From contig DYRG01000012.1 in the NCBI GenBank assembly GCA_020718845.1, positions 23,070-65,265 on the forward strand: a stretch of 42,196 nt of DNA. The letters are read 5' to 3'. This DNA comes from Thiomargarita sp. Its GTDB lineage: Bacteria > Pseudomonadota > Gammaproteobacteria > Beggiatoales > Beggiatoaceae. The notes under the pieces were generated by a model. The model was not told where the DNA came from and made no database searches. It was given only the letters and a program-made list of their open reading frames with translations. Numbering within the stretch: position 1 is the stretch's first letter; each line of letters starts with the position of its first letter. Made by a program: the position numbers and the translations under genes. Below are positions 1 through 42,196 of this stretch, piece by piece.

Positions 1-1356
1 GGCGGTGAATTCATTTTACGCATCGAAGATACTGATTTAGAACGTTCTACCCAAGAATCAGTGCAGGCAATTATCGACGGTATGAAATGGTTGAATTTGA
101 ATCATGATAATGAAATCCTCTATTTTCAAACTCAACGGTTTCCTCGTTATAAAGAAGTATTACAACAACTTTTAGATGAAGGCAAAGCCTATTATTGCTA
201 TTGCTCAAAAGAACGCTTAGAAACTTTGCGTGAAGAACAAAAAGAAAATAAACAAAAACCTCGTTATGATGGACATTGTCGACATTTAAAGAATCCGCCC
301 GAAGGTATAAAACCCGTTATTCGTTTCAAAAATCCAGAAGACGGCGCAGTCGTATTTGAGGATTTAATTAAAGGAATGATCTCATTTCAAAATCAAGAAC
401 TAGATGATTTGATTATTGCTCGATCTGATGGTTCTCCGACTTATAATTTCACGGTGGTTGTTGATGATTATGATATGCAAATTACGCACGTTATTCGTGG
501 TGATGATCATGTTAATAATACGCCTAGACAAATCAATATCTTAAAAGCCTTAAATGCAAATTTGCCTTTATATGCACACGTCCCCATGATTTTGGGTTCT
601 GATGGGCAACGACTTTCTAAAAGACACGGGGCAGTTAGTGTATTGCAATATCAAGAAGACGGTTATTTGCCAGAAGCCTTATTAAATTATTTGGTGAGAT
701 TGGGTTGGTCACATGGCGATCAAGAAATCTTTTCAATTGAAGAAATGATTAAAGATTTTGATTTTGCCCATGTGAGCAAATCGGCGGCAGCGTTTAATCC
801 AGACAAATTAAACTGGCTCAATCAACATTATATGAAAACGGGCGATCCAGAACGGATGGCGGGTATTTTAAAAGAACATTTGAAAGCCTTAAATATCCCA
901 GTTGAAACATTGCCGAAACGGATGGCGGGTATTTTAAAAGAACATTTGAAAGCCTTAAATATCCCAGTTGAAACATTGCCGATTGATTTATTTAATGCTC
1001 AAAAAGAACGGGCGAAGACTTTTAAAGAAATGGCGGATCAAAGTTGTTTCTTTTACGGATCAATAGATTACAACGAAGCAGCAATGAAACATTTGAAACC
1101 TGAAGCGAAAGCCCCGTTAAAAGAATTAAAAGAAATGTTTGAAAAACTTGAAGATTGGGAAGTTGAAAAGTTGCATCAGATTATTCAAGAAGTTTCTGAG
1201 AAATTAGAACTCAAAATGGGTAAGGTTGCGCAACCTTTAAGAGTTGCAATTACGGGAGGAACTTCCTCACCATCAATTGATATTACGTTGAAATTGATCG
1301 GCAAAGAAAAAGTCTTACAACGTTTAGAACAAGCATTAACAAAGATCGGTGTATGA
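1..1356 (+). CDS. gltX: Glutamate--tRNA ligase (5'-truncated by window edge)
   Basis: Charges tRNA-Glu with glutamate in the cytoplasm; class I aminoacyl-tRNA synthetase. The reading frame is open from base 1 ([16 protein letters not shown], a GltX N-terminal signature), so the true start and the HIGH motif lie upstream of the window, probably some 35-40 residues away. The KMSKS equivalent is visible as KRLSKRH-type text (QRLSKRHG, near base 605-635), followed by the helical anticodon-binding region. A 22-residue segment beginning [11 protein letters not shown] is present twice in direct tandem because of an exact 66-bp duplication at 851-982; family members normally have one copy. The rest of the protein stays in frame to the end, so it is probably translated. 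The stop overlaps the next ATG (ATGA). Identity is certain; whether the duplicated form is active is not. Confidence 0.97.
851..982 (+). repeat. Perfect 66-bp tandem duplication inside gltX
   Basis: Bases 851-916 and 917-982 are identical by eye over all 66 positions. The flanking base differs at each side (850 g versus 916 a; 917 a versus 983 t). The unit is a multiple of three, so it adds 22 residues without a frameshift. Absence of any substitution means a very recent duplication or an assembly artefact. Confidence 0.95.
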
Positions 1357-1604
1357 AAATCAAAAAAGTCGGCGTGCGTTTAGAAATGCAAAACGGTAAA
1401 GTTTTAGAAGGCGTGGTTTTAATACCAGAAACGCAAAGTTTTGTTGAATTTATCAATCAACCGCATCCTTTTATTACCTTAATCGAAAGAAAACAAAGTC
1501 AGCGAATGTTAAATAAGCATTATATTTTACAGATCACTAAAATGGACGTTGATATTGTTGGTGAGAAAAATTTAGAGCAACTATTTGCTGAGAGTATCCA
1601 ATAA
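1353..1604 (+). CDS. Small conserved hypothetical protein (possibly DUF6812-like)
   Basis: 83 residues, predicted soluble, no signal peptide or membrane segment. The text [18 protein letters not shown], then a hydrophobic [16 protein letters not shown] and a final beta-rich half ([14 protein letters not shown]), suggests a small beta-barrel. I recall a similar pattern (charged strand, G-x-x-x-L-P, then F-L-N) from the DUF6812 family, but could not check it. The ATG overlaps the gltX stop (ATGA), and its TAA overlaps the gyrA ATG (TAATG), so it is translationally coupled on both sides and is very probably a real gene. No function can be assigned. Confidence 0.8.
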
Positions 1605-4204
1605 TGTTAGCCAAAGAAACCGTTCCCGTTAATATAGAAGATGAAATGCGCCAGTCCTATTTGGACTATGCAATGAGTGTAATTGTGGGGAGAGCATTAC
1701 CTGATGTGCGAGATGGTTTGAAACCTGTGCATCGACGCGCTTTATTTGCAATGCACGAATTAAACAACGATTGGAACAAACCTTATAAGAAATCCGCGAG
1801 AATTGTCGGTGATGTCATCGGTAAATATCATCCACACGGCGATTCGGCGGTGTATGACACAATCGTCCGCATGGCACAACCGTTTTCGTTGCGTTATATG
1901 TTGGTGGATGGGCAAGGAAACTTTGGAAGTATCGACGGCGACGCGCCCGCTGCGATGCGTTATACCGAAATTCGGATGTCGAGATTGGCGCACGAATTGT
2001 TGGCTGATCTTGAAAAGGAAACTGTTGATTTTACAGACAATTATGATGGTTCAGAAAAAGAACCCGTCATTATGCCGACTCGCGTTCCCAATTTATTGAT
2101 CAACGGTTCGAGCGGAATTGCGGTCGGAATGGCGACCAATATTCCTCCACATAATTTGCGGGAAATTATCAATGCGTGTTTGGCGTTGACAGACGATCCC
2201 GATTGTGAAATTTACGATTTAATGAAACACGTTCCCGGACCAGATTTTCCGACGGCGGGGATTGTGAACGGCACGCGAGGGATTCGAGAAGCCTACGCCA
2301 CTGGACGCGGTCGAGTCGTGATGCGGGCGCGTTACGAAATTGAAACTTACGATAACGGAAAGCAAGCAATTATCGTCACTGAATTGCCTTATCAGGTTAA
2401 TAAAGCCCGTTTGGTGGAAAAAATCGCCGAACTGGTCAAAGAAAAGAAAATTGACGGAATTACTGAATTACGCGACGAGTCCGATAAAGACGGAATGCGG
2501 ATGTTTATTGGATTGCGACGCGGTGAAAATGCCGAAGTGGTGCTCAATAATTTATATTCGCAAACGCCGATGCAAAATACCTTTAGTATCAATATGGTAT
2601 GTTTGATCGATGGGCAACCGCGTTTATTGAATTTGAAACAAATGCTCGATGCGTTTTTAAGACATCGCAGAGAAGTGGTGACTCGTAGAACCTTGTTTGA
2701 ATTGAGAAAAGCGCGTTCACGGGCGCATTTATTAGAAGGTTTAACGGTTGCGCTGGCAAATATCGACGAGATGATTACTTTAATCAAAGCCGCGCCCACG
2801 CCTGCCGAAGCAAAAATTTCTTTATTATCAAAGCCTTGGAAAGCAGATTTAATTCAAGAATTATTATCTCGCCATGCCAAACCCGAAGATGCGCGTCCCG
2901 CAGATTTACCGTTAAATGTTGGATTAAACGATGATTTTTATCAACTTTCTGAAGAACAAGCCCAAGCGATCTTAGAATTACGTTTGCATCGTTTGACGGG
3001 TTTAGAAAAAGATAAAATCTTCAATGAATACCAAGACTTATTACAAAAAATCGTTGAATTATTGCGAATTTTACGCGATGCGGATCGATTAATGGAAGTC
3101 ATTCGTGAAGAATTAGTCGCAATTCGTGAACAATATCAAGATGATAGACGCACCGAGATTCGTCAAGATAGCCAAGACCTCAACATGGAAGACCTTATCG
3201 ATCAAGAAGATATGGTCGTCACCTTGTCGCATACGGGTTACGCAAAAGCCCAGCCGTTGACGGAATATCGAGCGCAACGTCGTGGTGGAAAAGGCAAAAT
3301 CGCAACCCAAATTAAAGATGAAGATTTCATCGATAAATTGTTAATTGCGAATAGTCACGATACGATTTTGTGCTTTAGTAGTCGAGGCAAAGTTTATTGG
3401 TTAAAGGTATATGAACTGCCGCAAGCTGGGCGGACAGCGCGTGGAAAACCTATCAATAATTTGCTCCCGCTAGAAACCGATGAACGTATTACTGCAATTC
3501 TTCCCGTAAGTGAATATTCTGAAGATAAATTTATTTTCATGGCAACTTTGCGTGGAACAGTCAAAAAGACCTCATTAATCGAATTTTCGCGTCGACGCAC
3601 GAATGGGATTATTGCCCTCGATTTAGCCGAAAATGACCAGTTAATTGGTGTGGCTTTAACCGACGGCGACCGCGAAGTTTTATTATTTAGCAGCGACGGC
3701 AAAGCGATGCGTTTCCACGAAAATCAAGTTCGAGCAATGGGTCGAACTGCACGCGGCGTTCGTGGTATAGATTTGAATGATAACAGTCACTTAGTATCAT
3801 TGATCATCGCTGAACCCGACGGCACAATTTTAACCGCCACCGTCAACGGTTTTGGCAAACGCACCCCGATTGACGATTATCCTTTGAAAGTCCATCGCGG
3901 CGGACAAGGCGTAATTACCATCAAAACAACCGACCGCAACGGCGATGTTATCGGCGCAGTTCAAGTCAAAGACGACAATGATGTGATGTTAATCAGTAAC
4001 TTAGGAACATTAGTGCGCACGCCCGTTAAAGGCATTTCAGTCGTCGGTAGAAATACCCAAGGCGTTAATTTAATTCGTTTGAGCGGCGAAGAAAAATTAG
4101 TCGGTTTAGAACGCATTGAAGATATCGACGAACCCGATCTTCAAATCTCCGAAGAAACCCCAGTTGCTCCGATCTCAGAGGAAGAAAATAATGAAAACAC
4201 TTGA
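1604..4204 (+). CDS. gyrA: DNA gyrase subunit A
   Basis: Breakage-reunion subunit of gyrase, which introduces negative supercoils with GyrB. 866 residues, full length. The N-terminal region holds the winged-helix and tower domains; the active-site tyrosine is Tyr120 in AAMRYTE. The quinolone-resistance region reads [11 protein letters not shown] with Ser81 and Asp85, the wild-type (sensitive) residues at E. coli positions 83 and 87. The C-terminal beta-pinwheel carries the GyrA box QRRGGKG at residues 558-564, which separates it from the topoisomerase IV subunit ParC. The last about 30 residues are acidic, as in gamma GyrA. It starts inside the stop of the preceding small gene, and its last 14 bases overlap the start of ribH. 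Its codons are somewhat more GC-rich than those of the accessory genes further on. Confidence 0.99.
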
Positions 4205-4670
4205 AGGTAATTTGTTACCCCCAACTGCTAATTCTCATTACGGAATTATTGCGGGTAAATTTAATAGTTTTGTGGTAGAAAGTTTGGTTTCTGGTGCAAT
4301 CGGCGCGTTAAAACAACACGGGGTTTCTGAAGATCAAATCACGGTTGTATATGTACCTGGGGCATTTGAAATTCCCCTTGCAACCCAACAATTAGCCGAA
4401 ACTAAAAAGTTTAATGCTTTGATTGCATTAGGGGCAGTGATTAGAGGAAGTACCCCGCATTTTGATTATGTGGCGGGCGAATGTACTAAAGGCATTTCAA
4501 ATCTGAGTTTGAAATATCAATTACCGATTGCATTTGGTGTGTTGACGGTCGACAGCATCGAGCAAGCCATTGAAAGATCAGGCACAAAAGCGGGAAATAA
4601 AGGCGCAGAAGCTGCTTTAACTGCATTAGAAATGGCAAACTTATTAACTCAAATTGACGCATTGTCATGA
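4191..4670 (+). CDS. ribH: 6,7-dimethyl-8-ribityllumazine synthase
   Basis: Penultimate step of riboflavin synthesis: condenses 5-amino-6-ribitylaminouracil with 3,4-dihydroxy-2-butanone 4-phosphate; forms large capsid-like oligomers. 159 residues, the normal length. Visible motifs are [10 protein letters not shown] (residues 55-64), [17 protein letters not shown] (81-97, with the proton-accepting His90) and [11 protein letters not shown] (128-138, with the phosphate-binding Arg129). The frame is open 25 codons further upstream into gyrA, but ATG at 4191 gives the family's normal N-terminus and has a purine-rich ribosome-binding site (AGAGGAAG) about seven bases ahead. It overlaps gyrA by 14 bases and nusB by 4, matching the common ribH-nusB pairing. 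Confidence 0.98.
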
Positions 4671-5134
4671 GTGATACCGTTGCTCAAAAACCCAAAAAGA
4701 AAGTGAATGCCCGTTCTTTAGCGCGAGAAAGAACTTTGCAAGCCCTTTATCAATGGCAAAATACAGGTCAAGATATTCGTGTTATCGAGGGACAATTCTT
4801 AGAAATTGAAATCGATTCAGAACACAAACCCTTGCGAGAAGGCGTGGATTTAGAGTATTTCAAAATGCTCTTACATGGCATTCCACAAGAAATCACTGAA
4901 TTAGATCAATTAATTAAACCGTTCTTAGATCGTCCTTTAGAACAAGTTGATTTAATTGAAAAAATTGCCTTATGGATTGGTTGTTATGAGTTGAAATGCT
5001 GCCCAACTTTACCTTATCGAGTGGCAATTAATGAATCGGTTGAACTCGCCAAATCTTTTGGTGCAGACAAAAGTTATCAATATGTAAATGGCGTTCTCGA
5101 TAAAGTTTATCGTGCATTGCCAAATCGGATTTAA
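4667..5134 (+). CDS. nusB: Transcription antitermination factor NusB
   Basis: RNA-binding all-helical protein that joins NusE (ribosomal protein S10) on boxA RNA in rRNA antitermination complexes. 155 residues. The arginine-rich N-terminal helix [16 protein letters not shown] (residues 16-31) is the family signature. The C-terminal half ([16 protein letters not shown], then [16 protein letters not shown] and the closing [10 protein letters not shown]) matches NusB throughout. A lysine-rich N-terminal tail (PKKKV) precedes the domain. Its ATG overlaps the ribH stop as ATGA, so it is co-translated with ribH. It ends the first transcription unit in the window; no clear intrinsic terminator was seen directly after it, although the inverted repeat downstream might serve. 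Confidence 0.97.
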
Positions 5135-5163
5135 ACTTTAGAACAACTCAGAGTGCAAGATAT

Positions 5164-5304
5164 TTAACCTGAGTTCGGGACAAATAAGTTACAAGTTTGG
5201 AATTCGCGTTTAAATCGAATTTTCAGAAATTTATCGATTTTTGAGATAAAAATAGATTTTAACCCATTTATTTTTCTCATTTGATTATCCCGAACTCGGG
5301 TTAA
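5164..5304. repeat. MITE-like inverted repeat pair in the nusB-tpiA gap
   Basis: Arms at 5164-5180 (ttaacctgagttcggga) and 5288-5304 (its reverse complement) pair over 17 bases with one mismatch. Inside each arm a further caaat-aag/caaat-gag match follows after a 4-base offset on one side, so terminal similarity extends further. The 107-base AT-rich interior has no ORF of note. This is the look of a miniature inverted-repeat element or an IS remnant. No convincing target-site duplication is visible, so mobility is inference. A simple long-loop hairpin is the alternative. Confidence 0.5.
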
Positions 5305-5323
5305 TGAATAAATCCGTATTCGC

Positions 5324-5352
5324 TTGCGAAAATGGGTAGTTACGCTTAAAAT
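5324..5352 (+). promoter_or_regulatory. Sigma70-type promoter for tpiA
   Basis: TTGCGA at 5324-5329, a 17-base spacer and TAAAAT at 5347-5352. Transcription would start near 5359, about 32 bases before the tpiA ATG, leaving room for the AGGAG ribosome-binding site. It lies just beyond the right arm of the inverted repeat. Confidence 0.7.
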
Positions 5353-5390
5353 ATGATGTTTTTTAGAATTTAACGACAGGAGAGCGTGCG

Positions 5391-6140
5391 ATGCGTCAAA
5401 AATTAGTTGCCGGAAACTGGAAAATGAATGGTTCTGCTGCCAGCATTCAAACTTTGCTCGATGGCATTCAAGCGGGTTTGGCATCCGTTAAAAATGCCGA
5501 AGTAGTGGTGTGTCCGCCGTTTGTGTATTTGGCGCAGGTCGCTCAAGCGTTGGCGGGAACGTCGATGGCTTGGGGCGCGCAAAACCTTTCAAAAGAAGCA
5601 CTTGGCGCATTTACTGGCGAAATCGCTGCTCAAATGCTCAATGATTTTCAGTGCAAATATGTGATTATCGGTCATTCCGAACGTCGTTCATTTTACGGCG
5701 AAACTGACCAAATCGTCGCCGAAAAATACGCAACCGCCCTTAAACATGGTTTAAAACCGATTTTATGCGTCGGCGAATTGCTTTCCGAACGCGAAGCCGA
5801 TCAAACCGAAGCGGTGATCGCTCGTCAATTGGATGCGGTGATTGCTTTAAACGGAATTGATGCGTTAAATCAAGGGGTTATCGCTTACGAACCCGTGTGG
5901 GCAATCGGAACGGGCAAAACCGCTTCTCCCGAACAAGCCCAAGCCGTTCATGCGTTTATTCGTTCACGGATTGCCGCGCAAGCCCCTGATCTTGCTCAAA
6001 AACTTCAAATTCTTTACGGTGGCAGCATGAAGCCCGATAACGCCGCTGAATTAATGGCAATGCCTGACATCGATGGCGGTTTAATCGGCGGAGCTGCGTT
6101 GAAAGCTGCTGATTTTCTTGCGATTTGTCAAGCCGCTTAA
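5391..6140 (+). CDS. tpiA: Triosephosphate isomerase
   Basis: Interconverts dihydroxyacetone phosphate and glyceraldehyde 3-phosphate in glycolysis and gluconeogenesis. 249 residues, a full TIM barrel. Catalytic residues are all present: Asn9 and Lys11 in GNWKMNG, His95 in IIGHSERR, and Glu167 in AYEPVWAIGTGK with the mobile loop 6 just after it. The phosphate-binding ILYGGSMKPDN and the closing DGGLIGGAAL are also intact. The start has a strong AGGAGAG ribosome-binding site. It is followed after 32 bases by secG, the usual gammaproteobacterial tpiA-secG-tRNA-Leu order. Codons are more GC-rich than the window average, as expected for a highly expressed gene. Confidence 0.99.
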   Translation: MRQKLVAGNWKMNGSAASIQTLLDGIQAGLASVKNAEVVVCPPFVYLAQVAQALAGTSMAWGAQNLSKEALGAFTGEIAAQMLNDFQCKYVIIGHSERRSFYGETDQIVAEKYATALKHGLKPILCVGELLSEREADQTEAVIARQLDAVIALNGIDALNQGVIAYEPVWAIGTGKTASPEQAQAVHAFIRSRIAAQAPDLAQKLQILYGGSMKPDNAAELMAMPDIDGGLIGGAALKAADFLAICQAA

Positions 6141-6172
6141 CTTTTTAATTTTTTGGAACATCTAATAATTTT

Positions 6173-6802
6173 ATGAATGATTTTTTTCATGTAATTCATG
6201 TGTTAACCGCGCTCGGACTGATCGGGTTGGTTTTGCTGCAACACGGCAAAGGCGCAGACGCGGGCGCAGCTTTTGGAAGTGGCGCATCGTCAACCGTCTT
6301 CGGCAGTCGCGGATCGAGTTCGTTTTTATCTCGTGCGACCGCCATTTTAGCCACCACTTTTTTCTGTACCAGCTTGGTTTTGGCTTATTTCAGCTCACAA
6401 CAAGGCAACAAACCCGTAACTAGCGTGGTTTCTGAACCTAAAAAATCCGAATCCTCCGATTTACCAACCCTCGGCAATCAACCCGCCGAAACCCCAAAAG
6501 TTGATATTCAAACTCAACCTGTTCAACCACCTGTTGCGCCAATTTCTCAATCTCCTGCGCCCGAAGTGAACATTGAACAAAATCAACCCGTTCAACCACC
6601 TGTTGCGCCCGTTTCTCAATCTCCTGCGCCTGAAGTGAACATTGAACAAAATCAACCCGTTCAACCACCTGTTGCGCCCGTTTCTCAATCTCCTGCGCCC
6701 GAAGTGAACATTGAACAAAATCAACCTGTTGCACCGCCAATGGTTCAACAAATGCCGCAACAACCACAAATGCCTGCGCAAGGTATTCCATCGATGCAAT
6801 AA
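6173..6802 (+). CDS. secG: Protein translocase subunit SecG with a long repeat-bearing C-terminal tail
   Basis: Auxiliary subunit of the SecYEG inner-membrane channel. Residues 1-75 are typical SecG: membrane helix 1 (about 5-22), the cytoplasmic [20 protein letters not shown] loop (26-45) that is the family signature, and membrane helix 2 (about 54-73). Family members usually total about 80-130 residues; this one has 209. The extra C-terminal part is Pro/Gln-rich and holds three nearly identical 23-residue repeats ([21 protein letters not shown] type, residues 115-183) plus a fading fourth copy. With the usual SecG topology (both termini periplasmic) this tail would be periplasmic; its role is unknown. 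The start lacks a strong ribosome-binding site. The SecG identity is secure. Confidence 0.95.
6515..6721 (+). repeat. Three tandem 69-bp repeats in the secG tail
   Basis: Copies at 6515-6583, 6584-6652 and 6653-6721, differing by only a few mostly silent bases, and a partial copy from 6722. They are in frame (23 codons), directly adjacent with no spacers, and coding, so they are not a CRISPR array. Near-identity suggests recent expansion by slippage or recombination. Confidence 0.95.
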
Positions 6803-6814
6803 TTGCGGTATAAT
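6786..6814 (+). promoter_or_regulatory. Putative promoter for tRNA-Leu
   Basis: A perfect TATAAT lies at 6809-6814, just after the secG stop and 12 bases before the tRNA. The best -35 at 17-base spacing is the weak TTCCAT (6786-6791) inside the end of secG. The -10 is convincing, the -35 is not. Confidence 0.5.
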
Positions 6815-6825
6815 GCTCTTTCTTT

Positions 6826-6907
6826 GCCGACGTGGTGGAATTGGTAGACACGCTACCTTGAGGTGGTAGTGGCAATAGCTGTGCTGGTTCGAGTCCAGTC
6901 GTCGGTA
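6826..6907 (+). tRNA. tRNA-Leu (anticodon GAG)
   Basis: Full cloverleaf by eye. The acceptor stem GCCGACG pairs with CGTCGGT (6900-6906, one G-T pair); the D-arm contains TGGTAGAC. The anticodon stem-loop is CTACC-TTGAGGT-GGTAG with GAG as anticodon. A short class II variable arm (GGC/GCT) follows, and the T-arm loop is TTCGAGT. It closely resembles E. coli tRNA-Leu2, which also follows secG. The 3' end after the discriminator A (6907) reads CAA, so the CCA tail is apparently not encoded and would need the CCA-adding enzyme. Confidence 0.96.
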
Positions 6908-6960
6908 CAATTTTACAAAATCCTTCCTAAATAAAATCTCCTTTTAATTCAATAAGTTAC

Positions 6961-6988
6961 TCCCCTAGTTTTTTAATAGGGGATTTTA
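6961..6988 (+). terminator. Intrinsic terminator after tRNA-Leu
   Basis: A perfect 7-bp stem (tccccta at 6961-6967 with tagggga at 6977-6983) with a 9-base loop, followed by TTTTA. It should end the tRNA-Leu (and secG) transcript ahead of the rpsU promoter. Confidence 0.75.
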
Positions 6989-7011
6989 TGCGTTTGTTTT
7001 TCAACTAAAGA

Positions 7012-7040
7012 TTGCTTGAATAAAAGGAGCGCGCTAAAAT
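7012..7040 (+). promoter_or_regulatory. Promoter for rpsU-yqeY
   Basis: TTGCTT at 7012-7017, a 17-base spacer and TAAAAT at 7035-7040. The predicted start near 7047 gives a leader of about 36 bases containing the GAGGAAA ribosome-binding site of rpsU. Confidence 0.6.
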
Positions 7041-7082
7041 AGTCGATTATTCCATTTTTAACTTTCGAGGAAACTTAACCAG

Positions 7083-7298
7083 ATGCCAAATGTTCGTATT
7101 CGTGAAAATGAATCTTTTGAAGTCGCCATGCGCCGTTTTAAACGTTCTTGTGAAAAAGCCGGCACATTAGCCGACGTTCACCGCCGTGAACACTACGAAA
7201 AACCTACCGAAGTCCGCAAGCGCAAAGCCGCTGCCGCCGTCAAACGCCACCTCAAACGCATTTCACGCGATTCCTTACGCCGTGAGCGCTTATACTAA
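7083..7298 (+). CDS. rpsU: 30S ribosomal protein bS21
   Basis: Small-subunit protein near the anti-Shine-Dalgarno region of 16S rRNA, needed for initiation. 71 residues, the standard length, extremely basic. The signature [20 protein letters not shown] is at residues 4-23, followed by [14 protein letters not shown] and the Arg-rich C-terminus ending RRERLY. It is preceded by GAGGAAA at a suitable distance. The codon mix is GC-rich and strongly biased, as for a highly expressed ribosomal protein. yqeY begins two bases after its stop. In many gammaproteobacteria dnaG and rpoD follow; here they do not. Confidence 0.99.
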
Positions 7299-7300
7299 AA

Positions 7301-7744
7301 ATGAGCCTCAAAACTCAACTCAATGATGATATGAAAACCGCCATGAAAGCGGGTGAAAAACCCCGTTTGGCGGTGATTCGCTTGGCATTGGCGGCGATCA
7401 AACAACGCGAAGTCGACGAACGCATCGTCCTTGATGATGCCCAAATCCTCGCCGTTCTCGACAAAATGATCAAACAACGCCGCGATTCCGTCCAACAATA
7501 TCAAGCTGGCAATCGTCAAGATTTAGCAGATCAAGAAACCTTTGAAATCAATACGTTACAAACTTACTTGCCTCAACCCTTAACCAACGATGAAATCAAT
7601 GCACTTATTTCTGAAGCCATTACAACTTCGGGTGCAACTTCCTCTCGTGATATGGGTAAAATCATGACATTGTTGAAACCTCAATTACAAGGTCGCGCCG
7701 ATATGACCGCTGTGAGCAACTTAGTTAAACAACAATTTAACTAA
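7301..7744 (+). CDS. yqeY: YqeY/GatB-like domain protein
   Basis: 147 residues, all-helical. The sequence LNDDMKTAMKAGEKPRLAVIRLALAAIK followed by RRDSVQQYQAGNRQDLADQE and the C-terminal LQTYLPQPL and SRDMGKIMTLLKPQLQGRADM blocks are characteristic of YqeY. This family shares a tRNA-binding-like tail domain with GatB and is thought, without firm proof, to help tRNA-dependent amidation or related reactions. It starts two bases after rpsU and shares its promoter; the rpsU-yqeY pairing is common. An intrinsic terminator follows directly, so the operon ends here without dnaG or rpoD. Confidence 0.95.
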   Translation: MSLKTQLNDDMKTAMKAGEKPRLAVIRLALAAIKQREVDERIVLDDAQILAVLDKMIKQRRDSVQQYQAGNRQDLADQETFEINTLQTYLPQPLTNDEINALISEAITTSGATSSRDMGKIMTLLKPQLQGRADMTAVSNLVKQQFN

Positions 7745-7752
7745 TCAACGCC

Positions 7753-7790
7753 GCCAGAGTTATCTCTTGCTCTGGCTTTTTCTCTCTTTT
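7753..7790 (+). terminator. Intrinsic terminator after yqeY
   Basis: A perfect 7-bp GC-rich stem, gccagag (7753-7759) with ctctggc (7770-7776), a 10-base loop, then a T-rich tail (tttttctctctttt). A textbook rho-independent terminator. Confidence 0.9.
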
Positions 7791-7806
7791 TGCGTATGAA
7801 AATAAC

Positions 7807-9225
7807 GTGTTATTTAATTCTTTAACTTTCCTCATCTTTTTTGCTATTGTTTTAGGATTGTATTATTTACCTCTCAATTGGCAAATCAAAAAATTCAATC
7901 TTCTTACCGCCAGCTATCTTTTCTACGCGGCATGGAATCCTCCTTTTGTTTTATTATTGTGGCTTTCAACATTAGTCGATTGGTTCATTGCCAGCAAAAT
8001 GGCACTAGCTGATAATCAACGCAAGAAAAAACTCTTATTAATCATTAGCTTAACTGTTAATTTAGGGCTGTTAGCTTATTTCAAATATGCAACCTTTGTT
8101 TTAGATAATTTTGTTTTATTAATTAATAGTTTAAATATTTCTTATCATCCCGTATTACCGAGCATTATTTTACCCGTAGGTATTTCTTTTTATACCTTTC
8201 AAACGCTTTCTTACACGATAGACGTTTATCGTGGTGGAAAGCCTAGTAAATCTTTTTTAGATTTTGCTTTATTTGTCACCTTTTTTCCTCAATTAGTTGC
8301 TGGACCTATTGTTAGATCAAGTTATTTCTTGCCTCAATGCGAAACACCTAAACAAGCAACGTCTCAACAACTAGGTTGGGGATTAAGTTTATTAATTATT
8401 GGGCTATTTCAAAAATCCATTTTAGCCGATAGTTTATTAGCTCCTATTGTTGAGCAAGTTTTTAATAATGCCACTCAAACGGGAGCATTAGATAATTGGT
8501 TAGGAATGTTCGCTTTTTCTGGACAAATTTTCTTTGATTTTGCGGGCTATTCAACTTGTGCAATTGGCGCAGCATTATGTTTTGGTTTTATTTTACCCGA
8601 TAACTTTCACGCACCTTATGCTGCGATTGGTTTTAGCGATTTCTGGCGACGTTGGCATATTTCATTATCAACTTGGTTAAGAGATTATTTGTACATTTCT
8701 TTAGGTGGCAATAGAAACGGATCATATCAAACCTATCGTAATTTATTGATTACAATGTTATTAGGTGGTTTGTGGCATGGTGCGGCGTGGGGATTTCTAA
8801 TATGGGGCGCGTTGCATGGTTTCTATTTAATGGTTGAACGGGCTTTAAAACCACATTTCAAAGATGCAAAATGGTTAGAATTAACTTCCGTAAAATTTCT
8901 TTTAGCATTAATGACTTATCTTTTAATCTGTTTTGCATGGGTCTTTTTCAGAGCACCCGATGTTTTTACTGCTTTTACAATGTTAAAAGTCATGTTTGTG
9001 GGTCAAGCAACGGCTCAAATTGTTCCGCTTACTTTTCAACCTTTAACCGTTATTTTAGTTATTGGAAGTTTGTTTTTATTTCAATGGTTTAATCGTGAGC
9101 ATCATCTTGAGCAAGTTGTTCAAAAATTACCCGCTAAAATATGGGCTGGTATTCTGGCGATTTTAATGTTATGGCTTTTATTAGCACCAGGAGATCAACG
9201 TGCATTCATCTATTTCCAATTCTAA
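7807..9225 (+). CDS. Membrane-bound O-acyltransferase (MBOAT, AlgI-like)
   Basis: Polytopic inner-membrane protein, 472 residues with about ten hydrophobic segments, probably moving an acyl group (often acetyl) to an extracytoplasmic polysaccharide. It has the AlgI/DltB/PatA signatures: FWRRWHISLSTWLRDYLYI with His284, and LLGGLWHGAAWGF with the invariant MBOAT His324. The start is GTG at 7807, giving the family's usual MLFNSLTF opening; no clear ribosome-binding site precedes it. It follows the yqeY terminator. Its partner gene (SGNH-like) overlaps its last 26 bases, the usual two-component arrangement of O-acetylation systems such as AlgI-AlgJ/AlgX. No alginate or other polymer biosynthesis genes are nearby, so the substrate is unknown. 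Confidence 0.92.
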   Translation: MLFNSLTFLIFFAIVLGLYYLPLNWQIKKFNLLTASYLFYAAWNPPFVLLLWLSTLVDWFIASKMALADNQRKKKLLLIISLTVNLGLLAYFKYATFVLDNFVLLINSLNISYHPVLPSIILPVGISFYTFQTLSYTIDVYRGGKPSKSFLDFALFVTFFPQLVAGPIVRSSYFLPQCETPKQATSQQLGWGLSLLIIGLFQKSILADSLLAPIVEQVFNNATQTGALDNWLGMFAFSGQIFFDFAGYSTCAIGAALCFGFILPDNFHAPYAAIGFSDFWRRWHISLSTWLRDYLYISLGGNRNGSYQTYRNLLITMLLGGLWHGAAWGFLIWGALHGFYLMVERALKPHFKDAKWLELTSVKFLLALMTYLLICFAWVFFRAPDVFTAFTMLKVMFVGQATAQIVPLTFQPLTVILVIGSLFLFQWFNREHHLEQVVQKLPAKIWAGILAILMLWLLLAPGDQRAFIYFQF

Positions 9226-10237
9226 TGATCGTTTGCCTAAACATGATTGGCAACAAGTGTGGATTGTTGCTTTGAGCATTGTGGTTATTTTTATTAGTGT
9301 TTGGGAAAGCATCTGGCGTTTGCAAGGCTTTGAACCCTCTTTAAATGATGATGCACTATTATGGATTAATGTTCGAAAGAGCATTCCCGCAAATGATCAG
9401 AATGCAATTGTTTTAATGGGTTCTTCACGAATGCAGTTAGATTTAGATACCCAAGTCTTTAAGCAATATGTTAAGCGTCCTTTATTTCAATTAGCGATTG
9501 ATGGCACATCACCCATTCCTGTTTTAGCGCATTTGGCAAATGATGAAACTTTTAAAGGAACGGTGGTTTGTGATATTAATGAAGCAAATCTTATTAGCAA
9601 ACCCACTCCTCATACCGCAGAACAATGGATTAAAACCTATCAAAACAGCAAATTCAATGATGAGTTTGAATTTTTATTAAGTTCCTTGGTTCAAAAAACC
9701 TTTGTTTTTCGCTTACCAGAATTACAACCCGCTAATATTTGGCAAAAGATTAGTTCTACGGGTCATTTACCATTGCCGTTTTATTTAACATTGCATGCCG
9801 ATAGATTTAAAGCGGGTGATTATTTATTGCTTAATAAATATCCTAATTATAGCATTGCAGCACATTACAATATGCGATTAGAACGCCATAAAGGAATGTA
9901 CTCTGGATTATTACCTGTCGATGAAACAGCTTTTCAAAACAACTTAAAGACGCTTAAAAACGACGTTGAGAAGATTCAAAAGAGAGGCGGAAAAGTAGTA
10001 TTTGTGCGTTTTCCAACCAGTGGTGGCGTATTAGAACTCGATGAGCAAATGTTGCCACGTCCTCAATATTGGGATGTTTTTACACAACAAGTTTCCGCCG
10101 CGTTTTTACATTTCAAAGATCATGCAGAATTGCAATATAATTTACCCGATGGTTCACATTTGGATTATCGTCAAGCCGTTCCTTTTACGAAAATCCTTGC
10201 ACGATTGTTAATGAATTCATTAAATGTAGAACAGTAA
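9200..10237 (+). CDS. SGNH-fold membrane-anchored partner of the MBOAT acyltransferase
   Basis: 345 residues. One membrane helix near the N-terminus (about residues 20-37) anchors a large extracytoplasmic domain. That domain has an SGNH/GDSL-like block I, VLMGSSRMQLDLD (Ser75 or Ser76 as candidate nucleophile), and a block V-like PDGSHLDY with Asp317 and His320 as the Asp-x-x-His pair. This matches AlgJ/AlgX-type proteins that receive the acyl group from an MBOAT and pass it to the polymer. The start is GTG at 9200, supported by AGGAGA five bases upstream and inside the MBOAT coding end. The exact family (DUF1574-like or other) was not determined. Substrate unknown; the pairing with the MBOAT is the main functional evidence. 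Confidence 0.8.
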   Translation: MHSSISNSNDRLPKHDWQQVWIVALSIVVIFISVWESIWRLQGFEPSLNDDALLWINVRKSIPANDQNAIVLMGSSRMQLDLDTQVFKQYVKRPLFQLAIDGTSPIPVLAHLANDETFKGTVVCDINEANLISKPTPHTAEQWIKTYQNSKFNDEFEFLLSSLVQKTFVFRLPELQPANIWQKISSTGHLPLPFYLTLHADRFKAGDYLLLNKYPNYSIAAHYNMRLERHKGMYSGLLPVDETAFQNNLKTLKNDVEKIQKRGGKVVFVRFPTSGGVLELDEQMLPRPQYWDVFTQQVSAAFLHFKDHAELQYNLPDGSHLDYRQAVPFTKILARLLMNSLNVEQ

Positions 10238-10238
10238 T

Positions 10239-11420
10239 ATGACCCCATTAGAACGTATTCATTATTTAGCGAATATTTTGAATTTAGCTTCTTCACAAAT
10301 TCATGAATATCAAGAAACAACTTTAGAAATAATTTGTCAAGAAATTCAAGCAGATAAAGCAGAGTTATTGCAAGCCTATCAATTACAAAAACAGCATTAT
10401 CAACCTCAATTAGTCGGAAGATATGCGCAGCAAATTGGTAATTTGGCAGATATGTTATTTTTTGTGCTTGCATCTGGAAATTTAGAAGAACATCACAAAA
10501 CAATTTTATTAGATTTTGCTCAACCTTTAGGTATTACTCAAACTCAATTTCAACGTTTTATGCAAGAAGCAAAAGCGCGTTGTCAATGGATTCAAGAATG
10601 GAGAAAATGCTCCGCGTGTTCAAATCAAATTCCCGCAAATAGTAAATTTTGTCCGACCTGTGGTGAATTTCAACAAAAACTTTTTTTAACGGATTTGAAA
10701 AAAGAAGAAAAACCCGTTTCTACATTTCAAATTCCTAATAAAGGTTTCGTTTTATTAATTGATCCTGCCCATAATAATAGTTTAGTTTTAGTAAAGAATT
10801 TCAAATTGAAAAACATTTCTTATTTAGAGAAAGAATGGTTGTATGGATATTGGGAATTCGAACATATTGGAGAAATCTTACCTTTAATTAATAATTTGTC
10901 TTTTGATTTAGTTCAAATTTATGGTGATGGACAATTATTAAAATGGGAGGAACTTTTTGCATTTGTTCCGTGTGCAAAACAACGCCAGCAAAGCTATTCT
11001 CCAGAAGAACATTGTTTTGGATTAAACCAACAAAATTTGAATATTTGGGGTTGTGTTCAAGCAGAAATGAATTGGCAAAAAGATGCGGCGTGGTTTTGTT
11101 ATGGATATTTTGAAAGCAAAGAAATCTTTTTATTGGATAAGAAAAAAATCTCTCATCAATTAGAACAACGATTACAATCTTATCATTTGTGTCCTCATCT
11201 TGCACGAAAGAAACTTCCTCACATTATTCAAGCCTTACCCGATAAAATTATGATTGATAATAAAGCATGGGATTATCAAACAACTGAAAAAGAAATTTTA
11301 GGAGCATATCGTTTGGAAAATCCCTTGCGTTGGGCATTTGGTGTTTCTCCGTTAAATTTAAATCTTGCGGTTGAAATCATTAGAAGTCATTTTCCCCTTT
11401 TCTCCGTTCAAAAGAAATAA
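10239..11420 (+). CDS. Hypothetical protein with TerB-like helical region and zinc ribbon
   Basis: 393 residues, no signal peptide or membrane segment. Residues about 60-115 (ADMLFFVLASGNLEEHHKTILLDF and following) look like a TerB/DnaJ-associated helical module. A treble-clef or zinc-ribbon motif follows with Cys124, Cys127, Cys138 and Cys141 (CSAC...FCPTCG). The C-terminal 250 residues are not recognisable; they contain many aromatic and acidic positions and repeated WxxxxxW spacing. It begins one base after the SGNH-like gene's stop, so it is cotranscribed with the MBOAT pair. Its last 63 bases overlap, antisense, the end of the transglutaminase gene. A regulatory or assembly role for the acyltransferase is inference only. 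Confidence 0.7.
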   Translation: MTPLERIHYLANILNLASSQIHEYQETTLEIICQEIQADKAELLQAYQLQKQHYQPQLVGRYAQQIGNLADMLFFVLASGNLEEHHKTILLDFAQPLGITQTQFQRFMQEAKARCQWIQEWRKCSACSNQIPANSKFCPTCGEFQQKLFLTDLKKEEKPVSTFQIPNKGFVLLIDPAHNNSLVLVKNFKLKNISYLEKEWLYGYWEFEHIGEILPLINNLSFDLVQIYGDGQLLKWEELFAFVPCAKQRQQSYSPEEHCFGLNQQNLNIWGCVQAEMNWQKDAAWFCYGYFESKEIFLLDKKKISHQLEQRLQSYHLCPHLARKKLPHIIQALPDKIMIDNKAWDYQTTEKEILGAYRLENPLRWAFGVSPLNLNLAVEIIRSHFPLFSVQKK

Positions 11421-13379
11421 TGTTTGTTGAGCAAGTTGTTTTCTTTCATCATTTGTTAAACCATTTGGATCAAATCGATAACGGTTGTGCAAATGCAATA
11501 ATTGCTTGATTTCTGGACTTAAAGATAAACCTTCAAACCAATGATTTAAAGATTCATAAGCAGGGCGTTTGAAATAAGATTTCTCAAGTTGAGCAATAAT
11601 GTTATAAAATTCAGAATCTTTTCCTTTCGCATTTAATTTAAAAAGTCCTTTATTATCAATGAGTTGCAATGTTTTTTTATTAGAATAACGAGTTAAACGC
11701 CAAATCAACCACCCTAAAAGAAAAACAATTAAAAGAAGCCATTTCTTTGAGGTTGTTTCGTCGGCGCTTCGCCACTGCCATTCTGTAACCCAATAACGCA
11801 TCCAAGCCCATAAATTATAAGCACTTTCCCACCATTCGGCTTTTTCACTTTCTTCTGCTGCCCACACGGCTGGCGTGGTATCTATGTCTTGCCAATGCCC
11901 GTCGATATAAGCCATAGTCCACGCATGGGCATGGCGACGACGCACAACGTAAGCCCTTTCAAGAAAAGAATATTCTTGCACCGCGTAACCCGTCGCGTAA
12001 CGTGAAGGAATCCCTGCGGCGCGTAAAAGTAATGCCGTCGCGGTCGCAAAAAACTCGCAATGACCCGCACGGGTTTCAGTGAGAAATAAAGAAAGCGGCG
12101 TTTTATTAGTTGAAGAACGCTTTTGAATTAAAGAATATTTAAAATTGTGTTGAAAGAAATTTAAAATAGTTTCAGTTTTTGCTTTATCAGAGGTTAGTGG
12201 ATTTGTTAAATCTAACTGTTCTGCAATCGTTTGAATCGTGTTTAATTCAGTTGGAGGAATTTCTAAAAAACGTTCTTTAGAAATTGGTAAAGGTTGAGGT
12301 TCATTAACGTGCTCTAAAAACACCGCATGAATTTTGTAATGTAAGAAATCAGGTGCGTTGAGCAACTTAATTGAACCATCATAAATATTTCGCCATAATT
12401 CTAAGCCAGTCAGTGTATCAATTTTATAGGCATCTAAAGGCAAAGGAAGCATTCCTTGTCCACCATCAAAATAACTTGCAATATCTAGCATATAAGATTG
12501 TGAATTAGTCGGCATTTCTGATAATTGCCAACTTCCTGCTTTTTCCAATAAAAGTTGCTCAAATTTAACGTTTTTCGTGTACCAACTTTGTCCTCCAAAA
12601 GTGTCATAACTAGATTGCCGCAGTAATAGAGGACTGCGTGCGTTTTTAACTCTAAATAAAATTCTTCCCGACAATTTTAATTCACCGATTTCACCAATGG
12701 CGGTGCGTTGTTTGTATGGATCACGATCTAACCAGCGGCTTTCTAACCATTTCATTGCCCATTCTTCAATTTGGGTTTGTAATGAAGATAAACCTTGTTG
12801 TCCGACAAATCCAATTCCAATTGAAAAAATGAGTAAAAAAAACCAAATTAAAATAGAGAAACGTTTAGAACGCCAATAAAATAAACCCCAAATCGTAAAG
12901 AAAGCTAATCCATAAAAGAAAGTTGGGTCTTTTAAAACCGTTGCAGACATTAAACATAATACTAAATAAGCATAAAGAATATCGATCCGTTGCGGACCAA
13001 TAAATTCGTGAGGAGGAATCTTTCGCAACGACATAAACAATGCCGCTAAAGGAATGCTCGGCGTGGTTGAATAAACTTGCATTAAAATAAGTAAGAAAAT
13101 TAACGCAGGCGACCAACGTAAAATTTCAAACAAACCATCGGTAATATTTTTAGAAAGCCAATAAACACCCAAGATAACAAGTAAAACCGTAACGATTTCA
13201 GAAATGCGATAGAAACTCTTATCTGGAAAATCCCATCGAGTTTTAATAACATATTGAATTTCAATCAAAATTGCCATCGGCACAGCAAATGATAACAAAT
13301 CAGTTTGCCATCCCCAAAATAATAAAACCGCCCCTGCAAAGAAAGGCGGTATTGAAAATTGTTTTGAAAGTGTTTGCAT
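11358..13379 (-). CDS. TgpA-like transglutaminase-domain membrane protein (DUF3488/DUF4129 type)
   Basis: 673 residues. The N-terminal 200 residues form about six membrane helices (DUF3488-like). A large extracytoplasmic domain with a transglutaminase/cysteine-protease core follows: Cys441 in AGHCEFFATATALLLRAAG, His485 in RRRHAHAW and Asp500 in WQDIDTTP. A final membrane helix (WLLLIVFLLGWLIW) precedes a cytoplasmic DUF4129-like tail. This is the layout of Pseudomonas TgpA, a periplasmic transglutaminase-like enzyme important for growth. In most gammaproteobacteria it sits with MoxR and DUF58 genes; here it sits with lexA and a DUF1737-like gene. Its start abuts the upstream stop and no separate ribosome-binding site is seen, suggesting coupling. 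The C-terminal codons run antisense into the neighbouring zinc-ribbon gene. Confidence 0.9.
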   Translation of the reverse strand: MQTLSKQFSIPPFFAGAVLLFWGWQTDLLSFAVPMAILIEIQYVIKTRWDFPDKSFYRISEIVTVLLVILGVYWLSKNITDGLFEILRWSPALIFLLILMQVYSTTPSIPLAALFMSLRKIPPHEFIGPQRIDILYAYLVLCLMSATVLKDPTFFYGLAFFTIWGLFYWRSKRFSILIWFFLLIFSIGIGFVGQQGLSSLQTQIEEWAMKWLESRWLDRDPYKQRTAIGEIGELKLSGRILFRVKNARSPLLLRQSSYDTFGGQSWYTKNVKFEQLLLEKAGSWQLSEMPTNSQSYMLDIASYFDGGQGMLPLPLDAYKIDTLTGLELWRNIYDGSIKLLNAPDFLHYKIHAVFLEHVNEPQPLPISKERFLEIPPTELNTIQTIAEQLDLTNPLTSDKAKTETILNFFQHNFKYSLIQKRSSTNKTPLSLFLTETRAGHCEFFATATALLLRAAGIPSRYATGYAVQEYSFLERAYVVRRRHAHAWTMAYIDGHWQDIDTTPAVWAAEESEKAEWWESAYNLWAWMRYWVTEWQWRSADETTSKKWLLLIVFLLGWLIWRLTRYSNKKTLQLIDNKGLFKLNAKGKDSEFYNIIAQLEKSYFKRPAYESLNHWFEGLSLSPEIKQLLHLHNRYRFDPNGLTNDERKQLAQQTLFLLNGEKGKMTSNDFNRKI

Positions 13380-13586
13380 TTAAGAAGAAGACGGGCTTGC
13401 TAAAACGTTTTTGTGAAGCATGGGTTGATAATAATAGATTTCAGTATGTTCTTCTTGAATACTCATAGAACCGTGAGGACGATAGCCTTTCAAAATGAGT
13501 TCCATCACACGGCTTTCTAGGGTTGCAAGTTGAGATTCACAAACCACAATATAGGCTTTGGCTTGTTGAGGAGGATTTGGTGGCAT
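13380..13586 (-). CDS. Small DUF1737-like protein
   Basis: 68 residues. The pattern YIVVCESQLATLESRVMELI, then KGYRPHGSM and the near C-terminal YYYQPMLH, fits the DUF1737 family of small proteins (a strand, helix, G-[WY]-x-P-x-G, then YYQ-M). That family resembles an OmpR-like or RHH-sized fold and has no assigned role. A GGAGAA ribosome-binding site lies about seven bases ahead of the ATG. It starts 20 bases after lexA and ends directly against the transglutaminase start, so it forms the middle of a lexA-x-tgpA operon. The family assignment is from memory. Confidence 0.72.
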   Translation of the reverse strand: MPPNPPQQAKAYIVVCESQLATLESRVMELILKGYRPHGSMSIQEEHTEIYYYQPMLHKNVLASPSSS

Positions 13587-13606
13587 TTTTGATTTCTCCG
13601 AAAGAA

Positions 13607-14245
13607 TTAAAATTGACGAATAACACCCATTCCTAGCCCTTCAATATGAAGATGTTGGGTGCGTAAATCTACTTCAATAGGTTGATAATGGGGATCACGG
13701 TTTTCTGGTAACAAATAAACTATTGGATCATTTCTGTTTTTACGAAAGAAACGTTTGACGGTAACTTCTTCTTCTAATCGAGCAACAACAATTGCATTAT
13801 TTTGAGGAATTGCTTGAAAGTTTCTCACTGCCAATAAATCACCGTCAAATATTCCCGCCTCTTTCATGCCTTCACCATGTACCCGTAACAAATAATCCGC
13901 TTGAAATACCCCATTCACTTCGTAATAGGTTTCAATATTGGTTTCTGATAAAATAGGCAAACCCGCAGCAACTCGTCCAATTACGGGCAAACGTTGGGGA
14001 TAGGATTTCTTTTCAAAAATGATTTCTTCGCCCGCCGCTAACAAACGAATTCCGCGTGATTTTTTGCTTTCATCTAACGCAATCATGCCTTTGCGTTCAA
14101 GGGCTTTCAAATGTTGCTGTGCGGCATTAGCTGAGCTAAAACCTAATTTATTCGCTAATTCTTGGCGCGTGGGCGGCGCGTGATCCCGCAAACTATGGGC
14201 GATGCAGCGCAAAACGGCTAATTGTTTGTCGGTTAAAGCATTCAT
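13607..14245 (-). CDS. lexA: LexA repressor with Gly in place of the catalytic Ser
   Basis: SOS transcriptional repressor; normally RecA-stimulated self-cleavage inactivates it. 212 residues from ATG at 14245. The N-terminal winged helix (PTRQELANKLGFSSANAAQQHLKAL region, residues 26-49) is close to the E. coli recognition helix, implying a CTGT-N8-ACAG-like target. The cleavage site Ala94-Gly95 (GRVAAGLP) and catalytic Lys164 (VTVKRF) are intact. The serine of the GxSMK motif, however, is replaced: residues 124-128 read GEGMK with Gly126 (codon at 13868-13870, GGC on the minus strand; Ser would be AGC). E. coli LexA S119A is non-cleavable, so this protein is predicted not to self-cleave. The frame is open 21 codons upstream, but the promoter lies inside that stretch, so the shorter start is preferred. 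Confidence 0.93.
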   Translation of the reverse strand: MNALTDKQLAVLRCIAHSLRDHAPPTRQELANKLGFSSANAAQQHLKALERKGMIALDESKKSRGIRLLAAGEEIIFEKKSYPQRLPVIGRVAAGLPILSETNIETYYEVNGVFQADYLLRVHGEGMKEAGIFDGDLLAVRNFQAIPQNNAIVVARLEEEVTVKRFFRKNRNDPIVYLLPENRDPHYQPIEVDLRTQHLHIEGLGMGVIRQF

Positions 14246-14279
14246 AAATGTTATGATAGCGGTTACTTTTGTTTCTTTA

Positions 14280-14308
14280 AGTTTGTTTAATTTTTGATTA
14301 AATGTCAA
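14280..14308 (-). promoter_or_regulatory. lexA promoter with a palindromic spacer
   Basis: On the minus strand there is a perfect TTGACA (14303-14308), a 17-base spacer and a weak -10, CAAACT (14280-14285). The spacer itself is an inverted repeat, TTTAAT-N5-ATTAAA (14286-14302). No CTGT-N8-ACAG SOS box was seen between lexA and moaA. The palindrome may be an operator; the binding protein is unknown. Confidence 0.5.
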
Positions 14309-14320
14309 GGGTGAAAAACC

Positions 14321-15295
14321 ATGTTAATAGATAAATTTGGTCGTAAAATCAATTATTTACGCATTTCTGTGACAGATCGTTGTGATTTTCGCTGCATTTA
14401 TTGTATGGATGAAAAAATGCGTTTTTTAGCACGCGATCAGATTTTAACTTTAGAAGAAATTGAGCAAATTGCTCGAACTTTTGTTCATTTAGGCGTTGAG
14501 AAAATTCGTATTACAGGCGGTGAGCCTTTAGTGAGAAGAAATATTTTATGGTTGTTTGAGAAACTTAGTCAATTAAATGGTTTGAAAGAACTGGTTTTAA
14601 CGACGAATGGATCGCAATTAAAAACGATGGCGCAAGATTTGAGAAATTCTGGTGTTAAACGTTTAAATATTAGTTTAGATACTTTAAAAGAAGATCGCTT
14701 TCAAAAAATTACTCGCACAGGTCATTTATCAGATGTTTTAAGTGGTATTCAACAAGCAAAGAAAGTCGGTTTTAAAAAGATTAAAATCAATTCAGTGATT
14801 ATGAAAAATCGCAATGCTGATGAAATTATTGATTTGGTGAACTTTGCAATTGCAGAAGATTTAGATATTACCTTTATTGAGGAAATGCCGCTTGGTTTAA
14901 TGGCAGAACATGATCGATCAGAAGTGTTTTATTCAAGCGATGAAGTTTTAAAGGATTTAAAGCAACATTTTGATTTAATTGAACTTTTAGAAACAACGGG
15001 CGGTCCAGCAAAATATTATCAAATCATTGGAAAATCTAATAAAATTGGTTTCATTTCACCGCACAGTCATAACTTCTGTGATACTTGCAATCGAGTTAGA
15101 TTAACTGCGGAAGGGCGTTTGTTATTATGTTTAGGTCAAGAACATTCTGTAGATTTGAGAAAAACTATAAGAACTTGCCCAGAACAATTAGAGCAAACGA
15201 TTAGAAAATCAATGGATTTAAAACCACAAGGTCATGATTTCAATATTCAAGAACAACCGATGATTTTTCGTTATATGAATCATACGGGCGGTTGA
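14321..15295 (+). CDS. moaA: GTP 3',8-cyclase (molybdenum cofactor biosynthesis MoaA)
   Basis: Radical-SAM enzyme that, with MoaC, converts GTP to cyclic pyranopterin phosphate in molybdopterin synthesis. 324 residues. The first 4Fe-4S cluster ligands are Cys21, Cys25 and Cys28 (DRCDFRCIYCM). The ITGGEPL SAM-contact motif is at 64-70. The second cluster ligands are Cys253, Cys256 and Cys270 (NFCDTCNRVRL...LLLCLG). The essential C-terminal Gly-Gly is the last two residues. AGGG precedes the ATG by about eight bases. It is divergent from lexA across only 75 bases, and no other moa or moe gene lies in the window. Its last 56 bases overlap pepP antisense. Confidence 0.97.
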   Translation: MLIDKFGRKINYLRISVTDRCDFRCIYCMDEKMRFLARDQILTLEEIEQIARTFVHLGVEKIRITGGEPLVRRNILWLFEKLSQLNGLKELVLTTNGSQLKTMAQDLRNSGVKRLNISLDTLKEDRFQKITRTGHLSDVLSGIQQAKKVGFKKIKINSVIMKNRNADEIIDLVNFAIAEDLDITFIEEMPLGLMAEHDRSEVFYSSDEVLKDLKQHFDLIELLETTGGPAKYYQIIGKSNKIGFISPHSHNFCDTCNRVRLTAEGRLLLCLGQEHSVDLRKTIRTCPEQLEQTIRKSMDLKPQGHDFNIQEQPMIFRYMNHTGG

Positions 15296-16607
15296 GGAAT
15301 TGCTCTATTTCTTCGATAGTGGTGGGAAGGTTTCTGGAAAAGATTTCATAACCCGTTTCGGTGACTAAAACATTATCTTCAATTCGCACGCCGATATTCC
15401 AAAATTCTTGCGGAATATCTTCTTGATTATCAAAGATATATAAAGCGGGTTCAATTGAAAGCACCATTCCCGTTTCAAATTGTCGCCAATCATTGTCGAT
15501 TTTATAACTGCCGCTGTCGTGAACATCTAATCCCAACCAATGTCCCGTGCGGTGCATAAAAAACCGTAAAAAGGCTTCTTCTTCAAAGAGTTGCGCAATT
15601 TTTCCTATCAATAATCCCGCTTCTTTCAAGCCTTTTGTTAATTCCCACAATGCGGCTTGATGCGGTTCGTTCCAATGGTTTTCTGGTTTGATTTGCTCTA
15701 AAGCTGCTTGGCGAGCATTTAAAACAATTTCATATAAAATTCTTTGTGCTTCAGAAAACCGCCCACTAATAGGAAAAGTTCGAGCAACATCCGACGCATA
15801 GAAATCATATTCTGCACCCACATCAATTAAAACTAATTCGTTCTTTTGTAATGTTGAATGATGCGCATTGTAATGAAAAATACAAGCATTTTTTCCACTT
15901 GCAACCATCGGCGGATAAGCTAATTGCGCCCCTTTTCTTAAAATATCATATTTCAACTGTGCAGCGATTTCATATTCTTTAATATTTTCTCGACTGAGTT
16001 GCATCGCATTTTTTAAAGCATCACAACTCAAATCAACGGCTTTTTGAATACAAATCAGTTCTTCATGATCTTTAATAACTCTCAAATCTCCAATTAAACG
16101 ATCAACTTGCACTAATTCTATCGGAGGATTTGAACCCTTTGGCATTTGTTTTTTTAATTGATGTAACCAATCTAAAACTTGAGTATCAAAATCAGGATAT
16201 TTTCCTAACGAATAATAAAGCTGTTGGCGGCTTTCTAATAAACCCGTTAAAATATCATCAATATCTGAGAAAGGAAAGGCATCATCTGCTCCATATTTTA
16301 AACAAGAGTCCTCTAATCCAATCCGTTCTCCAGAAATGCGTTCTTCTTCTGGATTTTTTTCTTGACAAAATAGCAAATATTCGCCATTTTCTCGGTTTGG
16401 TAATAACACCATTAATGCATTCGGTTCATCAAATCCTGTCAAATAATAAAAATCACTATCTGGACGATACGGATAAAAAACATCTGCATTACGTTGTTTT
16501 AAAGGTGCGTTAAAAATAATTGCAATGCTGTTATTAAGCATTTTCGCCATTAAATTTTGACGACGTTGCGCAAAAGTTTCTCGACTAATTACTGAATTTT
16601 TCTTCAT
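15240..16607 (-). CDS. pepP: Xaa-Pro aminopeptidase
   Basis: Metallopeptidase that removes N-terminal residues preceding proline. 455 residues. The N-terminal creatinase-like domain (about 1-175) is followed by the pita-bread catalytic domain with all five metal ligands: Asp262 (VLIDVGAEYD), Asp273 (SDVAR), His356 (HRTGHWLGLDVHD), Glu386 (SIEPALY) and Glu410 (GVRIEDNVLVT). It overlaps the end of ygfB by 23 bases; ygfB-pepP is a conserved gammaproteobacterial pair, although ubiH and ubiI, which often follow, are absent here. Its C-terminal codons run antisense to the end of moaA. Confidence 0.98.
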   Translation of the reverse strand: MKKNSVISRETFAQRRQNLMAKMLNNSIAIIFNAPLKQRNADVFYPYRPDSDFYYLTGFDEPNALMVLLPNRENGEYLLFCQEKNPEEERISGERIGLEDSCLKYGADDAFPFSDIDDILTGLLESRQQLYYSLGKYPDFDTQVLDWLHQLKKQMPKGSNPPIELVQVDRLIGDLRVIKDHEELICIQKAVDLSCDALKNAMQLSRENIKEYEIAAQLKYDILRKGAQLAYPPMVASGKNACIFHYNAHHSTLQKNELVLIDVGAEYDFYASDVARTFPISGRFSEAQRILYEIVLNARQAALEQIKPENHWNEPHQAALWELTKGLKEAGLLIGKIAQLFEEEAFLRFFMHRTGHWLGLDVHDSGSYKIDNDWRQFETGMVLSIEPALYIFDNQEDIPQEFWNIGVRIEDNVLVTETGYEIFSRNLPTTIEEIEQFLNRPYDSYNEKSSVVLEY

Positions 16608-17109
16608 ATAAATTAAACACGCCAGCTCTCAAATATTCCACTAATTCAATATACGCCGTTTCATTATCATCGGTTTCTATGCAATCATTTAATAATCGAT
16701 GTGAGAAAGTTGCCACATCATTAATAAATTCTTGCTCAATAATATTAAAGCGATCATTGCGAGATTTGCTTAATCCCACCCCATATAAGAAACCTTGACA
16801 CCAATCTTGTAACGCTTGCAAACGTTGTTTTAAAGGGATTTCATCAGAAGGCAATAATAATGAAAATTCAAACTCAACTGATTTGAGTTGTTTTTCAATC
16901 GCATCTAAGAGTTTTTGAAATACAAGAATAGCTTGTTGAGTTTCTTCTGAAGGTTCGGTTTCTTCACCTAATTGAAATGCCCAATCAGCTAATTTTATTT
17001 CATCTTTAAAACATAATAGACCAGTAAAAAAGCCATGCAATTCAGAGACATCAATTAAACTAGAGGTTTGTTTTAAGGTGGTTTGTAATTTAGTGTAAAG
17101 TGCTGACAT
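16585..17109 (-). CDS. ygfB: YgfB/UPF0149 family protein
   Basis: 174 residues, all-helical, soluble. Family features are the N-terminal SELHGFFTGLLC and the central LQDWCQGFLYGVGLS, which match the UPF0149 pattern (E-x-H-G-x-x-x-G and W-x-x-G-F-x-x-G). In Pseudomonas a YgfB protein influences beta-lactamase-related gene expression; in most species the role is unknown. It lies directly before and overlaps pepP, the standard order, and begins one base after the folA stop, so folA-ygfB-pepP is probably one transcript. No strong ribosome-binding site is seen, consistent with coupling to folA. Confidence 0.93.
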   Translation of the reverse strand: MSALYTKLQTTLKQTSSLIDVSELHGFFTGLLCFKDEIKLADWAFQLGEETEPSEETQQAILVFQKLLDAIEKQLKSVEFEFSLLLPSDEIPLKQRLQALQDWCQGFLYGVGLSKSRNDRFNIIEQEFINDVATFSHRLLNDCIETDDNETAYIELVEYLRAGVFNLYEEKFSN

Positions 17110-17604
17110 TTAAAGGATTCTTTTGTAATGGGTAAAATGATAAGAAAAAGTGTTTTTATCGTCGGGTAAATGAGATTCTATACTTAGCATTTCCCATGCT
17201 TTAAAATCAATTTCAGGAAAGAAAGTATCGCCTTCAAATTCACCATCAACCCAAGTGATATACAAATCAGTAACCAACGGTAAAAGCAAAGCATAAATTT
17301 GAGCACCACCAATGATCATGATTTCTTTGTCGAAAGAGAGTTCTTTTAAATCAGAAATCACTTTACAACCTTCAATTTGAATAGGTTGTCGACTTAAAAC
17401 AATGTTTTCACGCTGTGGCAAAGGTCGACCAATCGATTCAAAAGTTTTTCTACCCATCACAACGGTTTTATTTAAAGTGAGTTGCTTAAAATATTTCAAA
17501 TCAGCGGGCAAATGCCAAGGCAAATGATTTTGAAATCCGATAATATTATTTCTTGACATGGCTACGACTATAGAAACTGTCGGCAAAGCGTCTTTCCTCA
17601 TCAT
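17110..17604 (-). CDS. folA: Dihydrofolate reductase
   Basis: NADPH-dependent reduction of dihydrofolate to tetrahydrofolate. 164 residues. Active-site text is clear: NNIIGFQNHLPWHLPADLKYF with the catalytic acid Asp35 (E. coli Asp27), VVMGRKTFESIGRPLP for NADPH binding and IMIIGGAQIY near the second cofactor loop. The ATG at 17604 adds about nine residues compared with E. coli and overlaps the upstream STAND gene by 59 bases; a TTG at 17586 would remove most of the extension. The ribosome-binding site does not decide between them. It is trailed immediately by ygfB. Confidence 0.97.
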   Translation of the reverse strand: MMRKDALPTVSIVVAMSRNNIIGFQNHLPWHLPADLKYFKQLTLNKTVVMGRKTFESIGRPLPQRENIVLSRQPIQIEGCKVISDLKELSFDKEIMIIGGAQIYALLLPLVTDLYITWVDGEFEGDTFFPEIDFKAWEMLSIESHLPDDKNTFSYHFTHYKRIL

Positions 17605-19198
17605 TATCTGGCATTGGAGGCTCCCAAGAAGGATACATTTCTCGAGCTTGATTTAATAAATTTTGAATATCTTTACTGCTACTTTCCCACAAATGATTGA
17701 GCAATTGCAATGCTAAATGATTAGGATCAATAATGATTTCTACGGCTGAATCAAATAAGGCTTGTTGAACAGCTTTTAAATCTGGATCATTGACATATTC
17801 ATAATCGCGCAATAAAGATTGTAATGAACTGACTTCTAATTTACGTTTCAACCAATCAAAATCCAATAATAATGATTTAATTTCTTTATTACGTTTGCTC
17901 GCCGCTAAATGATAGCACAAATAATCATAATAGTAACCGTCATTTACACCATTAATCCAACCTTGCTGACATTGACGCGCATACGCAGATAATAAACGTG
18001 CTTGCAATTTATCTAAGTCGGAGAAATCAATAATGTAATCATATTGGAAACTATGCAAACTCAAATAAATATCGTGTAAATTAATTAAGCCTTTCTCTGC
18101 GAAAGATTCAAGCTCTTCTTGGACTTGTTTCTCTGATAAATTAAATAAATTATTCCAAAACATCATTACCGTTGCAACGGGGATATATTTGTAATCTGCA
18201 AAGACTGCTAAGGTTAAATAATATTCTCCTTCATCGCCCAATGCTTCTAAATACAAATGCAAAGCCTGCATCATATAAGGAGGATATTGCTCTGGAAAAT
18301 CCATTTCTGGATTATTTAAACGTTGACTTAGTTCTTTTGCATCACCTAATAAGTTAAACGTGCCCGCCGTTAATTGTAATGTTAAAGGTGAACCCATGCA
18401 ACTTTCTAATAATTCATTAGAAGGTTTTGCAGCATCTTCGTTATTTTGAGTAAATAGAGTATTTGCTTGTTCGATATTTAAAGGAGAAATATTAAAAAGT
18501 AAAGCGTGTGTTGATTTGAACTTAATAAAATCAAAAATACTTTTCTCAATGCTGGTAATTAATAAACGACATTGCGTTCCCAAATCATAAAAAGGTACAA
18601 TGTGTTCAATTAAGTTAGCATCATCTAAAATCAATAATGCTTTTTTAGCGGCAAAAATACTTTGCAAATAATTGCCCGCTTGTTCTTCATCTGAGAAACC
18701 TAAGGTGGGTTTGCCAGCCATTTCTGATAAACGCAAATATGAAATGCCGATTTCAGGTTCTTTTCCTAAAGAAACCCAATAAATGCCATCAGGAAAAAGT
18801 GCTTGAACTTCAGGATCATAGGCTAATTGCATTGCTAATAAAGATTTACCCGAACCTGCTGGTGCTTGAAACATAATTGGCGCAGTGTAAGGTTCAACGC
18901 CTTTGTTAGCAAGTTGGATTTTAACTTCTGTTAATAACGGGGTTTCAATGAGCAAATGTTTTGGTAAGGTTGGAACGCCATATAAACCTTGCACTTTGTT
19001 TGAAACAACTTGGTTTTTTAAGCGTTTAATTTCGGGATGAAGTTCTTCTAAATTAAATTCAATATGGGTGATTAATTGTAAAATGATTTGGTCTTTGTCG
19101 GCGATAGAAGATTTCTTTTCTGCCAAACGCAAATTTTTTAAGGTATGTTGTAATAAATTTTCGTATTGTTGCTCTAATGTTTCCCAAGCTTGTATCAT
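17546..19198 (-). CDS. STAND/NB-ARC (APAF-1-like) NTPase lacking WD40 repeats
   Basis: 550 residues. A helical N-terminal region (1-70, no recognisable TIR, caspase or nuclease) is followed by an NB-ARC module. This opens with VPTLPKHLL, then Walker A APAGSGKS (112-119), Walker B ALLILDD (187-193), the RLLITS arginine motif (211-216) and GSPLTLQL (269-276), the plant and APAF GxP motif. Winged-helix and helical domains follow, including text typical of the segment before WD40 repeats (KLEVSSLQSLLRDYEY and LLNHLWESSSKDIQNLL). The protein ends about 30 residues after that, exactly where WD40 propellers usually begin. A GGAGA ribosome-binding site precedes the ATG. STAND proteins switch between ADP and ATP states and are often sensors or antiphage factors; this one lacks an obvious sensor or effector. 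It overlaps folA by 59 bases. Confidence 0.88.
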   Translation of the reverse strand: MIQAWETLEQQYENLLQHTLKNLRLAEKKSSIADKDQIILQLITHIEFNLEELHPEIKRLKNQVVSNKVQGLYGVPTLPKHLLIETPLLTEVKIQLANKGVEPYTAPIMFQAPAGSGKSLLAMQLAYDPEVQALFPDGIYWVSLGKEPEIGISYLRLSEMAGKPTLGFSDEEQAGNYLQSIFAAKKALLILDDANLIEHIVPFYDLGTQCRLLITSIEKSIFDFIKFKSTHALLFNISPLNIEQANTLFTQNNEDAAKPSNELLESCMGSPLTLQLTAGTFNLLGDAKELSQRLNNPEMDFPEQYPPYMMQALHLYLEALGDEGEYYLTLAVFADYKYIPVATVMMFWNNLFNLSEKQVQEELESFAEKGLINLHDIYLSLHSFQYDYIIDFSDLDKLQARLLSAYARQCQQGWINGVNDGYYYDYLCYHLAASKRNKEIKSLLLDFDWLKRKLEVSSLQSLLRDYEYVNDPDLKAVQQALFDSAVEIIIDPNHLALQLLNHLWESSSKDIQNLLNQAREMYPSWEPPMPDNDEERRFADSFYSRSHVKK

Positions 19199-19275
19199 CG
19201 CGCTTCTCCTCAGAAGTTATGCCCGAAGGTTCAGAATTTGGTATATTTTAACCTTTTTTGAGCATCGAGTACTTT

Positions 19276-19815
19276 ATGAATGTGATCTCGACCCAAATTC
19301 CCGACGCAATGATCATCGAACCAAAAGTATTTGGTGATGCGCGGGGCTTTTTTTTAGAAACTTATCAAGCGCAACGCTATTTGGCGGCGGGCATTCCGAC
19401 ATTTATTCAAGATAATCAATCACGTTCAGCGAAAGGCGTGTTGAGAGGCTTGCATTTTCAACGCAATTTTCCACAAGGCAAATTAGTGTCGGTCACTCGC
19501 GGGGAAGTCTTTGATATTGCTGTAGATTTACGCAAAAACTCGCCCGCTTTCGGCAAGTGGGTCGGCGTGCATTTGACCGAAGACAATCATCGACAATTTT
19601 ATGTGCCAGCGGGTTGTGCGCATGGATTTTGCGTGTTGTCGGAAGTTGCTGATTTTCAATACAAATGTACCGAATATTATCACCCCGAAGACGAAGGCAG
19701 TATTATTTGGAACGACCCCGATCTCGCCATCGATTGGCAGATAGAAAACCCCAGTTTATCCCCCAAAGACGCGCAAGCTCCTTTTTTCAGAGACGTGAAA
19801 CCCTATGAATTCTAA
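19276..19815 (+). CDS. rfbC: dTDP-4-dehydrorhamnose 3,5-epimerase
   Basis: Third step in dTDP-L-rhamnose synthesis; a cupin-fold epimerase. 179 residues from ATG at 19276, which gives the family opening MNVIxTxIPD; an in-frame TTG at 19258 is rejected because it only adds six unconserved residues. Motifs visible are FGDARGFFLETY (19-30), GVLRGLHFQ with catalytic His60, EVFDIAVDLR, GCAHGFCVLS and DFQYKCTEYY (catalytic tyrosine region). Its end overlaps rfbD by 11 bases. It is divergent from the STAND gene. rfbA and rfbB are not in the window, so the pathway is split in this genome or lies elsewhere. Confidence 0.97.
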   Translation: MNVISTQIPDAMIIEPKVFGDARGFFLETYQAQRYLAAGIPTFIQDNQSRSAKGVLRGLHFQRNFPQGKLVSVTRGEVFDIAVDLRKNSPAFGKWVGVHLTEDNHRQFYVPAGCAHGFCVLSEVADFQYKCTEYYHPEDEGSIIWNDPDLAIDWQIENPSLSPKDAQAPFFRDVKPYEF

Positions 19816-20704
19816 AAAGAAAATCCTTTTAATTAGTTGCACTGGTCAAGTTGGCGCAGAATTGTGGCGTGGATTGCAACCGTTGGGCGAGGTGATTCCC
19901 GCCGATCAAAATTTAACCACCGTCACGCGGCTCGATTTGACCAATCCTCAGCAAATTCGTGAGCTAATTCAACAATTTAAACCAAATATTATCGTAAATG
20001 CCGCTGCATACACCGCCGTTGATAAAGCTGAACAAGATCAACACATTGCAATGGCAGTTAATGCGATCGCTCCTCAAATTCTCGCCGATCTCGCAAAACA
20101 AAATGATGCACTTTTAGTCCATTATTCAACGGATTACGTTTTCGACGGGATTAAAAGAACGCCTTATTTAGAAACCGATACGCCTAATCCCTTGAATATG
20201 TATGGAAAAAGCAAATTAGCGGGAGATCAAGCGATTCAAGCGAGTGGATGTAACTATTTGATTTTTCGGACAAGTTGGGTGTACGGACGTTATGGACAGA
20301 ATTTTTTTCTTACTATTCAAAGACTTGCAAAAGAACGTGAAGAATTACGAATTGTCGCCGATCAAATTGGATCACCTACTTGGAGTCGGTTAATTGCCGA
20401 TATGACCGCACAAGTTTTATCACAATTATATTCCCCGCGATTTAAAAAAGAAATTTTTTCAGATATTTCAGGGATTTACAATTTAACCTGCGGCGGTCAA
20501 ACTAATTGGTGCGAATTTGCGCAACGCATTTCTGAACGTGCGCCCAAACCGCCTCGCGTGATTCCAATTCCGACTGCCGATTATCCCGCGCCCGCAAAAA
20601 GACCTTTATATTCAGTGCTTTCCAATGAAAAATTGGCTCAAACTTTTGGGCTGGAATTACCCAATTGGCAAGAGGCTCTTAATATTTGTTTAAGCCGTTC
20701 TTAA
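19805..20704 (+). CDS. rfbD: dTDP-4-dehydrorhamnose reductase
   Basis: Final NAD(P)H-dependent step to dTDP-L-rhamnose, used in O-antigen or exopolysaccharide. 299 residues, an extended short-chain dehydrogenase. The catalytic pair is Tyr133 and Lys137 (MYGKSKLAG); STDYVFDG and FRTSWVYG are RfbD signatures. The nucleotide-binding glycine motif reads SCTGQVG instead of the usual G-x-T-G-Q-[VL]-G, so its first glycine is serine (Ser11). Overlaps rfbC by 11 bases. A GC-rich hairpin 11 bases after its stop ends the unit. Confidence 0.97.
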   Translation: MNSKKKILLISCTGQVGAELWRGLQPLGEVIPADQNLTTVTRLDLTNPQQIRELIQQFKPNIIVNAAAYTAVDKAEQDQHIAMAVNAIAPQILADLAKQNDALLVHYSTDYVFDGIKRTPYLETDTPNPLNMYGKSKLAGDQAIQASGCNYLIFRTSWVYGRYGQNFFLTIQRLAKEREELRIVADQIGSPTWSRLIADMTAQVLSQLYSPRFKKEIFSDISGIYNLTCGGQTNWCEFAQRISERAPKPPRVIPIPTADYPAPAKRPLYSVLSNEKLAQTFGLELPNWQEALNICLSRS

Positions 20705-20714
20705 TCTGTTTCTC

Positions 20715-20743
20715 GACGTGCAGAGTTGCACGTCATTTTAATT
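20715..20743 (+). terminator. Intrinsic terminator after rfbD
   Basis: A perfect 8-bp stem gacgtgca (20715-20722) with tgcacgtc (20727-20734), a 4-base loop (gagt), and an attttaatt tail. The T tract is short but the stem is strong. Confidence 0.7.
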
Positions 20744-20755
20744 ATCTCAGCAATA

Positions 20756-23632
20756 TCAAGTTGTTACAATCACGCGAATCGCATCTAAACGTAATTGACT
20801 AGATTGCAAATGCTCGGAAAGTTGTTCACGTTGTTGATATAAAAAATCAATTTCATCAGAACGCACATTTGGATTAATTTCTTTTAGCTCTTTTAAACGC
20901 TCAATTTCTTCATCTAAAGTGGCGTGCATAATTGCTAAACTTTCTTTAATTAAAATAGGAAGTTTCTCTGCAACTTGTTTTTGAGATTCTTCTAAAAGTT
21001 CTTGCAAAATTTCACGCTGAGAACGCACCACTGCTCGAGCAGTATGATTATCGATATTTACCGCTGATTTTTGTAATTTAGCGGGCGTAAGTTTCTCGGT
21101 ATAATCCTCAAAATTTCCACTCAACACCAAACGTAAAATAATCGGTGGAAAGAAACGATCGGGTTGTAAATGTTTAGGTGCGGAACAAATCGGAATAAAT
21201 AGGCTTTCTAATAACAACGTACCTGCTTGAATTGTCTTCATTTTTATTGCAATTAACGCGGTATTTCCTTGTTCATTGCTCAACACAGAATCCATTGCAC
21301 CACGCATAAAAGGATGTTCCCACGTTAAGAAATGCAAATCTTCTCGCATTAAAGCCGTTTCTCGATCAAGCGTTACCGTCATTCCTTCTTCGGGTAATTC
21401 AGAGAAACCCACAAACATTTCATCATTAGGCGCAATTAAATAGCTATTTTTAGAATGTTCTTCAAATTTGAAATTAAAACATTCACTAATTTGCTCAATA
21501 TAATCCACTAAACTTTGATCATCATCAAGGGTTTGAATTTCTTTTTGAAGTTGCTCTGCAATGTGTGGACGAAATGAATTGAGTTCTAATAAATGATCAC
21601 GACCTTTTTGCAAATGCGCACGAAGTTTTTGTAAAAGTTTTTGAGCTTTTTCAATCAAATCTTCTAAAGTAATTTCAACATTTTTCTCTGGAAAAGTCGC
21701 TAAAACTTCTAATAATTCATCTTGCAAATATTCATACGCGCCAGCACACGCAGGACAAGTATGTTCAAATGCGTTTAAACCTTCGTGATACCAATGAAAT
21801 AAAACCTCTTGAACACCACCTTGCATATAAGGAACGTGAACATGAATGGTTTCTGCTTGTCCAATCCGATCTAAACGTCCAATTCTTTGTTCTAATAAGT
21901 CAGGATTTAACGGCGTATCAAATAATACTAAATGATGCGCAAATTGGAAGTTTCTACCCTCACTTCCGATTTCTGAACAAACTAAAACTCTCGCACCATT
22001 GTCTGGATCAGCAAAAAACGCCGCAGCTCGATCGCGTTGAATAATACTCATGCCTTCATGAAATACCGTTGCTTGAACACCTTCTGCATATAATGCTTCC
22101 TCTAAATCTAAAGCGGTTCGAGGATACGCACAAATCACTAAAACTTTCGCTGGTTTCAACTCTTCCAACAAACCCGCTAACCAACGCACACGCGGATCAA
22201 AGCTCGACCAAATTTCAGCATCTTTTGCTTTGTGTTTTTGATAATAAACTTCTGGATATAAAATATCTGCTAAAACTTGTGCTTCTTGCGCTTGTAATTT
22301 GTAAATATCAGGTAAATCAAGAGGATATGAATGTAATTGACGTTCTGGGAAACCTTTAATTGCAGCGCGCGTATTTCTCAATAACACTCGACCTGTTCCA
22401 TGCCGATCTAAAAGCAAATCCACTAATTGGCGACGTAAATGTTCTCTTTCTTCTTCAGAAATACTTTGATTAAATTGATGAATCCAATCTGCGTGCGCAG
22501 TTTCTCCCAAGGTTTTTAATAAAATTTCAGTCGCTTCTTCGGGTAGGTTGTTTGAATTTAATAAATGCTGAACTGCATCCGCAACAGGTTCGTAATGTTT
22601 GTCTTCTTCAACGAATTTTTCATAATCGTAGAAACGATCTGGATCAAGCAATCTTAAACGTGCAAAATGCCCCGCCTCTCCTAATTGTTCTGGCGTTGCT
22701 GTTAATAATAATAAACCTTTGGTATTTTGAGAAAGTTTCTCAACTAACGCATATTCTTGACTGACATCGCCTTCATCCCAATACAAATGATGCGCTTCAT
22801 CGACGACTAATAAATCCCATTCTCCACTAATTGCTTGACGTTGACGTAAAGGATTTTCTAATAAAAATCTCAAACTACATAAAATCAGTTGCTCACCATG
22901 AAAAGGGTTATCATTTTGGATTTGTGCGCAACGTTCTTCATCAAATAAACTGAAATACAAATTGAAACGCCGCCGCATTTCAACTAACCATTGATGCGTT
23001 AAACTTTCGGGAATTAAAAGCAAAATGCGCTGCGCACGTTCGGTAAGTAGTTGTTGGTGAACGATTAATCCGGCTTCGATGGTTTTGCCTAAACCGACTT
23101 CGTCCGCCAACAAAACTCGCGGCGCGTAACGATTTGCAACTTCGTGGGCAATATAAAGTTGATGTAAAATCAATGAGATACGCGCACCAAATAAACCTCG
23201 AACGGGCGATTGGGCTAATGTATGCAAGCGATTTAACGTGGTTTGACGTAATTTAAACCATTGATTATTATCAATTTGTCCCGCAAACAAACGATCTTGG
23301 GGTTTGCTAAATTGAATGAAATGCGACAATTCGGATTCGGGAACGCTTTGAATGTGTTGAGAATTTTCAGAAATCCCCTGATATTCTAAAATTCCTTTAT
23401 TTTCAATAATTTGCGTTATTTTAATCGACACATTTGATTGATTCGTGATGGTGTCGCCGATTTGAAAACGGACTCGGCTCAAAGGCGCGCCGCTTTTTGA
23501 ATAGACCCGCGTTTCGTCGCAAGCGGGAAATAAAAGTGTCACGCGCCGCGCGTCGGTGGTGAGAACTGTGCCTAACCCTAATTCGGCTTCCGTATCGCTG
23601 ACCCAGCGTTGTCCACGAATGAAATCTGTCAT
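20756..23632 (-). CDS. rapA: RNA polymerase-associated ATPase RapA (HepA)
   Basis: SWI2/SNF2-type ATPase that recycles RNA polymerase from post-termination complexes. 958 residues, near the family's usual 968. An N-terminal Tudor-like region opens MTDFIRGQRWVSDTEAELGLG, the RapA signature. The ATPase core has Walker A LADEVGLGKT (175-184) and the DEAH box VVDEAHHLYW (Asp278-His281). The second RecA-like domain contains QRIGRLDRIGQ. The C-terminal RapA-specific region is complete. It is monocistronic and convergent with rfbD; the start is preceded by a modest GAAGAAA. No truncation or missing residues were noticed. RapA is largely restricted to gammaproteobacteria, which supports the taxonomic guess. 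Confidence 0.98.
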   Translation of the reverse strand: MTDFIRGQRWVSDTEAELGLGTVLTTDARRVTLLFPACDETRVYSKSGAPLSRVRFQIGDTITNQSNVSIKITQIIENKGILEYQGISENSQHIQSVPESELSHFIQFSKPQDRLFAGQIDNNQWFKLRQTTLNRLHTLAQSPVRGLFGARISLILHQLYIAHEVANRYAPRVLLADEVGLGKTIEAGLIVHQQLLTERAQRILLLIPESLTHQWLVEMRRRFNLYFSLFDEERCAQIQNDNPFHGEQLILCSLRFLLENPLRQRQAISGEWDLLVVDEAHHLYWDEGDVSQEYALVEKLSQNTKGLLLLTATPEQLGEAGHFARLRLLDPDRFYDYEKFVEEDKHYEPVADAVQHLLNSNNLPEEATEILLKTLGETAHADWIHQFNQSISEEEREHLRRQLVDLLLDRHGTGRVLLRNTRAAIKGFPERQLHSYPLDLPDIYKLQAQEAQVLADILYPEVYYQKHKAKDAEIWSSFDPRVRWLAGLLEELKPAKVLVICAYPRTALDLEEALYAEGVQATVFHEGMSIIQRDRAAAFFADPDNGARVLVCSEIGSEGRNFQFAHHLVLFDTPLNPDLLEQRIGRLDRIGQAETIHVHVPYMQGGVQEVLFHWYHEGLNAFEHTCPACAGAYEYLQDELLEVLATFPEKNVEITLEDLIEKAQKLLQKLRAHLQKGRDHLLELNSFRPHIAEQLQKEIQTLDDDQSLVDYIEQISECFNFKFEEHSKNSYLIAPNDEMFVGFSELPEEGMTVTLDRETALMREDLHFLTWEHPFMRGAMDSVLSNEQGNTALIAIKMKTIQAGTLLLESLFIPICSAPKHLQPDRFFPPIILRLVLSGNFEDYTEKLTPAKLQKSAVNIDNHTARAVVRSQREILQELLEESQKQVAEKLPILIKESLAIMHATLDEEIERLKELKEINPNVRSDEIDFLYQQREQLSEHLQSSQLRLDAIRVIVTT

Positions 23633-24051
23633 TTTTCTTCACAATCCTATCAAAATATCCAATTATATAACTTTATTGAAATATTGGTATTTTTTAGTTA
23701 TCAATTAACCTTAATAAAAAAAGATAATTCTTTGATTTATATGTTTTAATTTATAATAAAATTCGAGTTTATCTAAAGTTAAGAATTTTATCCAAGTCAA
23801 ATAAAGATAGAAAGTAAAGAACAAAATTTTATAAATTTGGTGAGGAAAAAATGTTGAAATTGGTAATGAAAAATATTAATTAGCGATTTTATTTTATACA
23901 AAAGAAGTTATCGTTTAATATAGAAAAGAAACGGTATGTTTGTAATAATTAGGTTTTTATTGATGCTCAAATTGCTTTCATCGCCTATACTAATGAATTG
24001 TTTCTTAGATTTAACTAACAAGAATCATTACTCACCTTGGATAATAAGATT
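23633..24051. other. AT-rich intergenic region between divergent rapA and psd
   Basis: About 420 very AT-rich bases. Upstream regions of both rapA (minus) and psd (plus) must be here. A possible -10, TATACT, lies at 23986-23991 for psd without a good -35 at normal spacing. A ten-codon ORF (ATG 23851 to TAG 23883) with a strong ribosome-binding site (gagga, 23842-23846) is present and reads MLKLVMKNIN. It may be a leader peptide or the stub of a decayed gene. No repeat, RNA gene or terminator could be supported. Confidence 0.55.
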
Positions 24052-24915
24052 ATGATTAACAAAGAAATTTTTTTGAATTATATGTTTAGTTTGCCGCAAT
24101 ATGTTTTGCCACATCATGCGTTGTCGAAAGTGATGTTCAAATTAACTCGTGCGAAAATGGGCGGTTTGACGCACACGTTGATTAGAAAATTTGTCAAATC
24201 CTATGCGGTCGATATGAGTTTGGCGCAAGAACCTGATATTAATAAGTATCAGACTTTTAACGAGTTTTTTACCCGCGCATTAAAACCCGATGCACGTCCG
24301 ATTGCGCCCGAAGGCATTATTAGCCCCGTCGATGGCGTGATTAGTCAAATTGGCGATATTGTCGGCGAAGGATTATTGCAAGCAAAGGGACGTTTTTATA
24401 GTTTAAACAGTCTGTTAGGTGGACGTGAGGATTTAACTAAACAATTTCGCAACGGGTCATTTTGCACAATTTATTTGTCGCCGCGTGATTATCACCGCAT
24501 TCATTTGCCGTTTGCCGCGCAACCCAAAACTATTACCCACGTTCCTGGTCGATTGTTCAGCGTCAATCCAAAAACTGTCAATGTTGTCAATAACTTATTT
24601 GCACGCAACGAACGAGTGATCGTCACTTTTGAAACCGAATTTGGAGCAATGGCGTTAATTATGGTCGGAGCAATTTTTGTGGGAAGTGTGGATTTAGCAT
24701 GGTTGCCGAATGTCGCGCCTTCTAAAAATAATGAAATAAATCATTGGCTTGCATCGGAAGAATTAGGTGTTTTATCGAAAGGCGCGGAAGTCGGACGTTT
24801 CAATATGGGTTCGACGGTGATTGCGTTATTTGGAGAAAAACAAGTGCAATGGTTGTCGAATTTGGGCGCGGGCGATTCATTGCAAATGGGACAGGCACTT
24901 GCAAAAAAGTTATGA
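24052..24915 (+). CDS. psd: Phosphatidylserine decarboxylase
   Basis: Makes phosphatidylethanolamine; a membrane-associated pyruvoyl enzyme formed by self-cleavage. 287 residues from ATG 24052 (an in-frame TTG five codons earlier is possible). The triad is visible: Asp94 in SPVDGVI, His148 in SPRDYHRIHLPF and the cleavage site Gly253-Ser254 in NMGSTV. The family usually has LGST, here MGST, a tolerated first residue. The start opens with the common FLNYMFSLPQYVLPHH text of gammaproteobacterial Psd. Its stop overlaps the ATG of the following HsdM-like gene (ATGA), so both are made from one message. Confidence 0.97.
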   Translation: MINKEIFLNYMFSLPQYVLPHHALSKVMFKLTRAKMGGLTHTLIRKFVKSYAVDMSLAQEPDINKYQTFNEFFTRALKPDARPIAPEGIISPVDGVISQIGDIVGEGLLQAKGRFYSLNSLLGGREDLTKQFRNGSFCTIYLSPRDYHRIHLPFAAQPKTITHVPGRLFSVNPKTVNVVNNLFARNERVIVTFETEFGAMALIMVGAIFVGSVDLAWLPNVAPSKNNEINHWLASEELGVLSKGAEVGRFNMGSTVIALFGEKQVQWLSNLGAGDSLQMGQALAKKL

Positions 24916-25892
24916 CAATCAAACAGTTAATTTCACAATGGCGGTTATTTTCTAAAAAAATGCCGCCTAATTTGGCATTGGAAAAAGTCTTTCAACATTT
25001 CCAAAACGACGTATTGTCTTTAAATATTTTTGAGCAATTTTTAGAGCAACTTGCTCACGAAGCGGATTTCTTGACTTATTTAACACCACTGCCATTGGTG
25101 AACACTTTAATTGGTTTGTTGCAACCTCAACACGGACAAACTTTTTATTTGGCAAACATAGAAAGTGGGAGCTTTTTGATTGCCGCAAATGATTATGCAA
25201 ATGCCGTTCAAACCGAAGAGTCAACGCCGATTTTAAATCCATTGCAACTTTATGCGCGTTCTTCTAATAATCTCTCTGAATTAGCGTTTAAATTGGCTAA
25301 TTTAGACTATTTTCATCTCTCAGAACAAATCCCTTTAGAAACGGATTTTATCGTCGGTAATTTTTTAGAAGATTGGGATAGCATTCCATTCGAACATTTT
25401 CGCGGTAAAATTGCGTTAATTATTCCCGACGACTGGTTGTTTGAACATAAAACAAAAATTCAAAGAAAAGATGTTTTAGATTATTTTAATTGTCAATTTC
25501 TTGTGCGTTTGCCCGAAGGTACTTTTCATGGGAAAGATTGTATTGCAAATCTTTTAATTTTAGAAACCCCCGTTTCTCCACCCAAATCCGATTCATCAAC
25601 TAAAAATGAGAAATCGTTATGGGTTTATGATTTAAGAACGGGAATTAGTTGGCTAGAAACCACTGCTCAATTATCTTTTTATTTAAATCAATTTACGTCG
25701 ATTTACGACGCACCTTATCGATCAAAAGATCAGCGTTTGAAACAAGTTTTTGCTCACGAATTACAAACCGATTGGGATTATTGGTGGTTAGAAGAAACTG
25801 ATTTCACCAACAAACCCATTCTCTCTAAAACCCGTTTTTTCCAAGATGCGCTTAATGATTTGTATTCATTGAATAATTTATTGAAAGTCTGA
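24912..25892 (+). CDS. Degenerate HsdM-like N6-adenine methylase fold protein (predicted inactive)
   Basis: 326 residues from ATG 24912, which overlaps the psd stop. The frame opens earlier inside psd, but that part is a shadow. The order of blocks matches type I R-M HsdM: TPLPLVNTLIGLL (58-70), FLIAANDY (88-95), LYARSSNNLSELAFKLANL (113-131), RLPEGTFHGKDCIANLLIL (199-217) and LWVYDLRTG (236-244). In active enzymes the first block is followed by a SAM-binding DPACGTGG; here it reads YLANIESGS (79-87). The catalytic NPP[FY] position reads IVGNFLEDW (147-155). So the fold is kept but SAM-binding and catalytic motifs are lost. There is no HsdS or HsdR nearby. It may be a structural or regulatory pseudo-enzyme. 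Confidence 0.78.
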   Translation: MTIKQLISQWRLFSKKMPPNLALEKVFQHFQNDVLSLNIFEQFLEQLAHEADFLTYLTPLPLVNTLIGLLQPQHGQTFYLANIESGSFLIAANDYANAVQTEESTPILNPLQLYARSSNNLSELAFKLANLDYFHLSEQIPLETDFIVGNFLEDWDSIPFEHFRGKIALIIPDDWLFEHKTKIQRKDVLDYFNCQFLVRLPEGTFHGKDCIANLLILETPVSPPKSDSSTKNEKSLWVYDLRTGISWLETTAQLSFYLNQFTSIYDAPYRSKDQRLKQVFAHELQTDWDYWWLEETDFTNKPILSKTRFFQDALNDLYSLNNLLKV

Positions 25893-25958
25893 TTTGATTA
25901 AAATATGCTATTTATAATATTTTTATTTTTCCATCAAAGATTTGTAACAACACAAAAG

Positions 25959-25983
25959 AAAATGCTTCTTTTAAAAGCATTTT
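25959..25983. terminator. AT-rich hairpin, possible bidirectional terminator
   Basis: A perfect 9-bp stem aaaatgctt (25959-25967) with aagcatttt (25975-25983) and a 7-base loop. It lies between two convergent genes, and each strand ends its stem in T residues, so it could stop transcription from both sides. The stem is AT-rich and hence not strong. Confidence 0.55.
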
Positions 25984-26010
25984 GGAAGAATTTAAATGGA
26001 TGTTCAAATT

Positions 26011-26496
26011 CTATTTGACGAGGATTTCAAAATCGAGGTTGCTTTGTTCTCGGTTGTTATGGTTGATTTGACAACCCCGCAAAGGATTGCTTAATTTTCC
26101 GATAACCCATTCTTTTTGTTGATATTTTGCGCGACAAATATATAATACCCGATCATATTGAGGGTCTTCTGTGCCACCTAAAACAGCATTGTCGGGAATT
26201 TTTTCAACGTAACTTCTTGAAAATACTTGCCATTTATAATCTGATCCTAATAACACTTCATAATAAACGGCTTTTACCGCTCGTCCTGCGACATTCAAAA
26301 TGCACGTTCCATTTGCCATGTAACCCGGGTAAGTGCCTTTGCTTTGAGGGGCGCGACAAATATATTGTTGATTTTCAAGTAAAAAAGCGCGTTCAGGGAT
26401 TTCTCCGTGCGAAACTCGCAACCATTCCCCTTCTACGCCCGCATACACATTTTGTAATAAAAAACAACAGCTTATAATAAAAAGTTTAATTTGCAC
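26011..26496 (-). CDS. Secreted DM9-repeat (DUF3421) protein
   Basis: 161 residues. The N-terminus (MQIKLFIISCCFLLQNVYA, cleavage after Ala19) is a signal peptide, so the mature protein is periplasmic or secreted. Two DM9-like units follow (about 33-83 and 100-159). The second reads IPDNAVLGGTE, LYICRAKYQQKEWVIGKL, RGCQINHNN and LDFEILV, matching the DM9/DUF3421 pattern of A-[VL]-x-G-G, YVCRA, GK, GC and YEVL. DM9 proteins are best known from insects and bivalves, where one acts as a mannose-binding lectin. A sugar-binding role here is inference. Start is GTG at 26496, inside the pheA stop, with TAGGA about ten bases upstream. Confidence 0.8.
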   Translation of the reverse strand: MQIKLFIISCCFLLQNVYAGVEGEWLRVSHGEIPERAFLLENQQYICRAPQSKGTYPGYMANGTCILNVAGRAVKAVYYEVLLGSDYKWQVFSRSYVEKIPDNAVLGGTEDPQYDRVLYICRAKYQQKEWVIGKLSNPLRGCQINHNNREQSNLDFEILVK

Positions 26497-27571
26497 GAGG
26501 ATATGATCCTAAAAGTTTAAAAAACTTGCTATGTGATTGAATTAATTGGCTTGCTTCCGCCAACGGCGAATCGTCGATGTGACCTTCGACATCCACGAAA
26601 AATATATATTCCCAAGTGCCTTGTTGAGAGGGACGAGATTCAATTCTCGTTAAATTCAAGGCGTTATCTTTAAAAGGTTGCAACACATCGTACAACGCGC
26701 CCGGACGATTTGCCGCCGATAAAATTATCGACGTTTTATCTCGACCTGTCGGCGCGACCGCGTGTTTGCCCAAAATCACAAAACGAGTAGTATTGTCAAG
26801 TTCATCTTCGATTTGAGAGGCAAGTATTTGTAATTCATAGAGTTCTGCGGCATTTTGACCCGCGATGGCAGCAGAATCCGTTTCTTCGGCAGCGCGACGA
26901 GCGGCATCGGCATTGCTGCTTGCAATCGCTAAACACTCAGCTTGTGGAAGGTTATTTGCCAACCATTTGCGGCATTGTCCAAAGGTTTGGGGATGTAAAT
27001 AAACTCTTTTTATATCTTTAAAATCAATGGGTTGCGCAGTCATTAAACAATGATGAATCGGTAATTCGACTTCTCCACAAATTTGCAAGGGACTATTTAA
27101 CAACATTTCAAGCGTGGGTTTGATGCTGCCTTCGGTAGAATTCTCAATCGGAACAATGCCATAGTGCGCATTATCGGCGATCACCTCACGAAAAACATCA
27201 CTAATATTTTGAGTTGGCAAACCTTGCGCGGCGTGACCAAAGTATTTGAAAAGAGCGGCTTGAGAATACGTTCCTTCAGGACCTAAATAGCTGACTTGTA
27301 AAGGTTTTTGCAATCCTAAACACGCCGACATGATTTCACGAAATAAGCGATTTAACGTTTCATTTGAAAGCGGTCCAGAATTGCGTAATTCGACATTTCT
27401 GAGGATTTCAGCCTCGCGTTCAGGTCGATAAAAAATCGGATTAGATTCAACAGCATATTTTGCACGCGCTACTTCTAATGCCAAATTAGCACGTTGGGTA
27501 ATTAGATTTTGGATTTGAACATCTAATGCGTCAATATCCGCTCGGACGGTTTTAAGATCACGGTCTACCAT
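26486..27571 (-). CDS. pheA: Bifunctional chorismate mutase/prephenate dehydratase
   Basis: Makes prephenate and then phenylpyruvate in phenylalanine synthesis. 361 residues. Residues 1-90 are an AroQ-type chorismate mutase (DIDALDVQIQNLITQRANLA, then FYRPEREAEIL). Residues 92-268 are prephenate dehydratase (YLGPEGTYSQAA; Thr262-Arg263-Phe264 catalytic motif in NTTRFVIL). Residues 278-355 are an ACT domain with GALYDVLQPF and the Phe-binding ESRPS (311-315), so feedback inhibition by phenylalanine is expected. It lies eight bases after the cupin gene and overlaps the DM9 gene by 11. No attenuator or leader peptide was found, and the cupin gene lies between pheA and the likely promoter. Confidence 0.98.
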   Translation of the reverse strand: MVDRDLKTVRADIDALDVQIQNLITQRANLALEVARAKYAVESNPIFYRPEREAEILRNVELRNSGPLSNETLNRLFREIMSACLGLQKPLQVSYLGPEGTYSQAALFKYFGHAAQGLPTQNISDVFREVIADNAHYGIVPIENSTEGSIKPTLEMLLNSPLQICGEVELPIHHCLMTAQPIDFKDIKRVYLHPQTFGQCRKWLANNLPQAECLAIASSNADAARRAAEETDSAAIAGQNAAELYELQILASQIEDELDNTTRFVILGKHAVAPTGRDKTSIILSAANRPGALYDVLQPFKDNALNLTRIESRPSQQGTWEYIFFVDVEGHIDDSPLAEASQLIQSHSKFFKLLGSYPRAN

Positions 27572-27579
27572 AAAATAAG

Positions 27580-27855
27580 TTACTCAAATATATAGTGTTT
27601 TTTGATAGGTGAACGGATATTCCACTCGCATTTCAAACCCGCTGGAAAATACACCAAATCACCCCGCTTACAAATCACGGATTCTCCCTTTTCAGGCGTA
27701 ACAATGCATTCGCCTTCCAAAATATAGCAGGTTTCATTTTTATCGTAAAACCATGAAAAGATTGAAATTTCTTTGCGCCAAATTGCCCAATCAAAAACCC
27801 CCATCACCTCTAATTTCGCAGGCGATGGATGATGTTCAATTCGAATATCCGCCAT
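27580..27855 (-). CDS. Small cupin-domain protein (DUF861/cupin_3 type)
   Basis: 91 residues from ATG 27855. The family text is WAIWRKEISIFSWFYDKNETCYILEGECIVTP, then GDLVYFPAGLKCEW, which is the cupin_3/EutQ-like double-stranded beta-helix (typified by W-[ST]-x-[FY]-x-E-x-x-Y-I-L-E-G-x-x-x-V). The metal-binding histidines common in other cupins are mostly absent here. The frame extends five codons upstream, but GAGGG sits eight bases ahead of the chosen ATG and overlaps the earlier one, so the shorter start is preferred. It is the first gene of a cupin-pheA-DM9 unit and divergent from the M50 fusion gene. Substrate unknown. Confidence 0.85.
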   Translation of the reverse strand: MADIRIEHHPSPAKLEVMGVFDWAIWRKEISIFSWFYDKNETCYILEGECIVTPEKGESVICKRGDLVYFPAGLKCEWNIRSPIKKHYIFE

Positions 27856-27913
27856 TGTGAAAACCCTCATTTTAAAATAAGCCCCATTTTAGCCGAATTT
27901 CACCAAATGCGCA

Positions 27914-27919
27914 TATAAT
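27914..27919 (+). promoter_or_regulatory. Consensus -10 box immediately before the M50 fusion gene
   Basis: TATAAT ends six bases before the ATG at 27926, so a start at the normal distance would fall on or next to the A of the ATG, giving a leaderless message. No ribosome-binding site or good -35 was found. The box is flanked by TGCG and CGCA (N9 apart), a possible operator. Confidence 0.4.
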
Positions 27920-27925
27920 ACGCAA

Positions 27926-30139
27926 ATGGAAACCGCACAATCATTACCTACCGAAGAACCACCCGCGTTGAAATTACGGCGGGATTTGTTGTTTTCCTTT
28001 CAAAATGAAGGCGAAGAACCTTGCTATTTGATTGAAGACCCCGTGAATGAACAATATTTCAGAATCGGTTGGTTAGAACACGAATTAATTCGCCAATTAG
28101 ATGGAACAATTCAATTACCCGAAGCATTAGAACGTTTAAATCATATTTATCCCGAACAAGCCCCTTTATTAACCGATATTGAAATCAAAACCTTAGCCTA
28201 TTGGTTAATGCACTCTCAATTGGCTTATTTTCAAATGCCAGAAAGAAAAATTTGGCAATTATTTAATCTCCCAGAAAATCCTCAACATAAAACGCAATGG
28301 TGGAATCCACTTTTTATTAAAATCAATTTAGTTAGCCCTGATGAATGGTTGAGAAAACTTTTAAAGAAAACACAGTGGATATTGGGTTGGAATTTCTTTT
28401 GGATCGTGTGGTTGCCAGTTGTGATTTCTGGCTTGTATTTATTAGCCGCCGATTCCGACCGTTTAATTAGTGCTGCAACGGGTTTGTTGTCAATTCATAA
28501 TGCGTTTTATTTAATTATAATTTGGGCGATTACAAAAATCATTCACGAAATATTTCACGGTTTGGTTTGTAAGAAATACGGCGGACATATTCACGAAGCG
28601 GGCGTTTTTTTAGTGCTACTTGCTCCGATTGGGGGATATGTCAATGCGAGTTCTGTGTGGCGTTTCCCAAACAAATGGCAACGCATTCATGTTTCTCTCG
28701 CGGGAATGTTTGTCGATTTGTTAATTGCGGGGATATTTGCGTGGGTGTGGGCAAATACCGAGCAAGGTGCGTTAAATTTCTTTGCTTACAACGTTATTTT
28801 AACCGCTGGTTTGGGAACGATTTTATTTAATGCAAATCCCTTAATGCGTTTTGATGGTTATTTTATTTTATCAGATGTTTTAAATATTCCTAATTTATAT
28901 GTTGCAGGTCAGAAATATACGCAGTATTTAACCAAACGTTATTTGCAAGGTCAATTTGAACCTTTACCTGCTTGGACAACTACTCAAAAATGGATTATAA
29001 AAACTTACGGGATTCTTGCATTATGGTGGCGTATTTTAATTATGATTGGTATTTTAGTAACCGCCAATTTAATGATGCACGGAGTCGGCGTAATTATGGC
29101 GACGATGGGTTTATTTTCTTGGTTGGGTATGCCATTGATTCGATTCGTAAAAACGCTCCATAAACAACCCGAAGCAGGTTCAATTGTGAAACATTTATTG
29201 TTAGTTCTAGGTGGAACAACTATTGCGCTTTTATTGATTTTAACTCAAATCAATTGGTCGCCGCGTTGGAATGCGCCAGCAGTATTAGAATATGCCGATA
29301 ATGGATTTGTGCATACTCAAACAAATGGATTTGTAAAACATATTGCAGTTAAAAACGGAGATTTTGTCGAAGCGGGAACAATTTTATTAGAACTAGAAAA
29401 CCAAGAATTAACCGCTGAATTAAAACAACTTGAATTACAGCTCAAAATTCACCAACAAAAACGTCAGCAATATTTATTAAAAGAAAATTTATTAAGTGCC
29501 GCGCAAGTTGAACAAGAAAAACTTTTAGATACACAACACAAATATCGTAAAATTGTACAAGAAGTTTCTTATTTGACTATTAAAGCACCAATTAGTGGCT
29601 ATGTGATTGCTGAAGATTTGAAAATGTTAGAAGGTGCTTATTTAACAAAGGGTAAAGAAATTTTGAGCATTGGTGATATTCAACGAATGGAAGTGCGTTT
29701 TTCAATTGATCAACAAGATATTGATTATTTTCGAGCCAATGAGAACAAAAAAGCCTATTTCTATTCTCATGGAAGAGTATTTCAACCTGTTGAAGCAACT
29801 TTAAACAAAGTCAACCCCGCAGGAAGTAAAGAAATTGCGCACCCGTCTTTAACTGCTTTAGTTGGAGGAGAAATCAATATTCGACCTAAATCCGCTAATG
29901 AAAAGACTGAAATGAATACCGATTCACAATATGAATATCTTGAACCTCGTTTTAATGGTTTAATGCGATTAAGTCATGAACAAAGTCATCATTTCAAAGC
30001 GGGAGAAACAGGTCGCGTGGTGATTGAAAGTACACCGCAAGCATTGTGGGAAATTATTTATTTCAAATTAGACCGTTATTTTAGAATTTTGAAAGCACGC
30101 ACTGAACAAATGCTCAATCAACAAAATGTAGGTCATTAA
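27926..30139 (+). CDS. Membrane site-2-type metalloprotease (M50) fused to PqqD-like and HlyD-like domains
   Basis: 737 residues. An N-terminal PqqD-like winged-helix region (about 25-105; YLIEDPVNEQYFRIGWLEHE) is followed by a polytopic M50 core with HEIFH (His207, Glu208, His211) and NPLMRFDGY (Asn304, Asp310), the second metal motif. The C-terminal 280 residues after the last membrane helix form a periplasmic HlyD-like adaptor: a barrel-sandwich half (GFVKHIAVKNGDFVEAGTILLELEN), a long helical hairpin and the second half (IKAPISGYVIAEDLKMLEGAYL). Such fusions are often annotated as peptide zinc metalloprotease or HlyD secretion proteins; PqqD-like domains bind peptide leaders, which hints at peptide processing or export. 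The next gene, a hybrid kinase, starts two bases later. Confidence 0.88.
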   Translation: METAQSLPTEEPPALKLRRDLLFSFQNEGEEPCYLIEDPVNEQYFRIGWLEHELIRQLDGTIQLPEALERLNHIYPEQAPLLTDIEIKTLAYWLMHSQLAYFQMPERKIWQLFNLPENPQHKTQWWNPLFIKINLVSPDEWLRKLLKKTQWILGWNFFWIVWLPVVISGLYLLAADSDRLISAATGLLSIHNAFYLIIIWAITKIIHEIFHGLVCKKYGGHIHEAGVFLVLLAPIGGYVNASSVWRFPNKWQRIHVSLAGMFVDLLIAGIFAWVWANTEQGALNFFAYNVILTAGLGTILFNANPLMRFDGYFILSDVLNIPNLYVAGQKYTQYLTKRYLQGQFEPLPAWTTTQKWIIKTYGILALWWRILIMIGILVTANLMMHGVGVIMATMGLFSWLGMPLIRFVKTLHKQPEAGSIVKHLLLVLGGTTIALLLILTQINWSPRWNAPAVLEYADNGFVHTQTNGFVKHIAVKNGDFVEAGTILLELENQELTAELKQLELQLKIHQQKRQQYLLKENLLSAAQVEQEKLLDTQHKYRKIVQEVSYLTIKAPISGYVIAEDLKMLEGAYLTKGKEILSIGDIQRMEVRFSIDQQDIDYFRANENKKAYFYSHGRVFQPVEATLNKVNPAGSKEIAHPSLTALVGGEINIRPKSANEKTEMNTDSQYEYLEPRFNGLMRLSHEQSHHFKAGETGRVVIESTPQALWEIIYFKLDRYFRILKARTEQMLNQQNVGH

Positions 30140-30141
30140 AA

Positions 30142-32463
30142 ATGAAACTTAAAGCAAAACTCATTTTAATTTTATTACCACTATCGATTTTATCGTTGTT
30201 AATTTTTGGTGCTTTTGTTTATAACCATTTGATAACAACTTTTCGTCAAGAAGTATTAGCAAAAATGCACAATACTTTAGATCAAACAAAACAAAATGTT
30301 CAAGCACATTTGCATTCTGCGCACGATCAACTGCGGGTTTTGGCTGCAAATGAAATGCTCAGAGAATATTTATTAACCGACAAATCTTTACGTTATTCTT
30401 CATTGAAGAACAACATTTCAACTTTGTTTTCAAGTTATCAACGTAATAATACAGATTATAAAGAAATCAACTTGTTATTAGCCGATGGAACAATTGATCG
30501 CCGTGTAATGGAAGGTCAACAACTTTCTCTCTCAAATACAAATGAAATACCCTCTTATTTTGAAACGATTAAAAATAATACTAATGTTTTAACCGAGCAG
30601 TTTATTTCTGAAAAAGAGGGTTTCTTTTTGTTATCTTATAAATTATATTTGATAAAAGATTCTGTTGCTCAAAAAAGAAATGAAATAGCAAGTTTGCGAG
30701 GTTATTTAAATTTTATTATTCAACCTAATTTTTTGTTTAATAATATAAAGAAAAAAACGATTGGAAAATCTGGACATTTATTTTTAACAGATAAGGATGG
30801 TAAAATTATTTTTCATTTACCGAATCAAAAGATTTCTCCCTTATCTGCAATTAAAAAATCGCTTAATATGTTAGAAAATCCTATTTTAAATAATGGTGAA
30901 TCTTCTTTTTATTTAGAAGGTTTAAAATTAAATGAAAATTTATTTCTCTTAGGATATTTACCCGATTCAGAAGTATTAGAAGCGGGCATTTTTTTAAAAG
31001 AAATGCTATTAATCACAGCGTTAATTAGTGGGCTTTTAATTTTTATTTTATTGTATATTTCAATGAACCATTTTATCGTTAAACCTATCTACAAATTATC
31101 AGCCATTGCAGAACGTTTAAAATCAGGTAATTTATCTTTAGAAATTATTCCACCTTCTAAAGATGAAATTGGATATTTGTATTCATCATTTGATGATATG
31201 GTAAAACATTTGAGAGAAGTTTTAGATAAAATTGAGCATACTAATGAAACACTTGAAATAAAAATTAAGGAAAGAACCTTAGACTTAGAAAAAATAAATA
31301 TTGATTTAATAGAAGCTCGCCAAGCTGCTGAAGAATCAAATCGAATTAAAAGTGCTTTTATTGCGAATTTAAGTCATGAATTTCGTACCCCTTTAAATGG
31401 TATTTTAGGGATGTCAGAAGTGATTTCAAAATTAGAAACTGATGAGGCACTTCAACAGCAAGCAAAAATCATTAATGATTGTGGAAATACGTTGTTAGTT
31501 TTAATTGAGGAATTATTGGATGTTGCACAATTAGATGCGGGAAGCATTATTTTAGAGCATCTCCCTTTTGATATTCGTCAAACTTTGCGCGATAGTGTGA
31601 ATTTAGTGCATTCCAAAGCCCAACAAAAAGGTCTTAAAATTCAATTAAATACTGCGCCATTATTACCTCAATATTTAATTGGTGATGCACAAAGATTACG
31701 TCAAGTTATTCTTAATTTACTAATGAATGCAATTAAATTTACAAATCAAGGAGAAATTATTGTCCATACCGAAATTATTGAAGATAATCAAGAATTTATT
31801 ACATTTCAAATTAATATTATTGATACTGGAATAGGAATTTCTCAAGAAAAACAACAATTATTATTTAAGTATTTTAATCAAATAGATAATGTGAGTAGTC
31901 GTAATTATACGGGTGCAGGTGTAGGTTTATTTATTTGTCATAAAATTATTTCTCTAATGAAAGGTCAAATTGGTGTGATTTCTCAATTAAATGAAGGAAG
32001 CACTTTTTGGGTGAAATTATCTTTACCCATTGCAATCCCCAAAAAGAGTTTTAAAAATTTTACTGTTCAAAGAAGAATTGTTTCACGACAACCTAAGAAT
32101 ATTTTAGTTGTTGAAGATGATTTAACAACCCAAAAATTTATGCAATTAATGTTAGAAAAAATTAGTTGTAAAGTAGATGTTGCAAATAATGGTCAAAGAG
32201 CTATCGAAATGGTAGAAAAAAATGCTTATGATTTAATTTTTATGGATATTATTATGCCAATTATGGATGGTTATACGGCGGTAAAAACATTGAGAGGAAA
32301 TATAGCATTACAGGATTTGCCAGTGGTTGCAGTTTCTTCTTTAGACCCAGATAAAGAACAAGAGAAAATTAAAGCTGTAGGTATTAATGATTATTTGAGC
32401 AAACCTGTCACACCCACTACTCTAAATAAAATGCTTAAAAAATGGTTACATAAAAACACTTAA
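30142..32463 (+). CDS. Hybrid sensor histidine kinase with C-terminal receiver domain
   Basis: 773 residues. Layout: a membrane helix (7-27), a large extracytoplasmic sensor region (about 30-285, no family recognised), a second helix (about 288-310), HAMP (about 311-360, with KDEIGYLYSSFDDM), a coiled coil, and HisKA with phospho-acceptor His412 (NLSHEFRTPLNG). HATPase_c follows (NLLMNAIKFTNQG, DTGIGIS, GAGVGLFICHK), then a receiver domain with acidic pocket Glu658-Asp659-Asp660, Asp702 (LIFMDIIMP) and Lys754 (LSKPV). It starts two bases after the M50/HlyD gene and is likely in the same operon, suggesting it senses or regulates that protein's job. The DNA is noticeably more AT-rich than its housekeeping neighbours. 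No partner response regulator lies in the window. Confidence 0.95.
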   Translation: MKLKAKLILILLPLSILSLLIFGAFVYNHLITTFRQEVLAKMHNTLDQTKQNVQAHLHSAHDQLRVLAANEMLREYLLTDKSLRYSSLKNNISTLFSSYQRNNTDYKEINLLLADGTIDRRVMEGQQLSLSNTNEIPSYFETIKNNTNVLTEQFISEKEGFFLLSYKLYLIKDSVAQKRNEIASLRGYLNFIIQPNFLFNNIKKKTIGKSGHLFLTDKDGKIIFHLPNQKISPLSAIKKSLNMLENPILNNGESSFYLEGLKLNENLFLLGYLPDSEVLEAGIFLKEMLLITALISGLLIFILLYISMNHFIVKPIYKLSAIAERLKSGNLSLEIIPPSKDEIGYLYSSFDDMVKHLREVLDKIEHTNETLEIKIKERTLDLEKINIDLIEARQAAEESNRIKSAFIANLSHEFRTPLNGILGMSEVISKLETDEALQQQAKIINDCGNTLLVLIEELLDVAQLDAGSIILEHLPFDIRQTLRDSVNLVHSKAQQKGLKIQLNTAPLLPQYLIGDAQRLRQVILNLLMNAIKFTNQGEIIVHTEIIEDNQEFITFQINIIDTGIGISQEKQQLLFKYFNQIDNVSSRNYTGAGVGLFICHKIISLMKGQIGVISQLNEGSTFWVKLSLPIAIPKKSFKNFTVQRRIVSRQPKNILVVEDDLTTQKFMQLMLEKISCKVDVANNGQRAIEMVEKNAYDLIFMDIIMPIMDGYTAVKTLRGNIALQDLPVVAVSSLDPDKEQEKIKAVGINDYLSKPVTPTTLNKMLKKWLHKNT

Positions 32464-32555
32464 TACAATAATTTTTTTAATCATTGTCATGATGCTATCT
32501 TTTAAAGATAACTTTTTATATAATATAACCTTCAAATACTTATAAATAAAATAAG

Positions 32556-32798
32556 ATGAAAAAGATTCTGTTAGGTATAATCAGTTTTTATCGTTATGCA
32601 ATTAGTCCATTGCTAGGAAATCATTGTCGTTATTATCCTTCTTGCTCGGCTTATATGCAGGAAGCTATAGAAAAATATGGAGCAATTTCGGGTTTCTGGA
32701 TGGGTTTGAAACGTTTAGGACGCTGCCATCCTTTTCATGAAGGAGGTTTTGATCCTGTTCCAGAGAAACCCGATCAACATCGGCATTGCAAACATTAA
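32556..32798 (+). CDS. yidD: Membrane protein insertion efficiency factor YidD
   Basis: Small inner-membrane-associated protein that helps YidC-dependent insertion. 80 residues. The family signature [20 protein letters not shown] followed by [20 protein letters not shown] is intact, including the conserved Cys residues. The usual location is between rnpA and yidC; here it is separate, after the hybrid kinase gene and before the DJ-1-like gene. A TATAAT (32519-32524) lies 32 bases ahead of the ATG, so it probably has its own promoter, although no good -35 was seen. The end of the gene is shortly followed by the GAGGAAA site of the next gene. Confidence 0.96.
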
Positions 32799-32820
32799 TC
32801 AAATTTTCGAGGAAAATAGT

Positions 32821-33369
32821 ATGCCAAAAGTATTAGTTCCTTTAGCGCAAGGTTGTGAAGAATTAGAAGCTGTCACCATTATTGATTTATTACGACGCGC
32901 AGGCATTGAAGTTATTTCTGCGGGATTAGATGACCAACCCGTTAAAGCAAGTCGTGGCGTGGTTTTAATTCCCGATACAACTTTAGAGAAAGTAATGAAT
33001 GAATTATTTGATATGGTGGTTTTACCCGGTGGATTACCAGGTTCAGATCATTTAAATCAAGATCAAAGAATTTTGAGCATTTTACAAAGAACAACTCAAC
33101 AAGGAAAATATGTTGCTGCGATTTGTGCTGCGCCGAAAATTTTAGCAACCGCTGGATTATTACAACATAAAAAAGCAACCAGTTATCCCGCTGTTTTAAA
33201 ATCCTTGCATTTATCTAATACAATTTGCTCAACCGAAGCCGTTGTAAAAGATGGTTTAATTATTACTTCTCGCGGACCCGGAACGGCAATGGATTTTGCA
33301 TTAGAACTCATTGAAACTTTATGCAACAAAGAGAAAAGAGATCAAGTTGAAATTGCATTAGTTCGTTGA
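32821..33369 (+). CDS. yajL: DJ-1/PfpI family protein (YajL/ThiJ-like)
   Basis: 182 residues from ATG 32821, where GAGGAAA lies about seven bases upstream; the open frame beginning 84 bases earlier inside yidD is not used. The DJ-1 fold is clear: MPKVLVPLAQGCEELEA with the proton-sharing Glu14, FDMVVLPGGLPG and the nucleophile-elbow cysteine Cys102 in AAICAAPKIL. YajL and DJ-1 proteins protect against oxidative stress and electrophiles; their precise activity is still debated. It follows yidD by 22 bases and precedes pepN, with no terminator visible, so it may be cotranscribed with either. Confidence 0.92.
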   Translation: MPKVLVPLAQGCEELEAVTIIDLLRRAGIEVISAGLDDQPVKASRGVVLIPDTTLEKVMNELFDMVVLPGGLPGSDHLNQDQRILSILQRTTQQGKYVAAICAAPKILATAGLLQHKKATSYPAVLKSLHLSNTICSTEAVVKDGLIITSRGPGTAMDFALELIETLCNKEKRDQVEIALVR

Positions 33370-33420
33370 TTTCATTTTGTACCGTATTTTATTTTTCCTT
33401 TTTGAACAGAAATATCGATT

Positions 33421-36054
33421 ATGACACAGCCAATCACTCATTACCGTAAAGATTATCAACAACCTGATTTCTGGATTAACCAAGTTGATTTAACATTTGA
33501 ATTAGATGAAGACCAAACACTTGTTCACAGTGTTCTAACCATTAATCGTCGTGTTGATGCTCCAAAAAATGCACCGCTTATTTTAAATGGTGAGGCAATT
33601 CAACTTCAAAATATCTCTTTGAATAATAAAGAATTATTGTCTTCTGAATATCAATTGGATGTCAATACTGTAACACTCCAAAATGTTCCAGATAATTTTA
33701 CTTTACAAACCACTGTTTTGCTCCAACCAAAGTTAAACACTGCTTTGTCAGGTTTGTATATTTCTTCAAATAACTTTTGCACTCAATGTGAAGCCGAAGG
33801 TTTTAGAAGAATTACTTATTATTTAGATCGCCCCGATGTAATGGCGCGTTTTACAACGACGATCATTGCAGATAAACAACATTATCCCGTTTTGCTTTCA
33901 AATGGAAATCGCGTTGAAACCAAAGATTTAGAAAATGGTAAGCATTTGGTGAAATGGGAAGACCCGTTTTTAAAACCAAGCTATTTGTTTGCATTAGTGG
34001 CTGGAAATTTGGCGTGTCATGCGGGAGAATTTGTAACAAAATCGGGAAGAAATATTCGATTAGAAATTTGGGTTGAACCCCATAACATCGACAAATGCGA
34101 TCATGCGTTAGTTTCTTTGCAAAAATCAATGCAATGGGATGAAGAAAATTACGGTTTAGAATACGATTTAGATTTGTACATGGTGGTTGCAGTCAGTGAT
34201 TTCAACGCGGGTGCAATGGAAAATAAAGGATTAAACATTTTTAATGCAAAATACGTCCTTGCAAGTCCAGAAACCGCTACCGATGAAGATTATGAAGGAA
34301 TTGAAGGTGTAATTGCGCATGAATATTTTCATAATTGGACGGGTAATCGTGTTACTTGTCGAGATTGGTTTCAACTGACTTTAAAAGAAGGTTTGACAGT
34401 GTTTCGTGATCAACAATTCACCGCCGATATGACTTCTGAACCCGTAAAACGCATTTTAGATGTAAATGGTTTGAGAACTGCACAATTTGCAGAAGATGCG
34501 GGAGCAATGGCGCATCCGATTCGTCCCGATTCCTATATTCAAATGAATAATTTTTATACGGCGACAGTGTACAATAAAGGTTCTGAAATCATTGGGTTAT
34601 ATCATACCTTATTAGGAAAAGAGGGTTTTAGAAAAGGGATGGATTTATATTTCAAACGTCACGATGGACAAGCGGTAACTTGTGATGATTTTAGAAATGC
34701 AATGGCAGATGCAAATGGTAAAGATTTTACGCAATTAGAACGTTGGTACGATCAAGCTGGAACGCCTTTAGTTTCAGTAGAAACGCATTATGATAAGACA
34801 GAGCAAATTTTTGAACTAACTATTTCTCAAACTGAGAATAAACAAGGATTAGTTGAAAATTGGAAACCTTGGCATATTCCGATTAAAGTTGGTTTAATTG
34901 ATTCATCTGGTCAAGATATTGCTTGTCATTTGAAAAATGAGGTAGAAACTAAAAAAGATCACGTTTTAGAATTGAGAGCTGAAAAAGAAACGTTTCGGTT
35001 TGTCGATGTGAAAGAAAAACCTGTGCCATCTATTTTAAGACACTTTTCTGCGCCTGTTAAAATAAAAATGCAACGTCATCGAGATGAATTAGCATTTCTA
35101 ATGGCGCACGATAGTGATGAATTTAATCGTTGGGATGCCGCACAAACGCTTGCGCAAGATATTCTTTTGAATTTGGCGGAGCATTATCAAGCGGGAGAAA
35201 CTTTGCGATTAGATGCGTTATTTGTGGAGAGTTTTGGGAAGATTTTAAATGACGAGCGTTTAGATGGTTCAATTCGTGCAATGATGTTAGATTTACCAGA
35301 GGAACGTTTGTTAGCACAGGCGCAAAATATTATGGATTTTGAAGCGCTTTATCGTGCGAGAGAATTTGTGCGTTGTACGATTGCAGAACATTTTGAAACT
35401 GATTTGAGAAACCTGTATTATGCACAAATGATGTCGACTTATCAAAACGATAAAGCATCGGTTGCAAAGCGGCGTTTGAAAAAGCGAGCATTACAATATT
35501 TGACCGCGCTTTCAAAACCTGATACAACTGCATTAGCATTACATCAATTTGAAACCGCTAATAATATGAGCGATGCTCAAACCGCATTAGAATGTTTAGT
35601 TGAAATCGGCGGCATGGCAAGTGAGAAAGCCTTGCAAGCATTTTATAACAAATGGAAACACGATCCTTTAGTTTTGGATAAATGGTTTGTGTTTCAAGCC
35701 CAATCAAAAACAAAAGACACCTTTGAAACGGTGCAAAATTTAGTGAAACATCCTGATTTTAATTTGAAGAATCCTAATCGCGTGCGTTCATTATTGGGAA
35801 CGTTTGGAAGAAATGCAGTGAGATTTCATGAAGCGCATGGAAAAGGTTATCAATTCTTAGCTGATCATGTGTTAATGTTAGATGAAATTAATCCTCAAAT
35901 TGCATCACGCTTAGTTTCTCATTTTAACAATTGGCGTAAATTAGATGAAAGTCGTCAAATATTGATTGAGAAACAATTACAACGCATTGAGCAATATTCT
36001 CATTTATCCAACGATGTCCGTGAAATTGTTCAGCATAATCTAACAAAACATTAA
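33421..36054 (+). CDS. pepN: Aminopeptidase N
   Basis: Zinc metalloprotease of family M1, a broad cytoplasmic aminopeptidase. 877 residues, close to E. coli PepN (870). Active-site features are GAMENKGLNIFN (exopeptidase motif) and HEYFHNWTGNRVTCRDWFQLTLKE with zinc ligands His300, His304 and Glu323 and catalytic Glu301. The DUF3458-type Ig-like and C-terminal helical domains are complete. The start MTQPITHYRKDYQQPDFWI is the family N-terminus. The ribosome-binding site is weak. It lies between the DJ-1-like gene and a CHASE kinase; no functional link is obvious. Confidence 0.98.
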   Translation: MTQPITHYRKDYQQPDFWINQVDLTFELDEDQTLVHSVLTINRRVDAPKNAPLILNGEAIQLQNISLNNKELLSSEYQLDVNTVTLQNVPDNFTLQTTVLLQPKLNTALSGLYISSNNFCTQCEAEGFRRITYYLDRPDVMARFTTTIIADKQHYPVLLSNGNRVETKDLENGKHLVKWEDPFLKPSYLFALVAGNLACHAGEFVTKSGRNIRLEIWVEPHNIDKCDHALVSLQKSMQWDEENYGLEYDLDLYMVVAVSDFNAGAMENKGLNIFNAKYVLASPETATDEDYEGIEGVIAHEYFHNWTGNRVTCRDWFQLTLKEGLTVFRDQQFTADMTSEPVKRILDVNGLRTAQFAEDAGAMAHPIRPDSYIQMNNFYTATVYNKGSEIIGLYHTLLGKEGFRKGMDLYFKRHDGQAVTCDDFRNAMADANGKDFTQLERWYDQAGTPLVSVETHYDKTEQIFELTISQTENKQGLVENWKPWHIPIKVGLIDSSGQDIACHLKNEVETKKDHVLELRAEKETFRFVDVKEKPVPSILRHFSAPVKIKMQRHRDELAFLMAHDSDEFNRWDAAQTLAQDILLNLAEHYQAGETLRLDALFVESFGKILNDERLDGSIRAMMLDLPEERLLAQAQNIMDFEALYRAREFVRCTIAEHFETDLRNLYYAQMMSTYQNDKASVAKRRLKKRALQYLTALSKPDTTALALHQFETANNMSDAQTALECLVEIGGMASEKALQAFYNKWKHDPLVLDKWFVFQAQSKTKDTFETVQNLVKHPDFNLKNPNRVRSLLGTFGRNAVRFHEAHGKGYQFLADHVLMLDEINPQIASRLVSHFNNWRKLDESRQILIEKQLQRIEQYSHLSNDVREIVQHNLTKH

Positions 36055-36091
36055 AATTATAAAAAACACCACAGGAGGATTTTATAACCTT

Positions 36092-37990
36092 ATGAATATA
36101 TTAAAAAATAAGGTTTTTAATTGGTTTGCATCCAAATGGCTAAGTTATTTCCCGCTTATTATAACAATGGTGATTGGAACTATTGTTTCTTTTATCTTAT
36201 TTTCTGTGGTTGGAAAATGGGAACAACAACAGCGAGAAATCAATTTTAAACGTGATGCCCAAGATCGGGTTATTGCAATTGAAAGAACGCTTAAACATAA
36301 GCTAAAAATCCTCAAATCAGTTGAAGGTTTTCTTCAAGCAAGTATAGATATTGGAAGAGGCGAATATAGGCTATTTGTAAGTCATTTCTTAGAATCCGAA
36401 TTAGGATTAGAAGCACTCAATTGGATTCCGCGTGTTCCTAACGATATGAAAGAGGAATTTCAAATTAGAGCAACACAATATCTTCCAAAGTATTTACCTG
36501 ACTTTCAAATTAGTGAAATAATTAATCAAGAATTGCAACCTGTTCAACATAACAAGGATCATTTCCCTGCGTATTTTTTAGAGCCTCTCGACAGTTATGA
36601 AAATGTTTTAGGATTAGATTTGGCGGCATTACCTGAATTTTCTGAGAAACTTAATAAATCTCGGATTTCTGGAGAAACATTGGTTCTTCCTCATGGTACG
36701 TTAGGTTTTCCTAATTTGGGGCAGCATGGAATGTTTGCATTTCATCCCATTTATTATTTGGATATGCCCATAGAAACGCCAGAGCAACGTCAAGCAGCTT
36801 TGCGAGGTTTTGTGGTAGGTGTTTTTCATATTGGAAATATGATTATCGATGCAATGTCCGCATTAGAACCTCGTCCGATTGATTTAAAGATTTATGATGT
36901 AACAGATGAGAACGATCTGCATTTTATTTATTTTCATTCTGGTTTGTCAGATAAAGAAACTCTTCTTTCAGAAGATTTAGAGGAAAATATTGAACAAGGT
37001 GGTATTTTTAATAAGAAATTTTCTTTTGCAGGACGTACTGGATTAGTGGTTTGTGCGCCTTCCCCGGGGTTTAATATTACGAGTCGAGGATGGCAATCAT
37101 GGAGCGTATTATTTTTAGGATTTCTTGCAACGGCGTTGCTCACATTATATTTTCATACTGCTATGTCAAAAGCGTATTTTAATTTTAAAGAACAAGAACG
37201 TTTTAGAGTTGAGAAAGAATTAAGAGAACAAGTTGAGGAACGTACGCACGATTTACAATTAGCTAAAGAACTCGCCGAACAAGCAAATCAAGCGCAATCA
37301 AAATTTCTCGCAAATATGTCGCATGAATTGAGAACACCCTTAAATGCAATTATTGGTTATAGTGCTCTAATGATAGAGGAAGCTAAAGAAAATGAAGAGG
37401 ATTATTTATTAAAAGATTTAGGAAAAATTCATTCATCAGGTGAATATTTATTGTCATTAATCAATGATGTATTAGATTTATCAAAAATTAAAGCGGGTAA
37501 AATTGATTTTCATTATGAACATTGTGATATGCCAAAATTACTTAAAGGCGTTCAAGATGTTGCAATTCCATTAATGAGTAAAAATAAAAATCAATTCACC
37601 ATTCATTATGAATATCGTTTAAAAACTATTGAAACTGATATTTTAAGATTAAGACAAGTATTATTTAATTTATTGAGCAACGCGGCGAAATTTACGCATC
37701 AAGGCTCTGTCAAAATGGACGTTTTTGATGTTGAAGAACAAGGTCAAACTTGGATTGTTTTTAAAGTAACCGATACGGGTAAAGGTATGACAGAAGAAGA
37801 AATGAGCAAAATATTTGATGAATTTGAGCAAGCCAATATCAAAATTGCACATAGTTATGGAGGAACAGGTTTAGGTTTAAGCATTAGTCGTTATTTCTGT
37901 CGATTAATGGGCGGCGATATTAAAGTTGAAAGTGAAATCGGTAAAGGTTCTATTTTTAGCGTGTATTTACCCCCAAAGAAACCTCATTAA
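36092..37990 (+). CDS. CHASE-domain sensor histidine kinase
   Basis: 632 residues. A membrane helix (18-41) and a second one (about 338-356) bracket an extracytoplasmic CHASE domain (about 75-270; SVEGFLQASIDIGRGEYRLFV, ALNWIPRVP and a later LRGFVVGVFHIGNMI). Then come a short coiled coil, HisKA with phospho-acceptor His411 (NMSHELRTPLNAIIGYS), and HATPase_c (NLLSNAAKFTHQG, DTGKGM, GTGLGLSISR). There is no receiver domain. CHASE domains commonly bind small ligands such as cytokinin-like or other metabolites; the ligand is unknown. GGAGG lies 13 bases ahead of the ATG, rather far. The toxin gene brnT follows eight bases after the stop. No response regulator lies in the window. Confidence 0.93.
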   Translation: MNILKNKVFNWFASKWLSYFPLIITMVIGTIVSFILFSVVGKWEQQQREINFKRDAQDRVIAIERTLKHKLKILKSVEGFLQASIDIGRGEYRLFVSHFLESELGLEALNWIPRVPNDMKEEFQIRATQYLPKYLPDFQISEIINQELQPVQHNKDHFPAYFLEPLDSYENVLGLDLAALPEFSEKLNKSRISGETLVLPHGTLGFPNLGQHGMFAFHPIYYLDMPIETPEQRQAALRGFVVGVFHIGNMIIDAMSALEPRPIDLKIYDVTDENDLHFIYFHSGLSDKETLLSEDLEENIEQGGIFNKKFSFAGRTGLVVCAPSPGFNITSRGWQSWSVLFLGFLATALLTLYFHTAMSKAYFNFKEQERFRVEKELREQVEERTHDLQLAKELAEQANQAQSKFLANMSHELRTPLNAIIGYSALMIEEAKENEEDYLLKDLGKIHSSGEYLLSLINDVLDLSKIKAGKIDFHYEHCDMPKLLKGVQDVAIPLMSKNKNQFTIHYEYRLKTIETDILRLRQVLFNLLSNAAKFTHQGSVKMDVFDVEEQGQTWIVFKVTDTGKGMTEEEMSKIFDEFEQANIKIAHSYGGTGLGLSISRYFCRLMGGDIKVESEIGKGSIFSVYLPPKKPH

Positions 37991-37998
37991 ATAAACAA

Positions 37999-38268
37999 AT
38001 GAAAATCGAGTTTGATAGCACCAAAAATAAACGTAATATACAAGAACGTGGAATTAGTTTTGAACTAGCTGTTAATTTTGATTTAGAAACTGCTAAAATT
38101 TGGATTGATGATCGTAAAGATTATGGTGAAGAGCGTTTTAGTGCTTTAGGATATATTGGAGAACGACTATTTGCGATGGTATTTACAGTTCGAGAAGATG
38201 CGTTACGGATTATTAGTTTAAGAAAAGCCAATAAACGAGAGGAACATTTTTATGAAAATCAAACCTAA
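37999..38268 (+). CDS. brnT: BrnT-family toxin
   Basis: 89 residues. The family layout is present: FDSTKNKRNIQERGISFELAV, then the central DDRKDYGEERFSALGYIGER, a hydrophobic strand LFAMVFTVRED, and the C-terminal RIISLRKANKREEHFYE (I-I-S-x-R-x-A-x-x-x-E-x-x-x-Y is the BrnT signature). BrnT is a RelE-like ribonuclease toxin normally neutralised by BrnA. It starts eight bases after the CHASE kinase and overlaps brnA by 17 bases, the standard toxin-first order. No separate promoter was seen. Confidence 0.92.
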   Translation: MKIEFDSTKNKRNIQERGISFELAVNFDLETAKIWIDDRKDYGEERFSALGYIGERLFAMVFTVREDALRIISLRKANKREEHFYENQT

Positions 38269-38464
38269 CCCTGAATTAATTGATGAGGAAAATCCTGAAT
38301 GGACAGAAACTATGTTTGCTCAAGCAAAAAATGCTAAAGAGCTATTTCCTCATTTAATTAAACAGACAAAAAAAATGGAGAGCAATTCTCTTATTAAGAA
38401 ATTTTACATTAAATCAAAATGTTACATTAAATTAAATTCTATCTCTCCCCTGCACTACATATAG
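38252..38464 (+). CDS. brnA: BrnA antitoxin, apparently truncated and without the ribbon-helix-helix part
   Basis: 70 residues. The N-terminus, NPELIDEENPEWTETMFAQAK followed by KELFPHLI, is the BrnA toxin-binding signature. Normal BrnA proteins then carry a charged linker and a ribbon-helix-helix DNA-binding domain (R-V-T-L-R-L-D, then G-W-Q-x-R-[IM]-N). Here the reading after HLIKQTKKMES is unlike any BrnA and stops at 38464. The other two plus-strand frames were read and show no ribbon-helix-helix sequence, so a simple frameshift does not explain it; deletion is likelier. GAGAGGAAC precedes the ATG. It may still neutralise BrnT through its N-terminal part but should not autoregulate. Confidence 0.85.
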   Translation: MKIKPNPELIDEENPEWTETMFAQAKNAKELFPHLIKQTKKMESNSLIKKFYIKSKCYIKLNSISPLHYI

Positions 38465-38471
38465 TTTTAAG

Positions 38472-39620
38472 TTAAGGAACATTTTGAGAAAGATAATTTT
38501 GAATGCCGTTAAAGATTGCAATGGCGAGTTGTCGACGGTAATGGGGACTATTTAAATTCTTTTCATCATTTCGATTTGATAAGAAACCCGTTTCAATTAA
38601 AATTGAGGGAACATCAGGGGATTTCAATACTAAGAATGCTGCTTGTTGAATATCTTGATGAATTAAGTGAGAAACTTTACCTAAAGAACTTAAAACATTT
38701 TGCGCTAATTTGCTCGATAATTCTAATGTTCCCGTTTGAGATAAATCCAATAAAATCGACGCTAATACTTCATCTTTGTCGCTTAACGTGACCCCGCCAA
38801 TTAAATCTGCCGCATTTTCCTTTTCTGCCAACCACTTAGCGGCTTCTGAACTTGCACCTTTTGGGGATAACATATACACCGATGCGCCATGTACTTGATT
38901 ACTATCACGATTTGCATCAGCATGAATTGAAATAAAAACATCGGCTTGAGCTTTTCGTGCTCGATCCAAACGTTCTCGCAATCGCAAAAATTCATCTTTT
39001 TCTCGCGTCATAATTGCTTTTAAGCCTTTGTTTTGTTGAATAATTGTTTTCAATTCTAACGCAATGGCTAATGCAATGTGTTTTTCATAAGTCTTTGAAT
39101 TGCCTATCGTTCCAGAATCCATGCCGCCGTGTCCCGCATCGATGGCAATCACGATTTCTCGACCTTTTGGAATAAATTTTGAAACAGGTGGTTCACTAAT
39201 TTTCTTAGGTAAATCAATAGGTTTTGAGTCAATGATCGGTTGGGCATTATTAAAAGTAATCACTAAACGTGGGTTATTTTGCGGGGTTGTGATCCAAAAA
39301 GCCTGCGGCGTTGCGGGGCGAATCATGTCCAAAACGATTCGCAAATGATTGTGGTGATCGCCTAAACGTACCTCTTTGATTAATAAAGTATTTTGAGGTG
39401 CAACAGGGTTTAAATCGCTCTGGGTATTTAATAAATCAATGACGACGCGCTGAGGATTATTTAAAGAAAATAAACGAAACTTCGTGCGTTCATTCAAATC
39501 AATGTTTAATTGAGGAAGTTGATCCGCAATTTGTAACCATCGCCAATCTAACACCGTCGCCGCAAAACTTTGTGCATTAATACAAAACAAAGCGCTTATT
39601 AAAAACAATTTAACGCGCAA
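38472..39620 (-). CDS. amiC: N-acetylmuramoyl-L-alanine amidase (AmiC-like, AMIN plus Amidase_3)
   Basis: Cleaves the amide bond between MurNAc and the stem peptide during daughter-cell separation. 382 residues from TTG 39620. This start is chosen because a signal peptide follows at once (RVKLFLISALFCINAQSFA) and AGAGAGAAAG precedes it. The upstream in-frame ATG (39662) lies on a likely -10 (TATACT, 39653-39658) and adds an unlike N-terminus. An AMIN domain (about 20-125) targets the septum. The catalytic domain has zinc ligands His164 (DAGHGGMD), Glu179 and His233 (SIHADA), and catalytic Glu343 (IETGFLS). A helical insert near SEAAKWLAEKENA is the autoinhibitory region typical of EnvC/NlpD-activated amidases. 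No LysM tail. Confidence 0.94.
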   Translation of the reverse strand: MRVKLFLISALFCINAQSFAATVLDWRWLQIADQLPQLNIDLNERTKFRLFSLNNPQRVVIDLLNTQSDLNPVAPQNTLLIKEVRLGDHHNHLRIVLDMIRPATPQAFWITTPQNNPRLVITFNNAQPIIDSKPIDLPKKISEPPVSKFIPKGREIVIAIDAGHGGMDSGTIGNSKTYEKHIALAIALELKTIIQQNKGLKAIMTREKDEFLRLRERLDRARKAQADVFISIHADANRDSNQVHGASVYMLSPKGASSEAAKWLAEKENAADLIGGVTLSDKDEVLASILLDLSQTGTLELSSKLAQNVLSSLGKVSHLIHQDIQQAAFLVLKSPDVPSILIETGFLSNRNDEKNLNSPHYRRQLAIAIFNGIQNYLSQNVP

Positions 39621-39767
39621 GTAACTTTCTCTCTCTTTTTTAAAAAAGTAAAAGTATAACATAAGTTTTTTATCTCATTTCTTGAAGAAAATCATCAAGT
39701 TTTCTTGCAAACTTTTTAAATCTAATTTGGACATGATCAAATGATTAATAGGGGTAACATAAAAAAC

Positions 39768-39795
39768 TTGATAGTGCATAGAAAAATGTTAAACT
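39768..39795 (+). promoter_or_regulatory. Putative rlmH promoter
   Basis: TTGATA at 39768-39773, a 16-base spacer and TAAACT at 39790-39795, 24 bases before the rlmH ATG, whose AAGGAAA site follows. Divergent from amiC. A modest sigma70 match. Confidence 0.5.
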
Positions 39796-39818
39796 AAAAT
39801 GGTAAGGAAAATAAAACT

Positions 39819-40289
39819 ATGAAAATACAGTTGATCTGTGTCGGACAAAAAATGCCACAATGGGTTTCTCAAGGCTTTCAAGAATATAGTAAGCGATTGC
39901 CTTCGCATTTGAAATTAGAACTCGTTGAAATCGCTCTTCCTCATCGTCATAAAAACGCTGATATTCAACGTTTAAAAGATGAAGAAGGTGAGAAAATGCT
40001 CGCCGCAATTACGCCTCAAACCAATATAGTTGCTTTAGATGAACGCGGGCAACTTTGGAATACCCAACAATTAGCTTTTCAATTACAACAATGGATGAAT
40101 GAAAGTTCAAATATTGCTCTATTGGTGGGCGGACCTGATGGTTTATCTCAAAACTGTTTAAAACGTGCGCGTCAGAAATGGTCACTTTCTCCCCTTACTT
40201 TACCGCATCCATTAGTGAGAGTTGTTATCGCTGAACAACTCTATCGTGCATGGAGTTTGCTCAACAATCACCCTTATCATCGAGAATAA
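39819..40289 (+). CDS. rlmH: 23S rRNA (pseudouridine1915-N3)-methyltransferase RlmH
   Basis: SPOUT methyltransferase that modifies pseudouridine 1915 in helix 69 on the 70S ribosome. 156 residues, the standard length. The opening MKIQLICVGQKMPQW, the trefoil-knot SAM motifs (ALDERGQLWNTQQLAF, IALLVGGPDGLS), LVRVVIAEQLYRAWSL and the invariant C-terminal HPYHRE are all present. Its substrate pseudouridines are made by RluD, encoded about 1 kb away here. It ends two bases from the convergent lgt stop with no terminator between them. Confidence 0.98.
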   Translation: MKIQLICVGQKMPQWVSQGFQEYSKRLPSHLKLELVEIALPHRHKNADIQRLKDEEGEKMLAAITPQTNIVALDERGQLWNTQQLAFQLQQWMNESSNIALLVGGPDGLSQNCLKRARQKWSLSPLTLPHPLVRVVIAEQLYRAWSLLNNHPYHRE

Positions 40290-40291
40290 AT

Positions 40292-41077
40292 TTAGGCTTT
40301 ACGATAGGCTCGCCATAACATCCAGCTTCCCGCAATTAACATGGGTAAAGTTAAAATATGACCCATTGTTAACCAATCGCCCATCAAATATCCAATATGC
40401 GCGTCTGGCAAACGCACAAATTCCACTAAAAATCTAAAGAAACCATATCCCACTAGAAATAAACCAGAAATCGCCATTGTAGGACGTGGTTTGCTCGCAA
40501 AAATCCATAAAATAATAAACAAAACAAATCCCTCTAAAAAGCCTTCGTATAATTGTGAAGGATGACGTGGAATATTATCGTTTAAATAAGGAACAATCAT
40601 GCCTGTTGCCCAATTTGTTGGCGCGCCCCATAATTCTCCATTAATGAAATTTCCAATACGTCCAAACAATAATCCTAAAGGAACTAAAGGCGCAATAAAA
40701 TCAGTCGTTTGAAAGAAAGTTCTTCCTTGATGTTTTCCATACAAATACATTGCAACTAAAACCCCAATTAAACCACCGTGAAATGACATTCCTCCTTGCC
40801 AAATCTTAAATACATCTAATGGATTTGCAATATAAACGGGTAAGTTATAAAATAGCACATAACCTAAGCGTCCACCTAACACAACACCAATCGCAGAATA
40901 AAAGATTAAATCGCTCACTTGTTCTGATGTTTTGTAAGCTGTCCATTCACGTTTTGTTTGAATAATTCCTAACCACCATGCACTGGTAAATCCTAACAAA
41001 TACATTACGCCATACCAATGGATTTTCAAACCGCTAATTTGTAGTAAAACGGGATCGATATTGGGATAAGTGAGCAT
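40292..41077 (-). CDS. lgt: Phosphatidylglycerol--prolipoprotein diacylglyceryl transferase
   Basis: Inner-membrane enzyme that adds diacylglycerol to the lipobox cysteine of prolipoproteins. 261 residues with seven hydrophobic segments. The Lgt signature FGRIGNFINGELWG is at residues 138-151 (Arg140, Asn143, Asn146, Glu148), and SFHGGLIG has the essential His100. The closing FFRFLVEFVRLPDAHIGY fits the family. AAAGG lies upstream of the ATG and a strong TATAAT further up. It is divergent from rluD and convergent with rlmH. Confidence 0.98.
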   Translation of the reverse strand: MLTYPNIDPVLLQISGLKIHWYGVMYLLGFTSAWWLGIIQTKREWTAYKTSEQVSDLIFYSAIGVVLGGRLGYVLFYNLPVYIANPLDVFKIWQGGMSFHGGLIGVLVAMYLYGKHQGRTFFQTTDFIAPLVPLGLLFGRIGNFINGELWGAPTNWATGMIVPYLNDNIPRHPSQLYEGFLEGFVLFIILWIFASKPRPTMAISGLFLVGYGFFRFLVEFVRLPDAHIGYLMGDWLTMGHILTLPMLIAGSWMLWRAYRKA

Positions 41078-41109
41078 ATCAAATTACCTTTTCTGAATGT
41101 GGGAGGCTT

Positions 41110-41164
41110 ATTATAAAACATTTCAAATAAGAGAGTTGCTCTTGATAAGCGTTGGTGTTAAGAT
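41110..41164. promoter_or_regulatory. Divergent promoters of lgt (-) and rluD (+)
   Basis: Minus strand: TATAAT at 41110-41115, about 33 bases ahead of lgt, with a weak -35. Plus strand: TTGCTC (41136-41141), a 17-base spacer and TAAGAT (41159-41164), 33 bases ahead of rluD. Confidence 0.5.
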
Positions 41165-41197
41165 TGCGAAACAAAATCGAGAACGAAACAAATAAAA

Positions 41198-42160
41198 ATG
41201 CAAACAATTCAATTAAATACAGAAATTCCATTTGAAATGGCGGGTATGCGTTTAGATCAAGTGTTGGTGGCGTTATTTCCTGATTATTCGCGCGCACGGT
41301 GGCAAGAATGGATTAAAGAAGGTTTCGTTCAAATCAATTCTCAAACGGGCAAACCTAAAGATAAAGTGCACGGCGGAGAAACCATCGATGTTAATACCGT
41401 TTTAAAAGAAGTTAATCATTGGCAAGCACAAGATTTACCTCTCAATATTTTATTTGAAGATGAGGAATTGCTCGTCATCGACAAACCCGCTGGATTAGTC
41501 GTTCATCCAGGTGCTGGAAATCCCGATCAAACCCTTTTAAATGCGATTTTGCACCACGCTCCTCAACTTTCACAAATCCCTCGCGCAGGTATTATTCATC
41601 GTTTGGATAAAGATACCAGTGGCGTGTTAGTTATTTCTAAGACTTTGTTTTCACACAATTTTTTAGTCGCGCAATTACAAGAACGCGCTTTCATTCGAGA
41701 ATATCACACGGTCGTGACGGGGCTTTTGACGGCGGGTGGATCGGTCGATGCGCAAATCGGGCGGCATCCAGTACATCGCACGCAAATGGCGGTGGTATCG
41801 CACAATGGTCGCCCCGCGATTACGCATTATCGGTTGTTGGAGCGTTTTCGAGCGCATACTTATGTGCAAGTTCGGCTCGAAACGGGCAGAACCCATCAAA
41901 TTCGCGTTCATTTTGCGCACATTCGTTTTCCAGTGGTTGGCGATCCCGTGTATGGCGGACGGCTTCGTTTGCCGCCACAATGTACGGATAACTTACGGAA
42001 TATGTTAGAGAATTTTCCTCGTCAGGCTTTACACGCCGCTCGTTTAGGAATTTTGCATCCGCGAACGCAAGAACCTTTAGAATGGTTATCACCGATTCCA
42101 GAAGATATGTCTAATTTAATCAAGGTGTTACGCGATGACCGCGACGCTCATTCCAGTTGA
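41198..42160 (+). CDS. rluD: 23S rRNA pseudouridine(1911/1915/1917) synthase RluD
   Basis: Makes three pseudouridines in helix 69 of 23S rRNA, including position 1915 that RlmH then methylates. 320 residues. An N-terminal S4 RNA-binding domain (MRLDQVLVALFPDYSRARWQEWI, residues 17-39) is followed by the RluA-type catalytic domain with Asp137 in HRLDKDTSG. LLVIDKPAGLVVHPG, GRTHQIRVH and VVGDPVYGG are also intact. The ribosome-binding site is weak. The last 26 bases overlap the start of pgeF, the conserved rluD-pgeF order. Confidence 0.98.
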   Translation: MQTIQLNTEIPFEMAGMRLDQVLVALFPDYSRARWQEWIKEGFVQINSQTGKPKDKVHGGETIDVNTVLKEVNHWQAQDLPLNILFEDEELLVIDKPAGLVVHPGAGNPDQTLLNAILHHAPQLSQIPRAGIIHRLDKDTSGVLVISKTLFSHNFLVAQLQERAFIREYHTVVTGLLTAGGSVDAQIGRHPVHRTQMAVVSHNGRPAITHYRLLERFRAHTYVQVRLETGRTHQIRVHFAHIRFPVVGDPVYGGRLRLPPQCTDNLRNMLENFPRQALHAARLGILHPRTQEPLEWLSPIPEDMSNLIKVLRDDRDAHSS

Positions 42161-42196
42161 ATGGTCTGCGCCTTCGAATGTGCAAGCCTTTGTTTC
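42135..42196 (+). CDS. pgeF: PgeF (YfiH) peptidoglycan-editing factor, N-terminal fragment
   Basis: Only about 20 codons are in the window. ATG at 42135 reads MTATLIPVEWSAPSNVQAFV, matching the W-x-A-P-x-x-V-x-A opening of the PgeF/YfiH (DUF152, formerly laccase-like) family, which directly follows rluD in gammaproteobacteria. The family corrects wrong amino acids in UDP-MurNAc precursors. The call rests on the short start and the gene order. It overlaps rluD by 26 bases and runs off the window. Confidence 0.75.
   Translation, partial: MTATLIPVEWSAPSNVQAFV

Follow-up and report, generated by a model that had tools for sequence, protein, structure and literature searches.

In the textbook picture, bacteria switch on their DNA-damage response through the self-cleavage of LexA. 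The lexA gene of this Thiomargarita genome encodes glycine where the catalytic serine is expected, which raises the question of whether its product is still a working repressor, a protein in decay, a repressor released in some other way or simply a misread sequence. The window, i.e., the whole stretch of 42,196 nucleotides that was analysed, contains the gene together with its immediate neighbours.

The lexA gene and its active site

The features of the gene are as follows.

13607 to 14245, minus strand: lexA coding sequence, 212 aa (P0001), ATG start (ORF translation, TIGR00498, PF01726, PF00717)
14054 to 14245, minus strand: N-terminal DNA-binding domain, residues 1-64 (profile match, alignment)
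13637 to 13987, minus strand: C-terminal S24-type domain, residues 87-203 (profile match)
13961 to 13966, minus strand: Ala94-Gly95 cleavage-site pair, intact (A and G in 29 of 29 relatives)
13903 to 13904, minus strand: junction lacking a three-residue F-x-P segment (both F and P present in all 29 relatives)
13868 to 13870, minus strand: GGC codon for Gly126 in place of the catalytic serine, E. coli Ser119 (translation, alignment)
13754 to 13756, minus strand: Lys164, the second residue of the dyad, intact (K in 29 of 29 relatives)

The product belongs to the LexA family as defined by the NCBIfam equivalog profile TIGR00498 (168.4 bits against a cut-off of 110.95), being full length with an N-terminal LexA_DNA_bind domain (PF01726) and a C-terminal Peptidase_S24 domain (PF00717), both over their cut-offs. 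It can be aligned over its full length with the E. coli-type LexA chain, and the Ser to Gly change then falls on Ser119. The plus strand reads GCC at 13868-13870, giving GGC on the minus strand, and the surrounding motif is V-H-G-E-G-M-K. The preliminary description, which had read this motif as GEGMK with Gly126 in place of the catalytic serine, was correct in both coordinates and residues, and the Ala94-Gly95 pair and Lys164, which it had called intact, are seen in the translation and are the same in all 29 relatives. It had also held that one base would explain the change. The glycine codon is indeed a single base from a serine codon, but the loss of F-x-P, which we take to be the counterpart of E. 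coli Phe105-Lys106-Pro107, needs more than that. The protein thus retains the catalytic lysine and the Ala-Gly site of a self-cleaving S24 repressor and has Gly126 for the serine; it is a LexA orthologue by sequence, yet without the serine that defines self-cleaving S24 peptidases it is not classed among them.

LexA among relatives and within the genome

The LexA protein was searched against 115 genomes, 57 of which gave a match (the Thiomargarita genome included), and the main comparison was made with the 29 best-matching loci besides its own, i.e., in an alignment of 30 rows. Such an alignment had been proposed as a check in the preliminary description, and the residue at the position of Gly126 is Ser in 29 of the 29 best matches. 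Of the alignment columns, 38 do not vary across the other 29 rows; the Thiomargarita LexA departs at four of them (I30L, the missing F, the missing P and S126G), which is the largest number for any of the 30 rows; the next largest is three, in two rows, and 20 rows have none. Three of the four departures cluster at the active-serine stretch, and I30L sits in the DNA-binding domain, where the recognition helix is nearly identical to that of the three closest relatives in the alignment.

For a wider set, 40 further regions were read (G088:C16, G067:C2, G099:C18 and G047:C7 were left out). The serine column in the resulting 69 other LexA-like places holds Ser in 65 and Gly, Ala and Thr in one each, while one sequence is short of the column, so that 3 of the 68 other proteins covering it lack the serine. 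These are L179 (G094) with Gly, L161 (G073) with Ala and L168 (G099) with Thr; L179 and L161 lie above the TIGR00498 cut-off and L168 slightly below it. The host genomes of L161 and L168 have additional LexA-like copies, and G094 gave no second match in the LexA search. All three share the lack of Ser with the Thiomargarita LexA; however, their Ala-Gly pair is altered as well (3 of 3), whereas it is kept here, which suggests that the loss of Ser in Thiomargarita may be the more recent one.

A separate contig scan of 25 related loci showed Ser in 14 and Ala in 11, the latter in UmuD-like proteins of Bacteroidota. Nine of these, mostly from Chitinophagaceae (L055, L056, L057, L059, L061, L063, L064, L065 and L066; e.g., L055:4836-5276), have GDAM for GDSM, Arg at the position of the catalytic Lys and T-G at the presumed cleavage site, and a UmuC-like motif follows the gene in six of the nine. 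Proteins with such residues should be unable to cut themselves. L060 and L062 likewise showed Ala and Arg in the first scan and were not recovered in the second reading. LexA-like regulators of Bacteroidetes are a subject of PMC8565304.

The neighbours of lexA are as follows.

11358 to 13379, minus strand: transglutaminase-core protein (profile match; next in order in G030 too)
13380 to 13586, minus strand: small ORF of 68 aa after lexA, with a weak DUF1737 match just under the cut-off (profile search)
14246 to 14320: spacer of 75 bp between lexA and the divergent moaA, with no LexA box (matrix scoring)
14321 to 15295, plus strand: moaA-like radical SAM gene, divergent from lexA (profile match)

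The 68-aa ORF downstream of lexA is common to G030 and G013, which indicates that the lexA loci are orthologous, and the order lexA, small ORF, transglutaminase is common to the Thiomargarita genome and G030. A relocated lexA was considered and rejected on account of these shared downstream genes. On the other side, no match to moaA was found in the relatives' lexA loci searched (as a rule with 1.5-kb flanks), and the region upstream of lexA may be rearranged; the 75-bp spacer has no sigma-70-like consensus site. The LexA tree placed the protein in a clade with L005, L006 and L007 of the same family (support 100/99), on an end branch of 0.70 versus 0.45, 0.50 and 0.44 for these sisters. In the C-terminal domain it is 61, 57 and 63% identical to these sisters, near the 63-65% found among the sisters themselves, so the domain still looks constrained. 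Both the clade and the common neighbours mark it as an orthologue of the relatives' LexA. Judged by its sequence, this LexA is native, vertically inherited and changed in its own lineage, with no visible pseudogene traits.

The genome (2,979,191 bases in 123 contigs, 99.97% complete) contains one LexA according to the PF01726 profile search. Dependence on a second LexA, one of the options raised in the preliminary description, is not supported, given this single match in so complete a genome. The sole other PF00717 match is a 106-aa protein (L003:1435-1755), which keeps GDSM, has Arg at the Lys position by eye and gave no DNA-binding domain match in the domain profile search; its gene adjoins an hrcA-like ORF (named by eye). 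Without a DNA-binding domain match, it was rejected as a replacement LexA. The search for recA, likewise proposed there as a check, found one full-length RecA match without stops, i.e., an intact gene. In four other family genomes, the RecA match ends near profile position 198 within open frames of 536-682 aa (G002:C1:1676529-1677116, G026:C22:92799-93386, G010:C67:80797-81387 and G006:C68:25195-25788), a pattern that an insertion in recA, e.g., an intein, would produce.

LexA boxes at recA, lexA and other promoters

LexA-bearing relatives have a degenerate SOS box upstream of lexA and recA, TGTATATAATNACA-like at lexA. Promoters were scored leave-genome-out against 500 simple (mononucleotide) shuffles with a small matrix of 11 sites from relatives, none of them from the Thiomargarita genome. 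The recA promoter of Thiomargarita has the box CTGTACACTTATACAC with a score of 13.5 (shuffle P 0.002). The six other LexA-bearing genomes in which recA was located all have a box before it, with P values no higher than 0.008 (G030 gave no recA match and is outside this count). The Thiomargarita score is the lowest of the seven with one matrix for all, and the lowest by a little under leave-genome-out scoring. Among the LexA-less genomes of the family, which are related to each other and therefore are not independent tests, a recA box occurs in 1 of 23 (G020, score 12.6, P 0.005, 200 shuffles); the 23 include G011 and G033, with weak PF01726 matches, and nine more with recA were left out. This single box (L078 in G020) could perhaps reflect a recent loss of LexA, or chance.

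The lexA promoter is boxed in 6 of 7 relatives, and the exceptions among all the genomes are G018 and Thiomargarita itself, where 250 bp were scored and no box was found (best 5.9, shuffle P 0.26). The preliminary description had held that relatives with Ser and clear boxes upstream of their lexA would speak against the loss. Such relatives do exist, with Ser in 29 of 29 and the lexA box in 6 of 7; they indicate a change in this lineage away from a normal ancestor, and the loss here still stands. In G018 (C17, L012), LexA has its Ser and recA has a box, and there is none before lexA; the loss of the lexA box is thus not tied to the loss of Ser.

No box was found by matrix and shuffles at the uvrA (P 0.35) and recN (P 0.53) promoters of Thiomargarita. 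For uvrA, a box is present in two of six genomes (G009, P 0.003; G028, P 0.010) and absent in G013, G015 and G018 besides Thiomargarita (no uvrA passed the search threshold in G030 or G014, which were not counted); for recN, none of eight genomes showed a convincing box, the best being that of G028 (P 0.027). Of the four promoters scored, therefore, only those of recA and lexA are boxed in most LexA-bearing genomes, and Thiomargarita keeps that of recA alone. Measured by a canonical SOS regulon, the recA box is present and those of lexA, uvrA and recN are absent.

The box pattern with up to two mismatches gave 546 matches over the whole genome versus 664 for the reversed control, i.e., no excess. 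The only match without mismatches is the recA site, which is not independent, as the pattern was written after that site had been viewed. Inspection of 27 loci from the genome-wide list showed a palindromic box-like site, ATGTATAAAAATACAT, at about 1501-1516 of L114, 108 bp before a mutS-like gene (named by eye); the site may be due to chance.

Probable loss of the SOS switch and comparison with known systems

The explanation that we favour, at slightly better than even confidence, is that an uncleavable, non-inducible and non-autoregulated LexA holds recA at a fixed level. In E. coli, LexA cleavage requires Ser119 and Lys156 (PMC7567884). Because cleavage needs the serine and Gly126 has no side-chain nucleophile for the Ala-Gly bond, self-cleavage is expected to be lost and, with it, very probably the RecA-driven inactivation of LexA; the conserved F-x-P next to the nucleophile disappeared in the same lineage. 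With its DNA-binding domain and the recA box kept, LexA would still bind the recA promoter, from which RecA filaments would no longer remove it. Having no box of its own, lexA would be expressed without feedback, and no other route for inactivating LexA would operate. The presence of the recA box here and its rarity in LexA-less relatives (1 of 23) suggest that LexA may still bind there, and selection for this binding would be the simplest reason for the box.

Several points were counted against a fixed repressor of recA. Continued binding depends on one target, recA, the box of which has the lowest score of the seven; uvrA and recN have none, and box-like sites over the genome are not in excess. 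The lexA box is also lacking in G018, which has its Ser, and the longer branch of the Thiomargarita LexA would be expected from decay no less than from a new role. In the sisters scored, where LexA is intact, uvrA and recN likewise have no box. Of the four options raised by the preliminary description, the recA box speaks most for a non-inducible or constitutive repressor, and the interpretation given there is borne out in part.

The main competing explanation, a decaying relic, we consider unlikely: LexA would have lost SOS control and would bind little, and the recA box would be a recent leftover. The F-x-P segment, the serine and the lexA box are all gone, uvrA and recN are unboxed, and LexA is uncommon in the family. 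Among 42 family genomes (several incomplete) from 25 genera, which is also the number given for Beggiatoaceae in GTDB (PMC11172852), PF01726 matched in only 10, and two of these matches are weak (G033 and G011, whose loci gave no tblastn match with the Thiomargarita LexA); for the 30 genomes with completeness of 90% or more and contamination of 5% or less, the count of matches is likewise 10. Moreover, no Y-family polymerase (PF00817) was found in the 13 family genomes searched, that of Thiomargarita included, in a search that gave a match in 11 of 14 control genomes. However, the gene is full length, its C-terminal domain is conserved nearly as in the sisters, and the recA box present here is absent in 22 of the 23 LexA-less genomes examined.

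Less likely still, and in our view improbable, is a switch that is not driven by RecA, with release by regulated proteolysis, modification, a small ligand or cutting in trans. Tuning by phosphorylation, as proposed in PMC7567884 for the LexA of Synechocystis 6803, which is without the site and Ser, would be a precedent, and the genome does have a second S24 protein with GDSM. However, no route is directly evidenced, and the 106-aa protein would be a poor trans-protease because of the Arg seen by eye at the Lys position and the lack of a DNA-binding domain match.

A base or assembly error at the codon 13868-13870, with Ser in the true protein, was another option of the preliminary description and is highly improbable: the codon is one base from Ser, the cleavage site and Lys are intact, and it is known from one assembly, the sole genome of its genus in the sample, but that base has no bearing on the absence of F-x-P and of the lexA box, and with 3 of 68 proteins Ser-less elsewhere, natural loss should be commoner than consensus base errors.

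The fixed repressor of recA may also represent a midway stage in the dismantling of SOS, in which LexA and the recA box were kept, the switch was removed and the repressor became a fixed governor of the recA level; this we hold somewhat short of even confidence. Most family genomes examined have neither LexA nor a recA box. If it is true, the family would show a stepwise series of SOS loss, i.e., LexA intact, uncleavable and absent, and a natural sole LexA with a recA operator and no nucleophile would mean a cell living with SOS fixed off at recA. Among the matches listed for open-licence PMC titles and abstracts, there was no report of an uncleavable LexA in Beggiatoaceae.

The S119A mutant of E. 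coli LexA is uncleavable, and SOS stays off. The Thiomargarita protein has the same architecture as E. coli LexA and is changed at the same serine; however, mutants of the S119A type were engineered, whereas the loss in Thiomargarita is genomic and is accompanied by the F-x-P deletion and the lack of an autoregulatory box. The sisters L005, L006 and L007 share its clade and a near-identical recognition helix, with a recA box in G015 and G013, but in them Ser, F-x-P and the lexA box are all present. The closest natural likeness is in Synechocystis sp. PCC 6803. There, Asp replaces the Ser of LexA and Gly-Gly replaces Ala-Gly, and the protein is regarded as uncleavable and has probably left the SOS regulon, according to PMC3091678 (for the phosphorylation proposal, see PMC7567884). 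When a regulon shift of this type was looked at here, the recA box was present and genome-wide boxes were not separable from chance. Unlike the Synechocystis protein, the Thiomargarita LexA has Gly for Ser, keeps Ala-Gly and Lys, is missing F-x-P and is found together with a recA box.
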